From Mesorhizobium opportunistum WSM2075 (GTDB lineage Bacteria > Pseudomonadota > Alphaproteobacteria > Rhizobiales > Rhizobiaceae), in contig NC_015675.1 of the NCBI RefSeq assembly GCF_000176035.2, positions 558,001 to 622,000 on the forward strand: 64,000 bases of DNA, read 5' to 3'. The position numbers were made by a program, and so were the translations under genes. A model generated the notes under the pieces. It was not told the origin of the DNA. It saw only the letters and a program-made list of their open reading frames with translations, and made no database searches. Shown one piece after another: positions 1-64,000 of the stretch; position 1 is the first letter of the stretch, and every line of letters begins with the position of its first letter.

Positions 1-180
1 GGCGGGGCCGGCACGGTGGCCGGCGGCGTCGTCGGCATCCTGATGCTGAAGGTGGTGCAGAGCGGCCTCGTCGTCATCGGCGTCAACTCCAACTGGCAGC
101 AGATCGCGGTCGGCGTGATCATGGTCATGGCCGTCGGCCTCGACATCGTGCGCCGCCGCTATTTCATTGCCGGCGCCTGA
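1..180 (+). CDS. Sugar ABC transporter permease, C-terminal fragment
   Basis: Only the last 59 residues are present; the gene starts outside the window. The frame is open from base 1 to a TGA at 178-180. The tail combines hydrophobic stretches with G-V-N-S-N-W-Q-Q and ends in an R-R-R segment followed by a few residues, as in RbsC/XylH-type (BPD_transp_2) inner-membrane permeases. It precedes a binding-protein gene by 65 bp and an RbsA-type ATPase gene beyond that, which supports a carbohydrate importer. A short stem-loop (6-bp arms GCCGGC, 209-226) lies between it and the next gene. Substrate is unknown. Confidence 0.75.
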   Translation, partial: GGAGTVAGGVVGILMLKVVQSGLVVIGVNSNWQQIAVGVIMVMAVGLDIVRRRYFIAGA

Positions 181-245
181 AGGCCGCAAGAGAAAGCAGA
201 CATATTGCGCCGGCAAAAACGCCGGCCGACGAAGGGAGGAAGGAC

Positions 246-1220
246 ATGAAAATCGACTTGAAAAAAGGGCTGGTCGGCGCCGCATTGGTGGCGGCGGCCG
301 TTGCCACGTCGCTGGGCTCAGCGGGCCTGGCCCGGGCGGCGGACGTCCACCTGCTCTGGGTGCAGGCGATGAAGGATCATCCCGTACACCGGCTGATGCA
401 GGCGGGCTTCCTGAACAAGTGCAAGGAACTCGGCTACACCTGCGAGGTGGTCGGTGATCCGAGCGCCACCAACTGGGACATTCCAGCGACCTTGCCGCTT
501 GCCGAAGCCGCCCTGGCCCGCACCAAATACGATGCCATCGGCGTCTACGGCCCGGATCCGGCAATCTATTCCTACATCTCCAAACTTGCCAAGGAAGGCT
601 TCCCGATCGTCACCTGGCACGTCCTGCCGCCGGAAGGCACCGTCAACGGCCTGAAGGCGGCAACCGGCGAGAACATCGCCGAGGCCGGAACCAATGCCGC
701 GATCGCCATCGGCGACAAGCTTGGCGGCAAGGGCACCGTGGCGCTGACGCAGGGCGCTTCCAACGACACCGAGAACGCCATGTCGGATGCCTTCCGCAAG
801 ACCATCGCGGCGAAGTATCCCGGCATCAAGGTCCTGGACACCCAGATGGAGGGTTTCGAGCCCTCGGCGGCGGAGGCCAAGGCCGTTGCGATCCTGCAAG
901 GCAATCCTGACGTGACCGCCGCCTTCGGCACCACCGGCAACAGCATCCAGACCTGGTCGGGCGCCGCCCGCAAGGCCGGGCGCGACGTCGTCATCATCGG
1001 CATGGATTACATCAGGCAGAACCTCGATCTGGTGAAGTCGGGCGCCGCCTACGGCATTGTCGCGCAGCCGCTCTACGAAGAAAGCGCCAAGGTCGCCGAA
1101 CTGCTCGGCGACCTCGCCCAGGGCAAGACCGTGCCCTACAGCAATCCGTTGCCGGCGAAGGTGATCACATCAGGCGACCTCGAACCCTATTACAAGATGC
1201 TGGACAGCGCCGGCCAGTAA
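246..1220 (+). CDS. Periplasmic sugar-binding protein of an ABC importer (RbsB type)
   Basis: A 324-residue protein that would capture a sugar in the periplasm and hand it to the permease encoded just upstream. Lysines at the N-terminus, an Ala/Val-rich core and an A-R-A site near residue 31 read as a Sec signal peptide. The rest has the two-lobed Peripla_BP_4 layout, including a late V-I-I-G-M-D strand and a V-A-Q-P-L-Y segment typical of ribose/xylose-type binding proteins. The ATG at 246 follows GGGAGG at 234-239, so the start is well supported. A strong stem-loop follows the stop codon at 1229-1253. The ligand cannot be read from sequence. Confidence 0.9.
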   Translation: MKIDLKKGLVGAALVAAAVATSLGSAGLARAADVHLLWVQAMKDHPVHRLMQAGFLNKCKELGYTCEVVGDPSATNWDIPATLPLAEAALARTKYDAIGVYGPDPAIYSYISKLAKEGFPIVTWHVLPPEGTVNGLKAATGENIAEAGTNAAIAIGDKLGGKGTVALTQGASNDTENAMSDAFRKTIAAKYPGIKVLDTQMEGFEPSAAEAKAVAILQGNPDVTAAFGTTGNSIQTWSGAARKAGRDVVIIGMDYIRQNLDLVKSGAAYGIVAQPLYEESAKVAELLGDLAQGKTVPYSNPLPAKVITSGDLEPYYKMLDSAGQ

Positions 1221-1228
1221 CGCCTGCC

Positions 1229-1253
1229 GCCGGGCCTGCCCTGCGGGCCCGGC
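1229..1253 (+). other. Intercistronic stem-loop after binding-protein gene
   Basis: Perfect 8-bp arms GCCGGGCC (1229-1236) and GGCCCGGC (1246-1253) enclose a 9-nt loop, 8 bp after the stop of the binding-protein gene and 20 bp before the ATPase gene. There is no T-run, so it is more likely an mRNA-stabilising or processing hairpin than a full terminator. Confidence 0.7.
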
Positions 1254-1273
1254 ACCTTCCAGGGGGATCGTCA

Positions 1274-2836
1274 TTGTCCGACGCCAGCCAAGAACCGCTG
1301 TTTTCAGCCACCGCCATCGCCAAGAATTTTGGCGGCGTGCAGGCGTTGCGCGGCGTCGATTTCGATGTCGTCCCGGGCGAGATTCATGCCTTGCTCGGCC
1401 AGAACGGCGCCGGCAAGTCGACGCTGGTCAAAATCCTCAATGGCGTGCATCCGGCCGGCTCCTACTCAGGCATTATCAAGCTCGACGGCCAGGCGGTCAA
1501 TTTTGCCTCGCCCGCCGATGCGCGGTCGAACGGCGTCGGCTACGTGCCGCAGGAGATCGAGGTGCTCGAACAGCTCTCGGTCGCAGAGAACGTCTTTGCC
1601 GGCCGCACCGGCCTCGGCGACGGCGTGCTGGTCCACCAGCGCAAGCTGGAAAAGCGGGCGGGCGAAATCTTTGCCGACCTCGGCATCGCCATCAATCCCA
1701 CGGCCTATGTCGCGTCTCTGACTTCGGCGCAGCGCCATCTGGTGATGATTGCACGCGCCATCGTACTGAAGCCGCGCGTGCTGATGCTGGACGAGCCGAC
1801 CGCCTCGCTGTCGGGCACGGAAGTCGATGCCCTGTTCAGCGTGCTGCGCCCCCTGAAAGCGCAAGGCGTGGCGATGATCTACATCACCCATCGCTTGCCC
1901 GAGGTGCTCGCCATCTGCGACCGCGCCACCGTGCTGCGCGACGGGCAAGTGGCGGTGCGGATCGCAAGGGAAGACTTTGATGCCGAGACCTTCATCTTCT
2001 CGATGTCGGGCCAGCGGTTGCAGCGGCTGTTTCCAGAGCACGCGGCGCCCATGGGCGCGCCGACCGCGCTTGAGGTTCGCAGTCTTACTGTCGCCGGTCA
2101 CAGCGGCGCCGTTCACGGCGCGAGGGATATCGCCCTCTCGGTGGCCGCCGGCGAGATCGTCGGGCTGGCGGGGCTGCTTGGTTCCGGCCGCAGCGAGATC
2201 CTGCATGGCATCTACGGCCGCGTGCCCGCCGAGGGCGAAATCCGCGTCGCCGGACAAGCCGTATCGATCAGGTCGCCAAGCGACGCCCGCGCGGCTGGCA
2301 TCGCGCTGCTGACCGAAGACCGCAAGCGTGACGGCCTGCTGTTCAACCTGCCGGTCGGCGCCAACATCACCATCGGCAACCTTGCGCCCCTGTCGCGGCA
2401 CGGCATGTTGCGCGGCGGGCTCGAGCGCGGTTCGATCCTCGCGGCCATGCGCGCGCTCAACGTCAAGGCGTCATCGCCCCAGGCCGCTGTCACCCATCTG
2501 TCGGGCGGCAACCAGCAGAAGCTGCTGTTTGCCCGCGTGCTGATGCGGGCGCCGAAAGTGCTGCTGCTCGACGAGCCGACCAAGGGCGTCGACGCCGCAA
2601 CCCGGCACGAAATCTACAAGCTCGTGGTCGAGCTGGCCGAGAAGGGAGTCGCCCTCATCATCGTTGCGTCGGAACTCGAAGAGCTGATCGGCCTTTGCGA
2701 CCGCTGCTTGGTCGTCGCCGACGGCAGCATCGTCGACGAATTCAGCCGCGGTGAAGGCGGCGAGGACCGCGTGCTGCGCGCGGTGACGGCAGCGCAAGCG
2801 GAACGCCACGCCATGGCCGCACGGGGCTCACCATGA
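1274..2836 (+). CDS. Sugar ABC importer ATPase, two nucleotide-binding domains (RbsA/XylG type)
   Basis: A 520-residue cytoplasmic ATPase that powers sugar uptake. Two ABC domains are fused, as is usual for the CUT2 family. Domain 1 has Walker A GQNGAGKST (residues 42-50), a degenerate signature L-T-S-A-Q-R and Walker B LMLDEPT near residue 170. Domain 2 has the family's reduced Walker A GLLGSGRSE, a clean LSGGNQQK signature near residue 409 and LLLDEPTKGVD. The start appears to be TTG at 1274 behind AGGGGG at 1261-1266; no nearby in-frame ATG fits. Its TGA overlaps the ATG of the following dehydrogenase gene, indicating translational coupling. Confidence 0.92.
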   Translation: MSDASQEPLFSATAIAKNFGGVQALRGVDFDVVPGEIHALLGQNGAGKSTLVKILNGVHPAGSYSGIIKLDGQAVNFASPADARSNGVGYVPQEIEVLEQLSVAENVFAGRTGLGDGVLVHQRKLEKRAGEIFADLGIAINPTAYVASLTSAQRHLVMIARAIVLKPRVLMLDEPTASLSGTEVDALFSVLRPLKAQGVAMIYITHRLPEVLAICDRATVLRDGQVAVRIAREDFDAETFIFSMSGQRLQRLFPEHAAPMGAPTALEVRSLTVAGHSGAVHGARDIALSVAAGEIVGLAGLLGSGRSEILHGIYGRVPAEGEIRVAGQAVSIRSPSDARAAGIALLTEDRKRDGLLFNLPVGANITIGNLAPLSRHGMLRGGLERGSILAAMRALNVKASSPQAAVTHLSGGNQQKLLFARVLMRAPKVLLLDEPTKGVDAATRHEIYKLVVELAEKGVALIIVASELEELIGLCDRCLVVADGSIVDEFSRGEGGEDRVLRAVTAAQAERHAMAARGSP

Positions 2837-3594
2837 TGTTTGCCGGCAAACGCGTTTTCGTCACCGGTGCGGCGACCGGGATCGGCCGGGCGACGGCGGA
2901 GTATCTGGTCGCGGAAGGCGCCAAGGTGTTCGGCGCCGGGCTGGACGGCGAGGAGGGAAAGGCGCTTGCCGCCCGTCACGCTGAAAGCCAATTGAGCTTC
3001 CGCGAGAGCGACCTCACCCGCGAGGACGATGTCCAGGCGGCCGTTGCGGCGGCGAAAGAGCGGTTTGGCGGGCTCGACGCGGTCGTCAATTGCGCCGGCA
3101 TCTACCCCACCGGCAAGCGGCTCGAAGAACTTTCCGACGAGGACTGGGACAGGACGATCGCCGTCAACCTGACGGCCATCTTCCGCGTTTGCCGGGCAAC
3201 CTTGCCGCTGCTGCGCGCGGCCGGCGGCGGCTCGATCGTCAACATCGCCTCGGTGCATGCCGACGCCACGGTTCCCGGCGTGCCCGCCTATGCCGCAACG
3301 AAGACGGCGGTGGTCGGCCTGTCGCGGCAGATGGCGCTCGACTATGCCGTCGACCGCATCCGCGTCAACGCCGTGCTGGTCGGTTCCGTCGCCACGAGGA
3401 TGACGCTGGACGGGCTGGAGGCGGCCGGCGGCGCGGAAGCGCTGGGCCTTTCGTTCGAGCCCAACCGGATCGCCCGCATTGCCAATCCATCAGAGATTGC
3501 CACGGCGATCGGCTTCCTGATCTCCGACGCCGCTTCCTTCGTCACCGGCAGCGCCATGCAAGTGGATGGCGGCCTGCTGGCACGGCTGCTTTAG
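2833..3594 (+). CDS. Short-chain dehydrogenase/reductase (SDR)
   Basis: A 253-residue NAD(P)-dependent oxidoreductase of the classical SDR family. It has the TGAATGIG cofactor loop near residues 11-18, N-C-A-G in place of the usual N-N-A-G, a catalytic Ser in N-I-A-S, and an intact Y-A-A-T-K active site. Length is normal. The ATG at 2833 overlaps the stop of the importer ATPase (ATGA), so it belongs to the sugar operon and probably oxidises the imported sugar or its lactone/polyol derivative. It overlaps the convergent aldose epimerase gene by 4 bp at its 3' end. The exact substrate is unknown. Confidence 0.88.
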   Translation: MMFAGKRVFVTGAATGIGRATAEYLVAEGAKVFGAGLDGEEGKALAARHAESQLSFRESDLTREDDVQAAVAAAKERFGGLDAVVNCAGIYPTGKRLEELSDEDWDRTIAVNLTAIFRVCRATLPLLRAAGGGSIVNIASVHADATVPGVPAYAATKTAVVGLSRQMALDYAVDRIRVNAVLVGSVATRMTLDGLEAAGGAEALGLSFEPNRIARIANPSEIATAIGFLISDAASFVTGSAMQVDGGLLARLL

Positions 3595-4517
3595 GGCTCA
3601 AGTGCAAAGGGTGCGAATCTAACCGTGCCGGCGGCACTTTCGCCCGGAGCCAGCACGATCACGCCCTCATCGGGATCGTCCCACCGACCCCGGTTGAACG
3701 CACCCGAAGCGTTGGTTTGCGGCTCGACGCAGAAATAGGGTTTGGCCGGATCGGCATAGAGCATCAAATGCTTGAAGACCGGGTCGGCCTTGATGCACAG
3801 GCCTGCGCCTCTGCCGGGAAAGCGGATCGTCGCCTCGCCGCCCCAGCCGCCATAGTCGTTGTTGCGCCAGCCGCCCGGCAAAGGCCGCGCCTCGGCGAAG
3901 TCGAGTTCGGGCGGCAGCGTGACCGGGTCGCCTGAAATGCCGTCCGGCTCTTCAAGGTAGAAGCGCTTGCCCTCGAATTGCAATGTTACGTCCGGATCGC
4001 GATCGAACCAGGGATGCAGACCAAAGCCGAACGGCAGGGGAACCGGTCCGGTGTTGGTCATTGTCATGGTCACGCCGAGGCCTTCCTCGGAAACCGAGAA
4101 TGCCTGCGTCGCGCGGTAGGAATAGGGGTCGGCTCCAGCGGCGATGTCCAGCGACAGGGTGGCGTCGGCGGTCCCCGCCTCGGTGACCGTCCAGGCATGT
4201 TGCCAGCCGCTGCCATGGACGTTGAATTTTTCGGGCGGATTGTTGGGAAGGACCTGCCAGCGTTTTCCCCCGAATTCGAAGGTATTTCCGGCGATGCGGT
4301 TGGCGTAGGGCGTCATCGGAAACATGGCGACGCCAAGCACGTTGCCGGCATCAAGATCCGCATTCGATAGCCGACGCATGAGATCGATGCCGCGCCAGCG
4401 CAGCGCACTCACGGAGCCGCCGATATGCGGCACGAGCCCGACCTCGAGCGCCCCGGCTTTCAGCGTCAGCGGTTCAGAAATTGCGCCCATAGCCTGCCAT
4501 CCATCCACCATCGACAC
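3591..4517 (-). CDS. Aldose 1-epimerase family protein
   Basis: A 308-residue galactose-mutarotase-like protein that would interconvert alpha and beta anomers of a hexose. Residues matching the family active site are visible: N-V-H-G-S-G-W, the H-P-W-F motif holding the catalytic His, and the late V-E-P-Q-T-N segment with the candidate catalytic Glu. It is the last gene of the minus-strand cluster that includes two SDR-like genes and an RbsABC-type importer, so it probably acts on the sugar that importer takes up. Its stop overlaps that of the convergent SDR gene at 3591-3594. It could also be a sugar-phosphate mutarotase relative. Confidence 0.85.
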   Translation of the reverse strand: MSMVDGWQAMGAISEPLTLKAGALEVGLVPHIGGSVSALRWRGIDLMRRLSNADLDAGNVLGVAMFPMTPYANRIAGNTFEFGGKRWQVLPNNPPEKFNVHGSGWQHAWTVTEAGTADATLSLDIAAGADPYSYRATQAFSVSEEGLGVTMTMTNTGPVPLPFGFGLHPWFDRDPDVTLQFEGKRFYLEEPDGISGDPVTLPPELDFAEARPLPGGWRNNDYGGWGGEATIRFPGRGAGLCIKADPVFKHLMLYADPAKPYFCVEPQTNASGAFNRGRWDDPDEGVIVLAPGESAAGTVRFAPFALEP

Positions 4518-5049
4518 CCAGCATCTGGCCCGTCGTATAGGTGTTCATTGGATCGCAGAAGAACAGCACGGCCGCAACCGCTTCCTCGATGCTGCCGGCG
4601 CGGCCGACCGGGGTGTGGCTGAGCATCGCCTTGTCGCCGGAGATGATGGTGGCGTCCTCGATGGCGCCGAAACCGACGGCGTTGACCAGCACCTTCGGCC
4701 CGAACTCCATGGCCAGAGTGCGCATGCCTGCCAGGATAGAGGCATTTTCCATGGAAAAACGCGGATGGCGGCGCATCGGCATGCCGGCGACCGCGGAGAC
4801 CAGGAAGACGATGCGGCCGCCGCGCTCGGCCATGGCCACCGCCGCCTTGCGCGCATCGGCATGCAGGAAGCGCGGATCCTGCGCCGTCGTTCCCGGACGC
4901 AGCGGATTGGAGATCAGCAGGATGTCGGCGGGTTGCGTTGCTTCGACGATGGTGCCGCCACAGGCGCGCAACGCGGCGAGCACCGCATCGACGATGGGGT
5001 TGGTTTCACCGTCCAGTGCGACAGTGGCGCCCGCGAGTTCGATGTCCAT
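4474..5049 (-). CDS. Short SDR-like protein lacking the active-site residues
   Basis: About 191 residues from ATG at 5049; an alternative GTG at 5061 would add four residues and overlap the upstream stop (GTGA). The C-terminal half is clearly SDR-like, with the V-D-G-G-W ending and G-P-K-V-L-V-N-A-V-G-F strand. The N-terminus lacks the T-G-x-x-x-G-x-G loop. At the S-x12-Y-x3-K position it has Ser, then Phe instead of Tyr and Asn instead of Lys. It should therefore not be a competent dehydrogenase. It overlaps the epimerase gene at its 3' end and follows a second, Tyr-less SDR, suggesting a structural partner or regulatory subunit. Confidence 0.8.
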   Translation of the reverse strand: MDIELAGATVALDGETNPIVDAVLAALRACGGTIVEATQPADILLISNPLRPGTTAQDPRFLHADARKAAVAMAERGGRIVFLVSAVAGMPMRRHPRFSMENASILAGMRTLAMEFGPKVLVNAVGFGAIEDATIISGDKAMLSHTPVGRAGSIEEAVAAVLFFCDPMNTYTTGQMLGVDGGWMAGYGRNF

Positions 5050-5057
5050 GGCGCCGC

Positions 5058-5837
5058 TCACATCATGTATCCCGCCGTCCAGCCGCCATCGACGGCCAGC
5101 ACCTGGCCGTTGACGTAACTGGCGGCCGGCGAGGCCAGGAACAGCACCGCCTCGGCGATCTCCCGCGGCTCGGCGGGCCGGCCGAGCGGCACATGGGCGA
5201 GGAATTCCTGCGTGCGGCCGGCGAACTTGCCGTCGTCGCCGTAGAACAGTTTTGCCGTCAGCGCCGTCATCACAGAGCCCGGGGCAACGGCGTTGGTCAG
5301 GATGCCCTTGGCGCCCAACTCGATCGCCATCGAGCGCGTCAAATGGATGATGGCTGCCTTGGCGGCGACGAACGGGCTCTGCAGCCGCATGGCGGCGAGG
5401 CCGACGACCGAGGCGATGTTGACGATGCGCCCGCCCCTGCCGGTGGCAAGCATGGGCGCCAATGCCGCCCGGCTCATGATGTAGAGGCCGTCGAGGTCGA
5501 TGCCGGTGATGCGATCCCATTCCTGCGATGGAAATTCATCCAATGTGACGCGATGCGCCAGCGTGTTGACACCGGCATTGTTGACGAGGATGTCGAGACG
5601 GCCGTGCCGCTCCAAGATCGCGGCGACCGCGCCGTCGACCGAGGCGATGTCACGGATGTCGGTGGTGCAGGCCATCGCATTGCTCAAACCGGCCGCGACC
5701 TGGCTTGCGCCCTCGCCATCGATGTCGGCGACGACGACCGCGGCGCCATTGTCGGACAGGCGCCTGGCGATGGAGCTGCCGATCGCCCCTGCCGCCCCCG
5801 TCACCAGCGCTACCTTGCCTCGCAAATCGCAGCGCAT
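5058..5837 (-). CDS. SDR-family protein with catalytic Tyr replaced by Phe
   Basis: A 259-residue protein with full SDR length and an intact cofactor loop T-G-A-A-G-A-I-G (residues 13-20), V-N-N-A-G near 85-89 and the C-terminal V-D-G-G-W. In the active site Ser143 and Lys160 are present, but residue 156, the Tyr of S-x12-Y-x3-K, is Phe (codon TTC on the minus strand). The catalytic Asn position also reads Asp (I-D-L-D-G). It can probably bind NAD(P) but may not do ordinary proton transfer. It lies next to the short SDR-like gene and downstream of a sugar importer. A TATAAT-like hexamer lies just upstream. Confidence 0.85.
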   Translation of the reverse strand: MRCDLRGKVALVTGAAGAIGSSIARRLSDNGAAVVVADIDGEGASQVAAGLSNAMACTTDIRDIASVDGAVAAILERHGRLDILVNNAGVNTLAHRVTLDEFPSQEWDRITGIDLDGLYIMSRAALAPMLATGRGGRIVNIASVVGLAAMRLQSPFVAAKAAIIHLTRSMAIELGAKGILTNAVAPGSVMTALTAKLFYGDDGKFAGRTQEFLAHVPLGRPAEPREIAEAVLFLASPAASYVNGQVLAVDGGWTAGYMM

Positions 5838-5872
5838 GCCCCGTCCGTCCTCAAGTCACATTGGGTTATGCT

Positions 5873-5878
5873 ATTATA
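5873..5878 (-). promoter_or_regulatory. Possible internal promoter for the SDR pair (-10-like hexamer)
   Basis: On the minus strand the 84-bp gap between the permease stop and the SDR start contains TATAAT (5873-5878) with TTGCCC about 15 bp upstream, in an unusually A+T-rich patch for this DNA. It could drive the SDR pair and epimerase independently of the importer. Spacing is short and there is no experimental support. Confidence 0.3.
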
Positions 5879-5921
5879 ATATCTTCAAGGGCCGGGCAAG
5901 CAGCGGTATCGCTCCGCGTGC

Positions 5922-6917
5922 TTATTCCGCCGGCGCGCCGGCGACGTTCTTGCGGGCGGCCTCGACCATCAGCCGCCGTGCCCTGAACACGCCCCATTGC
6001 TGGTCGACCAGCACGCCGATGAGGATGACGCCGCCCATCACCGCGAAGTTGAGGGAGGACGGAATGCCGAGCAGGTTGACGAGGTTCTGCAGCTCCTGCA
6101 GCAGCACGGTGCCGAGAACGACGCCGATCAGCGAGCCTTCGCCGCCGCGCAGCGAAAAGCCGCCCAGCACTGCCGCCGCGATGGCGTAGAGCTCGTAGAA
6201 CTGGCCGTGGCTGGCGGGCGAGATCGAGCGCGTGTACATGGCGAAATAGATCGCCGACAAGGCCGTCAGCACGCCGCAGATGACATAGGCCGCCATGACG
6301 ATGCGGCCGGTGCGGATGCCCGAATATTTCGCCGCCTCCTCGTTCTTGCCGATGGCGTAGAGATAGCGGCCGAACACTGAGCGGTGCAGCACCACCCACA
6401 TGACGATGGCGATGACGATCAGCGCGATGAAGGAGTTCGGCACGCCCCAGGAGCGGCCGGCGGTGAGGAATTCCAGTTCCGGGAAATTCTGGCCGAAGGC
6501 AAAACCGGCGGTGCCGTCGGCGGTGTAGAAGCGGGCGACGCCGCGATAGATCAGAAGGCCGCACAAGGTCACCACGAAAGGCTGCAGCTTGAGCCGCGTG
6601 ATCAGCCAGCCATGCACGAGGCCGATGATGGCGCCGAGCGCGATGATCAGCACGAAGGCCAGCGGCCAGTCCAGATCGCGCACGGCGATTAAGTCGATGA
6701 ACAGCGTGCCGAGCAGCGCGACCACCGAGCCGACCGACAGTTCGATGCCGCCGGTGATGATGACGAAGGCCTGGCCGATCGACAGGATGCCGAACAGGCC
6801 GATCAGGTTCGAGGTGTTGGCAAGATTGATCGGCAAGAGGAAGCGCGGGTTGATGATGGCCACGATCGCCCCGACCACCAGGATCAGGATCAGCAGGCCG
6901 AGATCTTTCTTGCTCAT
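5922..6917 (-). CDS. Sugar ABC importer permease (RbsC type)
   Basis: A 331-residue inner-membrane permease of the BPD_transp_2 family. Many hydrophobic segments are evident from the N-terminus (L-G-L-L-I-L-I-L-V-V-G-A) onward, with the G-G-I-E-L-S-V-G-S segment near residues 76-84 and the L-G-G-x-S-L-R-G-G-x-G motif near residue 250 that mark RbsC/XylH-type subunits. It lies 54 bp downstream of the RbsA-type ATPase gene and completes a binding-protein, ATPase, permease set. The substrate is probably a pentose or related sugar given the accompanying epimerase and SDR genes, but this is inference. Confidence 0.92.
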   Translation of the reverse strand: MSKKDLGLLILILVVGAIVAIINPRFLLPINLANTSNLIGLFGILSIGQAFVIITGGIELSVGSVVALLGTLFIDLIAVRDLDWPLAFVLIIALGAIIGLVHGWLITRLKLQPFVVTLCGLLIYRGVARFYTADGTAGFAFGQNFPELEFLTAGRSWGVPNSFIALIVIAIVMWVVLHRSVFGRYLYAIGKNEEAAKYSGIRTGRIVMAAYVICGVLTALSAIYFAMYTRSISPASHGQFYELYAIAAAVLGGFSLRGGEGSLIGVVLGTVLLQELQNLVNLLGIPSSLNFAVMGGVILIGVLVDQQWGVFRARRLMVEAARKNVAGAPAE

Positions 6918-6971
6918 CGTCTTCTCCCCAATGCCTGCCCGCGCGCTCTACTGGCGACGCCGCGGCAAAAA

Positions 6972-8513
6972 CTATTTCGGCTGCTTGCCCACCGCCAGCA
7001 GCAGTACGTTTTCCTGGCTGAACTGGTCCTTGTCGAGAATGCCGGATATCTGGCCCTCATGCATGACGGCGATACGGTCGGACACGCCGATCACCTCCTC
7101 CATGTCGCTGGAGATCATCAGCACGGCGACGCCGGCATCGGCGAGCGCCCGCATCAGCCCGTAGATCTCGGCCTTGGCGCCGATGTCGATGCCGCGCGTC
7201 GGCTCGTCGAGGATCATCACCTTGGGGTTCATGGCCAGCCATTTGCCGAGCACCACCTTCTGCTGGTTGCCGCCCGACAGCGTGCCGGTGCGCGTCTGCA
7301 CCGAAGGCGCCTTGATGCCGAGATCTTTCTTCTGCTTCTCGGCGGTGGCGGTTTCCGCACTTGCCGAGACCAGGGAACGCTTCGCATGCGCCGGCAGATT
7401 GGGCAGCGAAATGTTCTGCGCGATCGACAGGTCGAGCAGGATGCCGGTCAGCTTGCGGTCTTCCGGGACCAGGAAAATGCCGTGCGCGACGGCGTCGGCG
7501 GCCGAGCCCAGCACAAGCGGTTTGCCGTCGAGTTCGAGCGTGCCGCCAAGGCTGCCTTCGATGCCGAAGAACACCCGCGCCAGTTCGGTGCGGCCGGAGC
7601 CGACAAGACCGGCAAGGCCGAGGATTTCGCCGCGCCTGACGTCGAGGTCGACAGGCCGGCCGGGATAGGTGGGGGTGCGCACCGCCTTGGCCGCAAGGGC
7701 GACGGCGCCGGGCGCCCGGGCTGCTTCGGAGGCCTTCTCGCGTTCCTTCAGCATGCGGCCGATCATCAGCTTGACCATCTGGTCGTGGTTGATGTCGCGT
7801 TTCTGAAGCGTGCCGGCCAGCATGCCGTCGCGCAGCACGACGACACGGTCGGCGACGCGCTCGATCTCGTGCAGGCGGTGCGAAATGAAGATGACGCTGA
7901 TGCCGTCGGCCTTCAGCGCCTTGATGACGTCGAGCAATTTGTCGGTCTCGGCGATCGGCAGGCTCGATGTCGGCTCGTCGAGGATGACCAGCCGCGCCTT
8001 GATCGACAGCGCCTTGGCGATCTCGACCATCTGCTGCTGGGCGAGCGACAGGTCGGCAACCTGCATGTCTGCGGAGAAATTGGCGCCAACGCGCTTGAGC
8101 AGCGGCGCCACCATGGCGCGCAGCCGGGCGCGGTCGACGAGCCTGAGCGGCCCGGCGCGCAGCGGCTCGCGGCCGAAGAAGATGTTGGCGGCGACATCGA
8201 GATTGTCGAACAAATTGAGTTCCTGGTGGACGAAGGCGATGCCCGAACCCAGGCTGCCTTCGACGGTCAGGCTGTTGTGGGCGGTGCCGTCGACGGTGAT
8301 GGTACCGGTGTCCGGCGTGGTGACGCCGCCGAGGATCTTCATCAAGGTGGATTTGCCGGCGCCGTTCTCGCCGACGAGGCCGATGACCTCGCCCGGCCTC
8401 ACCTCCATGGAAAAACCATCGAGCGCGACGACGCCCGGATAGGTCTTGCGCACGTTCTCGAGGCTGAGAAACGGGGTGCTCGCGGCGATGGATGTGTCGG
8501 AATAATTCATCAT
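6972..8513 (-). CDS. Sugar ABC importer ATPase, two nucleotide-binding domains (RbsA type)
   Basis: A 513-residue CUT2-type ATPase. Domain 1 has Walker A GENGAGKST (residues 48-56), the family's modified signature L-S-L-A-Q-Q-Q and Walker B V-I-L-D-E-P-T. Domain 2 has the reduced Walker A G-L-V-G-S-G-R-T-E, an LSGGNQQK signature and M-I-L-D-E-P-T-R-G-I-D. It is separated from the upstream binding-protein gene by 111 bp that contain a perfect 13-bp-arm stem-loop. It energises uptake through the permease encoded downstream. Confidence 0.93.
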   Translation of the reverse strand: MMNYSDTSIAASTPFLSLENVRKTYPGVVALDGFSMEVRPGEVIGLVGENGAGKSTLMKILGGVTTPDTGTITVDGTAHNSLTVEGSLGSGIAFVHQELNLFDNLDVAANIFFGREPLRAGPLRLVDRARLRAMVAPLLKRVGANFSADMQVADLSLAQQQMVEIAKALSIKARLVILDEPTSSLPIAETDKLLDVIKALKADGISVIFISHRLHEIERVADRVVVLRDGMLAGTLQKRDINHDQMVKLMIGRMLKEREKASEAARAPGAVALAAKAVRTPTYPGRPVDLDVRRGEILGLAGLVGSGRTELARVFFGIEGSLGGTLELDGKPLVLGSAADAVAHGIFLVPEDRKLTGILLDLSIAQNISLPNLPAHAKRSLVSASAETATAEKQKKDLGIKAPSVQTRTGTLSGGNQQKVVLGKWLAMNPKVMILDEPTRGIDIGAKAEIYGLMRALADAGVAVLMISSDMEEVIGVSDRIAVMHEGQISGILDKDQFSQENVLLLAVGKQPK

Positions 8514-8581
8514 GCCTGACAGCAGTTGGCGGGCCGGCCTCCCGGCAGACTGACGGTCCTCGAAGGGTTCGTCAATGCGAA

Positions 8582-8610
8582 CAGCCGGCTCAAGCGACTT
8601 GAGCCGGCTG
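8582..8610 (-). other. Perfect 13-bp-arm stem-loop after binding-protein gene
   Basis: CAGCCGGCTCAAG (8582-8594) and its exact reverse complement (8598-8610) enclose a 3-nt loop. The element lies 14 bp beyond the binding-protein stop and 68 bp before the ATPase start. No T-run follows on the minus strand, so read-through is expected. It would protect the 3' end of the binding-protein message or attenuate expression of the ATPase and permease. Confidence 0.85.
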
Positions 8611-8624
8611 AACTGCCTTTGGGC

Positions 8625-9587
8625 TTAGTTTCCAGACATCGCCTTCAGATTGGCGGCGTATGCGTCGACGTCATCCTTGCCGATGATCTTGGTCGGGATG
8701 ATGATCAAATTGCCCTCCGGGATGCCCGACTTGTCGCCCTTGAGATAGGCGGCCATCAGCTTCATGCCCTGATAGGCCCATTCGAAGGGCTGCTGCACGA
8801 CGGTGGCGGCGATGGTGCCTTCCTTGACGCCGCCCAGCGTGATCGGATCGTCATCGAAACCGACGACGGTGATCGAGCCGAGCTTGCCGGCGTCGCGCAG
8901 CGCTTCATAGATGCGCGGCGTGTTGTAGGAATAGAAGCCGACCATGCAGGTGACGTCGGGGCTGGCGACCAGCGCGTCCTCGACATTCTTCTTGGCGCGC
9001 GCCTGATCGATGTCGTCGCCGCGCACGTCGACGAGCTCGATCTTGGTGCCGGCCAGACCATCCTTCATGCCCTGGATACGCTCCTTGGCATTGTCGGCGC
9101 CGAGCAGGCCGACGAAGCCCAAGCACTTGCCGCCATTGGGCATCGCCTTCTTGGCGATCTCGGCAGCCTGCTTGCCGGCATCGACGTTGGACGAACCGAT
9201 ATAGGCGACGCGCTTGGTCTGCGGGGCGTCACTGTCGGTGGTGAACAGCGCCGTCTCCGAGGCGATCTTGTTCAGGCCGTCGGTCGAGGTCTTGGGATCG
9301 ACGGCCGAGACCATGATGCCCTTGACGCCGGCCGTCACCAGATCGTCCATCAGCCGCTGCTGGATGGCGACCGAGGACTGTTCCGGATATTTGAGCTCGA
9401 GCGTGTAGTCGGGCAGTTCGCCCTGCGCCTTCTTGACGCCGGCTTCGGCCGCCTTCCAGAAATCGGAAGCGCCGTTGACGACGAAGGCCAGCGTCGGCTT
9501 GTCATCGGCGCGCGCGATGGCTGTCGCCGTGAGGCCAAGCAGCAGCGCTGCGGTGGCCACGGATGCATTGCGTATCAAGGATTTCAT
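8625..9587 (-). CDS. Periplasmic sugar-binding protein of an ABC importer (RbsB type)
   Basis: A 320-residue binding protein, first gene of a minus-strand importer operon. The ATG at 9587 follows GGGAGG with good spacing, so it is preferred over the in-frame TTG six bases upstream. The N-terminus has a lysine/arginine start, a Leu/Ala-rich core and an A-R-A cleavage site near residue 25. The mature part fits Peripla_BP_4: a P-T-L-A-F-V-V-N-G-A first strand, V-S-A-V-D-P-K-T-S, and V-V-G-F-D-D-D-P in the C-lobe. It is transcribed divergently from a LacI-type regulator 606 bp away, which probably controls it. The ligand is unknown. Confidence 0.92.
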   Translation of the reverse strand: MKSLIRNASVATAALLLGLTATAIARADDKPTLAFVVNGASDFWKAAEAGVKKAQGELPDYTLELKYPEQSSVAIQQRLMDDLVTAGVKGIMVSAVDPKTSTDGLNKIASETALFTTDSDAPQTKRVAYIGSSNVDAGKQAAEIAKKAMPNGGKCLGFVGLLGADNAKERIQGMKDGLAGTKIELVDVRGDDIDQARAKKNVEDALVASPDVTCMVGFYSYNTPRIYEALRDAGKLGSITVVGFDDDPITLGGVKEGTIAATVVQQPFEWAYQGMKLMAAYLKGDKSGIPEGNLIIIPTKIIGKDDVDAYAANLKAMSGN

Positions 9588-10193
9588 GTTCAACCTCCCG
9601 TTTTGGTGCAGCCATTCGGCTGACCGGTCTTAGTCACTAGAATTGCTTGCTCACCTGAATATGCCGCTTGCGGCTTGGACGCCCCTCCTCCTCAAGGGTA
9701 CCCGGCACTGAAAGAATGACGTCGTTCCAGCCACGAGCACGGACTTTAGAGACTCATCCCTCATTCGTAAATAGTCCGATTTGTCTGACATATCACATGT
9801 CCGAGACAAAGCTTCGCGGGGGGCACTATCCGCTCGCCATCGGGCCGTTCACATGCACCTCCCGCCGCTCCGGATCCAACCGGACCTGGACGCGCAGATC
9901 GACGTTACAGCGCATTTTTGTATTAGTAAACAGTATTAGTTTGACCTTGCTGGGGCGCCCATCGTTGCGACATCGCGGCTGCTTTGCCGACAAACCGCTG
10001 TGTTGGCGCGCGGGCGCTTACGCCTTTCTGTTCCTGCCGTTCCGGGATGCACATCGTCACATGGCGATGGACGGACAGTCTACTAATAGATATAAACGCA
10101 GCGACGATTCCTATAAGCCGGCGACGCCGCGCCGTCTTGCCGGACGGCAAGGCCGCCGCTAGGACAGGCCGGGGATCTGGGGACACGAATGCA
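9588..10193. promoter_or_regulatory. Divergent control region between importer operon and LacI regulator
   Basis: This 606-bp gene-free stretch separates the minus-strand importer from the plus-strand LacI regulator. It contains an imperfect palindrome at 9780-9810 (TTTGTCT-GACAT, 5-nt centre, ATGTC-CG-AGACAAA). Two direct copies of TATTAGT lie at 9921-9927 and 9934-9940, and an inverted copy ACTAATA at 10082-10088. These are candidates for operators of the adjacent regulator. No protein reading frame here looks credible: in-frame codons upstream of 10194 encode nothing recognisable. No RNA gene was recognised. Confidence 0.5.
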
Positions 10194-11327
10194 ATGAGCG
10201 AGACGACGGACGGCCCTATCGAAACGGCGCGGCGCCGCAAGGCGGCGGCGAAGCCAAAGGGCCGGGTCACCATGACCGACATCGCCAGGGCCGCCGGCTG
10301 TTCGCAAGCGACGGTTTCCTTCGTGCTCAACAATTCGCCGGGGATAAAACTGTCGCAGCAAACGCGCGAACGGGTGATCGAGGCCGCCCGCGCGCTCGGC
10401 TACAGCGCGCCCGCCTTCTCGGCGCTGAAGACGCCGATTGCCGCCTTCGAGGGGCGAGTCTTCGAAGGACCGGTCTTCGATGGACTTGACGGGGTGATCG
10501 GCTTTGCCGTCGACCAGTTGGCGACCAGCCCGGAAGCGGTGGTCGCCATCGAGGGCGCCCGCCAGGCCTCGTGGAACGCCGGCAACGTGCTTCTGGTGGC
10601 GCAGACCATGGGCGACGCCGTGATGGAGCCGCGCGCCATCCAGGCGCTGACCAGGCGGGGCATTTCGGCACTGATCTACATGACCATCTTCACCCGCGAG
10701 ATCACCGCGCCAGACTATCTCTATGGCCTCGACATCCCGGTGATCCTGCTCAACTGCTACACGGCGGACTATGCTTTCCCGGCTGTGGTGCCCTCCGAGA
10801 TCGCCGGCGGCCAGAGTTCCACCCGCCACCTGATAAGCCACGGGCACCGCCGCATCGCCACCATCACCGGCGAACCCTGGATGCAGGCCGCGCAGGACCG
10901 GCTGAAAGGCTACCGCCGCGCGCTCGCCACCGCCGACATCCCGTTCGATCCCGAACTGGTGGTCGAGGGCGACTGGTCGGCCAGTGCCGGCTATGCCGCG
11001 ACCGTCAAGTTGCTCGCGCTAAAAGACCGCCCGACCGCCATCTTCTGCCAGAACGACCGTACCGCGATCGGCTGCTACGAAGCGCTGAAGGAGGCCGGCC
11101 TGCACATTCCGCAGGACATCTCCGTGGTCGGCTACGACGACGAGGAAATCGCCCGCCACCTGTTCCCGCCGCTGACCACCTCGATCCTGCCGCACATGGC
11201 GATGGGCCAGTGGGCGATCGAACAGCTGGAGGCACCGCCGGCGCCTGGACGGGGACGCTACCCGATCACCAAGCTGGAGTGTCCGCTGGTGGAACGGGAC
11301 AGCGTGAGGGCGGTGAAGGGCGGCTAG
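10194..11327 (+). CDS. LacI-family transcriptional regulator
   Basis: A 377-residue repressor-type regulator. An N-terminal tail rich in Arg/Lys leads into the LacI helix-turn-helix M-T-D-I-A-R-A-A-G-C-S-Q-A-T-V-S (about residues 25-40) and the hinge E-A-A-R-A-L-G-Y. A periplasmic-binding-like effector domain follows, with the family motifs A-I-F-C-Q-N-D and V-V-G-Y-D-D-E-E-I-A. ATG at 10194 is chosen because the domain begins just after it and GGGGA precedes it; the frame is open further upstream but encodes nothing recognisable. It is divergent from an RbsABC-type importer and probably responds to that sugar. Confidence 0.9.
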   Translation: MSETTDGPIETARRRKAAAKPKGRVTMTDIARAAGCSQATVSFVLNNSPGIKLSQQTRERVIEAARALGYSAPAFSALKTPIAAFEGRVFEGPVFDGLDGVIGFAVDQLATSPEAVVAIEGARQASWNAGNVLLVAQTMGDAVMEPRAIQALTRRGISALIYMTIFTREITAPDYLYGLDIPVILLNCYTADYAFPAVVPSEIAGGQSSTRHLISHGHRRIATITGEPWMQAAQDRLKGYRRALATADIPFDPELVVEGDWSASAGYAATVKLLALKDRPTAIFCQNDRTAIGCYEALKEAGLHIPQDISVVGYDDEEIARHLFPPLTTSILPHMAMGQWAIEQLEAPPAPGRGRYPITKLECPLVERDSVRAVKGG

Positions 11328-11367
11328 ACGGCTGGCTTCTCCCCGCAAGGATTTGGCCGTTCAGGCC

Positions 11368-11598
11368 TCAGAAGGGGATTTCAGCGCCCGCCTGTTCGTC
11401 GAACAGAACCGAGCACCCCCGCGCAAGCGCCACCTTCGAAAGCGCATTTGCCACCGCGTGGTCCGATGACACGAAATCGCCGGTCAACACCCGCAACTCT
11501 TCCACCCCTTCGGCCATCGAGACGAAATTCCCAACCGCGGGATCGCGCTTGCACGCCTCGACCACGCAAAGCAGATCGATCATTTCGAAGCTGTGCAT
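11368..11598 (-). CDS. Small hypothetical protein, 76 residues
   Basis: A 76-residue protein whose start is fixed by a GGAGG Shine-Dalgarno (11605-11609) six bases before the ATG at 11598. It is acidic and cysteine-containing (H-S-F-E-M-I-D-L-L-C-V-V-E-A-C-K), soluble, with no signal peptide or membrane segment. The frame stays open upstream, but those codons read as noise. No domain is recognised. It lies between the LacI regulator (convergent) and a hydrolase gene (divergent). Function unknown. Confidence 0.55.
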   Translation of the reverse strand: MHSFEMIDLLCVVEACKRDPAVGNFVSMAEGVEELRVLTGDFVSSDHAVANALSKVALARGCSVLFDEQAGAEIPF

Positions 11599-11875
11599 AT
11601 CCAGCCTCCGGAAAGAATCCGTCCCTTGCAGGGTTATGAACGCATCCGTGGGAGATAATGTTCCCGGCTCGCCTTCAAGCTGGAGTGGCCGCCTGTGGAG
11701 CGGGAGCGTGTGAGGCGGTGAATGCCGGCTGACGGCAACTTGTTGGCGAACAGGCACCGAGCGCCATGGACTGGATAAAAGGCGGGTTTGGAATATTTCA
11801 TTCCTCGACAGGCTACTCAAATATGATTGACCAGCCGGGATGATTGCCCAGCCGGTTTTCGGAAAGGTCCCTGAC

Positions 11876-12577
11876 ATGGCACTCAACGGTCCCCGCCCGA
11901 CCTGGCTTACCTTCGACTGCTACGGAACGCTGATCCAGTGGGATGAAGGGCTGATGGCGGCGATGGAGACGATCCTGTCGCGCAAGGGCCGCAAGATCGG
12001 GGCGGAAGAATTCATTCCCGTCTACGACCGGCATGAACACCAGCTGGAGCATACCAAGCCGCATCTCTCCTTCGCCGACGTCACGGCAAAAGCCTTGCAG
12101 CTGGCGATGCGCGATTTTTCGCTGGATGCGGATGCCGGCGACGCTGAATTGCTGACGTCTTCGATCGGGCGGATGCCGCCTTTCCCGGAAGTTGTCGCGA
12201 CGTTGCGCCGGCTGAAGCAAGCCGGCTTCAAGCTGGCGATCATCTCGAACACCGACGATGCGATCATCGCCGGCAATGTCGCGCAGTTGGGCGGCGCAAT
12301 AGACCGGGTCATCACGGCGCAGCAGGCGCAAGCCTACAAGCCGTCGCGGCAGATTTTCGAACATGCCTGGCGGGCCCTTGGCGTGACCAGGGAAGACCTG
12401 GTGCACATCTGCGCCAGCCCGCATCTCGACCTGACCGCCGCACGCGACCTCGGCTTTCGCGCCGTGTGGGTCGATCGCGGCACCGGGCGACGGCCGCCGG
12501 CGGACTATGAGCCGGACGCGATTGCGCATGGGCTGGATGACGTGCCGGGGTTTTTCGAGAAGGCTGGGTGGGTTTAG
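11876..12577 (+). CDS. Haloacid dehalogenase-like hydrolase (type II)
   Basis: A 233-residue HAD-superfamily enzyme. Motif I reads F-D-C-Y-G-T-L with the nucleophilic Asp near residue 14, motif II I-I-S-N-T, then K-P-S-R-Q-I-F with the Lys of motif III and the H-I-C-A-S segment leading to the C-terminal acidic loop. D-x-Y-G-T is characteristic of L-2-haloacid dehalogenases and relatives, which hydrolyse the C-halogen or phosphate bond through an aspartyl ester. ATG at 11876 is preferred to one 36 bp upstream because family homology begins there. The true substrate could be a halo-acid or a small phosphate ester. Confidence 0.85.
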   Translation: MALNGPRPTWLTFDCYGTLIQWDEGLMAAMETILSRKGRKIGAEEFIPVYDRHEHQLEHTKPHLSFADVTAKALQLAMRDFSLDADAGDAELLTSSIGRMPPFPEVVATLRRLKQAGFKLAIISNTDDAIIAGNVAQLGGAIDRVITAQQAQAYKPSRQIFEHAWRALGVTREDLVHICASPHLDLTAARDLGFRAVWVDRGTGRRPPADYEPDAIAHGLDDVPGFFEKAGWV

Positions 12578-12605
12578 CGGGTGGTTCGGGAAATCGGCGG
12601 CCTGC

Positions 12606-13136
12606 TCATTTCTCCGCAGACGTCCACACATGGGCGAACTCGACACCGCGAAGACCGGCGTTCCGGACCTTCTCAACGAAACTGCCGGTGACGTAGACGG
12701 CCGAGGCCCGCATCGGCAGTCTGAAGAGCTCTGCGGCGCCAATTCTCTCTGTCCTGAAGACATGACGCTCGATGTCGAGGATGTCTCCATTGTCGAAATA
12801 GGCGATGCGCGACCGCTCATGATCGAGGGCGTCGAGGACTGTCGTGGCGTTGAAAAGCCAGACCGCTTCCCCCTTTATGGGCAGAAGCTGCCCGTGCTCG
12901 ACAAGAACCGGCGCCAGTGCTTCGACGGCGGGCTTCTTCAAGATCGGCGCGTGTTCGCCCAGCCACGGGAAATCGGAGTAGGTCCGACCTGCCGTATCCA
13001 GTTTCATGACAGGGGCGATCCAATCCTGAATGACGCGTCCGTCCAGCGCGAAAAAGGTCTCATAATCGTCGTCATCAGCCGGGAATATCCATTCCTGATC
13101 TTCGACGACTTGGAACTTGTGTACGGTCAGTGGCAT
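12606..13136 (-). CDS. Imm11/DUF1629-type immunity-like protein
   Basis: A 176-residue soluble protein. Its layout matches my memory of the Imm11 (DUF1629) family: F-F-A-L-D-G-R-V-I-Q-D-W early, S-D-F-P-W, a central L-F-N-A-T-T-V-L-D-A-L-D, an E-L-F-R-L-P segment and a late V-R-N-A-G-L-R-G-V-E-F. Members of that family are proposed immunity proteins of polymorphic toxin systems and are also found as orphans. No toxin-like gene is adjacent: the neighbours are a hydrolase and a GlxA-type regulator. The start has a GGAG Shine-Dalgarno. Actual function is unproven. Confidence 0.6.
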   Translation of the reverse strand: MPLTVHKFQVVEDQEWIFPADDDDYETFFALDGRVIQDWIAPVMKLDTAGRTYSDFPWLGEHAPILKKPAVEALAPVLVEHGQLLPIKGEAVWLFNATTVLDALDHERSRIAYFDNGDILDIERHVFRTERIGAAELFRLPMRASAVYVTGSFVEKVRNAGLRGVEFAHVWTSAEK

Positions 13137-13163
13137 CGCGCGTTTTCTCCCCGGCGATCATCG

Positions 13164-14135
13164 TCAGAATTCAGCATGCATTTTGCGAAACAGGCGCGGC
13201 GAGACGCCGAAGCGGCGCTCGAAGGCTTCGGAGAAGCGCGTCGCCGGGGACAAGCCGATCTCGGCCGCGACCGACTTCAGCGAAAGCCCGCGGCACAGCA
13301 GCATGCGGGCGGCATCGAGGCGCGCTGTCTCGACAAACCGGGCCGGCGTTTCGCCGGTGGCCGCGACGAACTTGCGATGAAACGTCCGCTCGCTGAGGCC
13401 GGCGCGATCGGCCAGCACAGGAACTTCCAGCGATGCGCCGAGGTTCGCCAGTATCCAGGCGATCAGCTCGGCGAAAGGACTATCGGCCTTCACTTGCGCC
13501 TGAAGCAACGGGCTGAACTGGGACTGGTAGCCGGGGCGTCGCGCATAAAGCACGAGCCGTTTGGCGACCTCGCCGGCAATCTCGGCGGACAGATCGTGCG
13601 CGACCATGGCGAGCGCCATGTCGATGCCGGTGGTAACCCCGGCTGAGGTCCACAGCCGCCCATCGACCACGTAGAGCGAATCCGGATCGACGGTGATGGA
13701 TGGAAAGGCGGCGCCAAGCGGCGCGCAGGCATCCCAGTGTGTGGCGACACGATGCCCGTCGAGCAGTCCGAGCCTTGCGAGGATGATCGCGCCTGAACAG
13801 ACGGAGCCAAGCCGTTGCGCCTTGCCCGCCAGCTTCCGGAGCGATGCTGCCCAGGCGGAATGCGCAAGGACCGGCAGCAGGTGCTCGCGCTCCGCGCCGG
13901 CGACAAGGAGCGTATCGACCGCCTTGCGGGCGCGTTCTTCCAGGCTTCGCGTCTCGACGGCGATGCCGCTGCTGCTCGCCACCGACCCGCCCGCGGCCGA
14001 GACGAGGTCGATAGCATAAAACGGTGGTTTCTCACGCAACCCCAGAGATCGATTGGCGCTGGTGAACACCGAGATCGGCCCCGACGTGTCGAGGAGCTCG
14101 AAGCCGGGATAGACGGCGAAGGTGACATGATGCAT
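13164..14135 (-). CDS. GlxA-type transcriptional regulator (DJ-1/PfpI domain plus AraC helix-turn-helix)
   Basis: A 323-residue two-domain regulator. Residues 1 to about 190 form a class I glutamine amidotransferase-like (DJ-1/PfpI) domain, with the nucleophile-elbow-like S-V-C-S-G-A and the downstream G-H-R-V-A-T-H-W. The C-terminal 100 residues hold two AraC helix-turn-helix motifs (L-S-E-R-T-F-H-R-K-F and S-V-A-A-E-I-G-L-S). Such proteins sense small metabolites and activate catabolic genes. No Shine-Dalgarno precedes the ATG at 14135; instead a small palindrome (14136-14150) abuts it. The divergent monooxygenase may be its target. Confidence 0.87.
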   Translation of the reverse strand: MHHVTFAVYPGFELLDTSGPISVFTSANRSLGLREKPPFYAIDLVSAAGGSVASSSGIAVETRSLEERARKAVDTLLVAGAEREHLLPVLAHSAWAASLRKLAGKAQRLGSVCSGAIILARLGLLDGHRVATHWDACAPLGAAFPSITVDPDSLYVVDGRLWTSAGVTTGIDMALAMVAHDLSAEIAGEVAKRLVLYARRPGYQSQFSPLLQAQVKADSPFAELIAWILANLGASLEVPVLADRAGLSERTFHRKFVAATGETPARFVETARLDAARMLLCRGLSLKSVAAEIGLSPATRFSEAFERRFGVSPRLFRKMHAEF

Positions 14136-14150
14136 TGGCAGAAAATGCCA
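14136..14150. promoter_or_regulatory. Palindrome abutting the GlxA-type regulator start
   Basis: TGGCA and TGCCA arms (5 bp each) around a 5-nt centre lie immediately before the regulator's start codon and occupy the place of the Shine-Dalgarno. This could be an autoregulatory operator. The element is short and could be chance. Confidence 0.3.
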
Positions 14151-14217
14151 TGTTTATGTCATTCCCGCCAGAGGGTGCGCTCGATACCGTGACGAGGGGA
14201 GCTACGCTCGATCGGGG

Positions 14218-14334
14218 ATGCCCATGCGCAATCTCATCTGGGCTGGATTAGCCCTCATCGCCCTGCCGGCGGCAGGCCTCGGCCTTTGGCTGAGGACGCA
14301 GCTCGAATACCCGCAATACGGAGCGGGACGATGA
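14218..14334 (+). CDS. Small single-helix membrane peptide, translationally coupled to monooxygenase
   Basis: A 38-codon reading frame (36 residues if started at the second ATG, 14224, behind GGGGA). It encodes a short basic N-terminus, a hydrophobic helix rich in Leu/Ala/Gly of about 20 residues, and a polar tail ending Y-G-A-G-R. Its TGA (14332-14334) overlaps the ATG of the monooxygenase (14331) as ATGA, the usual sign of translational coupling. It is too short for standard gene calling. It could be a real membrane peptide or only a leader whose translation opens the monooxygenase start. Confidence 0.4.
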   Translation: MPMRNLIWAGLALIALPAAGLGLWLRTQLEYPQYGAGR

Positions 14335-15602
14335 AGGCGCTGATCGCCGGCGCCGGCATCGGTGGGCTAACGACCGCGCTCTTCCTGCACCGGGCCGGCA
14401 TCGAGGTGGAGATCTTCGAGCGCGCCGAGGCGGTGCGCGAACTCGGCGTCGGCATCAACATGCTGCCGCACGCTGTCGGCCTGCTGGCCGAACTCGGGCT
14501 GATGGCGGCACTCGACGCGGCCGCAATCCGCACGCGCGAACTGATCTATGCGAACCGGTTCGGCCAGATCGTCTGGCGGGAGCTGCGCGGCATCGAGGCA
14601 GGCCATGCCGTGCCGCAATTCAGCATCCATCGCGGCACGCTGCTGGGCTTGATTCATCGGGCTGTGATCGACCGGTTGGGGCCGGGCGCCATCCGCACGA
14701 ATTGCGCCGTGACCGGCTTCGAACAGGAGGGGCGCCGGGCCACGGTTTACCTCTCGGAAGCCGGGAAGTCCTTGCAGGCGAGCGGCGATCTGCTGGTCGG
14801 TGCCGACGGGATTCACTCCACCGTGCGCGCAAACCTCTATCCCGACGAGGGGCCGCCGATCTGGAACGGCGTCATGCTCTGGCGCGGCGCCACGTGGTGG
14901 CCGACATGGCGGGACGGCCGCACCATTGCGATCGCTGGCGGCAACCATGCCAAGTTCGTCTTCTATCCGATCGGAAAGGATCCCGACAATCCAGGCATGC
15001 GTCTGACCAACTGGGCCGTGAGGGCCAGAAGCCGCCAAGCAACCAGCCGAACGCTCACCCTTGGCGACTGGAGCCGGCCCGGCAAGCTCGACGAGGTCTT
15101 GCCGTTCGTGCGCGACCGCTTCCACCTGGATTACGTCGATCCGGCCGAGATCATCCGCGCCACCGGCGCGTTTCATGAATATCCCAACTGCGACCGCGAA
15201 CCGCTGCCGCGCTGGTCGTTCGGACGCGTCGCGCTGTTGGGCGACGCCGCCCACCCCATGTATCCCGTGGGCTCGAACGGAGCGAGCCAGGCCATCCTCG
15301 ATGCGAGCTCCCTGGCGGAACATCTGCGGACCCAGGGATCGGTGGAGGCCGCGCTCGCGGCATACGACGCGGAACGCCGTCCCAACACGGCGCAAATCGT
15401 CCACTCCAACCGCAAGGGCGGGCCGGAAGGCGTGATCGACCTCGTGGAAAGCCGAGCGCCCGACGGCTTCGACGACATCGAGACCGTCGCATCCTACGAG
15501 GAACGCCAGCGGGTCGTGCGTGGCTATGCAAGCCTGGCCGGATTTGCCGCGGACAATCCGCAAGGGACAGTCAAGCAGGCGAAAGGTAGGTTAAGGCCAT
15601 GA
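14331..15602 (+). CDS. FAD-dependent monooxygenase (PhzS/salicylate hydroxylase-like)
   Basis: A 423-residue flavoprotein. The N-terminus holds the dinucleotide-binding G-A-G-I-G-G-L-T-T-A (about residues 6-15) and the acidic E-I-F-E-R strand end. Further on are the D-L-L-V-G-A-D-G motif and the F-A-D ribityl motif G-D-A-A-H-P-M-Y-P-V-G-S-N-G, which places it in the group A flavin monooxygenases. GGAGCGGGA precedes ATG 14331. It probably hydroxylates an aromatic or heterocyclic acid using NAD(P)H and oxygen; the phenazine-type label rests only on overall resemblance. It is divergent from the GlxA-type regulator. Confidence 0.87.
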   Translation: MKALIAGAGIGGLTTALFLHRAGIEVEIFERAEAVRELGVGINMLPHAVGLLAELGLMAALDAAAIRTRELIYANRFGQIVWRELRGIEAGHAVPQFSIHRGTLLGLIHRAVIDRLGPGAIRTNCAVTGFEQEGRRATVYLSEAGKSLQASGDLLVGADGIHSTVRANLYPDEGPPIWNGVMLWRGATWWPTWRDGRTIAIAGGNHAKFVFYPIGKDPDNPGMRLTNWAVRARSRQATSRTLTLGDWSRPGKLDEVLPFVRDRFHLDYVDPAEIIRATGAFHEYPNCDREPLPRWSFGRVALLGDAAHPMYPVGSNGASQAILDASSLAEHLRTQGSVEAALAAYDAERRPNTAQIVHSNRKGGPEGVIDLVESRAPDGFDDIETVASYEERQRVVRGYASLAGFAADNPQGTVKQAKGRLRP

Positions 15603-16326
15603 CGCCAATGTTCGACCTTTGCGCTCTCGGCTTTTTTGCAGCTTCTCATGACAGCCGCTAAGAGGCGAAGCCGGTGTCCATTCAAGTTGGACTCAATCCT
15701 ACAAAAGGGGCGCTCGGCAAGGCGGAAGTTGGCGAAAAGGCCGCTTCACCCTTTCCGATGAACGTGCTTGGTGGGTTTAGAGCGCGACGCGCAACGGATC
15801 AGGCGATATGGCACCGATCGCCACGATTTCTGCGAGAGCGACAAACCGCGATCGACTGCCGCAACGCGCTGAAGTAGCCGACCTGCTGCCGGATGTTTCC
15901 TTGTCTGCCTCTTCCCAGCGCTAACGACATCGACCCATATGGCGACCGGCCGATGGGCCGGCGCTGTCCCAAACCACCCGCCAGAAAGCCGGCCAGAAAG
16001 GATGACACGGCATTCTGAGGTTTGGCCCACATAGACACCGGCAAACCAGCTTGCCAATCCCCCCATTTGGCAAGGATAGGATCTATATCTGATGCCACGA
16101 TACCTCGATCGAATTGCGCTGGCAAAATATTTTTCTACAATGTATTCTCGTTATTTAAGCATACAGTCCATGCCATCAGGTATCCACCTCGCGCAATTGC
16201 TCTCCTGACACAGCGTGGAGGCAATAAATCGTGCGTCTCGGTGTCGATTCTTGATGAATTTGGTGGAGAGCATTCGGCCTAGTCCTTTTTGGAGGACGGC
16301 GGGTAGCGGCATAGGGAGATAAGTCA
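15603..16326. other. Gene-poor stretch at the edge of a lower-G+C patch
   Basis: This 724-bp stretch has short reading frames on both strands (for example 15674-15877 plus and 15799-16125 minus), none with a convincing domain, ribosome binding site or codon pattern. Base composition falls toward A+T from about 16080, marking the transition into the DUF1353/caspase segment. I see no direct repeat of the tRNA-Arg 3' end here that would mark an attachment site. It may contain decayed insertion-sequence material. Confidence 0.4.
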
Positions 16327-16854
16327 GTGGCCGACAAGAAGTCGTTCATGAAAATTGCGCTTACGCCGACTCGTGATATTATATCGCCCCCGGTGCCTAT
16401 AGTGCCCTTCGCTGATTGGGACTATTATTACACGACCAAGTCACTTGAATGGCGCGCAGATAAAGGCATCGCGATGGAACCGGTCGCGGTCAGCGTTCCC
16501 GCCGGCTTTGTTACAGATCTTGCCAGCATTCCGCCGGAATTCTGGAGCGGATTACCTCCTGCGGCGCGCTATTCTTATCCGGCGATCGTCCACGATTATT
16601 TGTATTGGTTCCAGCCATGCAAGCGAGAAGAGGCCGACGGAGTCCTTAAGGCAGCTATGGCAGATATGAAAGTGTCCTCGGCCACGGCTTTCATCATCTA
16701 TCAAGCAGTGCGGTTGGGCGGCGGAAGAGCTTGGGACGCTAACGCAACTATGCGCGACGCCGGTGAACGCAGGGTTCTCTGCAAATATCCCTCTGATGTC
16801 GCGACGACATGGAACCAATGGAAGCAGCAGCCGAACGTTTTCACTCCTGAATAG
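16327..16854 (+). CDS. DUF1353 family protein
   Basis: A 175-residue soluble protein from GTG at 16327, behind AGGGAGAT. The core V-P-A-G-F-V-T-D-L-A-S-I-P followed by a Tyr-rich Y-S-Y-P-A-I-V-H-D-Y-L-Y is the signature of DUF1353, a family common in phages and in scattered bacterial accessory loci; its biochemical role is unknown. Conserved Asp and His residues there could bind metal or act in hydrolysis (inference). Its TAG overlaps a possible GTG of the caspase-like gene, whose better start is 36 bp on, so the two form one transcription unit. Base composition is lower in G+C than in neighbouring genes. Confidence 0.75.
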   Translation: MADKKSFMKIALTPTRDIISPPVPIVPFADWDYYYTTKSLEWRADKGIAMEPVAVSVPAGFVTDLASIPPEFWSGLPPAARYSYPAIVHDYLYWFQPCKREEADGVLKAAMADMKVSSATAFIIYQAVRLGGGRAWDANATMRDAGERRVLCKYPSDVATTWNQWKQQPNVFTPE

Positions 16855-16889
16855 TGCTCTATGCGTCCAGTTCGTTTTGGAGGATGCCG

Positions 16890-18563
16890 ATGATCGCGAT
16901 GAGCCAGGCACTGGTGATTGGCAACGGCGCATATGCGCCCAATCTTAAGCTTGCTTGCCCACCGAATGATGCGACCGAGGTCGGTCGTACGCTTGGCGAG
17001 CTCGGCTTCCAAGTGACGCTTGGTATTAATCTGAGTTTTGAAACGACACTGGCCCAGATCGAAAAGTTCGTAGCACTGGTAAATGAGCCTACCACGACCG
17101 TTTCTCTGCTTTATTATTCTGGCCATGGCCTTCAGATCGACGATCAGAACTACATGGTACCAATTGATTTCGATCAATTCGCAGAACAGAAAATCGCACA
17201 ACTCGTCAGCGTGCAATCGATCGTTGAGAAAATGACGAGCAAAACAGCCGTACGCATCGTATTGCTAGATGCTTGCCGCAACAACACAGATGCTCGTGTT
17301 TTTGTTGGCGGCAAGGGCATCAAGGTCGGCAAAGAAATACTCATCGACAACCAGCCCATACCGGCGACCGGGCTTGCTTCGATGCAAGCCGCAACCAACA
17401 CGTTCATCGCTTTCGCAGCCGCGCCAGGGCAGGTAGCCTATGATGGATCGCCCGGCGACCTCCTTAGTCCGTTCTCGGCGAGTTTCGTCAGGTATCTCGA
17501 TGCGGTTGACCTTCCGATCTCCAACCTGACGAGTCGAATTCGTCAGGATGTCCTCAATCACACCGACGGGAACCAGCGCACGTGGGACCAGTCGTCGCTG
17601 ATGGCACCTTTCTATTTCAATCCGGGCAGCCTCCTCCTTTTCACAGGCAACCTAATGGCTCTCGTCGGTCTATTTCTTTCACTCATCCCTTACTCGCTCA
17701 TTCTGGCCTGGCCGAACCGCACATGGCCATGGCTGATGATCGCGTCCGCTCTTCCTATGATATCCTTGGGCATCTTGCTCTTCGGTGCACAGACAGTCTA
17801 TTCGCGGTTGCGAGGACGTTTTGAAGGCGATTCCAATGCGCCTCATACCATCGTGGAGCATCTCAGGACCGCTGCCCAGAAGGGTTTGCTCGGCGGCTAT
17901 CTCGGCTCATCCGCCGCATCGCTACTCCTAAGCCTGCTCTATTATCGAGGCTGGGATTGGCCTACGGAACCGTTTGGAGCGTTGTTGCTCGAAATTACCA
18001 TTGCTACGGCATTGACGGCTTGCCTGCTCGGTGCGCTTGGCCTTTTTTTCGCACGTGCCTCGATAGGTTGGAGTGGTTTCTATGTGACAGATGACCGCTC
18101 GCCGCGCCGTATGGTAATCGGCGCCACTTGCGGCGGAGCACTGGCTGGGGTGATCGCCGCACCACTGATAACGATGTATTTTGGCAAGATTCACGATCGG
18201 CCGGAAATGACGCCAGGCCTTTTGCTTCCCGGATCGATCCTCGGAGCTTCGATCATCATTTTTTCGATCGTGAATTTTGACTTTGAGCGGCTGAGCGCGC
18301 GCCGCGTGCGAACTAGCGCAGGCGCGGCAGTCGCGGCGCTCGCCTTGGGCGGGGTCGCTGCCTGCATTGTTTTCGGACCATTATATATGTTTGGCGTGGT
18401 TGATGCAGTTAAACTCTATCTCGAAATCAACGCGAACAACCTGCTTGGGCTAGCCAGCGGCGGCGCCGTATATGGCCTTCCTGTTGGTGTTGTCCTCGGT
18501 GTTGTCATCGGCTCCGCTATCGTTTTGACGGAGAAATGGTCGCGCAAGCCAGTGCTTGAGTGA
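16890..18563 (+). CDS. Membrane-anchored caspase-family (C14-like) protease
   Basis: 557 residues. Residues 1 to about 250 form a caspase/metacaspase-like domain: A-L-V-I-G-N-G-A-Y at the start, the catalytic His in Y-Y-S-G-H-G (His79) and the catalytic Cys in L-L-D-A-C-R-N-N (Cys129). From about residue 250 on there are roughly eight hydrophobic segments, so the protease should face the cytoplasm from an inner-membrane anchor. ATG at 16890 is chosen because GGAGG (16879-16883) precedes it at ideal spacing. It is coupled to the DUF1353 gene. Bacterial caspase-like proteins occur in stress-triggered or anti-phage suicide systems; that role is inferred here. Confidence 0.85.
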   Translation: MIAMSQALVIGNGAYAPNLKLACPPNDATEVGRTLGELGFQVTLGINLSFETTLAQIEKFVALVNEPTTTVSLLYYSGHGLQIDDQNYMVPIDFDQFAEQKIAQLVSVQSIVEKMTSKTAVRIVLLDACRNNTDARVFVGGKGIKVGKEILIDNQPIPATGLASMQAATNTFIAFAAAPGQVAYDGSPGDLLSPFSASFVRYLDAVDLPISNLTSRIRQDVLNHTDGNQRTWDQSSLMAPFYFNPGSLLLFTGNLMALVGLFLSLIPYSLILAWPNRTWPWLMIASALPMISLGILLFGAQTVYSRLRGRFEGDSNAPHTIVEHLRTAAQKGLLGGYLGSSAASLLLSLLYYRGWDWPTEPFGALLLEITIATALTACLLGALGLFFARASIGWSGFYVTDDRSPRRMVIGATCGGALAGVIAAPLITMYFGKIHDRPEMTPGLLLPGSILGASIIIFSIVNFDFERLSARRVRTSAGAAVAALALGGVAACIVFGPLYMFGVVDAVKLYLEINANNLLGLASGGAVYGLPVGVVLGVVIGSAIVLTEKWSRKPVLE

Positions 18564-18593
18564 CTAAAGTTAACCAACTGATTTCTTCACTTG

Positions 18594-18843
18594 CCCCCGA
18601 GAGATGGGTGACATCTCAGTCTGGATAGATGGGTTACACTTTCGGCCCTTTGCAGGGAGAGCAAGGTGCCTTGGAAGGAGTGTAGCGTCATGGAGGAGCG
18701 GCTGAAGTTCGTCGCCCGGCTGCTGGCGATGGAAGATGGTGGCGCTGGGCCGAGGGTTCGATATCGCGCAGGACTGATTACAAGATCCTCGCGCTACAAA
18801 GCGTTACCCTCCGGTATAAACCGTAACTCATGTCTCCGGGCCG
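18594..18843 (+). mobile_element. Internally deleted IS481-family element (remnant)
   Basis: The left part carries CCCGAGAGATGGGTGACA (18596-18613). The right part carries the roughly inverted CGTAACTCATGTCTCCGGG (18822-18840). Between them is the broken start of an IS481-type transposase. The partly matching inverted ends enclosing a short transposase fragment suggest a deletion derivative. The element lies directly beside the tRNA-Arg gene. Terminal repeat assignment is inference from remembered IS481 ends. Confidence 0.5.
18666..18806 (+). pseudogene. IS481-family transposase, N-terminal remnant
   Basis: From GTG 18666 the frame reads P-W-K-E-C-S-V-M-E-E-R-L-K-F-V-A-R-L-L, the conserved opening of rhizobial IS481-type transposases. 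After about 22 codons the homology moves to other frames: a G-R-G-F-D-I piece in the +1 frame, then R-R-T-D-Y-K-I-L-A and a final R-Y-K. At least two frameshifts and loss of the DDE catalytic domain make it nonfunctional. The original frame runs on into the tRNA only as an antisense artefact. Confidence 0.7.
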
Positions 18844-18856
18844 TGCAGGCAAATAT

Positions 18857-18933
<77 letters not shown>

Positions 18934-19036
18934 TTCCCGGGAACCGGAAAACGAAACATCCGGTGAACCGGCAAGTCACGGCTTCTTAGCGGAAGCCGGG
19001 GCGGGCTTCAACGGGCAATCGGCGATTGGCTACACG

Positions 19037-19183
19037 GCCTGCCCTTCGCAGGCTCCCTGCCCTTCGGGCGTTCAACCCCTTCAAAAGGTCCACTGGACCT
19101 TTTGATCCGCCCGAAGGCGGACCGGGTCTTCACCGTTCGTCGTTCGAAAAGCCAAGCAATTGGCTTTTCGTCCGCTTCGCGGA
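19037..19183. repeat. Cluster of six consecutive stem-loops
   Basis: Six perfect inverted repeats lie within 147 bp: 19037-19053 (6-bp arms), 19059-19069 (4), 19082-19104 (10, arm CAAAAGGTCC), 19106-19121 (6, loop CGAA), 19145-19170 (11, arm CGAAAAGCCAA) and 19171-19183 (5, TCCGC/GCGGA). The last four form two units, each a long A-rich/T-rich hairpin followed by a TCCGC-type hairpin. The cluster fills the space between the tRNA-Arg gene and the stop codon of the DUF1003 gene and could act as its 3' terminator or RNA-stability element, or be an extragenic palindromic repeat mosaic. Confidence 0.75.
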
Positions 19184-20110
19184 TCACGCCTCACCCTCCC
19201 CCTTCACTGTCCGCCTTACCCCGCGCACCGCCCGCTTCGCCTTCTTCGCACCGGTCAGCTCATGCATGGCATCCAGCTGCATCTGCTGCATCTCCGCCAG
19301 GCGCGTCCATTGGCGCGAGATGAGGTAGTCCAGCTTTTCGTGCAGATGGCGCACTTCGAGCTCGGCTTTGAGGTTGACGCGGTAGTCGTTGAAGGAGCGC
19401 AGGCGGTCCTTGGCCTCCGTCCGTCTCTGGCTCATCATGATGATCGGCGCTTGGATGGCGGCGATGCAGGAGAGCAGGAGGTTGAGCAGGATGAAGGGAT
19501 AGGGGTCGAAGGCGCTGCTCATGCCGGCGATCAGGTTGATGCCGATCCAGATCAAAAGCACGCTGCCAAACGAGATCAGGAACCACCAGCTGCCGCCGAA
19601 GGCCGCCATGTTGTCGGAGACACGGTCGGCGAAGGAGCGGTGCTCCTCGAATTCTTCTTCCGAGTTTTCGGAAATCGTGTCCTGCCGGGCGATCGATTCC
19701 ACCACCTGGCGGTCGAGCTCGGAGAATTCGCCGTGCTCCTGCTGCAGCAGCTCCTCCATGTAGCGCATGCGGTAGCGGCCGAGCTCCTCGCGGCTGATGC
19801 GGGCGCCCTTGGGCAGGTCCGGATGATCCGCGTGGATGCGGTCGGCGAGGCTCGGGCGCAGCGTGTCGATGCGCACCAGGTCGCGCTTGCGGAATTTGCG
19901 GCCCGAGATCGCCGACGGTTTTTTCTTCGGCTTGAACCGCGACGCGCCAGTACCTGAAGGTTCGGAGTCCGGAACCTCGGGCGTGTCGAAATGCTCGTCG
20001 GAAACCCCGTGCAGGTCCTCTTCGATGGTCGGCGCTTCGAAATATTCGCCGCCGCTGTCGTTCTCATTGTCCGCCGCCTTCTGCTCGGATGCCTTGGGAA
20101 CGGTGCTCAT
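19184..20110 (-). CDS. DUF1003 family membrane protein
   Basis: A 308-residue protein. The N-terminal 100 residues are acidic and low-complexity (many Glu/Asp/Ser), followed by a K-P-K-K-K-P stretch. The DUF1003 core starts near residue 150, with A-D-R-V-S-D-N-M-A-A-F-G-G-S-W-W-F and two transmembrane helices (F-L-I-S-F-G-S-V-L-L-I-W-I and P-F-I-L-L-N-L-L-L-S). The motif A-P-I-I-M-M-S-Q-R-R-T-E-A-K-D-R follows, and a C-terminal coiled-coil-like tail closes the protein. The core sequence is typical of the family; function is unknown. AGGAG precedes ATG 20110. The hairpin cluster begins right after the stop. Confidence 0.85.
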   Translation of the reverse strand: MSTVPKASEQKAADNENDSGGEYFEAPTIEEDLHGVSDEHFDTPEVPDSEPSGTGASRFKPKKKPSAISGRKFRKRDLVRIDTLRPSLADRIHADHPDLPKGARISREELGRYRMRYMEELLQQEHGEFSELDRQVVESIARQDTISENSEEEFEEHRSFADRVSDNMAAFGGSWWFLISFGSVLLIWIGINLIAGMSSAFDPYPFILLNLLLSCIAAIQAPIIMMSQRRTEAKDRLRSFNDYRVNLKAELEVRHLHEKLDYLISRQWTRLAEMQQMQLDAMHELTGAKKAKRAVRGVRRTVKGEGEA

Positions 20111-20284
20111 GGTGCTGGCTCCTGCTGTGGCGCTGGTGGTCTAGGATACGCCGAGGCGACGGGGCATGGCCACCGCCGGATTCCGCAGCCTATGCCACGG
20201 CTTCCGCACGATTGTGTGACATTCGTGAAACGATAGCCGGCTGTGGGTGTTTCGCGGCTCCTAGCGGCGACGGGCTCCGTGCCC

Positions 20285-21178
20285 TCACTGCTGTTCGGCG
20301 AACATCAGCCGGGTCTTGGTGTCGGCCACCATGGGCGACAGGCTGCGCTGGATCAGCGCCTCGACATGGTCGTTGCGCTGGCGGGCCGAGTCGGCGCCCA
20401 TCACCACCACGATCAGGCGGCGGCCGTCGGCATTGTAGGAGGTGACGATGTTGAAGCCGGAGGCCCTGATGTAGCCGGTCTTGATGCCGTCGACGCCACG
20501 CACGCGGCCGAGCATGTCGTTGTGGCCGCGCACCAGCCGGCCGCGGAACATGAAGTCGCTCTCGGAGAAATAGTGGAAATGCTGGGGAAAGCGGGAATGC
20601 AGCGCCATGCCGAGCAGCGCCATGTCGCGCGCCGTCGTCATCTGGCTGTCGTCGGGCAAGCCGGATGCGTTGCGGAAGGTGGTGCTGGTCATGCCGAGCT
20701 GGCGCGCCTTGGAGGTCATCATGGCGGCGAACTGATCCTCCGAGCCGCCGAGATATTCGCCGACCGCCACCGCCACGTCATTGGCCGACTTGACGACGAT
20801 GGCGCGGATGGCGGAATCGACGTCGATCGTTTCGCCACGCCGGAAGCGCATCTTGGTCGGCGGTTGCGAGGCGGCGTGGTCGGAGACCGGGATCTGCGTT
20901 TCCTTGGTGACGCGGCCGGAGTCCATCGCCTCGAACAGCAGATAGAGCGTCATCATCTTGGTCAGCGAGGCCGGGTAGCGCTGCGCGGTCGAGTTGACCT
21001 CGAACAGCTGCTTTCCGGTCTGTGCGTCGACGACAATGGCGGCATATTTCTGCGGCGGCGCGGGCACGGCCAGAACCGAATCCGGCGGCGTCGTGGTCGA
21101 GCAGCCGGCCAGCAGCACCAGCAAGGCAAATGCCGCGAGAACTTTGTGGACGAACGAAAGGGGATGCAGGTGGGACAA
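20285..21178 (-). CDS. D-alanyl-D-alanine carboxypeptidase, lipoprotein (S11 family)
   Basis: A 297-residue penicillin-binding-type peptidase that trims the terminal D-Ala from peptidoglycan stem peptides. The three active-site motifs are present: S-L-T-K (residues 71-74), S-A-N (132-134) and K-T-G (234-236). The N-terminus has a hydrophobic signal with lipobox L-A-G-C, Cys26 being the acylated residue, so it should be an anchored lipoprotein facing the periplasm. The apparent start is TTG at 21178; no ATG lies in frame close to the signal. At under 300 residues it lacks the C-terminal PBP5 domain. Confidence 0.88.
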   Translation of the reverse strand: MSHLHPLSFVHKVLAAFALLVLLAGCSTTTPPDSVLAVPAPPQKYAAIVVDAQTGKQLFEVNSTAQRYPASLTKMMTLYLLFEAMDSGRVTKETQIPVSDHAASQPPTKMRFRRGETIDVDSAIRAIVVKSANDVAVAVGEYLGGSEDQFAAMMTSKARQLGMTSTTFRNASGLPDDSQMTTARDMALLGMALHSRFPQHFHYFSESDFMFRGRLVRGHNDMLGRVRGVDGIKTGYIRASGFNIVTSYNADGRRLIVVVMGADSARQRNDHVEALIQRSLSPMVADTKTRLMFAEQQ

Positions 21179-21302
21179 GGGGCAGGTCTGTTCTTGGTAG
21201 GCCGTTGCTCGAGATGCGGCGAAGCTAACGTAACGCGATTGGTGCGTCCATTTGGTTAATGATGGTTAGCCCCAGGAATATGGTGGCCATCGGAGACCTG
21301 GG

Positions 21303-21362
21303 TTCCTCTCCCTAACCGAGGGGTCGGTGATATGCGATCGCCCTGCGGAGTGGGGAGAGGAA
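21303..21362. repeat. Intergenic inverted repeat of CTCTCCC type
   Basis: TTCCTCTCCC (21303-21312) and GGGAGAGGAA (21353-21362) are perfect 10-bp arms 40 bp apart. Similar C-rich/G-rich inverted repeats lie at 23281-23330 and 47141-47265, suggesting a dispersed intergenic repeat family. Here it sits in the divergent gap before the coiled-coil protein gene. Confidence 0.55.
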
Positions 21363-21465
21363 GAGGTTGCGAAGGCCGCCCCGAAATAGCCCCGTTCCTA
21401 TCTTTCTGTGCCAGAATCGCGTTTCCTGTGGGAAGGGGCGCGGCATCTGGCGGCTTGGGGGTGGC

Positions 21466-23280
21466 ATGACGAATATCGGGGCCGGGGGCGCAGCGCCCTC
21501 GCTTATCAGGGCATCTCTCAGCCGCACCGGCAAATGGGCCGGCAGCATCGCATTTATCGGCGGCGCGGTTTCCGACATCCTCAATCCGCTGGCGCCGTTC
21601 GCCGCCTATATCGCGCTGGTCGCATCGATCGCGGCGGTCATCATCGCCATTGCCATCGTCCTGCGGCTCGTGCTGGCGGCCAAGGCGCTGCCGGCGCTGG
21701 TGTTCGCCACCAGTGCGGCGGCGGTCGCGGGCGGCGTCTATGCCGTGCAGAAGGAGACCAGCTCGCAGAACGGCATCATCGCCAGCCTTGTGCCGGCGGT
21801 CGCGAGACTGCAGCAGTCGATCGGCATCGTCTCCGAAAAGGTGGCGAAGATCGAGCAGACGGTCACGCAAACGCAGAAGACCGTCGAAGAGGTCAAGAAA
21901 TCGACCGACACGGTGGCGCAGAAGGCCGATCAGATCGCGTCCGCCCAGCAGCAGCAAACGCAGCAGGGCGCCGAGACGCAAAAGACCGTCGAGGCGGTCA
22001 AGCAGACCACCGACACGCTTGCCGCCGGCCAGCAACAGCAGCAGGCCCAGGCGGAGAAATTGCAGGCGACGACCGAACAGATCGCCGTCTCGATCGACAC
22101 CATCGCCAAGGGGTTTGCCCAATTGGCGGCCCAGGGCGGGGCGATCGCCGAGCCAAAACGGCCGGACGAGTTCTACCACAATGCCCGCGTCTACGAACTG
22201 TCGGGCGACATGCTCAACGCGCGGCGCGCCTACCTTGCCTTTGCCGGCTTCGATGTCGACGCCATCGACCCCTATACGCGCTTCGCCACGCTGCTTCGGG
22301 TGCAGGACGGCAAGGCCGGCGCGCGCGAAGTGTTCGGCCAGATTGCGGAGAAGGCCAAGTCGCCGTCGATCAAGCTCGTCCACCTGCTGCAGTTCGACGA
22401 CGCCCAGCGGGTCGACAAGCTCAATGCGTTCATCGCCGCCAATCCCGGCTACGCGCCCGCCTATTACCTCCTGGCGCAGGAGTTTTCGGAAGACCGCCTC
22501 GGTAGCCAGACGCTGGCCGACAAGCGCGGCGAAGCCCAGGCGCTGACGAAATTCGTCGCTTACGAGAAGGATGGCGGGCTGCTCAAATATTTCGTCGACC
22601 AGACCCAGCTGGCCGACTGGCTGGACCGCAGCCGCAGCCGGCTGACAGCGCTTGGCGACGTGCTCGACCCCGCCCGCTTCGCGCCGTCGCTGACGCCGAT
22701 GCGCTCCAACCAGGGCTGGTCGATGACCATCTCGCTGCCGGAGCCGGCGACCGCGATTTCCTGGCGTATCGGCGACAGCGGCGCCTTTACCGATACTGGC
22801 GTGCTGGCACTCAACGACCAGCGCACCGGCAAGCCGATGCCCAATCCGAGCTTCGAGTTGCCGGACAGCACGGCCGCGACCACCATCGCGATAAAATATC
22901 TCGACATCCGGGGCCGAGAGACCGGTCCGTTCGACATCCGCTTCGATCCCGATGCGGCGCTTCAGCAAGGCGACAAGCAGATCCTCGACCAATTCTGGAC
23001 GTCATGGATCGCCTTCGATGCCGGCGGCAATCATGGGCTGGTCTATTTCACGCAGATGCTGTCCTACCGCTGCGCCATCAAGGAAGTCCGCTACAGCCTG
23101 AACGGCGCGGCACTCGACAAGCAGATCAAGATGCCGCCCTGCGACAAGAAAGATCCTTATGCCATCCCCTACGACTACCAGCCCTATTTCAAGGTCGCCG
23201 ACAGCGTGAAATCGATGTCGGTGCAGGTCACCTACACCGACAGCACAAAATCACCGGTGCGGGAATACAAGCGGCAGTAG
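21466..23280 (+). CDS. Membrane protein with periplasmic coiled-coil and unknown C-terminal domain
   Basis: A 604-residue protein from ATG 21466. Residues 40-100 hold two hydrophobic segments (A-A-Y-I-A-L-V-A-S-I-A-A-V-I-I and A-L-V-F-A-T-S-A-A-A-V-A-G-G). Residues about 110-210 are a Gln/Thr/Lys-rich coiled coil with an internal duplication (T-Q-K-T-V-E-E-V-K-K-S-T-D-T and T-Q-K-T-V-E-A-V-K-Q-T-T-D-T). The middle resembles tetratricopeptide-type helices (E-F-Y-H-N-A-R-V-Y-E-L-S-G-D-M-L-N-A-R-R). The C-terminal 200 residues look beta-rich with paired Cys. I do not recognise the family. It stands alone between two repeat-bearing gaps. Confidence 0.75.
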   Translation: MTNIGAGGAAPSLIRASLSRTGKWAGSIAFIGGAVSDILNPLAPFAAYIALVASIAAVIIAIAIVLRLVLAAKALPALVFATSAAAVAGGVYAVQKETSSQNGIIASLVPAVARLQQSIGIVSEKVAKIEQTVTQTQKTVEEVKKSTDTVAQKADQIASAQQQQTQQGAETQKTVEAVKQTTDTLAAGQQQQQAQAEKLQATTEQIAVSIDTIAKGFAQLAAQGGAIAEPKRPDEFYHNARVYELSGDMLNARRAYLAFAGFDVDAIDPYTRFATLLRVQDGKAGAREVFGQIAEKAKSPSIKLVHLLQFDDAQRVDKLNAFIAANPGYAPAYYLLAQEFSEDRLGSQTLADKRGEAQALTKFVAYEKDGGLLKYFVDQTQLADWLDRSRSRLTALGDVLDPARFAPSLTPMRSNQGWSMTISLPEPATAISWRIGDSGAFTDTGVLALNDQRTGKPMPNPSFELPDSTAATTIAIKYLDIRGRETGPFDIRFDPDAALQQGDKQILDQFWTSWIAFDAGGNHGLVYFTQMLSYRCAIKEVRYSLNGAALDKQIKMPPCDKKDPYAIPYDYQPYFKVADSVKSMSVQVTYTDSTKSPVREYKRQ

Positions 23281-23330
23281 GTCTGCTTACCCTGCCCCTT
23301 GTGTTCCCTGTGGGGAGGGTGAGGCAGCGT
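23281..23330. repeat. Intergenic imperfect inverted repeat
   Basis: CTGCTTACCCTGCCCC and, after 13 nt, GGGGAGGGTGAGGCAG pair with one indel, directly after the stop of the coiled-coil gene. It resembles the CTCCCC/GGGGAG repeats at 21303 and 47141 and may serve as a terminator-like hairpin; no T-run follows. Confidence 0.5.
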
Positions 23331-23412
23331 GATGCGAAATGCCCGACATCACGCTTGCGCAAGCCGCGCCGAACGGGTTCTGGTTGCGCCTTCAGAATCG
23401 GGTGAGCGCGCA

Positions 23413-24507
23413 ATGGACATCAGCACGATCAAGGCCAGGGGCATTTCTGTTTCGCTCGATCTCACCGTCGGCCACATCGCCGACATGACCGTCGACGGCG
23501 ACGGACGCCAGTTGAAGCCGCTGCATCGCGCGCCCTGGGTCGACGCCGGCGAGACCTTGCCGATGGACCTGCCGCAAGGCACGGTTCGCCTGTCGGGGGA
23601 TTTCCTCTGCGCGCCGTTTTCGCGCAGCGATGTCGAGGACGCGCCGCTGCATGGCTGGCCGGCCAACAGCGCCTGGGACATCACCGAAAGCAGCGCCACG
23701 GACGGTGGCTGGCGCGCCGTTTTCCGGCTGCGGCACAAGGTCATGGGCGCCAGCGTCGACAAGATCCTCACCCTCATCGACGGCCATCCCTTCCTCTACC
23801 AGGAGCACGTGTTTTCCGGCGGCCATGGCGCGATTTCCGTCGCCCATCACCCGATGACGGCGATGAAGGGCGGCGGCCGGCTGGCCTTTTCGCCGAAGCG
23901 CTTTGCCGCGACGCCGGCCGACCCGCTGGAGCCCGATTCCGCACGCGGCCGCTTCATGCTGGCCTATCCGGCGCGGTCGGCCGACCTCGGCCATTTTCCT
24001 GCCGCCGCCGGCGGCACGCGCGACCTGACGGACTACCGCATGGATGACCGGCGCGAGGATTTCGTCACCCTGATCGAGGCCGACCATGGCGGGCCGGGCT
24101 GGACAGCACTTGCCCGCAAGGCCGAGGACGATCTGGTGCTGGTGTTGAAGAACCCGGCTGAACTGCCTGTAACCATGCTGTGGCTGAGCAATGGCGGCCG
24201 CGACTACGCGCCGTGGAGCGGCCGCCATCTGGGCGTGCTCGGCATCGAGGATGGGCGCGCCGCTGTCGGCCACGCCGCCTCGATCGGCGACAACTGGCTG
24301 AAACGAGAGGGCGTGGCGACCGCCTTTGCGCTCGGCGACCGCTTCTCGTTTCGCCATGTCATCGGCGCCCTGCCGCTGCCGGGTGGCGAACCGCCGCAGG
24401 AGGTTGTCACGGCGGATGGCCGCATGCGGCTGTCGGCCGGCGGCTCGACATGGGACGTGCCGTTCGACAGCGATTTCCTGCGCATCGGCCAGCCTGCCGC
24501 GGCATAG
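23413..24507 (+). CDS. Galactose-mutarotase-like (aldose epimerase superfamily) protein
   Basis: A 364-residue soluble protein with the beta-sandwich sequence pattern of aldose epimerase relatives, for example F-S-R-S-D-V-E-D-A-P-L-H-G-W, H-P-F-L-Y-Q-E-H-V-F and a central H-H-P-M motif. ATG 23413 is used because GGTGAG precedes it; the frame is open upstream but not protein-like. It is followed after 134 bp by a P-loop sugar-type kinase gene on the same strand, so the two may process the same carbohydrate. Substrate and enzymatic activity are not established from sequence. Confidence 0.7.
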   Translation: MDISTIKARGISVSLDLTVGHIADMTVDGDGRQLKPLHRAPWVDAGETLPMDLPQGTVRLSGDFLCAPFSRSDVEDAPLHGWPANSAWDITESSATDGGWRAVFRLRHKVMGASVDKILTLIDGHPFLYQEHVFSGGHGAISVAHHPMTAMKGGGRLAFSPKRFAATPADPLEPDSARGRFMLAYPARSADLGHFPAAAGGTRDLTDYRMDDRREDFVTLIEADHGGPGWTALARKAEDDLVLVLKNPAELPVTMLWLSNGGRDYAPWSGRHLGVLGIEDGRAAVGHAASIGDNWLKREGVATAFALGDRFSFRHVIGALPLPGGEPPQEVVTADGRMRLSAGGSTWDVPFDSDFLRIGQPAAA

Positions 24508-24535
24508 GCACGAGATCGCGCAATGGCGGATTTGA

Positions 24536-24571
24536 AATTTCGCCCGACTGCCGCCAAGATGCGGCGAAATT
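24536..24571. other. Stem-loop between mutarotase-like and kinase genes
   Basis: AATTTCGCC (24536-24544) pairs perfectly with GGCGAAATT (24563-24571). An alternative inner stem GCCGC/GCGGC (24550-24565) shares bases with it, so two foldings compete. It lies 29 bp after the mutarotase-like stop and may modulate read-through into the kinase. Confidence 0.55.
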
Positions 24572-24586
24572 GTCGTGCATCATCAG

Positions 24587-24625
24587 GGCCGGCCATCTAG
24601 GCCGACTATCTGGGCCGACCATCAG
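24587..24625 (+). repeat. Three tandem 13-bp repeats in the kinase leader
   Basis: GGCCGGCCATCTA, GGCCGACTATCTG and GGCCGACCATCAG follow each other without gaps and end 16 bp before the kinase ATG. Copies differ at two to four positions. The unit is not a multiple of three and the array is not translated in a plausible frame. Copy number could vary by slippage. Confidence 0.8.
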
Positions 24626-24641
24626 GGCAAGTGAGGCTCCC

Positions 24642-25253
24642 ATGTCCGAAATCGCGCACCTCGCCGCCACTATCTTCAAGCGCGCCGGCAAGGCAAAGCG
24701 CTTCATCGTCGCCATTGCGGGGCCGCCGGGAGCGGGCAAGTCGACATTGTCGGCGAGCCTGCATGACCTGTTGCCAGAAGGAGCCGTGGAAGTCGTGCCG
24801 ATGGACGGCTTCCACTATGACGACATCGTGCTCAACGCGCGCGGCCTGCGCGCACGCAAGGGCGCGCCGGAAACCTTCGACTTCGCCGGCTTCGAAGCCC
24901 TGCTGAAGCGCATCCGGGCCGGCGAGGCCGAGATCGCGATCCCCGTCTTTGACCGCGGCTTGGAGCTGTCGCGCGCCGCAGCGGCGATCGTCGGCACCGA
25001 AACCAAGTTCATCCTGGTCGAAGGCAATTACCTTTTGCTCGACGAGGAGCCGTGGTCGCGGCTGGCGCCGCTGTTCGACTACTCGATCTTCGTCGACGTG
25101 CCGCGCAACGAGCTCGAGCGCCGCCTGATGGAGCGCTGGCACGAGCATGGCCGTTCCGACGCCGATGCGCGCGCCTGGATCGCCTCCAACGACATGCCGA
25201 ACATCGAACGCGTGCTGGCACGGCGCCGGGCGGCCGACCTGGTCATTGGTTAA
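24642..25253 (+). CDS. P-loop kinase of the uridine/pantothenate kinase type (FrcK-like)
   Basis: A 203-residue nucleotide-binding kinase. Walker A is GPPGAGKST (residues 27-35), followed by the family motif V-P-M-D-G-F-H-Y-D-D that positions the substrate-binding Asp. Later come a V-E-G-N-Y-L-L-L strand and a R-L-M-E-R-W-H lid helix with Arg residues. These are features of the PRK/uridine kinase/CoaA-like group, which includes FrcK proteins of rhizobial fructose operons. It probably phosphorylates a sugar or nucleoside. It follows the mutarotase-like gene and is preceded by a three-copy 13-bp repeat close to its start. Confidence 0.82.
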   Translation: MSEIAHLAATIFKRAGKAKRFIVAIAGPPGAGKSTLSASLHDLLPEGAVEVVPMDGFHYDDIVLNARGLRARKGAPETFDFAGFEALLKRIRAGEAEIAIPVFDRGLELSRAAAAIVGTETKFILVEGNYLLLDEEPWSRLAPLFDYSIFVDVPRNELERRLMERWHEHGRSDADARAWIASNDMPNIERVLARRRAADLVIG

Positions 25254-25345
25254 CCTGCTTAATTTTCGGTATTCTTGGACGGGAACCTTAAGAGTTTCGC
25301 GCCGTTATGCCTCAGAACCAGTTTGTGTGGCGTGAGGGATTTTGC

Positions 25346-25654
25346 ATGGCAACCAAGGCTAGAAAACCCGCAAAGACGAAACCCGCGAAGGCAACGCAAG
25401 CGAAAGCCGGTGCTGGCCCCGCGGTAGCCGAACGCTCAAAAGACGCCAAAGGCGCTTTCGGCAAGGCGGCACCCAGAAAAGTAGTCCCGGCCGCGAAGAC
25501 GGCCAGCCCGCGCAAAGCGGCGCCGAACAAAGCCGGTGCCGTTCGAACCGCGGCGAATGTCGCCGCAGGTGCGGTGGTTGCAACCGCCCGCGGGGCCGCC
25601 TCGCTTGCCGCCTCCGTGATCGGCAGGGGCAGTTCGAAGGCGAAAGCGAAGTAG
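25346..25654 (+). CDS. Small basic histone H1-like protein
   Basis: A 102-residue Ala/Lys/Arg/Pro-rich protein with repeated A-K, K-P and P-R-K elements (for example A-R-K-P-A-K-T-K-P-A-K-A) and an Ala/Val-rich, less charged region near residues 70-95. This is the composition of bacterial histone H1-like or DNA-compacting proteins and would bind nucleic acid non-specifically in the cytoplasm. GAGGGA precedes the ATG at 25346. Low complexity means family membership is weakly supported; a structural linker protein is possible. Confidence 0.6.
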   Translation: MATKARKPAKTKPAKATQAKAGAGPAVAERSKDAKGAFGKAAPRKVVPAAKTASPRKAAPNKAGAVRTAANVAAGAVVATARGAASLAASVIGRGSSKAKAK

Positions 25655-25678
25655 CAGGCAGCAGGGCGGCAGTCCGCC

Positions 25679-26383
25679 TCAGGCCTTTGCCGGAATGGTC
25701 AGGCCCTTTTGAACCGCCGGCCGTGCCAGGCCGCGCTCCAGCCATGCCGCTACATTGCCAAAATCATCGAAACCGACGAGGTCGCGGGCTTCGTAGAAGC
25801 CGATCAGGTTGCGCACCCAGCCGAGCAGCGAGATGTCGGCGATGGTGTAGTCGTTGGCCATGATCCATTTGCGGCCCTTCAGCCTGCCGTCGAGCACACC
25901 GAGCAGCCGCCGCGATTCGTCACGATAGCGCTCCAGCGGGCGCTTGTCGGCGATCTCGCGGCCGGCGAATTTGTGGAAGAAACCGACCTGGCCGAACATC
26001 GGCCCGACCGAAGCCATCTGGAAGAACACCCACTGGATCGTCTCATAGCGGCGCGCGGCGTCCACGGGCATGAGCAGGCCGGTCTTTTCGGCGAGATAGA
26101 GCAGGATGGCGCCGGATTCGAACAGGCCGATCGGTTTGCCGTCCGGGCCATTGGGATCGATGATCGCCGGTATCTTGCCGTTGGGGTTGAGCGACAGGAA
26201 TTCCGGCGTCCAGCTTTCGTTCTGGCCGATATTGATCCAATGCGGTTCGTAGGGCAGGCCGATCTCTTCCAGGGCGATCGATATCTTCACTCCATTCGGC
26301 GTCGTTGCCGAATAGAGCTGGATCTGGTCCGGGTGCTTGGCCGGCCAGCGCGCGGTGATTGGAAAGGCGGACAGGTCGGCCAT
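25679..26383 (-). CDS. Glutathione S-transferase-like disulfide-bond oxidoreductase (YfcG/YghU type)
   Basis: A 234-residue protein. The N-terminal thioredoxin-fold domain contains Y-S-A-T-T-P-N-G-V-K, N-P-N-G-K-I-P-A-I (cis-Pro loop) and F-E-S-G-A-I-L-L-Y-L (Glu-Ser for glutathione gamma-Glu binding). The C-terminal domain is all helical, with Y-T-I-A-D-I-S. This combination is typical of Nu-class GST / YfcG-YghU proteins that reduce disulfides with glutathione. ATG 26383 has AGGAG at good spacing; an upstream ATG at 26410 is less likely. It ends 24 bp from the convergent histone-like gene. Confidence 0.87.
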   Translation of the reverse strand: MADLSAFPITARWPAKHPDQIQLYSATTPNGVKISIALEEIGLPYEPHWINIGQNESWTPEFLSLNPNGKIPAIIDPNGPDGKPIGLFESGAILLYLAEKTGLLMPVDAARRYETIQWVFFQMASVGPMFGQVGFFHKFAGREIADKRPLERYRDESRRLLGVLDGRLKGRKWIMANDYTIADISLLGWVRNLIGFYEARDLVGFDDFGNVAAWLERGLARPAVQKGLTIPAKA

Positions 26384-26517
26384 CGTGAACTCCTGAATGG
26401 GGATGCGCAAAAGCGCGGTGCTGGCGGGTCCGCAAAGAATTAGGCGCGCGGCCGGGTGTGATCAATATGGCGGCGACGGTTTCGCCATGACGGACCGTCA
26501 ACCAGACCGGACGGAGC

Positions 26518-26584
26518 GCCACCGCCGGTGGCATTCCGAATCATCGGCAGTCGTGACCGCAGGGATGCGGTGGTGACCGCAGGG
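26518..26584. other. Hairpins and 12-bp direct repeat downstream of the ketosynthase gene
   Basis: GCCACC-GCC-GGTGGC (26518-26532) and ACCGCA-GGGA-TGCGGT (26556-26571) are perfect small hairpins. GTGACCGCAGGG occurs twice, 20 bp apart, at 26553-26564 and 26573-26584. They lie just beyond the stop of the ketosynthase gene and may form its terminator, although no T-run is present. Confidence 0.5.
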
Positions 26585-26585
26585 G

Positions 26586-27794
26586 TCAAACAGCCTTGAA
26601 GGCCAGCACCGCGTTGGTGCCGCCAAAGGCAAAGCCGTTGCTGATCGCGGCGCGCACCTTGCGTTCGCGGGCCACATTCGGCGTCACGTCGAGGTCGCAA
26701 TCGGGATCGGCCTCGCGGAAATTCGCCGTCGGCGGCACGACGCCTTCGCGGATCGCCATGACGCAGGCGATCATTTCCAGTCCGCCAGAGGCGCCTAGGC
26801 AATGGGCGTGCATCGACTTGGTCGAGGAGACCGACAGCTTGTAGGCGTGCTCGCCGAAGACGCGCTTGATGGCGGTGGTCTCGATCTGGTCGTTGGCCTT
26901 GGTGCCGGTGCCATGCGCGTTGAGATAGTCGATGTCCTCGGGATTGAGCCCGGCATCGGCCAGGCAGAAGCGCATCGCGGCTTCCGGGCCCTCGATGGTC
27001 GGCGCGACGATGTCGGACGCGTCGGCCGACAGGCCGGTGCCGGCGATTTCGGCGAGGATGGTGGCGCCGCGCGCCGTCGCATGTTCATAGCTTTCCAGGA
27101 CAGCCATGCCGGCACCCTCGCCCAGCACCAGCCCTTGGCGATCGGCCGAGAACGGCCGGCACGTGTCGGGCGACAGCACGCGCAATGCCTCCCAGCCCTT
27201 CAGCACGCCCCAGACCAGCGGCGCATCAGTGCCGCCGGCCACCATGACATCGGCGCGGCCGAGCCTGATCTGGTCCACCGCCGAGGCGATGGCGTGGTTG
27301 GCCGACGAGCAGGCCGAAGTGACGCCGAACACGGGCCCACGCAGGCCAAGGTGCATGCTGACCTGGCCGGCGGCGGCGCCCGGCATGACCCGGGGCACGG
27401 TGAAAATGCCGGCGCGATTCTTGCCCTCGACCAGGATGGCGCGATAGTTCTCCTCGACCGTCTCGAACCCGCAGACGCCGACGCCGACAATGGTTCCCAT
27501 GCGATAGGTGTTGTCGGCATGCGCGGCCAATCCGGACTGTTGCAGGGCTTCGCGCGCCGCGATCACCGCCAGCAGGCTGAAACGGTCCATCGACACCAGT
27601 TGCTTGCGCTCGATGCCGTGATCGGGCAGCGCCTTGACCTCGCAGCCCGTCCTGACCTTCAGGTCGTGCAGGGAATGATTTTCGATCGGGCCTATCGCCG
27701 AGCGGCCGGCGCGCATCTCGCCCCAGATTGCCGGCGCATTGGTGCCGAGCCCGCATATGCCGCCAAGGCCGGTGATGACGACGCGTTTCAGCAT
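26586..27794 (-). CDS. Beta-ketoacyl-ACP synthase, NodE-like
   Basis: A 402-residue condensing enzyme of the KAS II/NodE group. The catalytic triad is readable: Cys162 in T-S-A-C-S-S-A, His294 in N-A-H-G-T-G-T and His331 in K-S-M-H-A-H. It would extend acyl chains carried on an acyl carrier protein in the cytoplasm. Long segments such as [14 protein letters not shown] and [12 protein letters not shown] match what I remember of rhizobial NodE more closely than housekeeping FabF. The gene is 4 bp downstream of an acyl carrier protein gene of NodF type. No nod box or other nod gene is visible. Confidence 0.85.
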
Positions 27795-27798
27795 TCGG

Positions 27799-28053
27799 TC
27801 AGGCTTTTTTCGCGATCAGCGCGCGAACGGCCTCGACCATGTCGCCAACGTTCTTCAGATTGCTCCAGGCGTCGACCGTGTTCATCTCGATCTCGATGCC
27901 ATATTGCTCCTCGAGATCGAAGATGATCTCCGTCAGCTCCAGCGAATGGATGCCGAGCGCCGTCAATTCGGTGGCGGTGGTGATTTCCTCACCGCCCGGC
28001 TCGGCATGGGCCTTGATCTTTTCGATGATTTCCGTTGCCAGTTGGTCGGCCAT
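27799..28053 (-). CDS. Acyl carrier protein, NodF-like
   Basis: An 84-residue acidic carrier protein. The phosphopantetheine attachment Ser sits in L-G-I-H-S-L-E-L (residue 37), with His replacing the usual Asp before it. The stretch [19 protein letters not shown] resembles rhizobial NodF strongly and housekeeping AcpP weakly. ATG 28053 follows GGGGAAG. It is immediately upstream of the NodE-like synthase, so the pair would build a specialised acyl chain, possibly for a lipid or lipopolysaccharide, independently of nodulation signals. Confidence 0.85.
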
Positions 28054-28255
28054 TCGGTTTCTTCCCCACTTTTTCGTTTCCCGACGCCAACTGAACAGCG
28101 CCTTTTTGTCCTCGATATCAGGCCGCGATTGTCGCCTTCTACCCCCGCCAAGCATCGCATGACCGCACCAAGGTGGCTCCCTCTATAGAAACGGAAACGC
28201 TATCAAGCAACAAGCTATATGTCGACAAAACCGCCGCAGTGCTTAACCTGGCGGC

Positions 28256-29098
28256 GTGGACACGATCGAATATACGAAGTTTTCAGGCCAACCGGCCCAG
28301 CGCGCCGCCGGCCTGGCCCAGCTTGGCTGCGCCAGTATCGACGGCCGCACGCGGCTGCGCCGCCTCTATCAGGACGGCTCCGCCAAGATAAGGCTGCCGG
28401 CGGTTTCGGCCGGACCGCTGGAAGCAGTGCTGATCAACACCGCCGGCGGGCTGACCGGCGGCGACCGCCTCGGATGGGACGTGGATGTCGGCGCAAATGC
28501 CAGCGCTGCGATAACCACCCAGGCCTGCGAGAAGGTCTATCGCGCCGCGTCCGACCGCGCCGAGGTGTCGATCAAGCTGACCGTCGGCGAAAACGGCCGT
28601 ATTGCATGGTTGCCGCAGGAAACCATCGTCTTCGACCGGGCGGCCTTTGCCAGGACATTGGATGTCGAACTTGCCGCAGGGACCGAGGCGCTGCTGGTGG
28701 AGGCGACGGTCTTTGGCCGCCTGGCAATGGGCGAACGTGCCGCGCACGGCAATTTCCACGACCGCTGGCGCGTCCGTGGCAATGGGTCCCTCATCCATGC
28801 CGAGGATTTCCGCATCGGACCCGACATCGCCGCGATCCTGGGCCGTCCGGCCGTCGCCGGCGGCGCGATCGCGGTGGCAACGCTGCTGCTGGTGTCGCCA
28901 CGGGCAGAGGCGCTGCTCGATCCGGTCCGGGAGATCATCGGCGACCAGGGTGGCGCCAGCATCTGGAGCGTAGGGACATCTGGCAAGCTTCTTGCGAGGC
29001 TTTACGCCGAGGACGGCTACCAGTTGCGCCAGCGGCTGGTTCCGCTCGTCGGATTGCTCAATGGAGAGGCGGGACTGCCCAAATTATGGTCACTGTGA
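28256..29098 (+). CDS. ureD: Urease accessory protein UreD
   Basis: A 280-residue accessory protein that forms the UreDFG complex on apo-urease and channels nickel into the active site. The sequence carries the family markers [13 protein letters not shown] near residue 60, [10 protein letters not shown] and L-P-Q-E-T-I-V-F-D. The start is GTG at 28256. It is the first gene of the urease cluster and is followed closely by ureA. The NodF-like gene is divergent on the other side of a 200-bp gap; I see no clear promoter there. Confidence 0.92.
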
Positions 29099-29126
29099 TT
29101 CTGTTCGCATCATTTCAGGCAAACGC

Positions 29127-29429
29127 ATGAACCTAACGCCAAGGGAAAAGGACAAGCTGCTGATCGCCATGGCGGCAATCGTGGCACGCAAGCGACTGGA
29201 GCGCGGTGTCAGGCTCAACCATCCGGAAGCGATCGCGCTGATCACCGATTTCGTCGTCGAAGGCGCCCGTGACGGCCGCCCGGTCGCCGAGCTGATGGAG
29301 GCGGGCGCCCATGTCGTCAGCCGCGCCCAGGTCATGGAAGGCATCGCCGAGATGATCCATGACGTGCAGGTGGAGGCGACCTTCCCCGACGGCACGAAAC
29401 TGGTGACCGTGCACGAACCCATCAGGTGA
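29127..29429 (+). CDS. ureA: Urease gamma subunit
   Basis: A 100-residue structural subunit. It opens [12 protein letters not shown] and contains [14 protein letters not shown], both diagnostic for UreA, and has the normal length of about 100. It assembles with UreB and UreC into the (abc)3 urease trimer in the cytoplasm. It lies 28 bp after ureD and 10 bp before a DUF1272 gene. Unlike in many enterobacteria, ureB does not follow directly but comes after two inserted genes. Confidence 0.97.
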
Positions 29430-29439
29430 GGAGACCGGA

Positions 29440-29694
29440 ATGCTGGATCTGCGTCCAAACTGCGAATGCTGCGACAAGGACCTTCCGCCGGAGGCGACGG
29501 ACGCGTTGATCTGCACCTTCGAGTGCACCTTCTGCGCCGACTGCGCGGAAGGCGTGCTGGGTGGCGTCTGCCCGAATTGCGGCGGCAATTTTTCCGCCCG
29601 GCCGATCCGTCCCGCCGCGATGCTGAAGAAATACCCGGCTTCGACCAAGCGCGTCCTCAAGGCCGAGGGCTGCGGCCCGCGCAAGGCCGCGTGA
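29440..29694 (+). CDS. DUF1272 cysteine-rich protein
   Basis: An 84-residue protein with C-E-C-C near residue 8 and then C-T-F-E-C-T-F-C-A-D-C and C-P-N-C, spaced like a zinc-ribbon. This is DUF1272, a small family of unknown function. GAGGAGACCGGA directly precedes the ATG. It is embedded between ureA and ureJ with short spacing, so it is co-transcribed with urease genes. A role in metal handling is plausible given the Cys clusters, but that is inference. Confidence 0.8.
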   Translation: MLDLRPNCECCDKDLPPEATDALICTFECTFCADCAEGVLGGVCPNCGGNFSARPIRPAAMLKKYPASTKRVLKAEGCGPRKAA

Positions 29695-29727
29695 CCCCTG
29701 CGACACCGCAAACGAAAGGCAAGTAGA

Positions 29728-30315
29728 ATGATCCCCGCCAAACGCCTGTGCCTCTCGGCGATCCTGTTGATGGCCGCCGCCATGCCGGCCTATGCCCATG
29801 TCGGCATCGGCACGACATCCTCCTTCACCGCCGGCTTCATGCATCCGCTCTCCGGCCTTGATCACATGACGGCGATGATCGCGGTCGGACTATGGGCGGC
29901 ACTCAAGGGCGGCAAGGCGATCTGGGCCTGGCCGGCGGCTTTTGCCGGCGTCATGCTGGTGGGCGGCGCACTCGGCATGCTGCACATGCCGCTGCCGTTC
30001 GTCGAGCCGGGCATATTGGCGTCGGTCGTGGCGCTTGGGCTGCTGGTGGCGCTGGCGACCGATCTCCCGGTGTCCACGGGTGCCACCATCCTCGCCCTGT
30101 TCGCGCTGTTTCACGGCCATGCCCATGGCACCGAAGTGCCGGAGAATGCCGGCGGGCTTGAATACATGGCCGGATTTGCCGTCGCCACCGTGCTGCTCCA
30201 TGCCACCGGCATTGCCGCCGGCCTCAGCCTTGGCCAGAGGTTGCGCGGCCTGGCCCGCATCGCGGGCGCGGCCTGCGCGGCGATCGGCGTCGGCCTTGCC
30301 TTCGGCGTGGTGTGA
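29728..30315 (+). CDS. ureJ: HupE/UreJ family nickel/cobalt permease-like protein
   Basis: A 195-residue inner-membrane protein of the HupE/UreJ family, thought to import nickel for urease or hydrogenase. It has a cleavable signal ending P-A-Y-A, then the family motif H-P-L-S-G-L-D-H-M in the first segment and H-G-H-A-H-G-T-E-x-P in the middle, both rich in likely metal-binding His. About six membrane segments can be drawn. Its position between ureA and ureB argues for UreJ rather than a hydrogenase-linked HupE. Confidence 0.9.
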   Translation: MIPAKRLCLSAILLMAAAMPAYAHVGIGTTSSFTAGFMHPLSGLDHMTAMIAVGLWAALKGGKAIWAWPAAFAGVMLVGGALGMLHMPLPFVEPGILASVVALGLLVALATDLPVSTGATILALFALFHGHAHGTEVPENAGGLEYMAGFAVATVLLHATGIAAGLSLGQRLRGLARIAGAACAAIGVGLAFGVV

Positions 30316-30321
30316 GGTCCA

Positions 30322-30627
30322 ATGATCCCCGGCGAAATCATCCCCGCACAAGGCGACATCGAACTCAACAAGGGCTTGGCGACCGTCACCCTGAAAGTCG
30401 CCAACAGCGGCGACCGGCCAGTCCAGGTCGGCAGCCACTATCATTTCTTCGAAACCAATGAAGGGCTGAAGTTCGACCGCGAACGGGCACGCGGCATGCG
30501 CCTCGACATCGCCGCCGGCACCGCCATGCGCTTCGAACCGGGCCAGGAACGCGACGTCACGCTGGTGCCGCTCGGCGGCAAGCGCGAGGTCTATGGATTC
30601 CAGCAGAAGGTGATGGGCAAGCTGTGA
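30322..30627 (+). CDS. ureB: Urease beta subunit
   Basis: A 101-residue urease beta chain. It contains M-I-P-G-E-I at the start, [17 protein letters not shown] near residue 30 and the R-F-E-P-G-Q segment toward the end, all conserved in UreB. It starts 6 bp after ureJ. It packs around UreC in the trimer and has no catalytic residues of its own. Two opposite-strand genes separate it from ureC. Confidence 0.97.
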
Positions 30628-30702
30628 GATCGGTGGGATCTCATGCGTGGTGCGCCAAGACGGCGACAGGCTTTGGGGCAAGCGTGAGAGCGCACGGTGC
30701 TT

Positions 30703-31197
30703 TCAGCCGGGCGGTTTGGCGGCCGCGTAGATGACGATCTTTCCGGGATCGTCGAACTCGACGGCAAGGACGTCCTCGGCCAGCACGCGCCGCGAATCGA
30801 TAGCATTGAAGAGCAGGGCGTTGGCCTCGATCTCCTTGCGCAGCTCCGCCACATCGTCCTGATGCTGCCGAACCTTGTTCTCGATGACCGGCGGCGGGCC
30901 GCCTTCGCTGCGCGCCGCATCGGTGAGGAAGACGATGTCGACCCTGTCGAGCTTGGACGTCTTGCGCACGGTGCTGATGTTCTCACGCGTGCGGTCGATC
31001 GCCGAACTGACTTTTCCAATTTCCGCGGTGGCCTTGGCCTCTTCCTGATTGACCTGCGACCCGACGATCCTGTCGACGGTCTCCGGGCTTTCGAGGCTCT
31101 GCGCGTTCAGCACCGCCTGGGGGATGCTTGCCGCGAGAAAGGCCGCCGCCGCAAACGCATGTGGCCATCTGGCATCGGGCAGTATCGTGACGGTCAT
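30703..31197 (-). CDS. Secreted hypothetical protein
   Basis: A 164-residue protein with a signal peptide (Ala-rich core, cleavage near residue 32). A charged, probably helical mature region follows, containing E-A-K-A-T-A-E-I-G-K and H-Q-D-D-V-A-E-L-R-K-E-I-E. It ends with a V-L-A-V-E-F-D-D-P-G-K-I-V-I-Y strand pair. I do not recognise the family. It is inserted on the minus strand between ureB and ureC, next to another small secreted protein. The Shine-Dalgarno is weak. It is probably periplasmic. Confidence 0.6.
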   Translation of the reverse strand: MTVTILPDARWPHAFAAAAFLAASIPQAVLNAQSLESPETVDRIVGSQVNQEEAKATAEIGKVSSAIDRTRENISTVRKTSKLDRVDIVFLTDAARSEGGPPPVIENKVRQHQDDVAELRKEIEANALLFNAIDSRRVLAEDVLAVEFDDPGKIVIYAAAKPPG

Positions 31198-31323
31198 CGC
31201 TCGCTTTCGTGGTTCGTTCCAACCTCTGGGAAACGAAACGCTTCCAGCCTTGCCACGGTTCCCTTCACGGTTTCCTTCACGATGCGCCCGGCGGACCGGA
31301 TGCCGGCCCGCCAGGCCGGATCG

Positions 31324-31698
31324 TCAGCTGGCTTTCTTGGTGATCAGGGTCAGCGCGCCATTGGGCTCCATACTGGCCGCGACCACTTGCGCCGAGGTCA
31401 TTCCCTTGGCCTCCAGCGCGGATTTGACCTTGGGCGTGGCATCGATCGAGCTGCGCAGTTTCTTCAGGCCGTCATCGCCGCGCTGGGCGATCACCTGGTT
31501 GACCTGCGTCTGGGTGTCCTTCGGCAACTCGGTGATGTCGACGATGTTGACGCTCTGGATCGCCGGCGCGGCCTGCTGACCGCCAGGAGCCGGCGCGGCC
31601 GGCGCCTGGGCGGGCTGTTGCGCAGGTTGCTGCTGGGCACTGGCGGCGCCCGCCAGCGTCAGGGTGGCGGCGGCTGCAAGAACTATCGCTTTGCGCAT
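31324..31698 (-). CDS. Secreted Gln/Pro/Ala-rich hypothetical protein
   Basis: A 124-residue protein with a clear signal peptide (M-R-K start, Ala/Leu core, A-S-A cleavage near residue 21). A low-complexity Q-Q-P-A-Q-Q-P-A-Q-A linker follows, then a compact domain from about residue 50 with S-V-N-I-V-D-I-T-E-L-P and A-L-E-A-K-G-M-T-S-A-Q-V-V-A-A. GGAAG precedes the ATG at 31698. It lies on the opposite strand to the urease genes between ureB and ureC. Family not recognised; it is likely periplasmic. Confidence 0.72.
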   Translation of the reverse strand: MRKAIVLAAAATLTLAGAASAQQQPAQQPAQAPAAPAPGGQQAAPAIQSVNIVDITELPKDTQTQVNQVIAQRGDDGLKKLRSSIDATPKVKSALEAKGMTSAQVVAASMEPNGALTLITKKAS

Positions 31699-31865
31699 GG
31701 ATCTTCCTTCCATCGATTTGGCAAACGGTCGTTTTGGGGTGACCCCCCAACCTCAACCGCCAAATGGGATCAGAAGGTGTCGCCCAGCGGGTCATTGCAT
31801 GACCATTGGATGGCGATAATGTGCAAGCCGGCTTCAACCGCACCGCAATTCGGGAGCAATCGCTG

Positions 31866-33578
<1,713 letters not shown>

Positions 33579-33768
33579 TGTCAGCGGTTTTGGTTGAAAG
33601 TCATGAACTTGGTGAATTGCGTCTGAATCCACAGCGCGTAGTGTGATGCGCAAAAGCGCACGCGCTATGTCCAGTGCGAAGCCAAGATGTTTCGTCAGAT
33701 TGCCAATCGCATCCGTGCCCCCTGCTTCCAACTTGGAAATTCGGGGCCATTGGAGCAATATAGGCTGC

Positions 33769-34257
33769 ATGAACAAGATTTTTCGCAAACAGCAATTGAC
33801 GCCCTACGAGGCGGACTATGCTCAGTGGTGCGCCGAGCAAGGCGCGCTGTTGCGCGAAGGTCGTCTGTCCGATCTTGATCGCGAGAATCTCGCCGAGGAG
33901 ATCGAGAGCTTGGGGCGGAGCGACAAAAGGGAAATTGCGAGCAGGCTTGGCACCTTGATCCTGCATTTGCTCAAATGGGAGTTTCAGCCCGAGCAGCGCA
34001 AAACCGGATGGCTGCTCACAATCCGTGAACAGCGATATCGGATTGAAAATCTGCTCGATGAAAGTCCGAGTCTGAAAGCGTATCCGGCGCAGATGCTTGG
34101 ACGAGAGTTCAAGATAGCAAGGTTAAAGGCGCTGGACGAAACCGGCTTGAGCGATCGCGATTTTCCTGTTGATTGCCCATTTACAATCAGGAAAATTCTG
34201 GACCATGGCTATTTTCCAGGCAGGCCGTGGTCTTCGGATAAACTTATTCGCGAGTAG
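33769..34257 (+). CDS. DUF29 family protein
   Basis: A 162-residue soluble protein. D-Y-A-Q-W-C-A-E-Q-G-A-L-L-R-E-G, then L-D-R-E-N-L-A-E-E-I-E-S-L-G-R-S, H-L-L-K-W-E-F-Q-P and a final F-P-V-D-C-P-F-T-I form the standard DUF29 pattern. The family is common in cyanobacteria and Rhizobiales and has no firm function. It sits between ureC and the ureE block. ATG 33769 is chosen because the family homology starts there. Nothing links it mechanistically to urease. Confidence 0.82.
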   Translation: MNKIFRKQQLTPYEADYAQWCAEQGALLREGRLSDLDRENLAEEIESLGRSDKREIASRLGTLILHLLKWEFQPEQRKTGWLLTIREQRYRIENLLDESPSLKAYPAQMLGREFKIARLKALDETGLSDRDFPVDCPFTIRKILDHGYFPGRPWSSDKLIRE

Positions 34258-34316
34258 CCGCGAAGTGGCCCGTCGCAAATATTTCATCCCGTCGTGAGCA
34301 TTGTTATTATCCGCCG

Positions 34317-34910
34317 ATGGCCACCGAAATAGCCTCTCCCCACGACATCTTCCCGCATATCCGCATCGTCATGGGCATGGTGATCGGGCTTGGCGTCGCC
34401 CGCCTGCTGTCGGGCGTGGCGCGCATCGTCCAGCATCCGGGCCAATACCGGCTTTATCCCGTGCATCTGGCCTGGGTCGCTTCGGTGCTGTTGATGCTGG
34501 TGCATTTCTGGTGGTGGGAGTTCGGCCTCTACGCCATCGAAACGTGGACCTTCGGCAAATACCTGTTCATCATCTTCTACGCGATCACGCTGTTCCTGCT
34601 GTGCGCGCTGCTGTTCCCGGATTCGATGCTGGACTACACCAGCTACGAGGATTTCTTCTATTCGCGCCGCGCCTGGTTCTTCGGCCTGCTGGCGGCGACC
34701 TATCTGCTCGACGTGATCGATACGCTGCTGAAGGGACCGGAGCATTTCGCCCGCTTCGGCAACGAATATCTGTTCCGCACGCCGGTCTTCGTCGCGTTTT
34801 GCATCGCCGCGATCCTGGTGCGCGACCGCCGCTTCCACATCGCCTTCGTCACGGCAGCGTTGATCTATCAGATATCGTTCATCCTGCGGCTCTTCGACAC
34901 GATCGTATGA
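34317..34910 (+). CDS. Polytopic membrane protein of unknown function
   Basis: A 197-residue protein with about six hydrophobic segments, the first near residues 15-37 and the last near 175-193, and aromatic-rich loops (H-F-W-W-W-E-F-G-L-Y). No signal peptide and no known motif. Its TGA overlaps a possible ATG (34907) of the following glutathione S-transferase frame. It is one of several unrelated genes inside the urease region. I do not recognise the family. Confidence 0.7.
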   Translation: MATEIASPHDIFPHIRIVMGMVIGLGVARLLSGVARIVQHPGQYRLYPVHLAWVASVLLMLVHFWWWEFGLYAIETWTFGKYLFIIFYAITLFLLCALLFPDSMLDYTSYEDFFYSRRAWFFGLLAATYLLDVIDTLLKGPEHFARFGNEYLFRTPVFVAFCIAAILVRDRRFHIAFVTAALIYQISFILRLFDTIV

Positions 34911-34954
34911 CCAAAGCGGATGGTCTAGAGTCCAGCGAAAGGCAGGATCCAACC

Positions 34955-35560
34955 ATGTACAAGGCCGTCGGATCGCGCGGATCCCGGGTCAGCCGCGTTC
35001 TCTGGATGCTTGAGGAGCTCGGGGAGCCCTATGAATTCGTCGCGGTTCATCTGCGCTCGCCGGAAGCCTATGCACTCAACCCCTCGGGCAAGGTGCCGAT
35101 CCTGATCGATGGCGAATTGACGGTGACGGATTCGGCCGCGATCTGCGTCTATCTGGCCGACAAACACGCGGACAAGGGCATGGGCGCCAATCCGGGCATT
35201 GCCGGCCGTGCCGAAATGGATTCCTGGATGCATTTCGCGCAGAGCGAGTTCGAGGCGCCGCTGTGGAACAAGCTGCGCCATCGCTTCCTGCTGCCGAAGG
35301 AAGTTCGGGTCGATGTCGGCCCCGCCGCGACCTATGATTTCATCTCGGAGCTTCAGGCGCTGGATCGCCGGCTTGGCGACAAGCCCTTCGCGCTCGGCGA
35401 CCGGTTTTCCGCCGTCGACGTGATGTTGGGCGATATGGGCGGCTGGGCCCGCGCCGGAAAATTCCCGATCGAATCCGAGCGCGTCAACGCCTATTTCGAC
35501 CGTGTCTTGGCGCGCCCTGCCCGTGCAAAGGCGCAAGCTAATGGAGGCTCCATGAAATGA
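34955..35560 (+). CDS. Glutathione S-transferase family protein
   Basis: A 201-residue cytosolic GST. The N-terminal thioredoxin-like domain has S-R-G-S-R-V-S-R-V-L-W-M-L-E-E-L, N-P-S-G-K-V-P-I-L (cis-Pro loop) and T-D-S-A-A-I-C-V-Y-L (the Asp-Ser glutathione contact). A helical C-terminal domain with F-S-A-V-D-V-M-L-G-D follows. ATG 34955 begins at the first strand; an ATG at 34907 that overlaps the preceding stop would add 16 residues. Its stop overlaps the ureE start (ATGA), so it is translationally coupled to a urease accessory gene, an unusual partner. Confidence 0.88.
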   Translation: MYKAVGSRGSRVSRVLWMLEELGEPYEFVAVHLRSPEAYALNPSGKVPILIDGELTVTDSAAICVYLADKHADKGMGANPGIAGRAEMDSWMHFAQSEFEAPLWNKLRHRFLLPKEVRVDVGPAATYDFISELQALDRRLGDKPFALGDRFSAVDVMLGDMGGWARAGKFPIESERVNAYFDRVLARPARAKAQANGGSMK

Positions 35561-36168
35561 AGCTCAATCTCAACACCGATTTCACCAAATTCCCACGTGC
35601 CGTCTCGGTGCTGCTTGCCGGCATGGCCGGAACCACTGCACCATCGGGCCGTGCGGTTCTAGCCCATGACGAGCGTCATCTGCGCCGCCGCGCCATCGAA
35701 CTTGCCGACGGCAGCAAGGTGCTGGTGGACCTGCCCGAGCCTGTCGCTCTCAACGACGGCGACCGGCTGGTGCTGGAGGATGGCGGTCATATCGAAATCG
35801 TCGCGGCACCGGAGGACGTCTATGACGTCCGCGCCCGCGACGCCGTGCATCTGACCGAGCTTGCCTGGCATATCGGCAACCGTCACCTCGCGGCGGGCAT
35901 CGAGGCGGACCGCATCGTCATCCTTAGCGATCACGTCATCAAGGTGATGCTGGAGGGGCTCGGCGCCACCGTGCGCGAGGTCTCCGAGCCGTTCAAGCCG
36001 GTGCGCGGCGCCTATTCAGCCCACAGTGGTGCCCATGGTCACGATCACGGCCATCACGCGGAGGCGCATACTCACAGCCACTCGGAGGCGCATTCGCACG
36101 CACACGGCGAACAGCATTCCCATTCCCACAGCCATTCCCACGACGGTCACCACCACGACCATGACTGA
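35557..36168 (+). CDS. ureE: Urease accessory nickel metallochaperone UreE with His-rich tail
   Basis: A 203-residue chaperone that binds nickel and delivers it to UreG. The first domain has D-E-R-H-L-R-R-R and the peptide-binding beta fold. The second has the conserved W-H-I-G-N-R-H-L near residue 107 with the metal-binding His. The last 51 residues contain about 21 His in H-x-H repeats, a nickel-storage tail longer than in many UreE proteins. It overlaps the GST gene by 4 bp at its start and ureF by 8 bp at its end, giving tight coupling. Confidence 0.95.
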
Positions 36169-36832
36169 CCAGCTTTCCAACATCGCCCTGCTGCGGCTGA
36201 TGGCGTGGCTGTCGCCGGCCTTTCCGGTCGGTGGCTTTGCCTACAGCCACGGTCTGGAGCGCGCGGTGCATGACGGGCTGGTGGCCGATGCCGCAAGCCT
36301 CGCTGGATGGCTGGAAACGCTGGTCGAAATGGGTTCGGGCTGGAACGATGCCGTGCTGTTCGCCGAGAGCTGGCGCCGCGCCCACAACGCCGGCGATCTC
36401 GTCGAAGTGGCCGCGCTCGCCGAGGCGCTCGCCGGTTCGCGCGAACGCCACACCGAGACCATGCTGCAAGGTACCGCCTTCATCAAGGCCGCATCGGCCT
36501 GGCCCAATCCCGTGCTGGAGCGCTTGCCGGCCGAATGCGCCTATTGCATCGCTGTCGGGACCATCGCCGGCGGCAATGGCATTGCGCTGCGGGACGCGCT
36601 GTCCGCCTTCCTGCAAGCCTTCTTCTCCAACCTTGTCCAGGCGGCGATCAGGTTGGGTGTCGTCGGCCAGTCGGAAGCAACAGTGCTGCTTGCCGGCTTC
36701 GAGCCGCTGGCCCTGGCAACCGCTGCCCGCGCCGCCAGTTCCTCGCTCGACGATCTCGGCGGCTGTGCCTTCGTCTCCGATGTCATGGCGATGAAGCACG
36801 AAACCCAATATTCGCGGCTGTTCCGCTCATGA
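36161..36832 (+). CDS. ureF: Urease accessory protein UreF
   Basis: A 223-residue helical accessory protein that acts as the GTPase-checkpoint partner of UreG. Typical features are [24 protein letters not shown] near the start and D-V-M-A-M-K-H-E at the end. It starts inside the 3' end of ureE, on ATG 36161, and its TGA overlaps the DUF3995 ATG. Confidence 0.94.
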
Positions 36833-37269
36833 TCGCCCTCGCCTTCGTCCTTTCATTCGTCCTGCTGCTGATCACGGCGCTGCATGTCTATTGGGGCATT
36901 GGCGGCATCTGGCCGGGCAGGGATGCCAAGTCATGCGCCCATGCCGTCGTCGGTTTTCGCGGCATCGATGAAATGCCGACGCCGTTTGCCAGCTTCGCGG
37001 TTGCCGCCTGTCTCGCCCTGGCAACGTTGTGGCCACTGGCGCTGATCGGCTTTTTTGCATCGCCCTTCCCCAGGGAAGGCCTCGCCGCCACCGCGCTGCT
37101 CATCGGGCTGGTGTTTCTCGGGCGCGGCATTGCCGGCTTCACGCCCTGGTGGCGCCGGCTGACCCCCGAGCAGCCCTTCGCCCGGCTCGATATAAGCTAT
37201 TATTCGCCGCTGTGCCTGTTGATCGGGCTCGGCTTCGCAGTCCTTGCCATCACGGAGTTCCCGACATGA
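36829..37269 (+). CDS. DUF3995 membrane protein
   Basis: A 146-residue inner-membrane protein with four hydrophobic segments. The opening [13 protein letters not shown] and the closing [12 protein letters not shown] are hallmarks of DUF3995. It is coupled by 4-bp overlaps to both ureF upstream and ureG downstream. Its function is unknown; the strict coupling makes a contribution to urease maturation or metal supply worth considering, but this is inference. Confidence 0.85.
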
Positions 37270-37907
37270 CCCAGGCTAACGGTCCCCTTCGCATCGGTAT
37301 TGGCGGCCCCGTCGGCTCGGGCAAGACGACGCTCACCGAAAAACTCTGCAAGGCGCTGCGCGATGAATTCTCCATCGCGGTCGTCACCAACGACATCTAC
37401 ACCAGGGAAGACGCCATGATGCTGGCGCGGCTACAGGCGCTGCCGGAGGACCGCATCGTCGGTGTCGAGACTGGCGGCTGCCCGCACACCGCGATCCGCG
37501 AGGATGCCTCGATCAATCTGCAGGCGATCGCCGAACTCAACCGGAAGTTCCCCGATCTCGACATCATCTTCATCGAATCGGGCGGCGACAACCTTGCCGC
37601 CACCTTCTCGCCGGACCTTGCCGACCTGACGCTGTACGTCATCTCGGTCTGCCAGGGCGAAGAAATCCCGCGGAAAGGCGGACCGGCGATCACCCGCTCG
37701 GACTTCCTCATCATCAACAAGAGCGACCTGGCGCCCTATGTGAACGTCAACCTCGACGTGATGGAGAGCGATGCCGGCCGCATGCGCGGCAAGCGCCCGT
37801 TCGGCTTCACCGACCTGTCGCGCGGCAAAGGGCTGCAGGAGGTCATCGATTTCATCGTCGAGCATGGCGGGCTGAGGGCCGGCATTGCCGCCAGCACGGC
37901 GGCCTGA
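37266..37907 (+). CDS. ureG: Urease accessory GTPase UreG
   Basis: A 213-residue SIMIBI-class GTPase that couples GTP hydrolysis to nickel insertion. The P-loop is [10 protein letters not shown] (about residues 13-22), the nickel-binding C-P-H motif is in [11 protein letters not shown], and the conserved F-I-E-S-G-G-D-N and N-K-S-D (G4) motifs follow. It begins in a 4-bp overlap with the DUF3995 gene and is the last urease gene of the cluster. Confidence 0.97.
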
Positions 37908-37994
37908 CCGGCAGCCGCCTCTTCCTGCACCAACCGAAACCCGTTGCGGGCGGACGTGGGTCGCGGCATTCTTGCCAAAACCGGAGGATTTTCG

Positions 37995-38762
37995 ATGAGC
38001 ATCGCCCGCCTGCAGAAGGAAACGCTGACCAACCTGCCGTTCTACGAAGAGCGCGTCGATCTTGCCTGCGCCTTCCGCTGGACGGCGCGGCTCAACATGC
38101 ATGAAGCGGTGGCCAACCATTTCTCGCTGGCGGTCAACGAGGACGGCACGCAATTCCTGATGAACCCCAACCAGGTGCATTTCTCGCGTATCAAGGCGAG
38201 CGACCTTTTGATGATCGACGCTAACGATCCCGACACGCTCACGGGGCCGAACGCGCCCGACCCGACGGCCTGGGGACTGCACGGCGCCATCCATCGCAAT
38301 GTCCGCCACGCGCGCTGCGTCATGCATGTCCATTCGATCCACGCCACGGTGCTGGCCTCGCTCGCCGATTCCCGCCTGCCGCCGATCGACCAGAATTCGG
38401 CAATGTTCTTCAACCGCCATGTCGTCGACGCCCATTATGGCGGACTGGCCTTCGAGGAAGAGGGCGAACGCTGCTCGCAGCTTCTGACCGACCCCAAGGT
38501 CAAGGTGATGGTGATGGGCAATCATGGCGTGCTGGTCATCGGCGATACGGTCGCCGATGCGTTCAACCGCATGTTCTATTTCGAGCGCGCCGCCGAAACC
38601 TACATCAAGGCACTTTGGACCGGCCGGCCGCTGCGCACGCTGTCCGACCCGATCGCCGAGAAGACGGCCAGCGAAATGGACGACTATCCCGGCCAGGCCG
38701 AGCGCCATCTCAGCGAACTGAAGGCGATCCTCGACGAGCAGGAACCGGTCTACCGGAACTGA
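37995..38762 (+). CDS. Class II aldolase/adducin-family protein
   Basis: A 255-residue member of the fuculose-1-phosphate aldolase/adducin family, a zinc-dependent fold used in aldol cleavage or decarboxylation. Likely metal ligands lie in V-M-H-V-H-S-I-H near residue 107-114 and M-G-N-H-G-V-L near residue 175. ATG 37995 follows GGAGG (37983-37987). It stands after ureG and converges with a hydrolase gene. The substrate is not deducible; fungal and bacterial relatives are often only annotated as class II aldolase. Confidence 0.85.
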   Translation: MSIARLQKETLTNLPFYEERVDLACAFRWTARLNMHEAVANHFSLAVNEDGTQFLMNPNQVHFSRIKASDLLMIDANDPDTLTGPNAPDPTAWGLHGAIHRNVRHARCVMHVHSIHATVLASLADSRLPPIDQNSAMFFNRHVVDAHYGGLAFEEEGERCSQLLTDPKVKVMVMGNHGVLVIGDTVADAFNRMFYFERAAETYIKALWTGRPLRTLSDPIAEKTASEMDDYPGQAERHLSELKAILDEQEPVYRN

Positions 38763-38774
38763 GCTTCCGGGAAC

Positions 38775-39407
38775 TCAGAGCCCAAGCTCTCCGCGCAACT
38801 CCTCGGCGCTGTTGATGACCGTGGCGCCGGGCGGTCCTTCCATCGGCTTCTCCGGCCAGAAGATCGTCTTCATGCCCGCCGCCAGCCCTGCCAGGGCGCC
38901 GGGCCAGCTGTCGTCGATCGCCACGGCGTGCGCGGGATCGACATCGGCGAGATAGGCGGCGCGCAGGAAGGGTTCGGCGTGCGGCTTGCCTTCGCGCACG
39001 TCGTTGCGGCTGATCGTCTTCATGCCCGGATAGGTCAGCCCGACCATGCGCAGATTGGCATCGACGATCATCCGGTCCGAATTGGACACCACGGCCTGCG
39101 CCACGCCCTTTGCCCGCAACTCGTTGAAAATCTCGATCGCGCCGGGGCGCGGCTGCAAGCTTTCGACAAGCGGCAGATAGTGTTCGTATTTGTGGACGAT
39201 CCATTCGTCGAAGGGCAGGTCCAGGCCGAACTCGTCGCGCATCATCTCGTAGACCGGCCAGGCGGCAACGCCGAGCACCCGCTCATGCAAATCATCAGGC
39301 GGTATCAGACCGGCATTGCGCATCGCCGCCACGAGGGCTGCCTCATGCAGCGGTTCGCTGTCGACCAGCGTGCCGTCCATGTCCCAGAAAACCGCTTTCG
39401 GTGTCAT
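38775..39407 (-). CDS. HAD-superfamily hydrolase (beta-phosphoglucomutase/phosphatase type)
   Basis: A 210-residue enzyme with motif I V-F-W-D-M-D-G-T-L-V-D-S (nucleophile Asp near residue 9), motif II V-V-S-N-S, and the K-P-H-A-E-P-F Lys followed by V-A-I-D-D-S acidic motif IV. A helical cap domain lies between motif I and II. It would dephosphorylate or isomerise a sugar phosphate. AGGAGC precedes ATG 39407. It is divergent from the SorC regulator, hinting at a link to sugar metabolism. Confidence 0.87.
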   Translation of the reverse strand: MTPKAVFWDMDGTLVDSEPLHEAALVAAMRNAGLIPPDDLHERVLGVAAWPVYEMMRDEFGLDLPFDEWIVHKYEHYLPLVESLQPRPGAIEIFNELRAKGVAQAVVSNSDRMIVDANLRMVGLTYPGMKTISRNDVREGKPHAEPFLRAAYLADVDPAHAVAIDDSWPGALAGLAAGMKTIFWPEKPMEGPPGATVINSAEELRGELGL

Positions 39408-39653
39408 GCAGCGCTCCTTTTTTCGATCCCTTAAAGGGTTTGCGCCGGGAGATAAACCTTCGCGACCGCAGAACGCGGCTCCGGCCGGCAACCGACGCCG
39501 CATTGCTTCTCCGACCAGACATTGGTGGATGCAAAATCCGGGTTGGACAGACGCAAGCATTTGCCCTTGAGATTGACAATTGCACAGCAGGCAGTTCCCT
39601 GCGAAACTAGGCATGGACCGCCTCGATGACCGGCGGCCTCGGGGAGGCAGGAC

Positions 39654-40613
39654 GTGAATACGCGGCAGGATGGCGGCAACAACAGGCTGGACGACGCGGC
39701 GCGCGCCGGGTGGCTTTACTATGTTGCCGGCAACACACAGGACCAGATCGCCGCGACGCTCGGCATATCGCGGCAGACCGCGCAGCGGCTGGTGTCGCTG
39801 GCGGTGTCGGAAGGGCTGATCAAGGTGCGCGTCGACCATCCGATCGCCAACTGCCTGGACCTCGCGGCCCGGCTCAAGTCGCGTTTCGCGCTCGACCTGG
39901 TCGAGGTGGTGCCGAGCGACCCGAATTCATCCTCCACCACCATCGGTATCGCCGAGGCGGCCGCCGCCGAGATCGAGCGCCGGCTGCGGTCACCGACGCC
40001 GATCGTCATGGGGATCGGCACCGGGCGCACGCTGAAGGCGGCAATCGAACAGCTGCCGCCGATGGAATGCCCGCAGCACAAGGTGGTGTCGTTGACCGGC
40101 AACATCTCGCCGGACGGCTCGGCCGCCTTCTACAACGTCATCTTCACCATGGCCGACAGGGTCAAGGCGCGCTCCTTTCCAATGCCGCTGCCGGTCATCG
40201 CCTCCTCGCCGCAGGAGCGCGAGATGCTGCTCAACCAGCCGATGATCCAGCCGACGCTGGCGCTGGCAGCCGAGGCCGACGTCACCTTCATCGGCATCGG
40301 CGATCTCGGCCCGAAGGCGCCGCTCTACGAGGACGGCTTCATTTCAGAAAGCGAGCTGAAAGCCCTGCAGAAGGCGGGAGGCATCGCCGAGATCGTCGGC
40401 TGGGTGTTCGATCGCGAAGGGCGCATGATCGAGGGCATCACCAATGACCGGGTGTCGTCGGCATCGCTGCCGTCGCGCGAGAAATCGCTGGTCATTGCGC
40501 TGGCCATGGGCGAGCGCAAGCTGCCGGGTATCCTGGCGGCCGTGAACCGCCGGCTGGTCAACGGGCTCATCACCGACGAGCGGACGGCAGCTGCGCTGCT
40601 GGCCAGCATCTGA
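39654..40613 (+). CDS. SorC/DeoR-family sugar-binding transcriptional regulator
   Basis: A 319-residue regulator from GTG 39654, preceded by GGGGAGG. The N-terminal helix-turn-helix reads T-Q-D-Q-I-A-A-T-L-G-I-S-R-Q-T-A-Q-R-L. It is followed by the large sugar-phosphate-binding domain with G-I-G-T-G-R-T-L, I-G-I-G-D-L-G and C-terminal I-A-L-A-M-G-E-R-K. This is the family of the rhizobial smo regulator, and the smo/mtl operon begins 1.5 kb downstream, so control of polyol use is the likely role. Two unrelated genes separate them. Confidence 0.88.
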   Translation: MNTRQDGGNNRLDDAARAGWLYYVAGNTQDQIAATLGISRQTAQRLVSLAVSEGLIKVRVDHPIANCLDLAARLKSRFALDLVEVVPSDPNSSSTTIGIAEAAAAEIERRLRSPTPIVMGIGTGRTLKAAIEQLPPMECPQHKVVSLTGNISPDGSAAFYNVIFTMADRVKARSFPMPLPVIASSPQEREMLLNQPMIQPTLALAAEADVTFIGIGDLGPKAPLYEDGFISESELKALQKAGGIAEIVGWVFDREGRMIEGITNDRVSSASLPSREKSLVIALAMGERKLPGILAAVNRRLVNGLITDERTAAALLASI

Positions 40614-40654
40614 CTGGAACCCGCCGCGAGCGATTTGCGATAAAGAGAGCAATG

Positions 40655-40840
40655 CTATCCGTGCCGCCCGAAAGGGTCGTTGCCGTCAAGGAAACCGAGG
40701 TCGCGCTGCAGATGCGGCGACAGGTCCCTGATGTCGAGATGTGCCTTTTTTCGGCTCGCAAACCAGCCGAATCCGTCCGCGAGCCACGAAATCCAGCGAT
40801 GATCGGGGGCGGGAGTGCATTTTTGCTGTGCCATGGTCAT
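40655..40840 (-). CDS. Small DUF1127-like protein
   Basis: A 61-residue protein with ATG 40840 preceded by GAAGG. The C-terminal half R-D-L-S-P-H-L-Q-R-D-L-G-F-L-D-G recalls the arginine-rich DUF1127 proteins that are abundant in Rhizobiales and are implicated in phosphate/RNA-related regulation. The resemblance is partial. It is convergent with the SorC gene and divergent from the LysR gene. Confidence 0.5.
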   Translation of the reverse strand: MTMAQQKCTPAPDHRWISWLADGFGWFASRKKAHLDIRDLSPHLQRDLGFLDGNDPFGRHG

Positions 40841-40950
40841 GATCGTCAACCTTCGCTATCCTGGACCCGAATGACGGGTTGACGCTGAATGTCGGTCTTG
40901 CCGGCCGCCTTGGCCAATCGAACGTCGATAAGGACCCATAAGGAGGCTTT

Positions 40951-41856
40951 ATGCCGGACCTCAGCTCGCGGCAGGTTTCGCAGCTCCCGCCTCTGCAGGC
41001 GATCCGGGTGTTCGAAGCGGTGGCGCGGCACCTTTCCTTCACCAAGGCGGCCGAGGAGCTCGCCATGACGCAAGCAGCGGTCAGCTATCAGATCAAGGTG
41101 CTGGAGGAGCGGGTCGGCGCGCCGCTTTTCCTGCGGCGGCCGCGCCAGATCGCACTCACCGAGGCCGGCCAGCGCCTCGCGCCGGCGGTCAGCGAGGCCT
41201 TCGCCATTCTTGGCCAGGCCTATGCCGCGGCGCGCGGCGGCGCGGATGGCGTGCTGTGCGTCACCACCGTGCTGACCTTCGCCTCGAACTGGCTGGCGCA
41301 CCATCTGGGCTCGTTCCAGATCGCTCATCCTTCGCTCGCCGTGCGGCTCGAAACGTCGAGCCGGCTGACGGATTTCGCCCGCGAGGATGTCGACCTCGCC
41401 ATCCGGTCGGGCGGCGGCAAATGGCCGGGGCTGGAAGCCTACAAGCTGCTCGATGCCGATTTCACGCCGATGCTGAGCCCGAAGCTCGCGGCAAGCATCG
41501 GCGGCGTCAGGGAACCGGCGGACCTGTTGCGGCTGCCGATCCTCGATCCCGGCGACATCTGGTGGACGCAATGGTTCGAGGCTGCCGGCGTGCACTCGCA
41601 CGATCTCGCCAAGCGGCCCGGCAGCAGCATGGGCGCACAGGCCTATGAGGCCAATGCCGCGATCGCCGGTCATGGCGTGGCGATCCTGACCCGGGCGCTG
41701 TTCAAGGCGGAACTCGCCGACGGCCGCCTGATCCAACCCTTCGACCTCGTCGGCGACGATGGCCACGCCTACTGGCTGGTCTATCCGGAGGCACGGCGCA
41801 ACGTGCCGAAGATCCGCGCCTTCCGCGACTGGCTGCTGGCCGAAATAGCCTGCTGA
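40951..41856 (+). CDS. LysR-family transcriptional regulator (GcvA-like)
   Basis: A 301-residue regulator. The N-terminal winged helix has L-S-F-T-K-A-A-E-E-L-A-M-T-Q-A-A-V-S-Y-Q-I-K, the GcvA-subgroup pattern, followed by L-F-L-R-R-P-R and a type-2 periplasmic-binding effector domain. In this subgroup the effector is usually an amino acid or small acid. It lies between the DUF1127-like gene and the polyol operon and does not face an obvious target except that small gene. Confidence 0.9.
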   Translation: MPDLSSRQVSQLPPLQAIRVFEAVARHLSFTKAAEELAMTQAAVSYQIKVLEERVGAPLFLRRPRQIALTEAGQRLAPAVSEAFAILGQAYAAARGGADGVLCVTTVLTFASNWLAHHLGSFQIAHPSLAVRLETSSRLTDFAREDVDLAIRSGGGKWPGLEAYKLLDADFTPMLSPKLAASIGGVREPADLLRLPILDPGDIWWTQWFEAAGVHSHDLAKRPGSSMGAQAYEANAAIAGHGVAILTRALFKAELADGRLIQPFDLVGDDGHAYWLVYPEARRNVPKIRAFRDWLLAEIAC

Positions 41857-42138
41857 CTGGCAAGGTGCATCGCTTCGAAGCGAAGTTCCGCGACGCGTCT
41901 TCATGCATGCCGTTCAAAATGCCGGTCGTTTTGGCCTCCGGATCCGATCGGGCTGCGCGACCTCTGAATTATGAGAGGCAGCAGGCAGCCTGCCCGGCTA
42001 TTTCCTCCACTCCATATCCGGCCAGCGTCGTCGAGTGCTGCGCTGCAGCATCGAATCTGGCTTGACATAATATGGAACTTAATGAGTAATTGCTCACAGC
42101 CAAGGCAAATGCTCATCTTGGTCCATGGGAGGAATTTG
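41857..42138 (+). promoter_or_regulatory. Promoter/operator region of the polyol operon
   Basis: TTGACA (42062-42067) followed 17 bp later by AGTAAT (42085-42090) is a good sigma-70-like promoter. Overlapping the -10 is TGAGTAATTGCTCA (42083-42096), a 14-bp near-palindrome (12 of 14 symmetric). A further TGCTCA half-site lies at 42110-42115. These are candidates for the SorC-type regulator's operator. A GGGAGG ribosome site stands before the first gene. The rest of the 282-bp gap shows nothing recognisable. Confidence 0.5.
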
Positions 42139-43449
42139 ATGAAACTTCGTACGCTCATCCTGGGCTTGTGCTCGACCAGCGCGCTGGCGTTCGCTGCGCA
42201 CGCCGAATCCATCACCATCGCCACCGTCAACAATGGCGATATGGTCCGCATGCAGAAGCTGACCGACGACTTCACCAAGGCAAACCCCGACATCCAGCTC
42301 AACTGGGTGACGCTCGAGGAAAACGTGCTGCGCGAGCGCGTCACCACAGACATCGCCACCAAGGGCGGCCAGTACGACGTGATGACGATCGGCACCTACG
42401 AGGTTCCGATCTGGGCCAAGCAGAGCTGGCTGTTGCCGCTCGACAAGCTCGGCGACGACTACGACGCCAAGGACATCATCCCGGCCATCGCCGGCGGCCT
42501 GTCGGTCGACGGCAAGCTCTATGCCGCGCCCTTCTACGGCGAAAGCTCCTTCGTCATGTACCGCAAGGACCTGATGGACAAGGCCGGGCTGAAGATGCCC
42601 GACGCGCCGACCTGGGACTTCATCAAGCAGGCCGCCGACAAGATGACCGACCGCGCCAATGGCGTGAACGGCGTGTGCCTGCGCGGCAAGGCCGGCTGGG
42701 GCGAGAACATGGCCTTCCTGACCGCCATGTCGAACTCCTTCGGCGCCCGCTGGTTCGACGAGAACTGGAAGCCGCAATTCGATCAGCCCGAATGGAAGAA
42801 CACGCTGCAGTTCTATGTCGACCTGATGAAGGCCGACGGCCCCGAGGGCGCGTCCTCCAACGGCTTCAACGAAAATCTGGCGCTGTTCCAGCAGGGCAAG
42901 TGCGGCATGTGGATCGACGCCACGGTCGCCGCGTCCTTCGTCTCCGATCCAAAGGCCTCGCAGGTCGCCGACAAGGTCGGCTATGCGCTGGCCCCGGACA
43001 ATGGGCTGGGCAAGCGCGGCAACTGGCTGTGGGCCTGGTCGCTGGCCATTCCCGCCGGTACGCAGAAGGCTGACGCCGCCGAGAAGTTCGTCTCCTGGGC
43101 GACCAGCAAGCACTATGCCGAGCTCGTCGCATCGAAGGAAGGCTGGGCCAATGCTCCTCCCGGAACGCGCTCGTCGCTCTATGCCAACGCCGACTACCAG
43201 AAAGCGGCTCCGTTCGCCAAGATGACGCTGGACTCGATCAACGCGGCCGACCCGACGCATCCGACCGTCAAGCCGGTGCCCTATGTCGGCGTGCAGTTCG
43301 TCGCCATCCCTGAATTCCAGGGCCTTGGCACCACTGTCGGCCAGCTGTTCTCGGCGGCTCTCGCCGGCCAGTCGAGCGTCGACGATGCCCTGAAGCAGGC
43401 CCAGGACGCCGCCACGGCGACAATGACCGAAGGCGGTTATATCAAGTAG
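42139..43449 (+). CDS. smoE: Polyol ABC transporter periplasmic binding protein (SmoE-like)
   Basis: A 436-residue family-1 solute-binding protein. The signal peptide ends A-H-A near residue 22; the mature protein begins S-I-T-I-A-T-V-N-N-G-D. The pattern Y-D-V-M-T-I-G-T-Y-E-V near residue 80 and W-A-W-S-L-A-I-P-A-G in the C-lobe matches sorbitol/mannitol binding proteins of rhizobial smo operons. It is the first gene of an eight-gene polyol operon. Two large stem-loops follow its stop (43468-43524). Confidence 0.88.
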   Translation: MKLRTLILGLCSTSALAFAAHAESITIATVNNGDMVRMQKLTDDFTKANPDIQLNWVTLEENVLRERVTTDIATKGGQYDVMTIGTYEVPIWAKQSWLLPLDKLGDDYDAKDIIPAIAGGLSVDGKLYAAPFYGESSFVMYRKDLMDKAGLKMPDAPTWDFIKQAADKMTDRANGVNGVCLRGKAGWGENMAFLTAMSNSFGARWFDENWKPQFDQPEWKNTLQFYVDLMKADGPEGASSNGFNENLALFQQGKCGMWIDATVAASFVSDPKASQVADKVGYALAPDNGLGKRGNWLWAWSLAIPAGTQKADAAEKFVSWATSKHYAELVASKEGWANAPPGTRSSLYANADYQKAAPFAKMTLDSINAADPTHPTVKPVPYVGVQFVAIPEFQGLGTTVGQLFSAALAGQSSVDDALKQAQDAATATMTEGGYIK

Positions 43450-43467
43450 GCTCCTCCCGGTGCCGAA

Positions 43468-43524
43468 TGCCGGTCGCGCATCATGACCGGCAATGGCCGC
43501 CCGAGTCCCAGTTCGGGCGGCCAT
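43468..43524 (+). other. Tandem stem-loops after the polyol-binding-protein gene
   Basis: TGCCGGTC (43468-43475) pairs with GACCGGCA (43485-43492). Immediately after, ATGGCCGCCCGA (43493-43504) pairs perfectly with TCGGGCGGCCAT (43513-43524) around an 8-nt loop. Both lie between the binding protein and the first permease gene. Confidence 0.85.
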
Positions 43525-43588
43525 CTTCAAAATCCTGGAATTTCTGGCGCAACTCTAAAATCCAGCTGACCTTTGGAGGGTGACCGTC

Positions 43589-44461
43589 ATGGCTACTCAG
43601 CAGACCCGTTCGCTTGCCCGTTTCATGATGGCGCCATCTGTCGTCCTGCTCCTGGTCTGGATGGTTGTCCCACTGGCGCTCACGCTGTGGTTCTCCTTCC
43701 AGCAGTACAATCCGCTCAATCCGATCCGCGACGGGTTCGTCGGTGTCTCCAACTACGCGCTGTTCTATTCCAATCCAGCCTTCCTACAGTCGATCCTCAA
43801 CACGCTCGTCCTGGTGATCAGCGTGCTGCTGATCACGGTGATCGGCGGCATCCTTTTGGCGCTGCTGATCGACCAGCCGATGTGGGGGCAAGGGATTGTG
43901 CGCATCCTCGTCATCTCGCCGTTCTTCGTCATGCCGCCGGTGGCCGCATTGGTCTGGAAGAATATGATCATGCATCCGCAATACGGGGTGTTCGCCGATA
44001 TAGCGCGATTCTTCGGGGCTCAGCCGATCGACTGGTTCGGGCAGCATCCGATGACGGCGATCATCATCATTGTTGCCTGGCAATGGCTGCCTTTCGCGAC
44101 GCTGATCTTGCTGACCGCCCTGCAGTCGCTCGACGGCGAGCAGAAGGAAGCCGCCGAGATGGACGGCGCCGGCTTCATCAGCCGCTTCATCTATCTGACG
44201 CTGCCGCACATGTCGCGCGCCATTACCGTCGTCATCCTGATCCAGACGATCTTCCTTTTGTCGGTCTATGCCGAGATCCTGGTCACCACCAATGGCGGCC
44301 CGGGATACGCTTCCACCAACCTGCCCTTCCTGGTCTACCAGAAGGCGTTGCTGGAATTCAAAATCGGCCAGGCATCCGCGGGCGGTGTGATCGCCGTCAT
44401 TCTCGCCAACATCGTTGCCTTCTTCGCCATGCGCGCCGTCGGCAAGAACCTGGACAAATAA
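43589..44461 (+). CDS. smoF: Polyol ABC transporter permease (SmoF-like)
   Basis: A 290-residue MalF-type inner-membrane permease with six membrane segments and the cytoplasmic E-A-A-x-x-D-G-A loop (E-A-A-E-M-D-G-A-G-F, about residues 190-200) that contacts the ATPase. GGAGG stands at 43575-43579 before ATG 43589. Together with the next gene it forms the heterodimeric channel of the polyol importer. Confidence 0.9.
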   Translation: MATQQTRSLARFMMAPSVVLLLVWMVVPLALTLWFSFQQYNPLNPIRDGFVGVSNYALFYSNPAFLQSILNTLVLVISVLLITVIGGILLALLIDQPMWGQGIVRILVISPFFVMPPVAALVWKNMIMHPQYGVFADIARFFGAQPIDWFGQHPMTAIIIIVAWQWLPFATLILLTALQSLDGEQKEAAEMDGAGFISRFIYLTLPHMSRAITVVILIQTIFLLSVYAEILVTTNGGPGYASTNLPFLVYQKALLEFKIGQASAGGVIAVILANIVAFFAMRAVGKNLDK

Positions 44462-44472
44462 GGGAGGATACG

Positions 44473-45297
44473 ATGGCACGCTCAGTCACCACCCAGCACA
44501 AGACGATCGCGACCGTTGCGGCCTGGATTGTCGCCCTGCTGATCTTCTTCCCGATCCTCTATACGATCATCACCTCGTTCAAGTCGGAACAGGAGGCGAT
44601 CCAGGGCTTCAACCTGATCCCATCAGGAACATTCGAGAGCTATACCGAGGTCCAGGCGCAGAGCGGCTACTTCAAATTCTTCTTCAACTCGGTGCTGCTC
44701 TCGGTCGGTTCGACCATCCTGGCCTTGCTGGTCGCCATTCCGGCTGCATGGTCGATGGCTTTCTCGCCGACCAAGCGGACCAAGGACATATTGATGTGGA
44801 TGCTGTCCACCAAGATGATGCCGGCGGTCGCAGTGCTGTTCCCGATCTACCTGATCTTCCGCAATCTCGGACTGCTCGACAGCCGTATCGGCCTGATGGT
44901 CATGCTGATGCTGATCAACCTGCCGATCGTGGTGTGGATGCTCTACACCTATTTCCGCGAAATCCCCGGCGAGATCCTGGAAGCGGCACGCATGGACGGC
45001 GCGTCGCTATGGAACGAGATCGTCTATGTTCTGACCCCGATGGCGGTGCCCGGCATTGCCTCGACCATGCTGCTCAACATCATCCTGGCCTGGAACGAGG
45101 CGTTCTGGACGATCCGGCTGACCACCACGGACGCAGCTCCGCTGACCGCGTTCATCAGTTCCTTCTCCAGTCCGCAAGGCCTGTTCTGGGCCAAGCTTTC
45201 GGCGGCCTCGACGCTGGCCATCGCGCCGATCCTGATCATGGGCTGGTTCAGCCAGAAGCAGCTGGTGCGCGGCCTGACATTTGGCGCCGTCAAATAA
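44473..45297 (+). CDS. smoG: Polyol ABC transporter permease (SmoG-like)
   Basis: A 274-residue MalG-type permease. The ATPase-contact loop reads E-A-A-R-M-D-G-A-S-L, and an S-A-x-x-L-A-I-A-P segment closes the protein. It starts 11 bp after the SmoF-like gene behind GGGAGG. About six membrane helices are expected. Confidence 0.9.
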   Translation: MARSVTTQHKTIATVAAWIVALLIFFPILYTIITSFKSEQEAIQGFNLIPSGTFESYTEVQAQSGYFKFFFNSVLLSVGSTILALLVAIPAAWSMAFSPTKRTKDILMWMLSTKMMPAVAVLFPIYLIFRNLGLLDSRIGLMVMLMLINLPIVVWMLYTYFREIPGEILEAARMDGASLWNEIVYVLTPMAVPGIASTMLLNIILAWNEAFWTIRLTTTDAAPLTAFISSFSSPQGLFWAKLSAASTLAIAPILIMGWFSQKQLVRGLTFGAVK

Positions 45298-45368
45298 TGG
45301 CGATGCGGTTAAATAACTGGATTTGCCTGAAGCAACCGGCAGGAAAATAACCCCCCGGGGAGGAAACC

Positions 45369-46369
<1,001 letters not shown>

Positions 46370-46373
<4 letters not shown>

Positions 46374-47140
46374 GGTTGAACGGCAAATCGGCGCTGATCA
46401 CGGGTTCGGCCCGTGGCATCGGCAGGGCCTTCGCCGAAGCCTATGCGCGCGAAGGCGCTGTCGTGGCGATTGCCGACATCAACCTGGAAGCTGCCGAGAA
46501 GACAGCCGCCGAGATCGGTGCCAAAGCCTACGCCGTGAAACTCGATGTCACGGACCAGTCCTCCATCGACGCGGCGGTGAAAGCCGTCGAGACCAGGACC
46601 GGCGGCCTCGATATCCTGATCAACAACGCCGCATTGTTCGATCTGGCACCGATCGTCGAGATATCGCGGGCAAGCTACGAGAAACTGTTCTCCGTCAATG
46701 TCGCCGGCACGCTGTTCATGCTGCAGGCGGCGGCCCGCTCGATGATCGCGCGGGGCAAGGGCGGCAGGATCATCAACATGGCGAGCCAGGCCGGGCGGCG
46801 CGGCGAGGCCCTTGTCGGCGTCTATTGCGCCACCAAGGCCGCCGTCATCTCGCTGACCCAGTCGGCCGGGCTCGACTTGATCAAGCACCGCATCAACGTC
46901 AACGGCATCGCGCCTGGCGTCGTCGACAGCGATATGTGGGACCAGGTCGATGCGTTGTTCGCCAAATACGAGAACCGGCCCAAGGGCGAGAAAAAGAGAC
47001 TGGTCGGCGAAGGCGTGCCATACGGCCGCATGGGCAGACCGGAGGATCTCGCCGGCATGGCCGTGTTCCTAGCCAGCGACGAGGCCGAATACATCGTCGC
47101 CCAGACCTACAATGTCGATGGCGGCCAGTGGATGAGTTGA
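46370..47140 (+). CDS. smoS: Sorbitol dehydrogenase, SDR family (SmoS-like)
   Basis: A 256-residue classical SDR with T-G-S-A-R-G-I-G near residue 11, N-N-A-A in place of N-N-A-G, Ser in N-M-A-S and an intact Y-C-A-T-K active site. The length, the start [12 protein letters not shown] and its place directly after SmoK fit rhizobial/Rhodobacter sorbitol (D-glucitol) dehydrogenase, which makes fructose from sorbitol. Start is GTG 46370, overlapping the ATPase stop. Confidence 0.9.
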
Positions 47141-47306
47141 GGGGGGACGGCCTCTTCTTCCCGTACCTCCGCGGGGAGAGGAGGCCGACAGTCCGGTGAG
47201 AGGCGAGCCTTCATCCGATGATGCGCCGCCCTCGCCTTTGCCCTCCCCGTAGAAGACGGGGAGAGGAGCGTAACGAAGGCCGGAGCCCGGCCAAAGGGTA
47301 AAGCAG
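47141..47306. repeat. Intergenic repeat with CTCCCC/GGGGAG hairpins
   Basis: CTCCCCGT (47243-47250) pairs with ACGGGGAG (47256-47263). Just upstream GGCCTCTTCTTCCC and GGGGAGAGGAGGCC form a longer stem with two G-T pairs (about 47149-47185). This resembles the C-rich repeats at 21303 and 23281. It separates the SDR gene from mtlK inside the operon and may allow internal termination or mRNA processing. Confidence 0.6.
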
Positions 47307-48785
47307 ATGACCGTGAAACTCTCTTCCTCCAATCTCGCCAGGCTTCCGGCCAACGTCGCCGGACCGAAATACGACCGCTCGAAGCTCAAGGCCGGCATCG
47401 TGCATTTCGGCGTCGGCAATTTCCATCGCTCGCATCAGGCCGTCTATCTCGACGATTTGTTCAATGCGGGCATCGGCCATGACTGGGCGCTGGTCGGCGC
47501 CGGCGTGTTCGACGGCGAGAAAATCGGCCGCGGCAAGCTGGAAGAGCAGGACTGGCTGACCACGGTGGTCGAGCAGGATGAAGGTCACATGAGCGCCCGC
47601 GTCACCGGCGCCATGATCGACTTCCTGGTGCCGGGCGACGCGGCCGGCATCATCGAGAAGCTGGCCGACCCGGCGATCAAGATCGTTTCACTGACCATCA
47701 CCGAAGGCGGCTATTTCATCGACCCGGCGTCCGGCGTCTTCAACCCGGCCCATCCCGACATCGTCGCCGACGCGCAACCGGGCGCCACGCCGAAGACGGT
47801 GTTCGGCATCATCCTCGCCGGCCTGATGCGCCGCCGCGACGACGGCATCGTGCCGTTCACCGTGATGTCTTGCGACAACATCCCCCACAATGGCCACGTC
47901 ACGTCGGATGGCGTCATTGGCCTGGCCCGCCTGATCGACGAGGATCTGGCGGCCTGGGTCAGCGAGCATGTCGCCTTCCCGAACGGCATGGTCGACCGCA
48001 TCACGCCCGCCACCACCGATCGCGAGCGCGGCATCCTGGCCAAGGATTTTGGCGTCAAGGACAGCTGGCCGGTGTTCTGCGAGCCGTTCCGGCAGTGGGT
48101 GCTGGAAGACCATTTCACCGATGGCCGTCCGCCGCTGGAAAAGGTCGGCGTGCAGTTCGTCAGGGATGTCGCGCCCTACGAGCTGATGAAGATCCGCATC
48201 CTCAATGGCGGTCACGCCACCATCGCCTATCCGGCCGGGCTGATGGACATCCATTTCGTCCATGAGGCGATGCAGGAGCCGCTGGTGCGCGGCTTTCTCG
48301 ACAAACTCGAGCACGACGAAATCATTCCTACCGTGCCGCCGGTGCCGGACACGGTGCTGGAGGACTATTACCAGCTCATCGAGAAGCGCTTCTCCAACCC
48401 GAAGATCGGCGACACGGTGCGCAGGCTCTGCCTCGATGGCTCAAACCGCCAGCCGAAATTCATCATCCCGACCATCGCCGACCGGCTGAAGGCCGGAAAG
48501 GGCGTCGCGGGTCTGGCGCTGGAATCGGCGCTTTGGTGCCGTTACTGCTTCGGCACGTCGGACAGCGGCGCCGTCATCGAGCCCAACGACCCGAGCTGGG
48601 ACCGGATGCAGGCAACGGCCAAGGCGGCAAAGGACGCGCCCGCCGCCTGGCTTGCCATGGAGGACATCTATGGCGATGTCGGCCGCGCGACGGCGTTCGT
48701 CGAGGCCTTTGCCCATGCGCTCAACCTGCTGTGGGCGAATGGCGCGCGCGCCACGCTGACACGCTACATCGCCGGCAAGCTCTGA
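47307..48785 (+). CDS. mtlK: Mannitol 2-dehydrogenase
   Basis: A 492-residue long-chain polyol dehydrogenase that oxidises mannitol (often arabitol and sorbitol too) to fructose with NAD. The N-terminal Rossmann part has V-H-F-G-V-G-N-F-H-R-S-H-Q near residue 35. The active-site K-I-R-I-L-N-G-G-H motif, with the catalytic Lys, is near residue 295. Length is standard for MtlK. It follows smoS after a repeat-bearing gap and precedes a hydrolase and a sugar kinase. Confidence 0.93.
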   Translation: MTVKLSSSNLARLPANVAGPKYDRSKLKAGIVHFGVGNFHRSHQAVYLDDLFNAGIGHDWALVGAGVFDGEKIGRGKLEEQDWLTTVVEQDEGHMSARVTGAMIDFLVPGDAAGIIEKLADPAIKIVSLTITEGGYFIDPASGVFNPAHPDIVADAQPGATPKTVFGIILAGLMRRRDDGIVPFTVMSCDNIPHNGHVTSDGVIGLARLIDEDLAAWVSEHVAFPNGMVDRITPATTDRERGILAKDFGVKDSWPVFCEPFRQWVLEDHFTDGRPPLEKVGVQFVRDVAPYELMKIRILNGGHATIAYPAGLMDIHFVHEAMQEPLVRGFLDKLEHDEIIPTVPPVPDTVLEDYYQLIEKRFSNPKIGDTVRRLCLDGSNRQPKFIIPTIADRLKAGKGVAGLALESALWCRYCFGTSDSGAVIEPNDPSWDRMQATAKAAKDAPAAWLAMEDIYGDVGRATAFVEAFAHALNLLWANGARATLTRYIAGKL

Positions 48786-48800
48786 GAACCATTCGACGCC

Positions 48801-49484
48801 ATGACGCCTGAATTGGTCATTTTCGACTGCGATGGCGTGCTGGTCGACAGCGAGGCACTCTCCGTTTCGGCGCTGCTCGGCATGATCGCACTGGCCGGCG
48901 GCAATGTCGGCGAGGACGCCGCCTACGAGCATTTCCTGGGCAAGAGCATGAAAAGCGTGCGCGAGATCCTCGGCCGCGACTTCGGCCTGGAGATCAGCGA
49001 CCAGCACCTCACCGCCATGCGCGTCGACCTGATGCGAAAATTCCGTGAGGAGCTGAAGCCGATCCCCGGCATCAGCGAGGTGCTTCCGAAGCTCGGCCTG
49101 CCGTTCTGCGTCGCCTCTTCCGGCACGCTAGAACGCATCCGCTACGCGCTCGACGTCACCGGCCTGCTCGGGCTGTTGGAGCCGCATCTGTTCAGCGCCG
49201 CCATGGTGGCCAAGGGAAAGCCGGCGCCCGACCTTTTCCTGCATGCCGCCGCCAGCATGCGGGCGCATCCGCGCAAATGCCTGGTCATCGAGGACAGTCC
49301 GGCGGGCATCGCGGCAGCGCGGGCGGCGGGCATGCGCGTGTTTGCCTTCACCGGCGGCTCGCATGCGGGCAACCCTGCACTGAAAGCGCGGCTTGCGTCG
49401 AGTGAACCGGACTTTATATTCGCTGACATGCTGCAATTGCCCGATCTGATTGCAGGCCTGGGAGCGAGAGTTAGAGCATCTTGA
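48801..49484 (+). CDS. HAD-superfamily sugar-phosphatase-like hydrolase
   Basis: A 227-residue enzyme with V-I-F-D-C-D-G-V-L-V-D-S-E (motif I, Asp near residue 8), V-A-S-S (motif II), K-G-K-P-A-P-D (motif III Lys) and V-I-E-D-S-P-A-G (motif IV). This is the beta-phosphoglucomutase/phosphatase subgroup found in rhizobial polyol operons. It starts 15 bp after mtlK and its stop overlaps the TTG start of the kinase. It may dephosphorylate a dead-end sugar phosphate. Confidence 0.88.
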   Translation: MTPELVIFDCDGVLVDSEALSVSALLGMIALAGGNVGEDAAYEHFLGKSMKSVREILGRDFGLEISDQHLTAMRVDLMRKFREELKPIPGISEVLPKLGLPFCVASSGTLERIRYALDVTGLLGLLEPHLFSAAMVAKGKPAPDLFLHAAASMRAHPRKCLVIEDSPAGIAAARAAGMRVFAFTGGSHAGNPALKARLASSEPDFIFADMLQLPDLIAGLGARVRAS

Positions 49485-51067
49485 CGAAACAGTTTGTTTG
49501 CGCGGTCGATGTCGGCACCGGGAGCGCCCGCGCGGGCATTCTCGACACCAGTGGCACCTTGCTCGGCCGCGCCGAGCGGCCGATCGCCATGAACCAGCCG
49601 AAGGCCGATCACGCCGAGCACGATTCGCGCGATATCTGGTCGGCCGTCTGCGCCGCCGTGCGTGCGGCGCGCGAAAAGGCCGGCGTCGCCGCTGAGGATA
49701 TTGTCGGCATCTCCTTTGACGCCACCTGTTCGCTGGTGGTGCGCGACCGGCAGGGCGGTCAGCTCAGCGTTTCGACCACCGGCGACAAGCGTTGGGACAC
49801 CATCGTCTGGCTCGACCACCGCGCCATCGCCGAAGCCGACGAATGCACGGCGAGCGGCCACGAAGTGCTCAACTATATCGGTGGCGTCATGTCGCCGGAA
49901 ATGGCGACGCCGAAGCTTATGTGGCTGAAGCGCAATCTGCCGAGGACATGGAACGAAGCCGGCTATCTATTCGACCTCACCGACTTCCTGACCTGGCAAG
50001 CGACGGCATCCCTGGCCCGATCGCAATGCACGCTGACGGCCAAGTGGACTTATCTGGCACATGAGGAAATAGGCTGGCAGCGCGATTTCTTTGCGCTCGT
50101 CGGCCTTGATGACCTATTCGAGCACGGCAATCTGCCCGAGCGGGCGAGCCCCGTCGGCGGCTACATCGGCCCGTTGACGGCACAAGCCGCGGACGAGCTC
50201 GGCCTCACCGAAAAATGCCGGGTCGGCGCCGGGGTCATCGATGCCTATGCCGGCGCGCTTGGCGTGCTCGGCGGCTTTGCCGGCGACGAGCACAATATCG
50301 GCCGGCATCTGGCGCTGATCGCCGGCACATCCTCCTGCGTCATGGCGATGTCGCCCGACCCGCAGCCTTTCGCGGGCGTCTGGGGGCCTTACTACGGCGC
50401 GGCGCTGCCGAAGCTGTGGCTGTCGGAAGGCGGCCAGTCGGCCACCGGCGCCCTGCTCGACCACATCATCCGCTGGCATGGCGCCGGCGGCGAACCGGAC
50501 GCAGCCATGCATGCCAGGATCGCCAAGCGTGTCGCCGAACTGCGTGCCGCCGAAGGTGACAATCTTGCCGCAAGGCTGCACGTGCTGCCGGACTTTCACG
50601 GCAACCGCTCGCCGCTTGCAGATCCGCACGCCGTTGGCGTCGTCAGCGGGCTGACACTGGATTCCTCCTTCGACAGCCTGTGCAAGCTCTATTGGCGCAC
50701 AGCCGTCGGGATCGCGCTTGGCGTGCGCCATGTGCTGGAGGCGCTGAACGAGAACGGCTATCTGATCGACACGCTGCATGTCACCGGCGGCCACACCAAG
50801 AACCCGCTCCTGATGGAGCTCTATGCCGACGCCACCGGCTGCACGGTGGTCGAGCCGTTGGCCGACGAGGCGGTGCTGCTCGGCACCGGCATGGTGGCGG
50901 CGACCGCCGCCGGGCTTTTCCCCGACCTCAACGCCGCCTGCCTCGCCATGCAGCAAGGCGGCAAGACGCGTGCCGCCAACCCGGCCGCCGGCGCCCGTTT
51001 CGATCGCGATTACCGGATCTTCCTCGAGATGCATCGGCAGCGGCAGGCGCTCGACGCGATCCGGTAG
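49481..51067 (+). CDS. FGGY-family sugar kinase (ribulokinase-like)
   Basis: A 528-residue ATP-dependent carbohydrate kinase. The phosphate-1 motif A-V-D-V-G-T-G-S-A-R opens the protein, the adenosine-binding T-G-G-H-T-K-N-P-L-L is in the C-terminal half near residue 433, and the family A-T-C-S-L-V motif follows G-I-S-F-D. The start is TTG 49481 in a TTGA overlap with the preceding stop. Length and the F-D-A-T-C-S block resemble D-ribulokinase/FGGY proteins more than fructokinase; it probably phosphorylates a ketopentose made from a pentitol. Confidence 0.88.
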   Translation: MTKQFVCAVDVGTGSARAGILDTSGTLLGRAERPIAMNQPKADHAEHDSRDIWSAVCAAVRAAREKAGVAAEDIVGISFDATCSLVVRDRQGGQLSVSTTGDKRWDTIVWLDHRAIAEADECTASGHEVLNYIGGVMSPEMATPKLMWLKRNLPRTWNEAGYLFDLTDFLTWQATASLARSQCTLTAKWTYLAHEEIGWQRDFFALVGLDDLFEHGNLPERASPVGGYIGPLTAQAADELGLTEKCRVGAGVIDAYAGALGVLGGFAGDEHNIGRHLALIAGTSSCVMAMSPDPQPFAGVWGPYYGAALPKLWLSEGGQSATGALLDHIIRWHGAGGEPDAAMHARIAKRVAELRAAEGDNLAARLHVLPDFHGNRSPLADPHAVGVVSGLTLDSSFDSLCKLYWRTAVGIALGVRHVLEALNENGYLIDTLHVTGGHTKNPLLMELYADATGCTVVEPLADEAVLLGTGMVAATAAGLFPDLNAACLAMQQGGKTRAANPAAGARFDRDYRIFLEMHRQRQALDAIR

Positions 51068-51075
51068 AACGCGCC

Positions 51076-52164
<1,089 letters not shown>

Positions 52165-52171
52165 GGTCTGG

Positions 52172-53218
52172 TCAGGCCTTCTCGCTCGAAATCAGGATCT
52201 GCAGCTTGACGTCTTCCGGCTTGCCCGCCGCTGCCCGCTCGAACGCCGCGATGCTATCGGAGAAATCATAGGTGCCGGTGATCAGCGGATTGAGGTCGAC
52301 CTTGCCCGATGCGATGAGCTGCAGGGCGCGGTCGAAGATGTTGGCGTAGCGGAACACCGTCTCGATGCGCACTTCCTTCGATATGGCCGCCGGCACGTTG
52401 AGCAACACAGGCTCCACCGGCAGGCCGACCAGGACCACCGCGCCGCCGGGGCGCACGACGTCGAACAAATCGGTGAACGCCTTTGGGCTGCCGCTGGCCT
52501 CGAAGACGATATCGGCTCCCCAATTGTCGGTTGCCGCCGCCACCGCATCGGCCAGCGACCGTTCGCCGATGTTGACCGGGACGATACCGGGATAGCGCGC
52601 CGCGATTTCGAGCTTGGGGGCGGAGAAGTCGGAAATCAGCACTTTCGAGCAACCGCCGGCGAGAGCCGCCAACGCGATCATGATGCCGATCGGGCCGCAG
52701 CCGACGACGACGGCGACGTCGCCCGGAACGATGCGCGCGCGGGCGGCCGCCTGCATGCCGATGGCGAAAGGTTCGACCATCGCGCCTTCGGCGAAGGAGA
52801 CATTGTCCGGCAGCCTGTAGGTGAACGCCGCCGGATGGACGGCTTCAGGCGCGAGAATGCCATGCACCGGCGGCGTCGCCCAGAAAGTCACGTCCGGGTC
52901 GACATTGTAGATGCCGAGCTTTGTCGCGCGCGACGACAGGTTCGGCACGCCCGGCTCCATGCAGACGCGGTCGCCGACCTTCAGGGTCCTGACATTGGCG
53001 CCGATTTCGAGGATCGTTCCGGACGCTTCGTGGCCGAGCACCATCGGCGCGCGCACGACATAGCTGCCGATGGCGCCATGGGTGTAGTAATGCACGTCGC
53101 TGCCGCAGACACCGACCGTGTGGATGGCGATCCTGACGTCGTCCGGCCCGACATCGAGCGGCAACGCGATCTCGCGCAAGGCCAGCTCACCCTTCTTCTC
53201 AAGCACCAGTGCCCGCAT
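52172..53218 (-). CDS. Zinc-dependent polyol dehydrogenase (xylitol/sorbitol dehydrogenase type)
   Basis: A 348-residue medium-chain dehydrogenase. The catalytic zinc motif [10 protein letters not shown] (Cys near residue 38) and the L-G-H-E-A-S-G motif are present, as is the NAD-binding G-C-G-P-I-G. The H-Y-Y-x-H-G-A-I-G pattern is shared by xylitol and sorbitol dehydrogenases. The four structural-zinc Cys of classical ADH are not evident. It oxidises a polyol delivered by the surrounding importer. GAGGA precedes its ATG. Confidence 0.9.
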
Positions 53219-53233
53219 CGTATCGTCCTCGCT

Positions 53234-54046
53234 TCAAGTCTTTTTTTGCCGGAAAACGGAATTCAGGAAGCCGCTGAGCACGCCGAGAAACAAAAGCGGC
53301 GGCAGCGACAAAAGCACGACCGAGGCGTTGAGGATGCCCCACGGCACGTTCATGCCTTGCTGGGACAGTTCCGAAGCGACGATCGGCAAGGTCTTGGCGT
53401 TGGAGCTGGACAGCATCAGCGCGATCAGGAACTCGTTCCAGACCAGCACGAAGCTGAAGGCGACCGCACCGATCAGGGAGCGGGCAGCCACGGGCAGTGC
53501 GATCCGCCAGAACACCGAATAGGCGCCGTAGCCATCGACGAAGGCGGCTTCCTCGACCTCCTTCGGCACGGCCTGGAAGGCGGGGATGGCCAGCCACATG
53601 ATCACCGAGATGGTGAGCAGCGAATAGGTGACGATCAGCGCGGCAAGCGTATCGTAAAGCCCGAGCTGAAGCCAGATCACCATCAGCGGAATGGCGACCG
53701 CCACCGGCGGCAGGAAGCGCAGCGACAGCACGAAGAACTGGATGTCGCCGGCCCAGCGGTTGGGATAGCGCGCGACGGCGTAGGCGGCCGGCAGGCCGAG
53801 CACGACGCCGATCAGCACCGCGGCCCCGCAGGCGATGACGGAGTTGTAGAGACCGGTCATGACGCTGTCGCGGCCGATGATGTAGCTGATGTTGGCAAGG
53901 GTCGGCGTGAACACCAGGCGCGGCACGCGGGTGATGATGTCGACATTGTTCTTCAGCGAATTGAGCGCTGTCCACAGCAGCGGAAACACGGCAATGAAGC
54001 CGGCAAATGCCAGCACGGCCTTGCCTATGAGCCTGCCCGGCCTCAT
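53234..54046 (-). CDS. Sugar ABC transporter permease (MalG type)
   Basis: A 270-residue permease with six membrane segments. The ATPase-contact loop reads E-E-A-A-F-V-D-G-Y-G-A, and the protein ends with hydrophobic F-L-G-V-L-S-G-F. Its ATG overlaps the upstream permease stop (ATGA), so the two subunits are translated in tandem. It ends 15 bp before the dehydrogenase gene. Confidence 0.92.
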   Translation of the reverse strand: MRPGRLIGKAVLAFAGFIAVFPLLWTALNSLKNNVDIITRVPRLVFTPTLANISYIIGRDSVMTGLYNSVIACGAAVLIGVVLGLPAAYAVARYPNRWAGDIQFFVLSLRFLPPVAVAIPLMVIWLQLGLYDTLAALIVTYSLLTISVIMWLAIPAFQAVPKEVEEAAFVDGYGAYSVFWRIALPVAARSLIGAVAFSFVLVWNEFLIALMLSSSNAKTLPIVASELSQQGMNVPWGILNASVVLLSLPPLLFLGVLSGFLNSVFRQKKT

Positions 54047-54909
54047 GCCTGCACCCGCTTCCACAGCATGGTGAAGGTGATGACGGTGGCGATCATCATC
54101 AGCACGGCCATCGCCGAGGCGTAGGACACCTTGCCGGATTCGATGAAGCCTTGCGAGAAGGCGTACATGTCGAGCGTTTCGGTGGCCACGCCCGGACCGC
54201 CGCGGGTCATGACATAGATCAGGTCGAAGGAGCGCAGCGACTCGATCATCTTGACGAACATCAGGCTGATCAGCGGCGCCTTGAGCATCGGCAAGGTCAC
54301 ATAGCCATGGATCTGCCAGCGCCTGGCATGGTCGAGCCGCGCGGCCTCGATCGGCTGCGGCGGCAGCGTTTCCAGGAGCTTCAGGACGATGACGGCGAAG
54401 AACAGGCCCCATTGCCAGACATCGACCGACGCGACGGCGAACAACGCCGTCGCCGGCTTGGACAGTGGGTCGAAGATCAGCCCGCCGGTCAGCAGGCGAC
54501 AAGGGTAGGTGGCGATGCCGTAGAGCGGGTGATAGGCGAACTTCCAGACGAAGGCGGCCGAAACGCGCGGCAGCAGCACCGGGATGATGAACAGCAGGCA
54601 GTAGACATTGCGCAGGCGTGGGCTGGCGACCTCGAACATCAGGACGCCGAGGCCAATGGCCACAACCATCGTCGCGACAACGGTGACGAACTCCCATTTC
54701 ACCGACACCCAGACGGCGTTGAGAAAACGCCGGTCGGCGAACAGGTCGGCGAAATTCGAGAGCCAGACATAGGAATATGCTGTCGAGGAGAGCTCACGGT
54801 TCTGCAGGGCGATGACAATGGCATAGAATGTCGGCACCATCGACAGGATCAAGAGAATGACGAGCGTCGGCACCACAAACGTGACCGGCAAGGAAGAGCG
54901 TCGTGGCAT
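54043..54909 (-). CDS. Sugar ABC transporter permease (MalF type)
   Basis: A 288-residue permease. A positive N-terminus (M-P-R-R-S-S) precedes a first membrane helix; the contact loop E-A-A-R-L-D-H-A-R-R is near residue 190 and shows an unusual His-Ala-Arg instead of Gly-Ala. It pairs with the downstream MalG-type subunit. The 150-bp gap before it holds the large stem-loop downstream of the binding-protein gene. Confidence 0.92.
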   Translation of the reverse strand: MPRRSSLPVTFVVPTLVILLILSMVPTFYAIVIALQNRELSSTAYSYVWLSNFADLFADRRFLNAVWVSVKWEFVTVVATMVVAIGLGVLMFEVASPRLRNVYCLLFIIPVLLPRVSAAFVWKFAYHPLYGIATYPCRLLTGGLIFDPLSKPATALFAVASVDVWQWGLFFAVIVLKLLETLPPQPIEAARLDHARRWQIHGYVTLPMLKAPLISLMFVKMIESLRSFDLIYVMTRGGPGVATETLDMYAFSQGFIESGKVSYASAMAVLMMIATVITFTMLWKRVQA

Positions 54910-54995
54910 CTGTCTATCCCTGGCTGCGTCTCGATCGATTGAGCATGGCTGGGCCTTTTCGCTATGGCTGGCTCGAACGGCAATGATGGGTACCC

Positions 54996-55045
54996 GCGGC
55001 GCACAGGTCCCGACATCCGCTTGAATGCCGTGGACCGTGCGCCGC
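54996..55045 (-). other. Long bulged stem-loop after binding-protein gene
   Basis: GCGGCGCACAGGTCC (54996-55010) and GGACCGTGCGCCGC (55032-55045) form a 14-bp stem with a single bulged A and a 21-nt loop. It lies 14 bp beyond the binding-protein stop on the minus strand and precedes the permease genes. No T-run. Confidence 0.8.
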
Positions 55046-55059
55046 AGGGGGAGGATGGC

Positions 55060-56331
55060 TTATTTCTTCACCAGATCGTTGGCATAGGCCTCGAGCTCGT
55101 TGAGGCCACCCTTGATGTCGGTGCGGGTGCCGGTGACCAGTTCCTCGAGGATGATGCCCCAGCGGTCGCCGAGATCCGGCCAGCGCGGATCCTGCCAGAA
55201 GTTGACCGCCGTGACCTTGCCGGTTTCAGCCAGCGCCTGTCCGAGATCGGCGCCGTAGATATCGGCGAATTCCTTGCTGGACAGGACGCTGGTGCGGTTC
55301 AGCTCACCGAACTGGTGGGCATCGAGCCGGCGCTTCTCGTTTTCCTTCGAAGTCGCCCAGGCAATGAACAGGCCGGCGCATTTCTTCGAGGCATCGTCGG
55401 CATTGGCCTTCGCGGCGATGGCGAGGCCATGGCCATAGCCGCCGCCGGTGAGCGGCGAGGGCGGCGGCAGGAAGCCGATCTTGCCGACCACTTGCGAGGT
55501 TTTCGGGTCGACCGCCATGCCCGACAGCGGCGTCGATTCGACGAGGATGGCGACCTGGCCCGACAGGAAGGCGCCGGTCGATTCGTCCCAGCTGCCGGTC
55601 TGCGTGCCGGGTGCCGAATCCTTGAACAGTTTCAGATAGGTCTCTGTTGCCTTGACGGCCGCGTCCGAATTGAAGGCTGGCTTGTCGCCGTCGAACCACT
55701 GGCCGCCATAGGCCTTGAAGAACGGCATCCAGCGCCAGACATTGGCGCCCGAGCCGCGTGCGCCGCGCAGCGCGATGCCATACATGCCCTTGTCCGGATT
55801 GGTCAGCTTCGGCACATCGGCGATCAGCTCGTCCAGCGTCTTCGGCGGCTGGATGCCGGCGGCTTCAAGCACGTCCTTGCGGTAGACCATCAGGTCGCCG
55901 CCGCCGGTCAGCGGCGCAAACCACACCTTGCCGTCATAGGTCGCGACCTTCTGGCGGCCAGGATCGAAGTCGGCGTAGTCATAGTCCGCGGGATAGTAAT
56001 CGGTCAGCGGCACGATCCATTTCGAGGAGGCAAACAACGCGACGTTGGCTTCGTCGACATAATAGACATTGTAGTTGCCGACGGTGGACGCATCGGCGCG
56101 CGATTTGGCCCGGCGGTCGTTCTCGTTCAGATAATCGATCTGGAAACCGGCGCCGGCAAGCTTCTCGAACTCGGCCTTGGAGTCCTCCAGAAGGGTCAGG
56201 CCATCGCGTGGCTGAGCCAGCACCTTGACCGGCGCCGAGCAGACCGGTGCCTGCGCGAGCGCAAGGGTGGAAACGGTAGCGGAAAGCAAAAAAGCTGCGC
56301 CAAGGCTGGCAGCGAGCCGAACTGGTCTCAT
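55060..56331 (-). CDS. Periplasmic sugar/polyol-binding protein of an ABC importer
   Basis: A 423-residue family-1 solute-binding protein. A signal peptide with Leu/Ala core and A-L-A cleavage near residue 26 is present. Q-I-D-Y-L-N-E-N-D-R-R-A-K and V-G-N-Y-N-V-Y-Y-V-D-E-A are typical of the N-lobe, and W-A-T-S-K-E-N of the C-lobe. GGAGG precedes its ATG. It is the first gene of the importer operon and lies downstream of an AraC-type regulator on the same strand. The ligand is probably a sugar alcohol given the dehydrogenase in the operon. Confidence 0.92.
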   Translation of the reverse strand: MRPVRLAASLGAAFLLSATVSTLALAQAPVCSAPVKVLAQPRDGLTLLEDSKAEFEKLAGAGFQIDYLNENDRRAKSRADASTVGNYNVYYVDEANVALFASSKWIVPLTDYYPADYDYADFDPGRQKVATYDGKVWFAPLTGGGDLMVYRKDVLEAAGIQPPKTLDELIADVPKLTNPDKGMYGIALRGARGSGANVWRWMPFFKAYGGQWFDGDKPAFNSDAAVKATETYLKLFKDSAPGTQTGSWDESTGAFLSGQVAILVESTPLSGMAVDPKTSQVVGKIGFLPPPSPLTGGGYGHGLAIAAKANADDASKKCAGLFIAWATSKENEKRRLDAHQFGELNRTSVLSSKEFADIYGADLGQALAETGKVTAVNFWQDPRWPDLGDRWGIILEELVTGTRTDIKGGLNELEAYANDLVKK

Positions 56332-56560
56332 GGTCTTTCTCCTCCAGGTACACTTCGCAGGAAGCGCAAAGTCCTCGGTTCAGCGATCCTCACCATCGCC
56401 CGAGCGACATGCCACCCATCGCCAAAATGCGGAGTTGCGGCGGCTCGTGCTAGAAGCTCCGTTGCAGCAGACCTGTACTTTTATGCATTGTGCAGCGCAA
56501 AAAAGGGCGCGCATCCAGGGCGCCATTCACGTGAGTACCGATTGCACCTGAAATGGCGAT

Positions 56561-57478
56561 TTATGCGCGCATCGTCAGCCGCTGCCGCGACAGCTTGCGA
56601 TAGGACGACGGCGTCATCTTGTGCTTGCGCATGAACGCGCGGTTGAAGTTCGAGATGTTCATGTAGCCGACCTGGAAACAGATGTCGGTGATCGGAATAT
56701 CGGTGTCGGCCAACAGCTTGCAGGCCTGCCAGAGCCGGAGCTTGGCAAGGTGGTCGCTGAAGGAGTTGCCGGTGTTCTTCTGGAAGAAGCGCGAGAATGT
56801 GCTCTCGGTCATCCCCGCGAGGTCCGCCACTTCCGGCAGCTTCAGGTCCTCGGCGAAATGCTGGAAGAGATAGGTCAGCGCGCGCTGGATGATGTCCAGC
56901 GAGGCGGCATCCAGGACCGGCGAGAAATCCGGCGACGAGAGCAGTTCGTATTCGTCGGTCCTGGCGAGGAGATCGACCAGTTCGAGGAACAGGCAGAGGC
57001 GGGCGAGCCCATGCACGGTTCCCATCCGCTCCATAAGCGCGGCGCCTTCCAGCGCGGTGCGGCCATGGAAGACCATGCCGCGCGCCGACCGCTCGAGGAA
57101 CGGCTCCAGTTCGCGCAATTCAGGCAACAGACCGGCCGAGCCGCGCAGCCTCTGCGCATCGAACTGCAGGACGATGTCGCGGCCCTCGATCAGTTCGCCC
57201 GGCTGCACCGCCGTTACCCAGTCGTGCGGCAGCCCGCCGCCCACGATGGTCAGGTAACCCGGCCCGAACTCGCCGATATGATCGCCGACCAGGACCACGC
57301 CGGAAGATTTCCGCAGCAGGTGGATTTCGTATTCCGGATGGAAGTTCCAGACATTGCGCTCCCACGGATAGTCGTCGAGCCGCCACAGGAAACTGTCGCT
57401 CGCCTCGGTGACGATATGTTCGAAGGCCGGCGCCGTGCGCAGCGTCGCAACCGGGTTTTTTCGCTGTCTGAACGCCAT
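56561..57478 (-). CDS. AraC-family transcriptional regulator
   Basis: A 305-residue activator type regulator. The N-terminal cupin-like domain (H-P-E-Y-E-I-H-L-L near residue 46, and G-H with a G-P-G-Y-L turn) is followed by two helix-turn-helix motifs: L-P-E-V-A-D-L-A-G-M-T-E-S-T-F-S-R-F-F and I-T-D-I-C-F-Q-V-G-Y-M-N-I-S-N-F. ATG 57478 has GGGAGGAAC at good spacing; the open frame upstream is not coding. It is co-oriented with, and 229 bp upstream of, the polyol importer operon that it probably controls. Confidence 0.92.
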   Translation of the reverse strand: MAFRQRKNPVATLRTAPAFEHIVTEASDSFLWRLDDYPWERNVWNFHPEYEIHLLRKSSGVVLVGDHIGEFGPGYLTIVGGGLPHDWVTAVQPGELIEGRDIVLQFDAQRLRGSAGLLPELRELEPFLERSARGMVFHGRTALEGAALMERMGTVHGLARLCLFLELVDLLARTDEYELLSSPDFSPVLDAASLDIIQRALTYLFQHFAEDLKLPEVADLAGMTESTFSRFFQKNTGNSFSDHLAKLRLWQACKLLADTDIPITDICFQVGYMNISNFNRAFMRKHKMTPSSYRKLSRQRLTMRA

Positions 57479-57730
57479 CCGTTCCTCCCGGCGGGTTCGC
57501 CGGCTGCCTATCTCGGAGGCAATCCGTAACAGCCCGTGGCCGGCAAGGGAACGAGGCAACGCCACCCCTGGGGCGGCGCTGGCTCAATCTGTTCCCGCCC
57601 CTCCTCCCTTGCCTTCATGTCGCGTTTCGTCCAAAAGCTGGCGTAAACGCCGCGAAACCGAAGGTTTTGCCGTTTGATATGCGGCTTCCGGCTTTAATGC
57701 CGACGTGCCGTATCTGGAAAGAGCGGAACA

Positions 57731-59134
57731 ATGTCTGCGATCGAAGCCGGCGCTCGCGCGCCGGAAAACCTTTGGCGTCAGGAAATCAGGGCGACGCTGG
57801 CGCTCGCCTGGCCGATGGTGCTGACCAATCTCGGCCAGACCGCGATGACGGCGACCGACGTCATGATGATGGGGCGTTTGGGGCCGGACACGCTGGCCAG
57901 CGGCGCGCTTGGCGCCAACCTCTATTTCATGCCGCTGATCTTCGGCCTCGGCCTGATGCTGGCGACCTCGCCGATGATCGCGACCGAACTTGGCCGTCGC
58001 CGCCATTCGGTGCGCGACCTGCGCCGCACGGTGCGCCAGGGCCTGTGGCTGGCGATCCTGATCTCGATCCCGATCTGGCTGGTGCTTTGGCATGGCGAGG
58101 CCATCCTTTTGGCCATGGGTCAGGAACCGGCCCTGGCGCATCAGGCCGGCATTTACCTGCGCTGGCTCGAATGGGCGGTGCTGCCCTTCTATGGCTATAT
58201 CGTGCTGCGCTCGTTCATCTCGGCGCTGGAGCGGCCGGGCTGGGCGCTGGTCATCGTCTTCGTCGCCGTCGCCTGCAACGCCTTCTTCAACTGGGTGTTC
58301 ATGTTCGGCAATCTCGGCGTGCCGTCGATGGGCATCGCCGGCTCGGGCCTTGCCACCTCGCTGTCCTCGACGCTGATGTTCACCGGCATGGCCGTGGTGG
58401 TGATGCTGGAGAAGAAGTTCCGGCGCTACCGCCTGTTCGGCCGCTTCTGGCGGTCCGACTGGCCGCGCTTCAAGGGCCTGCTGCGGCTCGGCCTGCCGAT
58501 CGCCGGCATCCTTGCCTTCGAGGTGACGATCTTCAATGCGGCGGCGCTGCTGATGGGCCTGATCGACGCCGACTCGCTTGCCGCGCACGCCATCGCCATC
58601 CAGATCGCCTCGATCTCCTTCATGGTGCCGCTTGGCCTCAACCAGGCGGTGACGGTGCGCGTTGGTCTTGCCCATGGCGCCGGCAATCCGGAAGGCGTGT
58701 CGCGCGCCGGTTGGACCGCCTTCGTCATCGGCGTCTCGTTCATGGCGCTGATGGGATTGGTGATGGTGTTGTGGCCGCACCTTTTGATCAGCGCGTTCAT
58801 CGATCTCACCAATCCGGCCAATGCCAGGGTGATCGCGCTTGCCGTGTCGTTCCTGGTATTTGCTGCCCTGTTCCAAGTGTTCGACGGCGCGCAAGCCGTT
58901 GCCGCCGGCATGCTGCGCGGCCTGCACGACACCAAGGTGCCGATGATCTATGCAGCGATCGGCTATTGGGGCGTCGGCCTGCCGCTCGGCGTGCTGCTCG
59001 CCTTCCATTTCGGTTTCCACGGCGTCGGCATCTGGATCGGGCTGTCGTCGGGACTGGCCGTGGTGGCGGCGCTGCTTCTGGCGCGCTGGCTGCGGCGCGA
59101 CAGGATCGCACCGCCGCTGGTGTTCGGGCATTGA
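57731..59134 (+). CDS. MATE-family multidrug efflux transporter
   Basis: A 467-residue exporter with about twelve hydrophobic segments in two related halves (for example L-A-W-P-M-V-L-T-N-L-G-Q-T-A near residue 30 and G-L-P-I-A-G-I-L-A-F-E near residue 255). This is the MatE/NorM layout; such proteins extrude cationic drugs or organic acids using sodium or proton gradients. It stands alone between the AraC regulator and the convergent FKBP gene. Confidence 0.92.
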   Translation: MSAIEAGARAPENLWRQEIRATLALAWPMVLTNLGQTAMTATDVMMMGRLGPDTLASGALGANLYFMPLIFGLGLMLATSPMIATELGRRRHSVRDLRRTVRQGLWLAILISIPIWLVLWHGEAILLAMGQEPALAHQAGIYLRWLEWAVLPFYGYIVLRSFISALERPGWALVIVFVAVACNAFFNWVFMFGNLGVPSMGIAGSGLATSLSSTLMFTGMAVVVMLEKKFRRYRLFGRFWRSDWPRFKGLLRLGLPIAGILAFEVTIFNAAALLMGLIDADSLAAHAIAIQIASISFMVPLGLNQAVTVRVGLAHGAGNPEGVSRAGWTAFVIGVSFMALMGLVMVLWPHLLISAFIDLTNPANARVIALAVSFLVFAALFQVFDGAQAVAAGMLRGLHDTKVPMIYAAIGYWGVGLPLGVLLAFHFGFHGVGIWIGLSSGLAVVAALLLARWLRRDRIAPPLVFGH

Positions 59135-59199
59135 GGCAGACCGTCGCCGGTTGACCGCCACCGAACTTTCAGCCGGGATTCATCCCGTTGACGCCGGAA

Positions 59200-59634
59200 C
59201 TACGCTGCCTGGACGATCTCGACCAATTCAACGTCGAACACCAGGTCCTTTCCGGCCAACGGATGATTGCCGTCCAGCTTGACGCTGGCGTCGTTCACGC
59301 CGACGACCGTCACTGGCATGGGGCGCCCCTCGCTGGTTCTGACCTGCAATCGAGTACCGATATCGACATTGATGTTATCCGGCACGCGGGCGCGGTCGAT
59401 GGTCATGACCGCTTCGGGGCGGTGGGGGCCATAGGCGGCTTCGGCGGGAACGGTGACGGTGCTTTTCGCGCCGACCTCCATGCCCTCGACATGGGTTTCA
59501 AGACCGGCGATCACCTGCCCTTCACCCAAGGTGAATTGCAACGGTTCGCCGCCGGAAGCGTCGAATTGAGTGCCGTCGGCCAGACGTCCAGTATAATTGA
59601 TGCGCACGGTGTCGCCATTCTTGGCCTGTGTCAT
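59200..59634 (-). CDS. FKBP-type peptidyl-prolyl isomerase (SlyD-like)
   Basis: A 144-residue isomerase. Y-T-G-R-L-A-D-G-T-Q-F-D-A-S and V-I-A-G-L-E-T-H-V-E-G-M are the FKBP core, and the middle G-P-H-R-P-E-A-V insertion is the SlyD-type flap chaperone domain. There is no His-rich C-terminal tail, so the nickel-storage function of enterobacterial SlyD is absent. ATG 59634 follows AGGA at about 9 bp; an ATG at 59643 lies too close to it. It would assist folding in the cytoplasm. Confidence 0.9.
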   Translation of the reverse strand: MTQAKNGDTVRINYTGRLADGTQFDASGGEPLQFTLGEGQVIAGLETHVEGMEVGAKSTVTVPAEAAYGPHRPEAVMTIDRARVPDNINVDIGTRLQVRTSEGRPMPVTVVGVNDASVKLDGNHPLAGKDLVFDVELVEIVQAA

Positions 59635-59857
59635 GGCAGTCATCCTTTTGGGAGCTTTTGAGGGGACCGGCCAGAGGTCGCGGTCCCGTTTTCGATCATC
59701 CACGCACTGAGGTGCACGGCGCGAAACTCTAAAACTAGGTGCCAGGCCGCAAATGTAAAGCGCTGCTGCCAACCGGCTTCCTCGTGTGGCCGCCTTCACC
59801 ACCGAAATCAATCAATGTAGCCGCCGTCGATGCCGGTCAACACAACGTGCTCGTGGC

Positions 59858-60505
59858 TCAGTGCGCTGACGCGTGCTTCTCCAGACGGCGGGCGTACTGC
59901 GTCAGTGGAAAGCACATGACGAAGAAGATCAGCGCCACCAGGCCGTAGACCTTGAACGGTTCGAAGGTCGCGTTGTTGATGGCGTTGGATGTCCTGACCA
60001 ACTCCTCGAAGCCGATGATCGAGGTCAGCGCCGTCGATTTGATCAGCTGCACCAGGAAGCCGACCGTCGGCGCGCGGGTGATCGAGAACGCCTGCGGCAG
60101 GATGATCAGCCTGAGCTCCTGCAGATAGTGCAGGCCAAGGCTGGCGCCGGCGTCCCATTGGCCCAACGGCAGCGCGTCGACACCGGAGCGCCATATCTCG
60201 GCGAGATAGGCGCTGGCGAAGAAGGTCAGGCCTATTACGGCGGCCGTCCAGGGTTCGATACGCAGACCGAGCATCGGCAGGCCGAAGAACATGAGGAAGA
60301 GCTGCATCAGCAGCGGCGTTCCCTGGAAGAGCGCGATGTAGCCCGAGGCGATGCGCCGGCTCCATGTGTTCTTGGATATCCTGAAGAACAGCACAATCAT
60401 GCCGACAATCGCGCCGCCGATGAAGGCGGCCAGCGACAACAACACCGTCCAGCGGGCGGCGAGCAGAAGGTTGCGAATGATGTCCCAAAGCGTGAACTCG
60501 ATCAT
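59858..60505 (-). CDS. Polar amino-acid ABC transporter permease
   Basis: A 215-residue HisM/GlnP-type permease with several membrane helices. The family loop reads A-S-L-G-L-H-Y-L-Q-E-L-R-L-I-I-L-P-Q-A near residue 145, where the E-A-A-like contact to the ATPase lies. Its ATG overlaps the stop of the other permease (ATGA). It is the last gene of the operon; no ATPase follows it. Confidence 0.9.
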   Translation of the reverse strand: MIEFTLWDIIRNLLLAARWTVLLSLAAFIGGAIVGMIVLFFRISKNTWSRRIASGYIALFQGTPLLMQLFLMFFGLPMLGLRIEPWTAAVIGLTFFASAYLAEIWRSGVDALPLGQWDAGASLGLHYLQELRLIILPQAFSITRAPTVGFLVQLIKSTALTSIIGFEELVRTSNAINNATFEPFKVYGLVALIFFVMCFPLTQYARRLEKHASAH

Positions 60506-61158
60506 GACACGCCAGCCCCCAGAACCTGGCGCCCGCCTGTGACCAGGAGCCGGCGTAGGGCCATCGACAGGAGAAGATAGACCAGCGTCACGACAAAATA
60601 GGTCTCGAAGGAGCGGAAGGTGCGCGCCTGCAGCATGTCGGCCTCGTAGGTCAGCTCGCGCACGGCGATCTGCGACACCACGGCCGACTCCAGCATCATG
60701 ATGACGATCTGGCTGGTGAGCGCCGGATAGATGATCTTGAGCGCCTGCGGCAGCACGATCTTGATGAACACCTGGCGCGGCCGCAGCCCGAGCGCAAGGG
60801 CTGCTTCCGTCTGCCCGCCCGGCACCGCGTCGAGCCCGGCGCCGACGATCTCGATGGTGTAAGCCGCCATGTTGAGCGTCATCGCCAGCATGGCGGCCAG
60901 GATCGGATCGAGCCTGATGCCGAGGCTCGGCAGGCCGAAGAAGATGAAGAACAGCTGCACCAGGAACGGCGTGTTGCGCATCACCTCGACATAGCAGGCG
61001 ATGGCCCGTTTGAGCGCAACGGGACCGTTCCGCCGCCCCGCAGCGCCAAGGATGCTGAGCAGCGTTCCGGCCAGCGTTGTGACGGCGATCAATAGGATCG
61101 TCGTGGCGGCGCCGTGGGCAATGTCGCCCACGGCACCTGGGAGCCAGCCGAAGGCCAC
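60502..61158 (-). CDS. Polar amino-acid ABC transporter permease
   Basis: A 218-residue permease of the same family, with the contact loop E-A-A-L-A-L-G-L-R-P-R-Q-V-F near residue 117 and R-N-T-P-F-L-V-Q-L-F near residue 60. It starts 6 bp after the binding-protein stop. Together with the next gene it would form a heterodimeric channel for an amino acid or guanidino compound. Confidence 0.92.
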   Translation of the reverse strand: MAFGWLPGAVGDIAHGAATTILLIAVTTLAGTLLSILGAAGRRNGPVALKRAIACYVEVMRNTPFLVQLFFIFFGLPSLGIRLDPILAAMLAMTLNMAAYTIEIVGAGLDAVPGGQTEAALALGLRPRQVFIKIVLPQALKIIYPALTSQIVIMMLESAVVSQIAVRELTYEADMLQARTFRSFETYFVVTLVYLLLSMALRRLLVTGGRQVLGAGVS

Positions 61159-61164
61159 GGAAAC

Positions 61165-61974
61165 TCAATCCTTGAGGTTGTCGGGGTTGAGCGGCGTCTT
61201 CAGCCAGGCTTTCGAGCTTTCGTCGAGCTTGCCGTCGGCCAGCATCTTGGCGATGGCGTCGTTGACCGCCTTCTTGAGGGCGTCCTCATTCTTGTTGAGG
61301 CCGATATGCGAGGGCGAGGTCAGAAGCTGGAATTTCTGCTCCGGCTTCAGCGCGTCCTGCTTGGCCAGCACCTGGGCGCCGACATCGTTGCCGACGACCA
61401 TCAGCTGGGTCTGGCCAGAGATAAAGGCCTGGATCACCGAATTGTAATTGTCGAAACGCTTGATGTCGGCCGAGGCGGGCGCGGCTTCGGTCAGCGAGGT
61501 GTCTTCGAGCGTACCGCGATTGACGGCGATCGACTTGTCGGCAAGATCTTCCTTGCCTTTGACCGCCATCGCGGCCGGCCCGATCACCGCAATGTAATAG
61601 GGCGCGTAGGCGGCGGCGAAGTCGATGACCTGCTCACGCTCCTTCGAATAGCCGACGCTCATCAGGATATCGACGCGATGATCGTTCAGATAGGGGATGC
61701 GGTTCTGGCCGGTGACGGCGACCGGATTGAGCTTCACCTTAAGCGTGTCGGCGATGTATTGCGCGACGTCCATGTCGTAGCCCTTGAGGCTCATGTCGGC
61801 GCTGGCCGAGGAGAAGGGCGGGAAGTCGGCGAAGACGCCGACATTGATGCTGCCGGCCTTGGTGATATCGGCCAGCGCGTCGGCGTTGGCGGCCTGCGTG
61901 GCGGAGCCCATACCGGCGGCGCCGAGCACCAGGACGGCGGCGATGGATGATCTGAGTGTCGTGCGGATTGTCAT
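61165..61974 (-). CDS. Amino-acid ABC transporter binding protein (family 3)
   Basis: A 269-residue periplasmic protein of the HisJ/GlnH family. The signal peptide ends near residue 28 (T-Q-A-A). Mature motifs are I-N-V-G-V-F-A-D-F-P-P-F, L-K-G-Y-D-M-D-V-A and S-V-G-Y-S-K-E-R, all typical of family 3 proteins. ATG 61974 is preferred to 61980 because AGGGG is then at proper distance. It is 82 bp downstream of an agmatinase-family gene, suggesting uptake of arginine, agmatine or related guanidino compounds. Confidence 0.9.
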   Translation of the reverse strand: MTIRTTLRSSIAAVLVLGAAGMGSATQAANADALADITKAGSINVGVFADFPPFSSASADMSLKGYDMDVAQYIADTLKVKLNPVAVTGQNRIPYLNDHRVDILMSVGYSKEREQVIDFAAAYAPYYIAVIGPAAMAVKGKEDLADKSIAVNRGTLEDTSLTEAAPASADIKRFDNYNSVIQAFISGQTQLMVVGNDVGAQVLAKQDALKPEQKFQLLTSPSHIGLNKNEDALKKAVNDAIAKMLADGKLDESSKAWLKTPLNPDNLKD

Positions 61975-62056
61975 TGTCATTCCCCTGTCTGGAAGCTTTT
62001 GATTGTTGGGTCGGCCGCCGGCTCCAGCGCGGCGGCCGCCTTTGCTTTTTCGAACG

Positions 62057-63118
62057 TCAGGCACCCTTGCCAGTAATTGCGGGGCTGAACACCATCAGAC
62101 TCAATATCTCGAACAGCACTTGGGCGGCGGCATGGGCGGTGTTGGTGGTGGCGTCATATTGCGGCGCCACCTCGACGACGTCGCCGCCGACAATGTTGAG
62201 CCCTTTGAGGCCGCGCAGCAGTTCAAGCACTTCGCGCGTCGTCAGACCGCCGACTTCCGGCGTGCCGGTGCCCGGCGCGAAGGCCGGATCGACGCTGTCG
62301 ATATCGAAGGACACATAGGTTGGACCGTCGCCGACGATCTTGCGCGCTTTCTCGATGATGGCCGGGAGGCCGAGCCCGGTCACCTCCTCGGCATGAACGA
62401 CCGTCATGCCGGACTCGTAGGTGAACTCCCACAGATACTCGGCCGAGCCGCGGATGCCTATCTGGATGGTGCGGGTCGGGTCGAGCACGCCGTCGAGCAC
62501 CGCGTTGCGGAACGGCCCGCCGTGGTGGAACTTGGTCATGTCGAACAGGCCGCTGGTGTCGCAATGGGCATCGATGTGGATCAGGCCGACCGGCGCTTTC
62601 TTGCCGACGGCTTTCAGGATCGGATGGCTGATCGAATGGTCGCCGCCGACCGACAAGGGAATGACGCCGGCATCGACGATCTGGTTGGTGCGGCGTTCGA
62701 TGTCCTCATGGCTGGTCTCGAGCCGATAACGGCTGCGGAAGGGCGTATCGCCGATGTCGGCGACCCTGAGTTCATGCGTCGGCGCGCATTCCAGCACGTG
62801 ATTGTAGGGGCCGATGCGTTCGATGGCGCGCAGCGCCCTCGGCCCGAAGCGCGAGCCCGGCCGGTTGGTGACGCCGAGGTCCATCGGCACGCCGATCATC
62901 GCCACCTGCAAATCGCCGAAATCCGGATTCTCCGCCGCTATCTCGCGGTAGGGCGCAGCGAGGAAGGTCGGGATGCCGGCATAGGGCGCAAGCCGCGTGC
63001 CGCTCTTGGAAAAGATCTTGTCGGCGACCTTGCGGAATTTCGGGTCGAACATCTCGCCGCCATGGCTCTCGCCATATTTGCGACGCAGCGCGTCGAGCTT
63101 GCCGCGATCGTAACCCAT
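62057..63118 (-). CDS. speB: Agmatinase/arginase-family ureohydrolase
   Basis: A 353-residue manganese enzyme that would release urea from agmatine or a related guanidino acid. The metal-binding motifs G-G-D-H-S near residue 170, D-A-H-C-D-T near residue 195 and F-D-I-D-S-V-D-P near residue 275 are intact. The N-terminal extension of about 35 residues (Y-D-R-G-K-L-D-A-L-R-R-K-Y) is seen in rhizobial enzymes of this type and could also fit guanidinobutyrase, so the substrate is open. AGGAGG precedes ATG 63118. Its urea could feed the urease encoded at 28-38 kb. Confidence 0.87.
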   Translation of the reverse strand: MGYDRGKLDALRRKYGESHGGEMFDPKFRKVADKIFSKSGTRLAPYAGIPTFLAAPYREIAAENPDFGDLQVAMIGVPMDLGVTNRPGSRFGPRALRAIERIGPYNHVLECAPTHELRVADIGDTPFRSRYRLETSHEDIERRTNQIVDAGVIPLSVGGDHSISHPILKAVGKKAPVGLIHIDAHCDTSGLFDMTKFHHGGPFRNAVLDGVLDPTRTIQIGIRGSAEYLWEFTYESGMTVVHAEEVTGLGLPAIIEKARKIVGDGPTYVSFDIDSVDPAFAPGTGTPEVGGLTTREVLELLRGLKGLNIVGGDVVEVAPQYDATTNTAHAAAQVLFEILSLMVFSPAITGKGA

Positions 63119-63326
63119 ATCCGCTCCTCCTGGGCTGATGCAGTGCGGCCCGTCGACGATCCGATGCGAACTGACCGTCGTCCGGCCGGGTCGCTGTCCC
63201 GCTGGCTGCCTGCAGATTTGATGTCTTGGTGCTATTCCGTGCCAAAGTGTCCGGCAGCCGCCTTGAAAAAGCAATTGATATTGTTAGGGTCTTTTCTGTG
63301 AGAAAAACTCACAAACAACGAGTTCC
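63119..63326. promoter_or_regulatory. Divergent promoter region of ureohydrolase and LysR genes
   Basis: This 208-bp gap separates two divergent genes and must hold both promoters. The stretch 63265-63320 is A+T-rich. A-A-A-C-T-C-A-C-A-A type sequence and the inverted GTGAGAAAAACTCAC (63298-63312) look like a LysR-type binding site (T-N11-A-like dyad). Confidence 0.45.
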
Positions 63327-64000
63327 ATGATGGCCAAGCGCCTGCCGCCCCTGAACCCGCTGCGCGCCTTCGAGGCAACGGCGCGCCATGGCTCGCTGAC
63401 CAAGGCGGCGAGTGAGCTCAATGTCACGCATGGCGCCGTCAGCCACCAGATCAAGGCGCTGGAGCAATCGCTCGGCGTCAAGCTGTTCGAGCGGGTCGGC
63501 CAGCGGGTCAAGCTGACGCCGCATGGTGCGGAACTCCTGCCGGCGGTATCGACCGCTTTCGACGGCATCGCCGCCGCCACGCAGCGGCTGACGCGGCCGG
63601 CAAGCAGCGGCGCGCTGTCGGTGTCCTGCGTGCCGGCACTGCTGCTTTTGTGGATGACGCCGAGGCTGGGCAGCTTCACCGCGCAATATCCCGACATCCA
63701 GCTGACGCTCATCCCCTCCAACGACGCCAGGGATATCCGTGCGCCGCATATCGATGTCTGCGTGCACTATGGCAACGGAACCTGGACGGATTGCTGGATG
63801 CGCAAATGGTCGGGCCTCGAACTGTTCCCGGTGGTCAGTCCGACCTTGATCAACAACCGTCCGATCCGCAGCGTCAGGGACCTCGCCGATCATGTCTTCC
63901 TGCATGGCGACGACGGCCGCGAGTGGCACACCTGGCTGGCCGCCGCCGACGCATTGGACCTCGAACGTGGCCGCCGCCATCATCTCGGCGATGCCCGCAT
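63327..64000 (+). CDS. LysR-family transcriptional regulator, truncated by window end
   Basis: The first 224 codons of a GcvA-type LysR regulator. The helix-turn-helix G-S-L-T-K-A-A-S-E-L-N-V-T-H-G-A-V-S-H-Q is at about residues 22-41, and the effector domain starts near residue 90. Two adjacent ATGs (63327 and 63330) could serve as start. It is divergent from the ureohydrolase and probably activates it and the amino-acid importer in response to an arginine-derived compound. Confidence 0.9.
   Translation, partial: MMAKRLPPLNPLRAFEATARHGSLTKAASELNVTHGAVSHQIKALEQSLGVKLFERVGQRVKLTPHGAELLPAVSTAFDGIAAATQRLTRPASSGALSVSCVPALLLLWMTPRLGSFTAQYPDIQLTLIPSNDARDIRAPHIDVCVHYGNGTWTDCWMRKWSGLELFPVVSPTLINNRPIRSVRDLADHVFLHGDDGREWHTWLAAADALDLERGRRHHLGDAR

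Follow-up and report, generated by a model that had tools for sequence, protein, structure and literature searches.

A DUF1353 gene paired with a membrane-anchored caspase-like protease in Mesorhizobium opportunistum: a possible protease-gated phospholipase

In the soil bacterium Mesorhizobium opportunistum WSM2075 a gene for a DUF1353 protein is followed directly by a gene for a membrane-anchored protease of the caspase fold, and the two very probably form a real functional module. Because a proven phospholipase A2 belongs to the DUF1353 family and its catalytic residues are conserved here, the DUF1353 protein probably acts as the effector, and the protease probably as its switch. Our preferred reading, to which we give an even chance, is that the pair is a protease-gated phospholipase. 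We infer that one protein cuts the other, and in the same way infer which of them controls the other, what sets the pair off and what follows. The pair looks like a lipid-cutting relative of the caspase-gasdermin and caspase-nuclease (canu) self-destruct systems.

The gene pair and its genomic setting

The window, that is the whole stretch of 64,000 nucleotides that was analysed, covers positions 558001-622000 of a 6.88-Mb single-contig genome. An earlier note, made from the letters of the window, had described a DUF1353 gene next to a membrane caspase-like protease gene. Both assignments were borne out by Pfam: the DUF1353 match (E 2.4e-20) reaches 72.4 bits at a cut-off of 22.5, the Peptidase_C14 match (E 3.5e-29) 102.6 bits at a cut-off of 21.4. 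The genes are separated by 35 bp (Table 1). The listed open reading frame of the protease begins with a GTG that overlaps the DUF1353 stop codon (16854); a start at ATG 16890 (or 16899), behind a GGAGG, is likelier, and ATG 16890 yields the residue numbering of the earlier note.

Table 1. Features of the DUF1353-protease locus, in window coordinates
Feature	Position	Strand	Basis
DUF1353 gene, 175 aa, predicted cytoplasmic phospholipase A2	16327..16854	+	Pfam PF07087, E 2.4e-20
Predicted catalytic His89-Asp90 and Asp104	16591..16638	+	Invariant in 25/25 sequences of alignment A2
C-terminal tail from Arg149, WxxWKxxPxVF, candidate gate	16771..16842	+	Tail in 18/19 paired proteins
Caspase-fold protease with membrane domain, 557 aa from ATG 16890	16890..18563	+	Peptidase_C14 match
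Catalytic His79 and Cys129	17124..17276	+	Invariant in 28/28 aligned homologues
Eight-helix membrane domain, residues 252-551	17643..18542	+	Model secondary structure, hydropathy, loop charges
Remnant of an insertion sequence, presumably IS481-like	18596..18837	+	L251 match, 86% over 210 columns, plus a 45-column piece
tRNA-Arg (CCG), edge of variable site	18857..18933	-	ARAGORN

The pair sits between a flavin monooxygenase gene and the tRNA-Arg(CCG) gene, with the insertion-sequence remnant before the tRNA. Remnant and tRNA were both found as the note had placed them, and its lower G+C was confirmed, with 51-57% across the pair and mostly 59-69% on both flanks. Positions 18596-18799 are 86% identical to the start of a long transposase-like open reading frame in the relative G010 (locus L251), where it lies past the same tRNA gene; the fragment in the window gave no Pfam domain. 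Beyond the tRNA gene the sequences are mutually unrelated in all seven relatives that show the tRNA in the fetched stretch (one of them only 527 bases long), and among them only the insertion sequence of L251 matches the window. Two further relatives, with no tRNA in the fetched stretch, are outside this count. The tRNA-Arg border is a variable site. An integrase scar (a repeat of the tRNA end) was looked for around the pair and none was found. We take the pair for an accessory module that is rare and mobile and spreads horizontally.

The other flanking genes scanned with Pfam encode an FAD monooxygenase, an AraC-type regulator, Imm11 and DUF1003. The Imm11-family immunity gene (12606-13136, minus strand, E 1.3e-11) adjoins the AraC-type regulator and a HAD hydrolase.

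Recurrence of the pairing

The pairing is conserved across genera, in other soil bacteria too, and the neighbour count that the earlier note had suggested as a check came out in favour of its two-gene module. DUF1353 lies directly upstream, on the same strand, at 7 of 7 distinct loci encoding a caspase with the membrane domain: the window, M. carmichaelinearum (L039), M. comanense (L040), a metagenome-assembled Hyphomicrobiales genome (L041), G1551 and plasmids of Rhizobium ruizarguesonis and Sinorhizobium fredii. None of these seven membrane caspases stands without DUF1353; a protease gene found alone in core chromosomal contexts is what the note would have counted against its proposal.

For a count that is not circular, loci were collected with DUF1353 as the sole query, and each had to reach E <= 1e-30 in the search that returned it. 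Most of these genes escaped a gene caller trained on the codon usage of the host, so the neighbours were counted afresh independently of it. A caspase gene adjoins 15 of the resulting 24 strong DUF1353 loci and 0 of 125 other DUF1353 loci. The 24 comprise five plasmid strains (three with caspase), two loci from the family search (the window and G615, both with caspase), 16 Bradyrhizobium-type loci in 15 genomes (genus of G301; ten with caspase) and one viral contig (none). B. barranii is present among the plasmids as two records, and G763, which is the S. fredii plasmid again, was not recounted. In B. barranii the caspase gene lies on the opposite strand, 18 bp from DUF1353, and at three Bradyrhizobium-type loci it lies upstream. 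The nine strong loci without caspase are two Methylobacterium-group plasmids, with insertion sequences close to DUF1353, L235, L236 (with a divergent subtilase), L240 (CHAT, PG-binding, DUF1353), L244, L246, L118 and a second copy in G1633. G971, just below the threshold (E 1.3e-28), has no caspase within 1.5 kb. In the control a broader C14 model was used and a caspase reading frame anywhere in the fetched stretch was counted, with flanks of about 1.5 kb at genome loci and up to 8 kb at viral ones; the 27 family loci include weak hits (E down to 1.7e-4), and L118 was counted among the 24 instead. It is a control for caspase neighbours, those of the trypsin, subtilase and CHAT type being uncontrolled.

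That two unrelated accessory genes landed together by chance is very hard to credit. The source genome has eight C14 matches and DUF1353 is common in phages, which would make a chance encounter easier; against it stand the recurrence across genera, partner swaps with the pairing kept and the lack of a caspase neighbour at the other 125 loci, for which chance pairing was set aside.

The partner caspases vary, with eight helices, one helix (G615, G1726, G1633, G1761) or a signal peptide, and with fusions to OmpA (G1563) or FGE-sulfatase (G1761), while DUF1353 is constant. Their x-H-G and D-x-C motifs are kept in 18 of 18. By contigs of the same size, 29 of 99 caspase clusters go with one of the best 120 of 277 DUF1353 clusters, an indirect link that a few short ones may owe to chance. 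Protein distances were compared over 24 pairs (27 of these matches, the two of the ambiguous length 2892 being excluded, plus the window's own pair added by hand, with four dropped for length). They correlate with r 0.47, a value reached by 0 of 2000 permutations; part of this correlation can come from shared host ancestry. By neighbour count and by co-divergence, effector and protease are encoded together and co-inherited.

A protease relative extending past the caspase domain was found in 2 of 90 genomes of the genus (source genome included), namely the source and G065, and in 397 sampled genomes of the order the membrane domain matched its own genome only. A contig search with the protease alignment gave 30 loci, three of them with the membrane domain; one with the single protease protein gave no matches.

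The earlier note had called DUF1353 frequent in phages. This holds for the family; a match as strong as in the paired subfamily was found at one of 80 viral loci (L118). A phage origin of the paired subfamily was rejected, for of 250 viral DUF1353 loci 80 were kept, and among these one (L118) is tailed and none has a caspase reading frame. A viral search with the caspase alignment gave seven loci, each matching the caspase half alone. The DUF1353 protein of the viral contig L118 (7872-8564) has a paired-type tail and a signal-like N-terminus, and its gene is followed, on the other strand, by a 212-aa gene without Pfam match. At another locus, L238 (2495-9986), DUF1353 is flanked on both sides by C14 genes of more than 1000 aa, both confirmed by Pfam.

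The DUF1353 protein as a predicted phospholipase A2

We consider it probable, from the sequence, that the DUF1353 protein of the window has phospholipase A2 activity. Such activity was measured for TtaP, a DUF1353 member with the residues His70-Asp71 and Asp85 (PMC11525133, text available in part), and the same spacing of 15 residues runs here from His89-Asp90 to Asp104. All 19 protease-paired DUF1353 proteins retain His89 and Asp90, and 18 retain Asp104; G1707 has Asn at this position, yet its caspase is present. Because fold and profile searches with DUF1353 returned no phospholipase A2, and none was among the PDB matches, the assignment rests on family and residues. One weak match of the fold to a phage 'Phospholipase A2' model came at rank 29 (E 1.4). 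Pfam lists DUF1353 as of unknown function, and PADLOC gave no family for it at E 1. The matching phage family in PHROGs (phrog_1158, 98.4 bits) is labelled tail assembly chaperone, which the activity of TtaP suggests may be wrong. A signal peptide is not visible in the window's protein.

The earlier note had let DUF1353 sense or regulate and the protease act. These parts are probably reversed, given the activity of TtaP in the available text of PMC11525133 and the kept catalytic residues; nothing indicates a sensor, and DUF1353 as sensor was set aside because of its enzyme family. The domains fused to DUF1353 include, in the accessible portion of that paper, 'several different protease domains', which agrees with a link between DUF1353 and proteases.

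TtaP over-expressed in E. coli needed no partner protease for its activity (PMC11525133, in part). This counts against the protease-gated reading, as do the nine caspase-less strong loci and the Asn-bearing G1707. It would suit two independent effectors of one conflict module, which attack lipids and proteins after a common trigger and do not process each other, and so would the caspase, CHAT, lysozyme and Tle1-type lipase genes near the R. ruizarguesonis and S. fredii plasmid loci. However, the two genes are direct neighbours, the predicted compartments match in 18 of 18 pairs (see below) and the proteins co-diverge, all of which suggests that the two come into contact; we think independent effectors unlikely.

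The authors of TtaP favour a role in secretion and propose release together with a muramidase neighbour (PMC11525133, in the part available). In the same manner, phospholipase and wall-cutting enzymes could together free plasmid- or phage-like cargo. A phage-type lysozyme gene lies 285 bp upstream of the S. fredii DUF1353 gene and about 9 kb off in R. ruizarguesonis, and a PG-binding gene adjoins DUF1353 in L240. Yet no wall-cutting gene was seen beside the pair in the window or at the other loci examined, and lysozymes accompany bacterial gasdermins too and hence do not discriminate between the readings. We regard such a release module as decidedly improbable.

Three DUF1353 proteins (L239, 5877-6794; L241, 16305-17402; L245, 5448-6437) have an extra N-terminal domain with a hydrophobic stretch inside; in the one scanned, that of L239, no Pfam match was found outside DUF1353.

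The caspase-like protease

By C14 profile and by fold the protease belongs to the caspase-fold peptidases. The His/Cys dyad proposed earlier stands, with His79 (17124-17126) in S-G-H-G and Cys129 (17274-17276) in D-A-C-R, and the estimate of about eight C-terminal helices agrees with model secondary structure and hydropathy. The AlphaFold model that shows the eight helices (mean pLDDT 80.9) was made for the near-identical protein P0001, which has at least two differences. The charges of the loops fit a cytoplasmic caspase domain. Asp27 and Asp127 are invariant in the alignment of protease homologues; by alignment offset they fall on what we take to be the acidic S1 pocket residues of MALT1, and from them cleavage after Arg or Lys is predicted. 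The PADLOC caspase model matches the front half only (residues 19-145, E 4.2e-8).

Matched compartments

The compartments of the two proteins agree in 18 of 18 DUF1353-caspase pairs (Fisher 3.1e-5), as predicted from hydropathy and scored with the partner known. Eleven DUF1353 proteins without a signal are paired with caspases that are likewise signal-less and have helices after the domain. The other seven have a twin-arginine start, and their partner caspases have an N-terminal hydrophobic signal or anchor and no helix after the domain. Three of the eleven (G1726, G1633, G1761) are less certain, their DUF1353 proteins being extended at the N-terminus by a part that contains a hydrophobic stretch; without these, 8 + 7 pairs remain, free of exceptions (about 1.6e-4). 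The topology of the G1678 caspase, of the exported type, is also less certain, for a second hydrophobic stretch near residue 818 could turn the caspase domain inwards. By the same rule the signal-less, helix-bearing form makes up 11 of 18 paired but 0 of 67 distinct unpaired C14 proteins with complete reading frames, a non-random set gathered by searching with this protease; 60 of them have a signal-like stretch and no later helix, and seven have neither.

That 11 of 11 signal-less partner caspases bear membrane helices would also suit a lipid relay, in which DUF1353 or its lipid products come first, the membrane domain of the caspase senses the bilayer and the protease is the final effector; eight helices would moreover seem to exceed the needs of an anchor. 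Since the caspases of exported pairs have no later helix, however, membrane sensing cannot be general, and we find such a relay rather improbable.

In L235 (2324-6415) a subtilase, a trypsin-like protease and DUF1353 are encoded one after the other on the same strand, 12 bp apart, and both the trypsin and its DUF1353 protein have export signals. Possibly this is an exported protease cascade that ends in a phospholipase.

The C-terminal tail as a candidate gate

In bacterial gasdermins the end that is cleaved is the C-terminus. Their cleavage lies about 20 residues from one end (PMC9612521), and canu pro-nucleases are cleaved at gating insertions (PMC12799240), as far as the available parts of these papers go; for this reason the C-terminal tail of DUF1353 is the first place to seek a gate. 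The tail, W-x2-W-(K/R/Q)...(V/K)-F, terminates 18 of 19 protease-paired DUF1353 proteins, and in the 19th (L041) its coding sequence lies immediately beyond an in-frame stop. This DUF1353 gene (9411-9905) is from a metagenome-assembled genome, and its stop just before the tail is either a sequencing error or a real truncation. All 19 paired proteins have Arg149, and 17 of them have Lys or Arg at position 166. With a stricter pattern the tail was found in 1 of 80 viral DUF1353 proteins, which by its printed end is L118; with a looser one, in 72 of 120 database relatives among the matches listed, many of which are short contigs.

In the structure model the tail is ordered (pLDDT 89-96), unlike the disordered canu insertions, and this counts against the tail as gate. 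Arg149 and Lys166 may be structural rather than cleavage sites.

Proposed mechanism and comparison with known systems

That the protease acts on the phospholipase, as the protease-gated reading has it, seems to us evenly balanced. The cytoplasmic DUF1353 phospholipase A2 would be kept inactive or off the membrane, while the caspase-fold protease would be tethered to the inner membrane, its active site facing the cytoplasm. A signal, sensed directly or via the membrane domain, would switch the protease on. It would then cut DUF1353 after Arg or Lys, perhaps within or just before the tail, and thereby free phospholipase activity at the membrane. Lysophospholipids would build up and arrest or lyse the cell, a self-destruct response against phage or stress.

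There is precedent for such gating, as both canu pro-nucleases (PMC12799240) and bacterial gasdermins (PMC9612521) are activated by caspase-like partner proteases according to the portions of these papers at hand. In the canu system KaeCanABC a MALT1-like caspase gene lies beside a pro-enzyme, predicted or proven, as it does here, and effectors of the same class can be partnered by trypsin-like proteases instead (PMC12799240, in part). The effector there is a nuclease, whereas here it is a predicted phospholipase, and the caspase here, known from its sequence, is membrane-anchored; the neighbour of the window's caspase is DUF1353 and not an MBL-fold pro-nuclease. In gasdermin systems, too, a membrane-damaging effector is encoded beside a caspase- or trypsin-like protease, and lysozyme-like genes are sometimes near, as at some loci here, as are amidases (PMC9612521, in the text available). 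Gasdermins form a pore, in contrast to the lipid hydrolysis predicted here, and Pfam, PADLOC and NCBIfam found no gasdermin in either protein. TtaP, the founding DUF1353 phospholipase A2, has the same His-Asp...Asp spacing and likewise no signal peptide. It differs in being 125 aa long without the extensions found here, and in being encoded with muramidase and toxin genes (PMC11525133, in part). Prokaryotic metacaspases or orthocaspases share the C14 domain and the His-Cys dyad, and 104 of 671 metacaspases have membrane helices, among them a cyanobacterial type whose helix is C-terminal; neither a C-terminal domain of eight helices nor a neighbouring DUF1353 gene appears in the accessible part of that survey (PMC3501461).

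In the open-licence PMC literature, covered mostly at the level of titles and abstract beginnings, we found no caspase-DUF1353 or bacterial caspase-phospholipase pair; DUF1353 itself is mentioned there in four papers. The word 'phospholipase' occurs neither in the canu paper (PMC12799240) nor in the metacaspase survey (PMC3501461), and PMC11525133 has no 'caspase' and twice 'protease', never as partner of TtaP. No catalogued anti-phage system in PADLOC matches both genes.

The pair may serve in defence or stress death. Defence is plausible by analogy, from the accessory setting and precedent; phage defence in particular we hold to be somewhat less likely than not. No known defence gene adjoins the window's pair. 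Elsewhere, defence-like neighbours picked by eye, without control, are an OLD/AriA-like ATPase in L234 and, near unpaired DUF1353, SIR2 and Abi genes in L073 and L072.

Effectors gated by proteases, namely gasdermins and canu nucleases, have recently emerged as a link between bacterial immunity and animal cell death, and the canu authors suggest that other classes of protease-activated enzymes may exist (PMC12799240, in part). A caspase-phospholipase pair, if true, would fill the lipid slot among them as a counterpart of gasdermin and canu. It would also give a role to part of DUF1353 and to the signal-less, membrane-anchored type of bacterial caspase. Tentatively, protease-gated phospholipases could be a separate class of bacterial self-destruct switch, in which a tailed DUF1353 phospholipase A2, with the tail as gate, is combined with interchangeable proteases (caspase; trypsin with subtilase; perhaps CHAT). 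There would be two compartment forms, with both proteins cytoplasmic and the protease tethered to the inner membrane, or both exported; the exported version would extend the protease-gated idea outside the inner membrane. As a two-gene system, the pair is open to direct testing.

Two further observations concern the wider neighbourhoods of these gene families. PG-binding or lysozyme, catalase or peroxidase, and Tle1-type lipase genes occur near DUF1353 in L073 (4206-10695), L071 (4562-11967) and L240 (6652-11998). Two C14 genes about 4.2 kb apart, their frames some 420-590 and 850-950 aa long, are shared by many Mesorhizobium-type genomes (for example G012:C60:177253 and 181460; G048:C2:86556 and 90785; G083:C189:59667 and 63878) and are apparently a conserved caspase pair.
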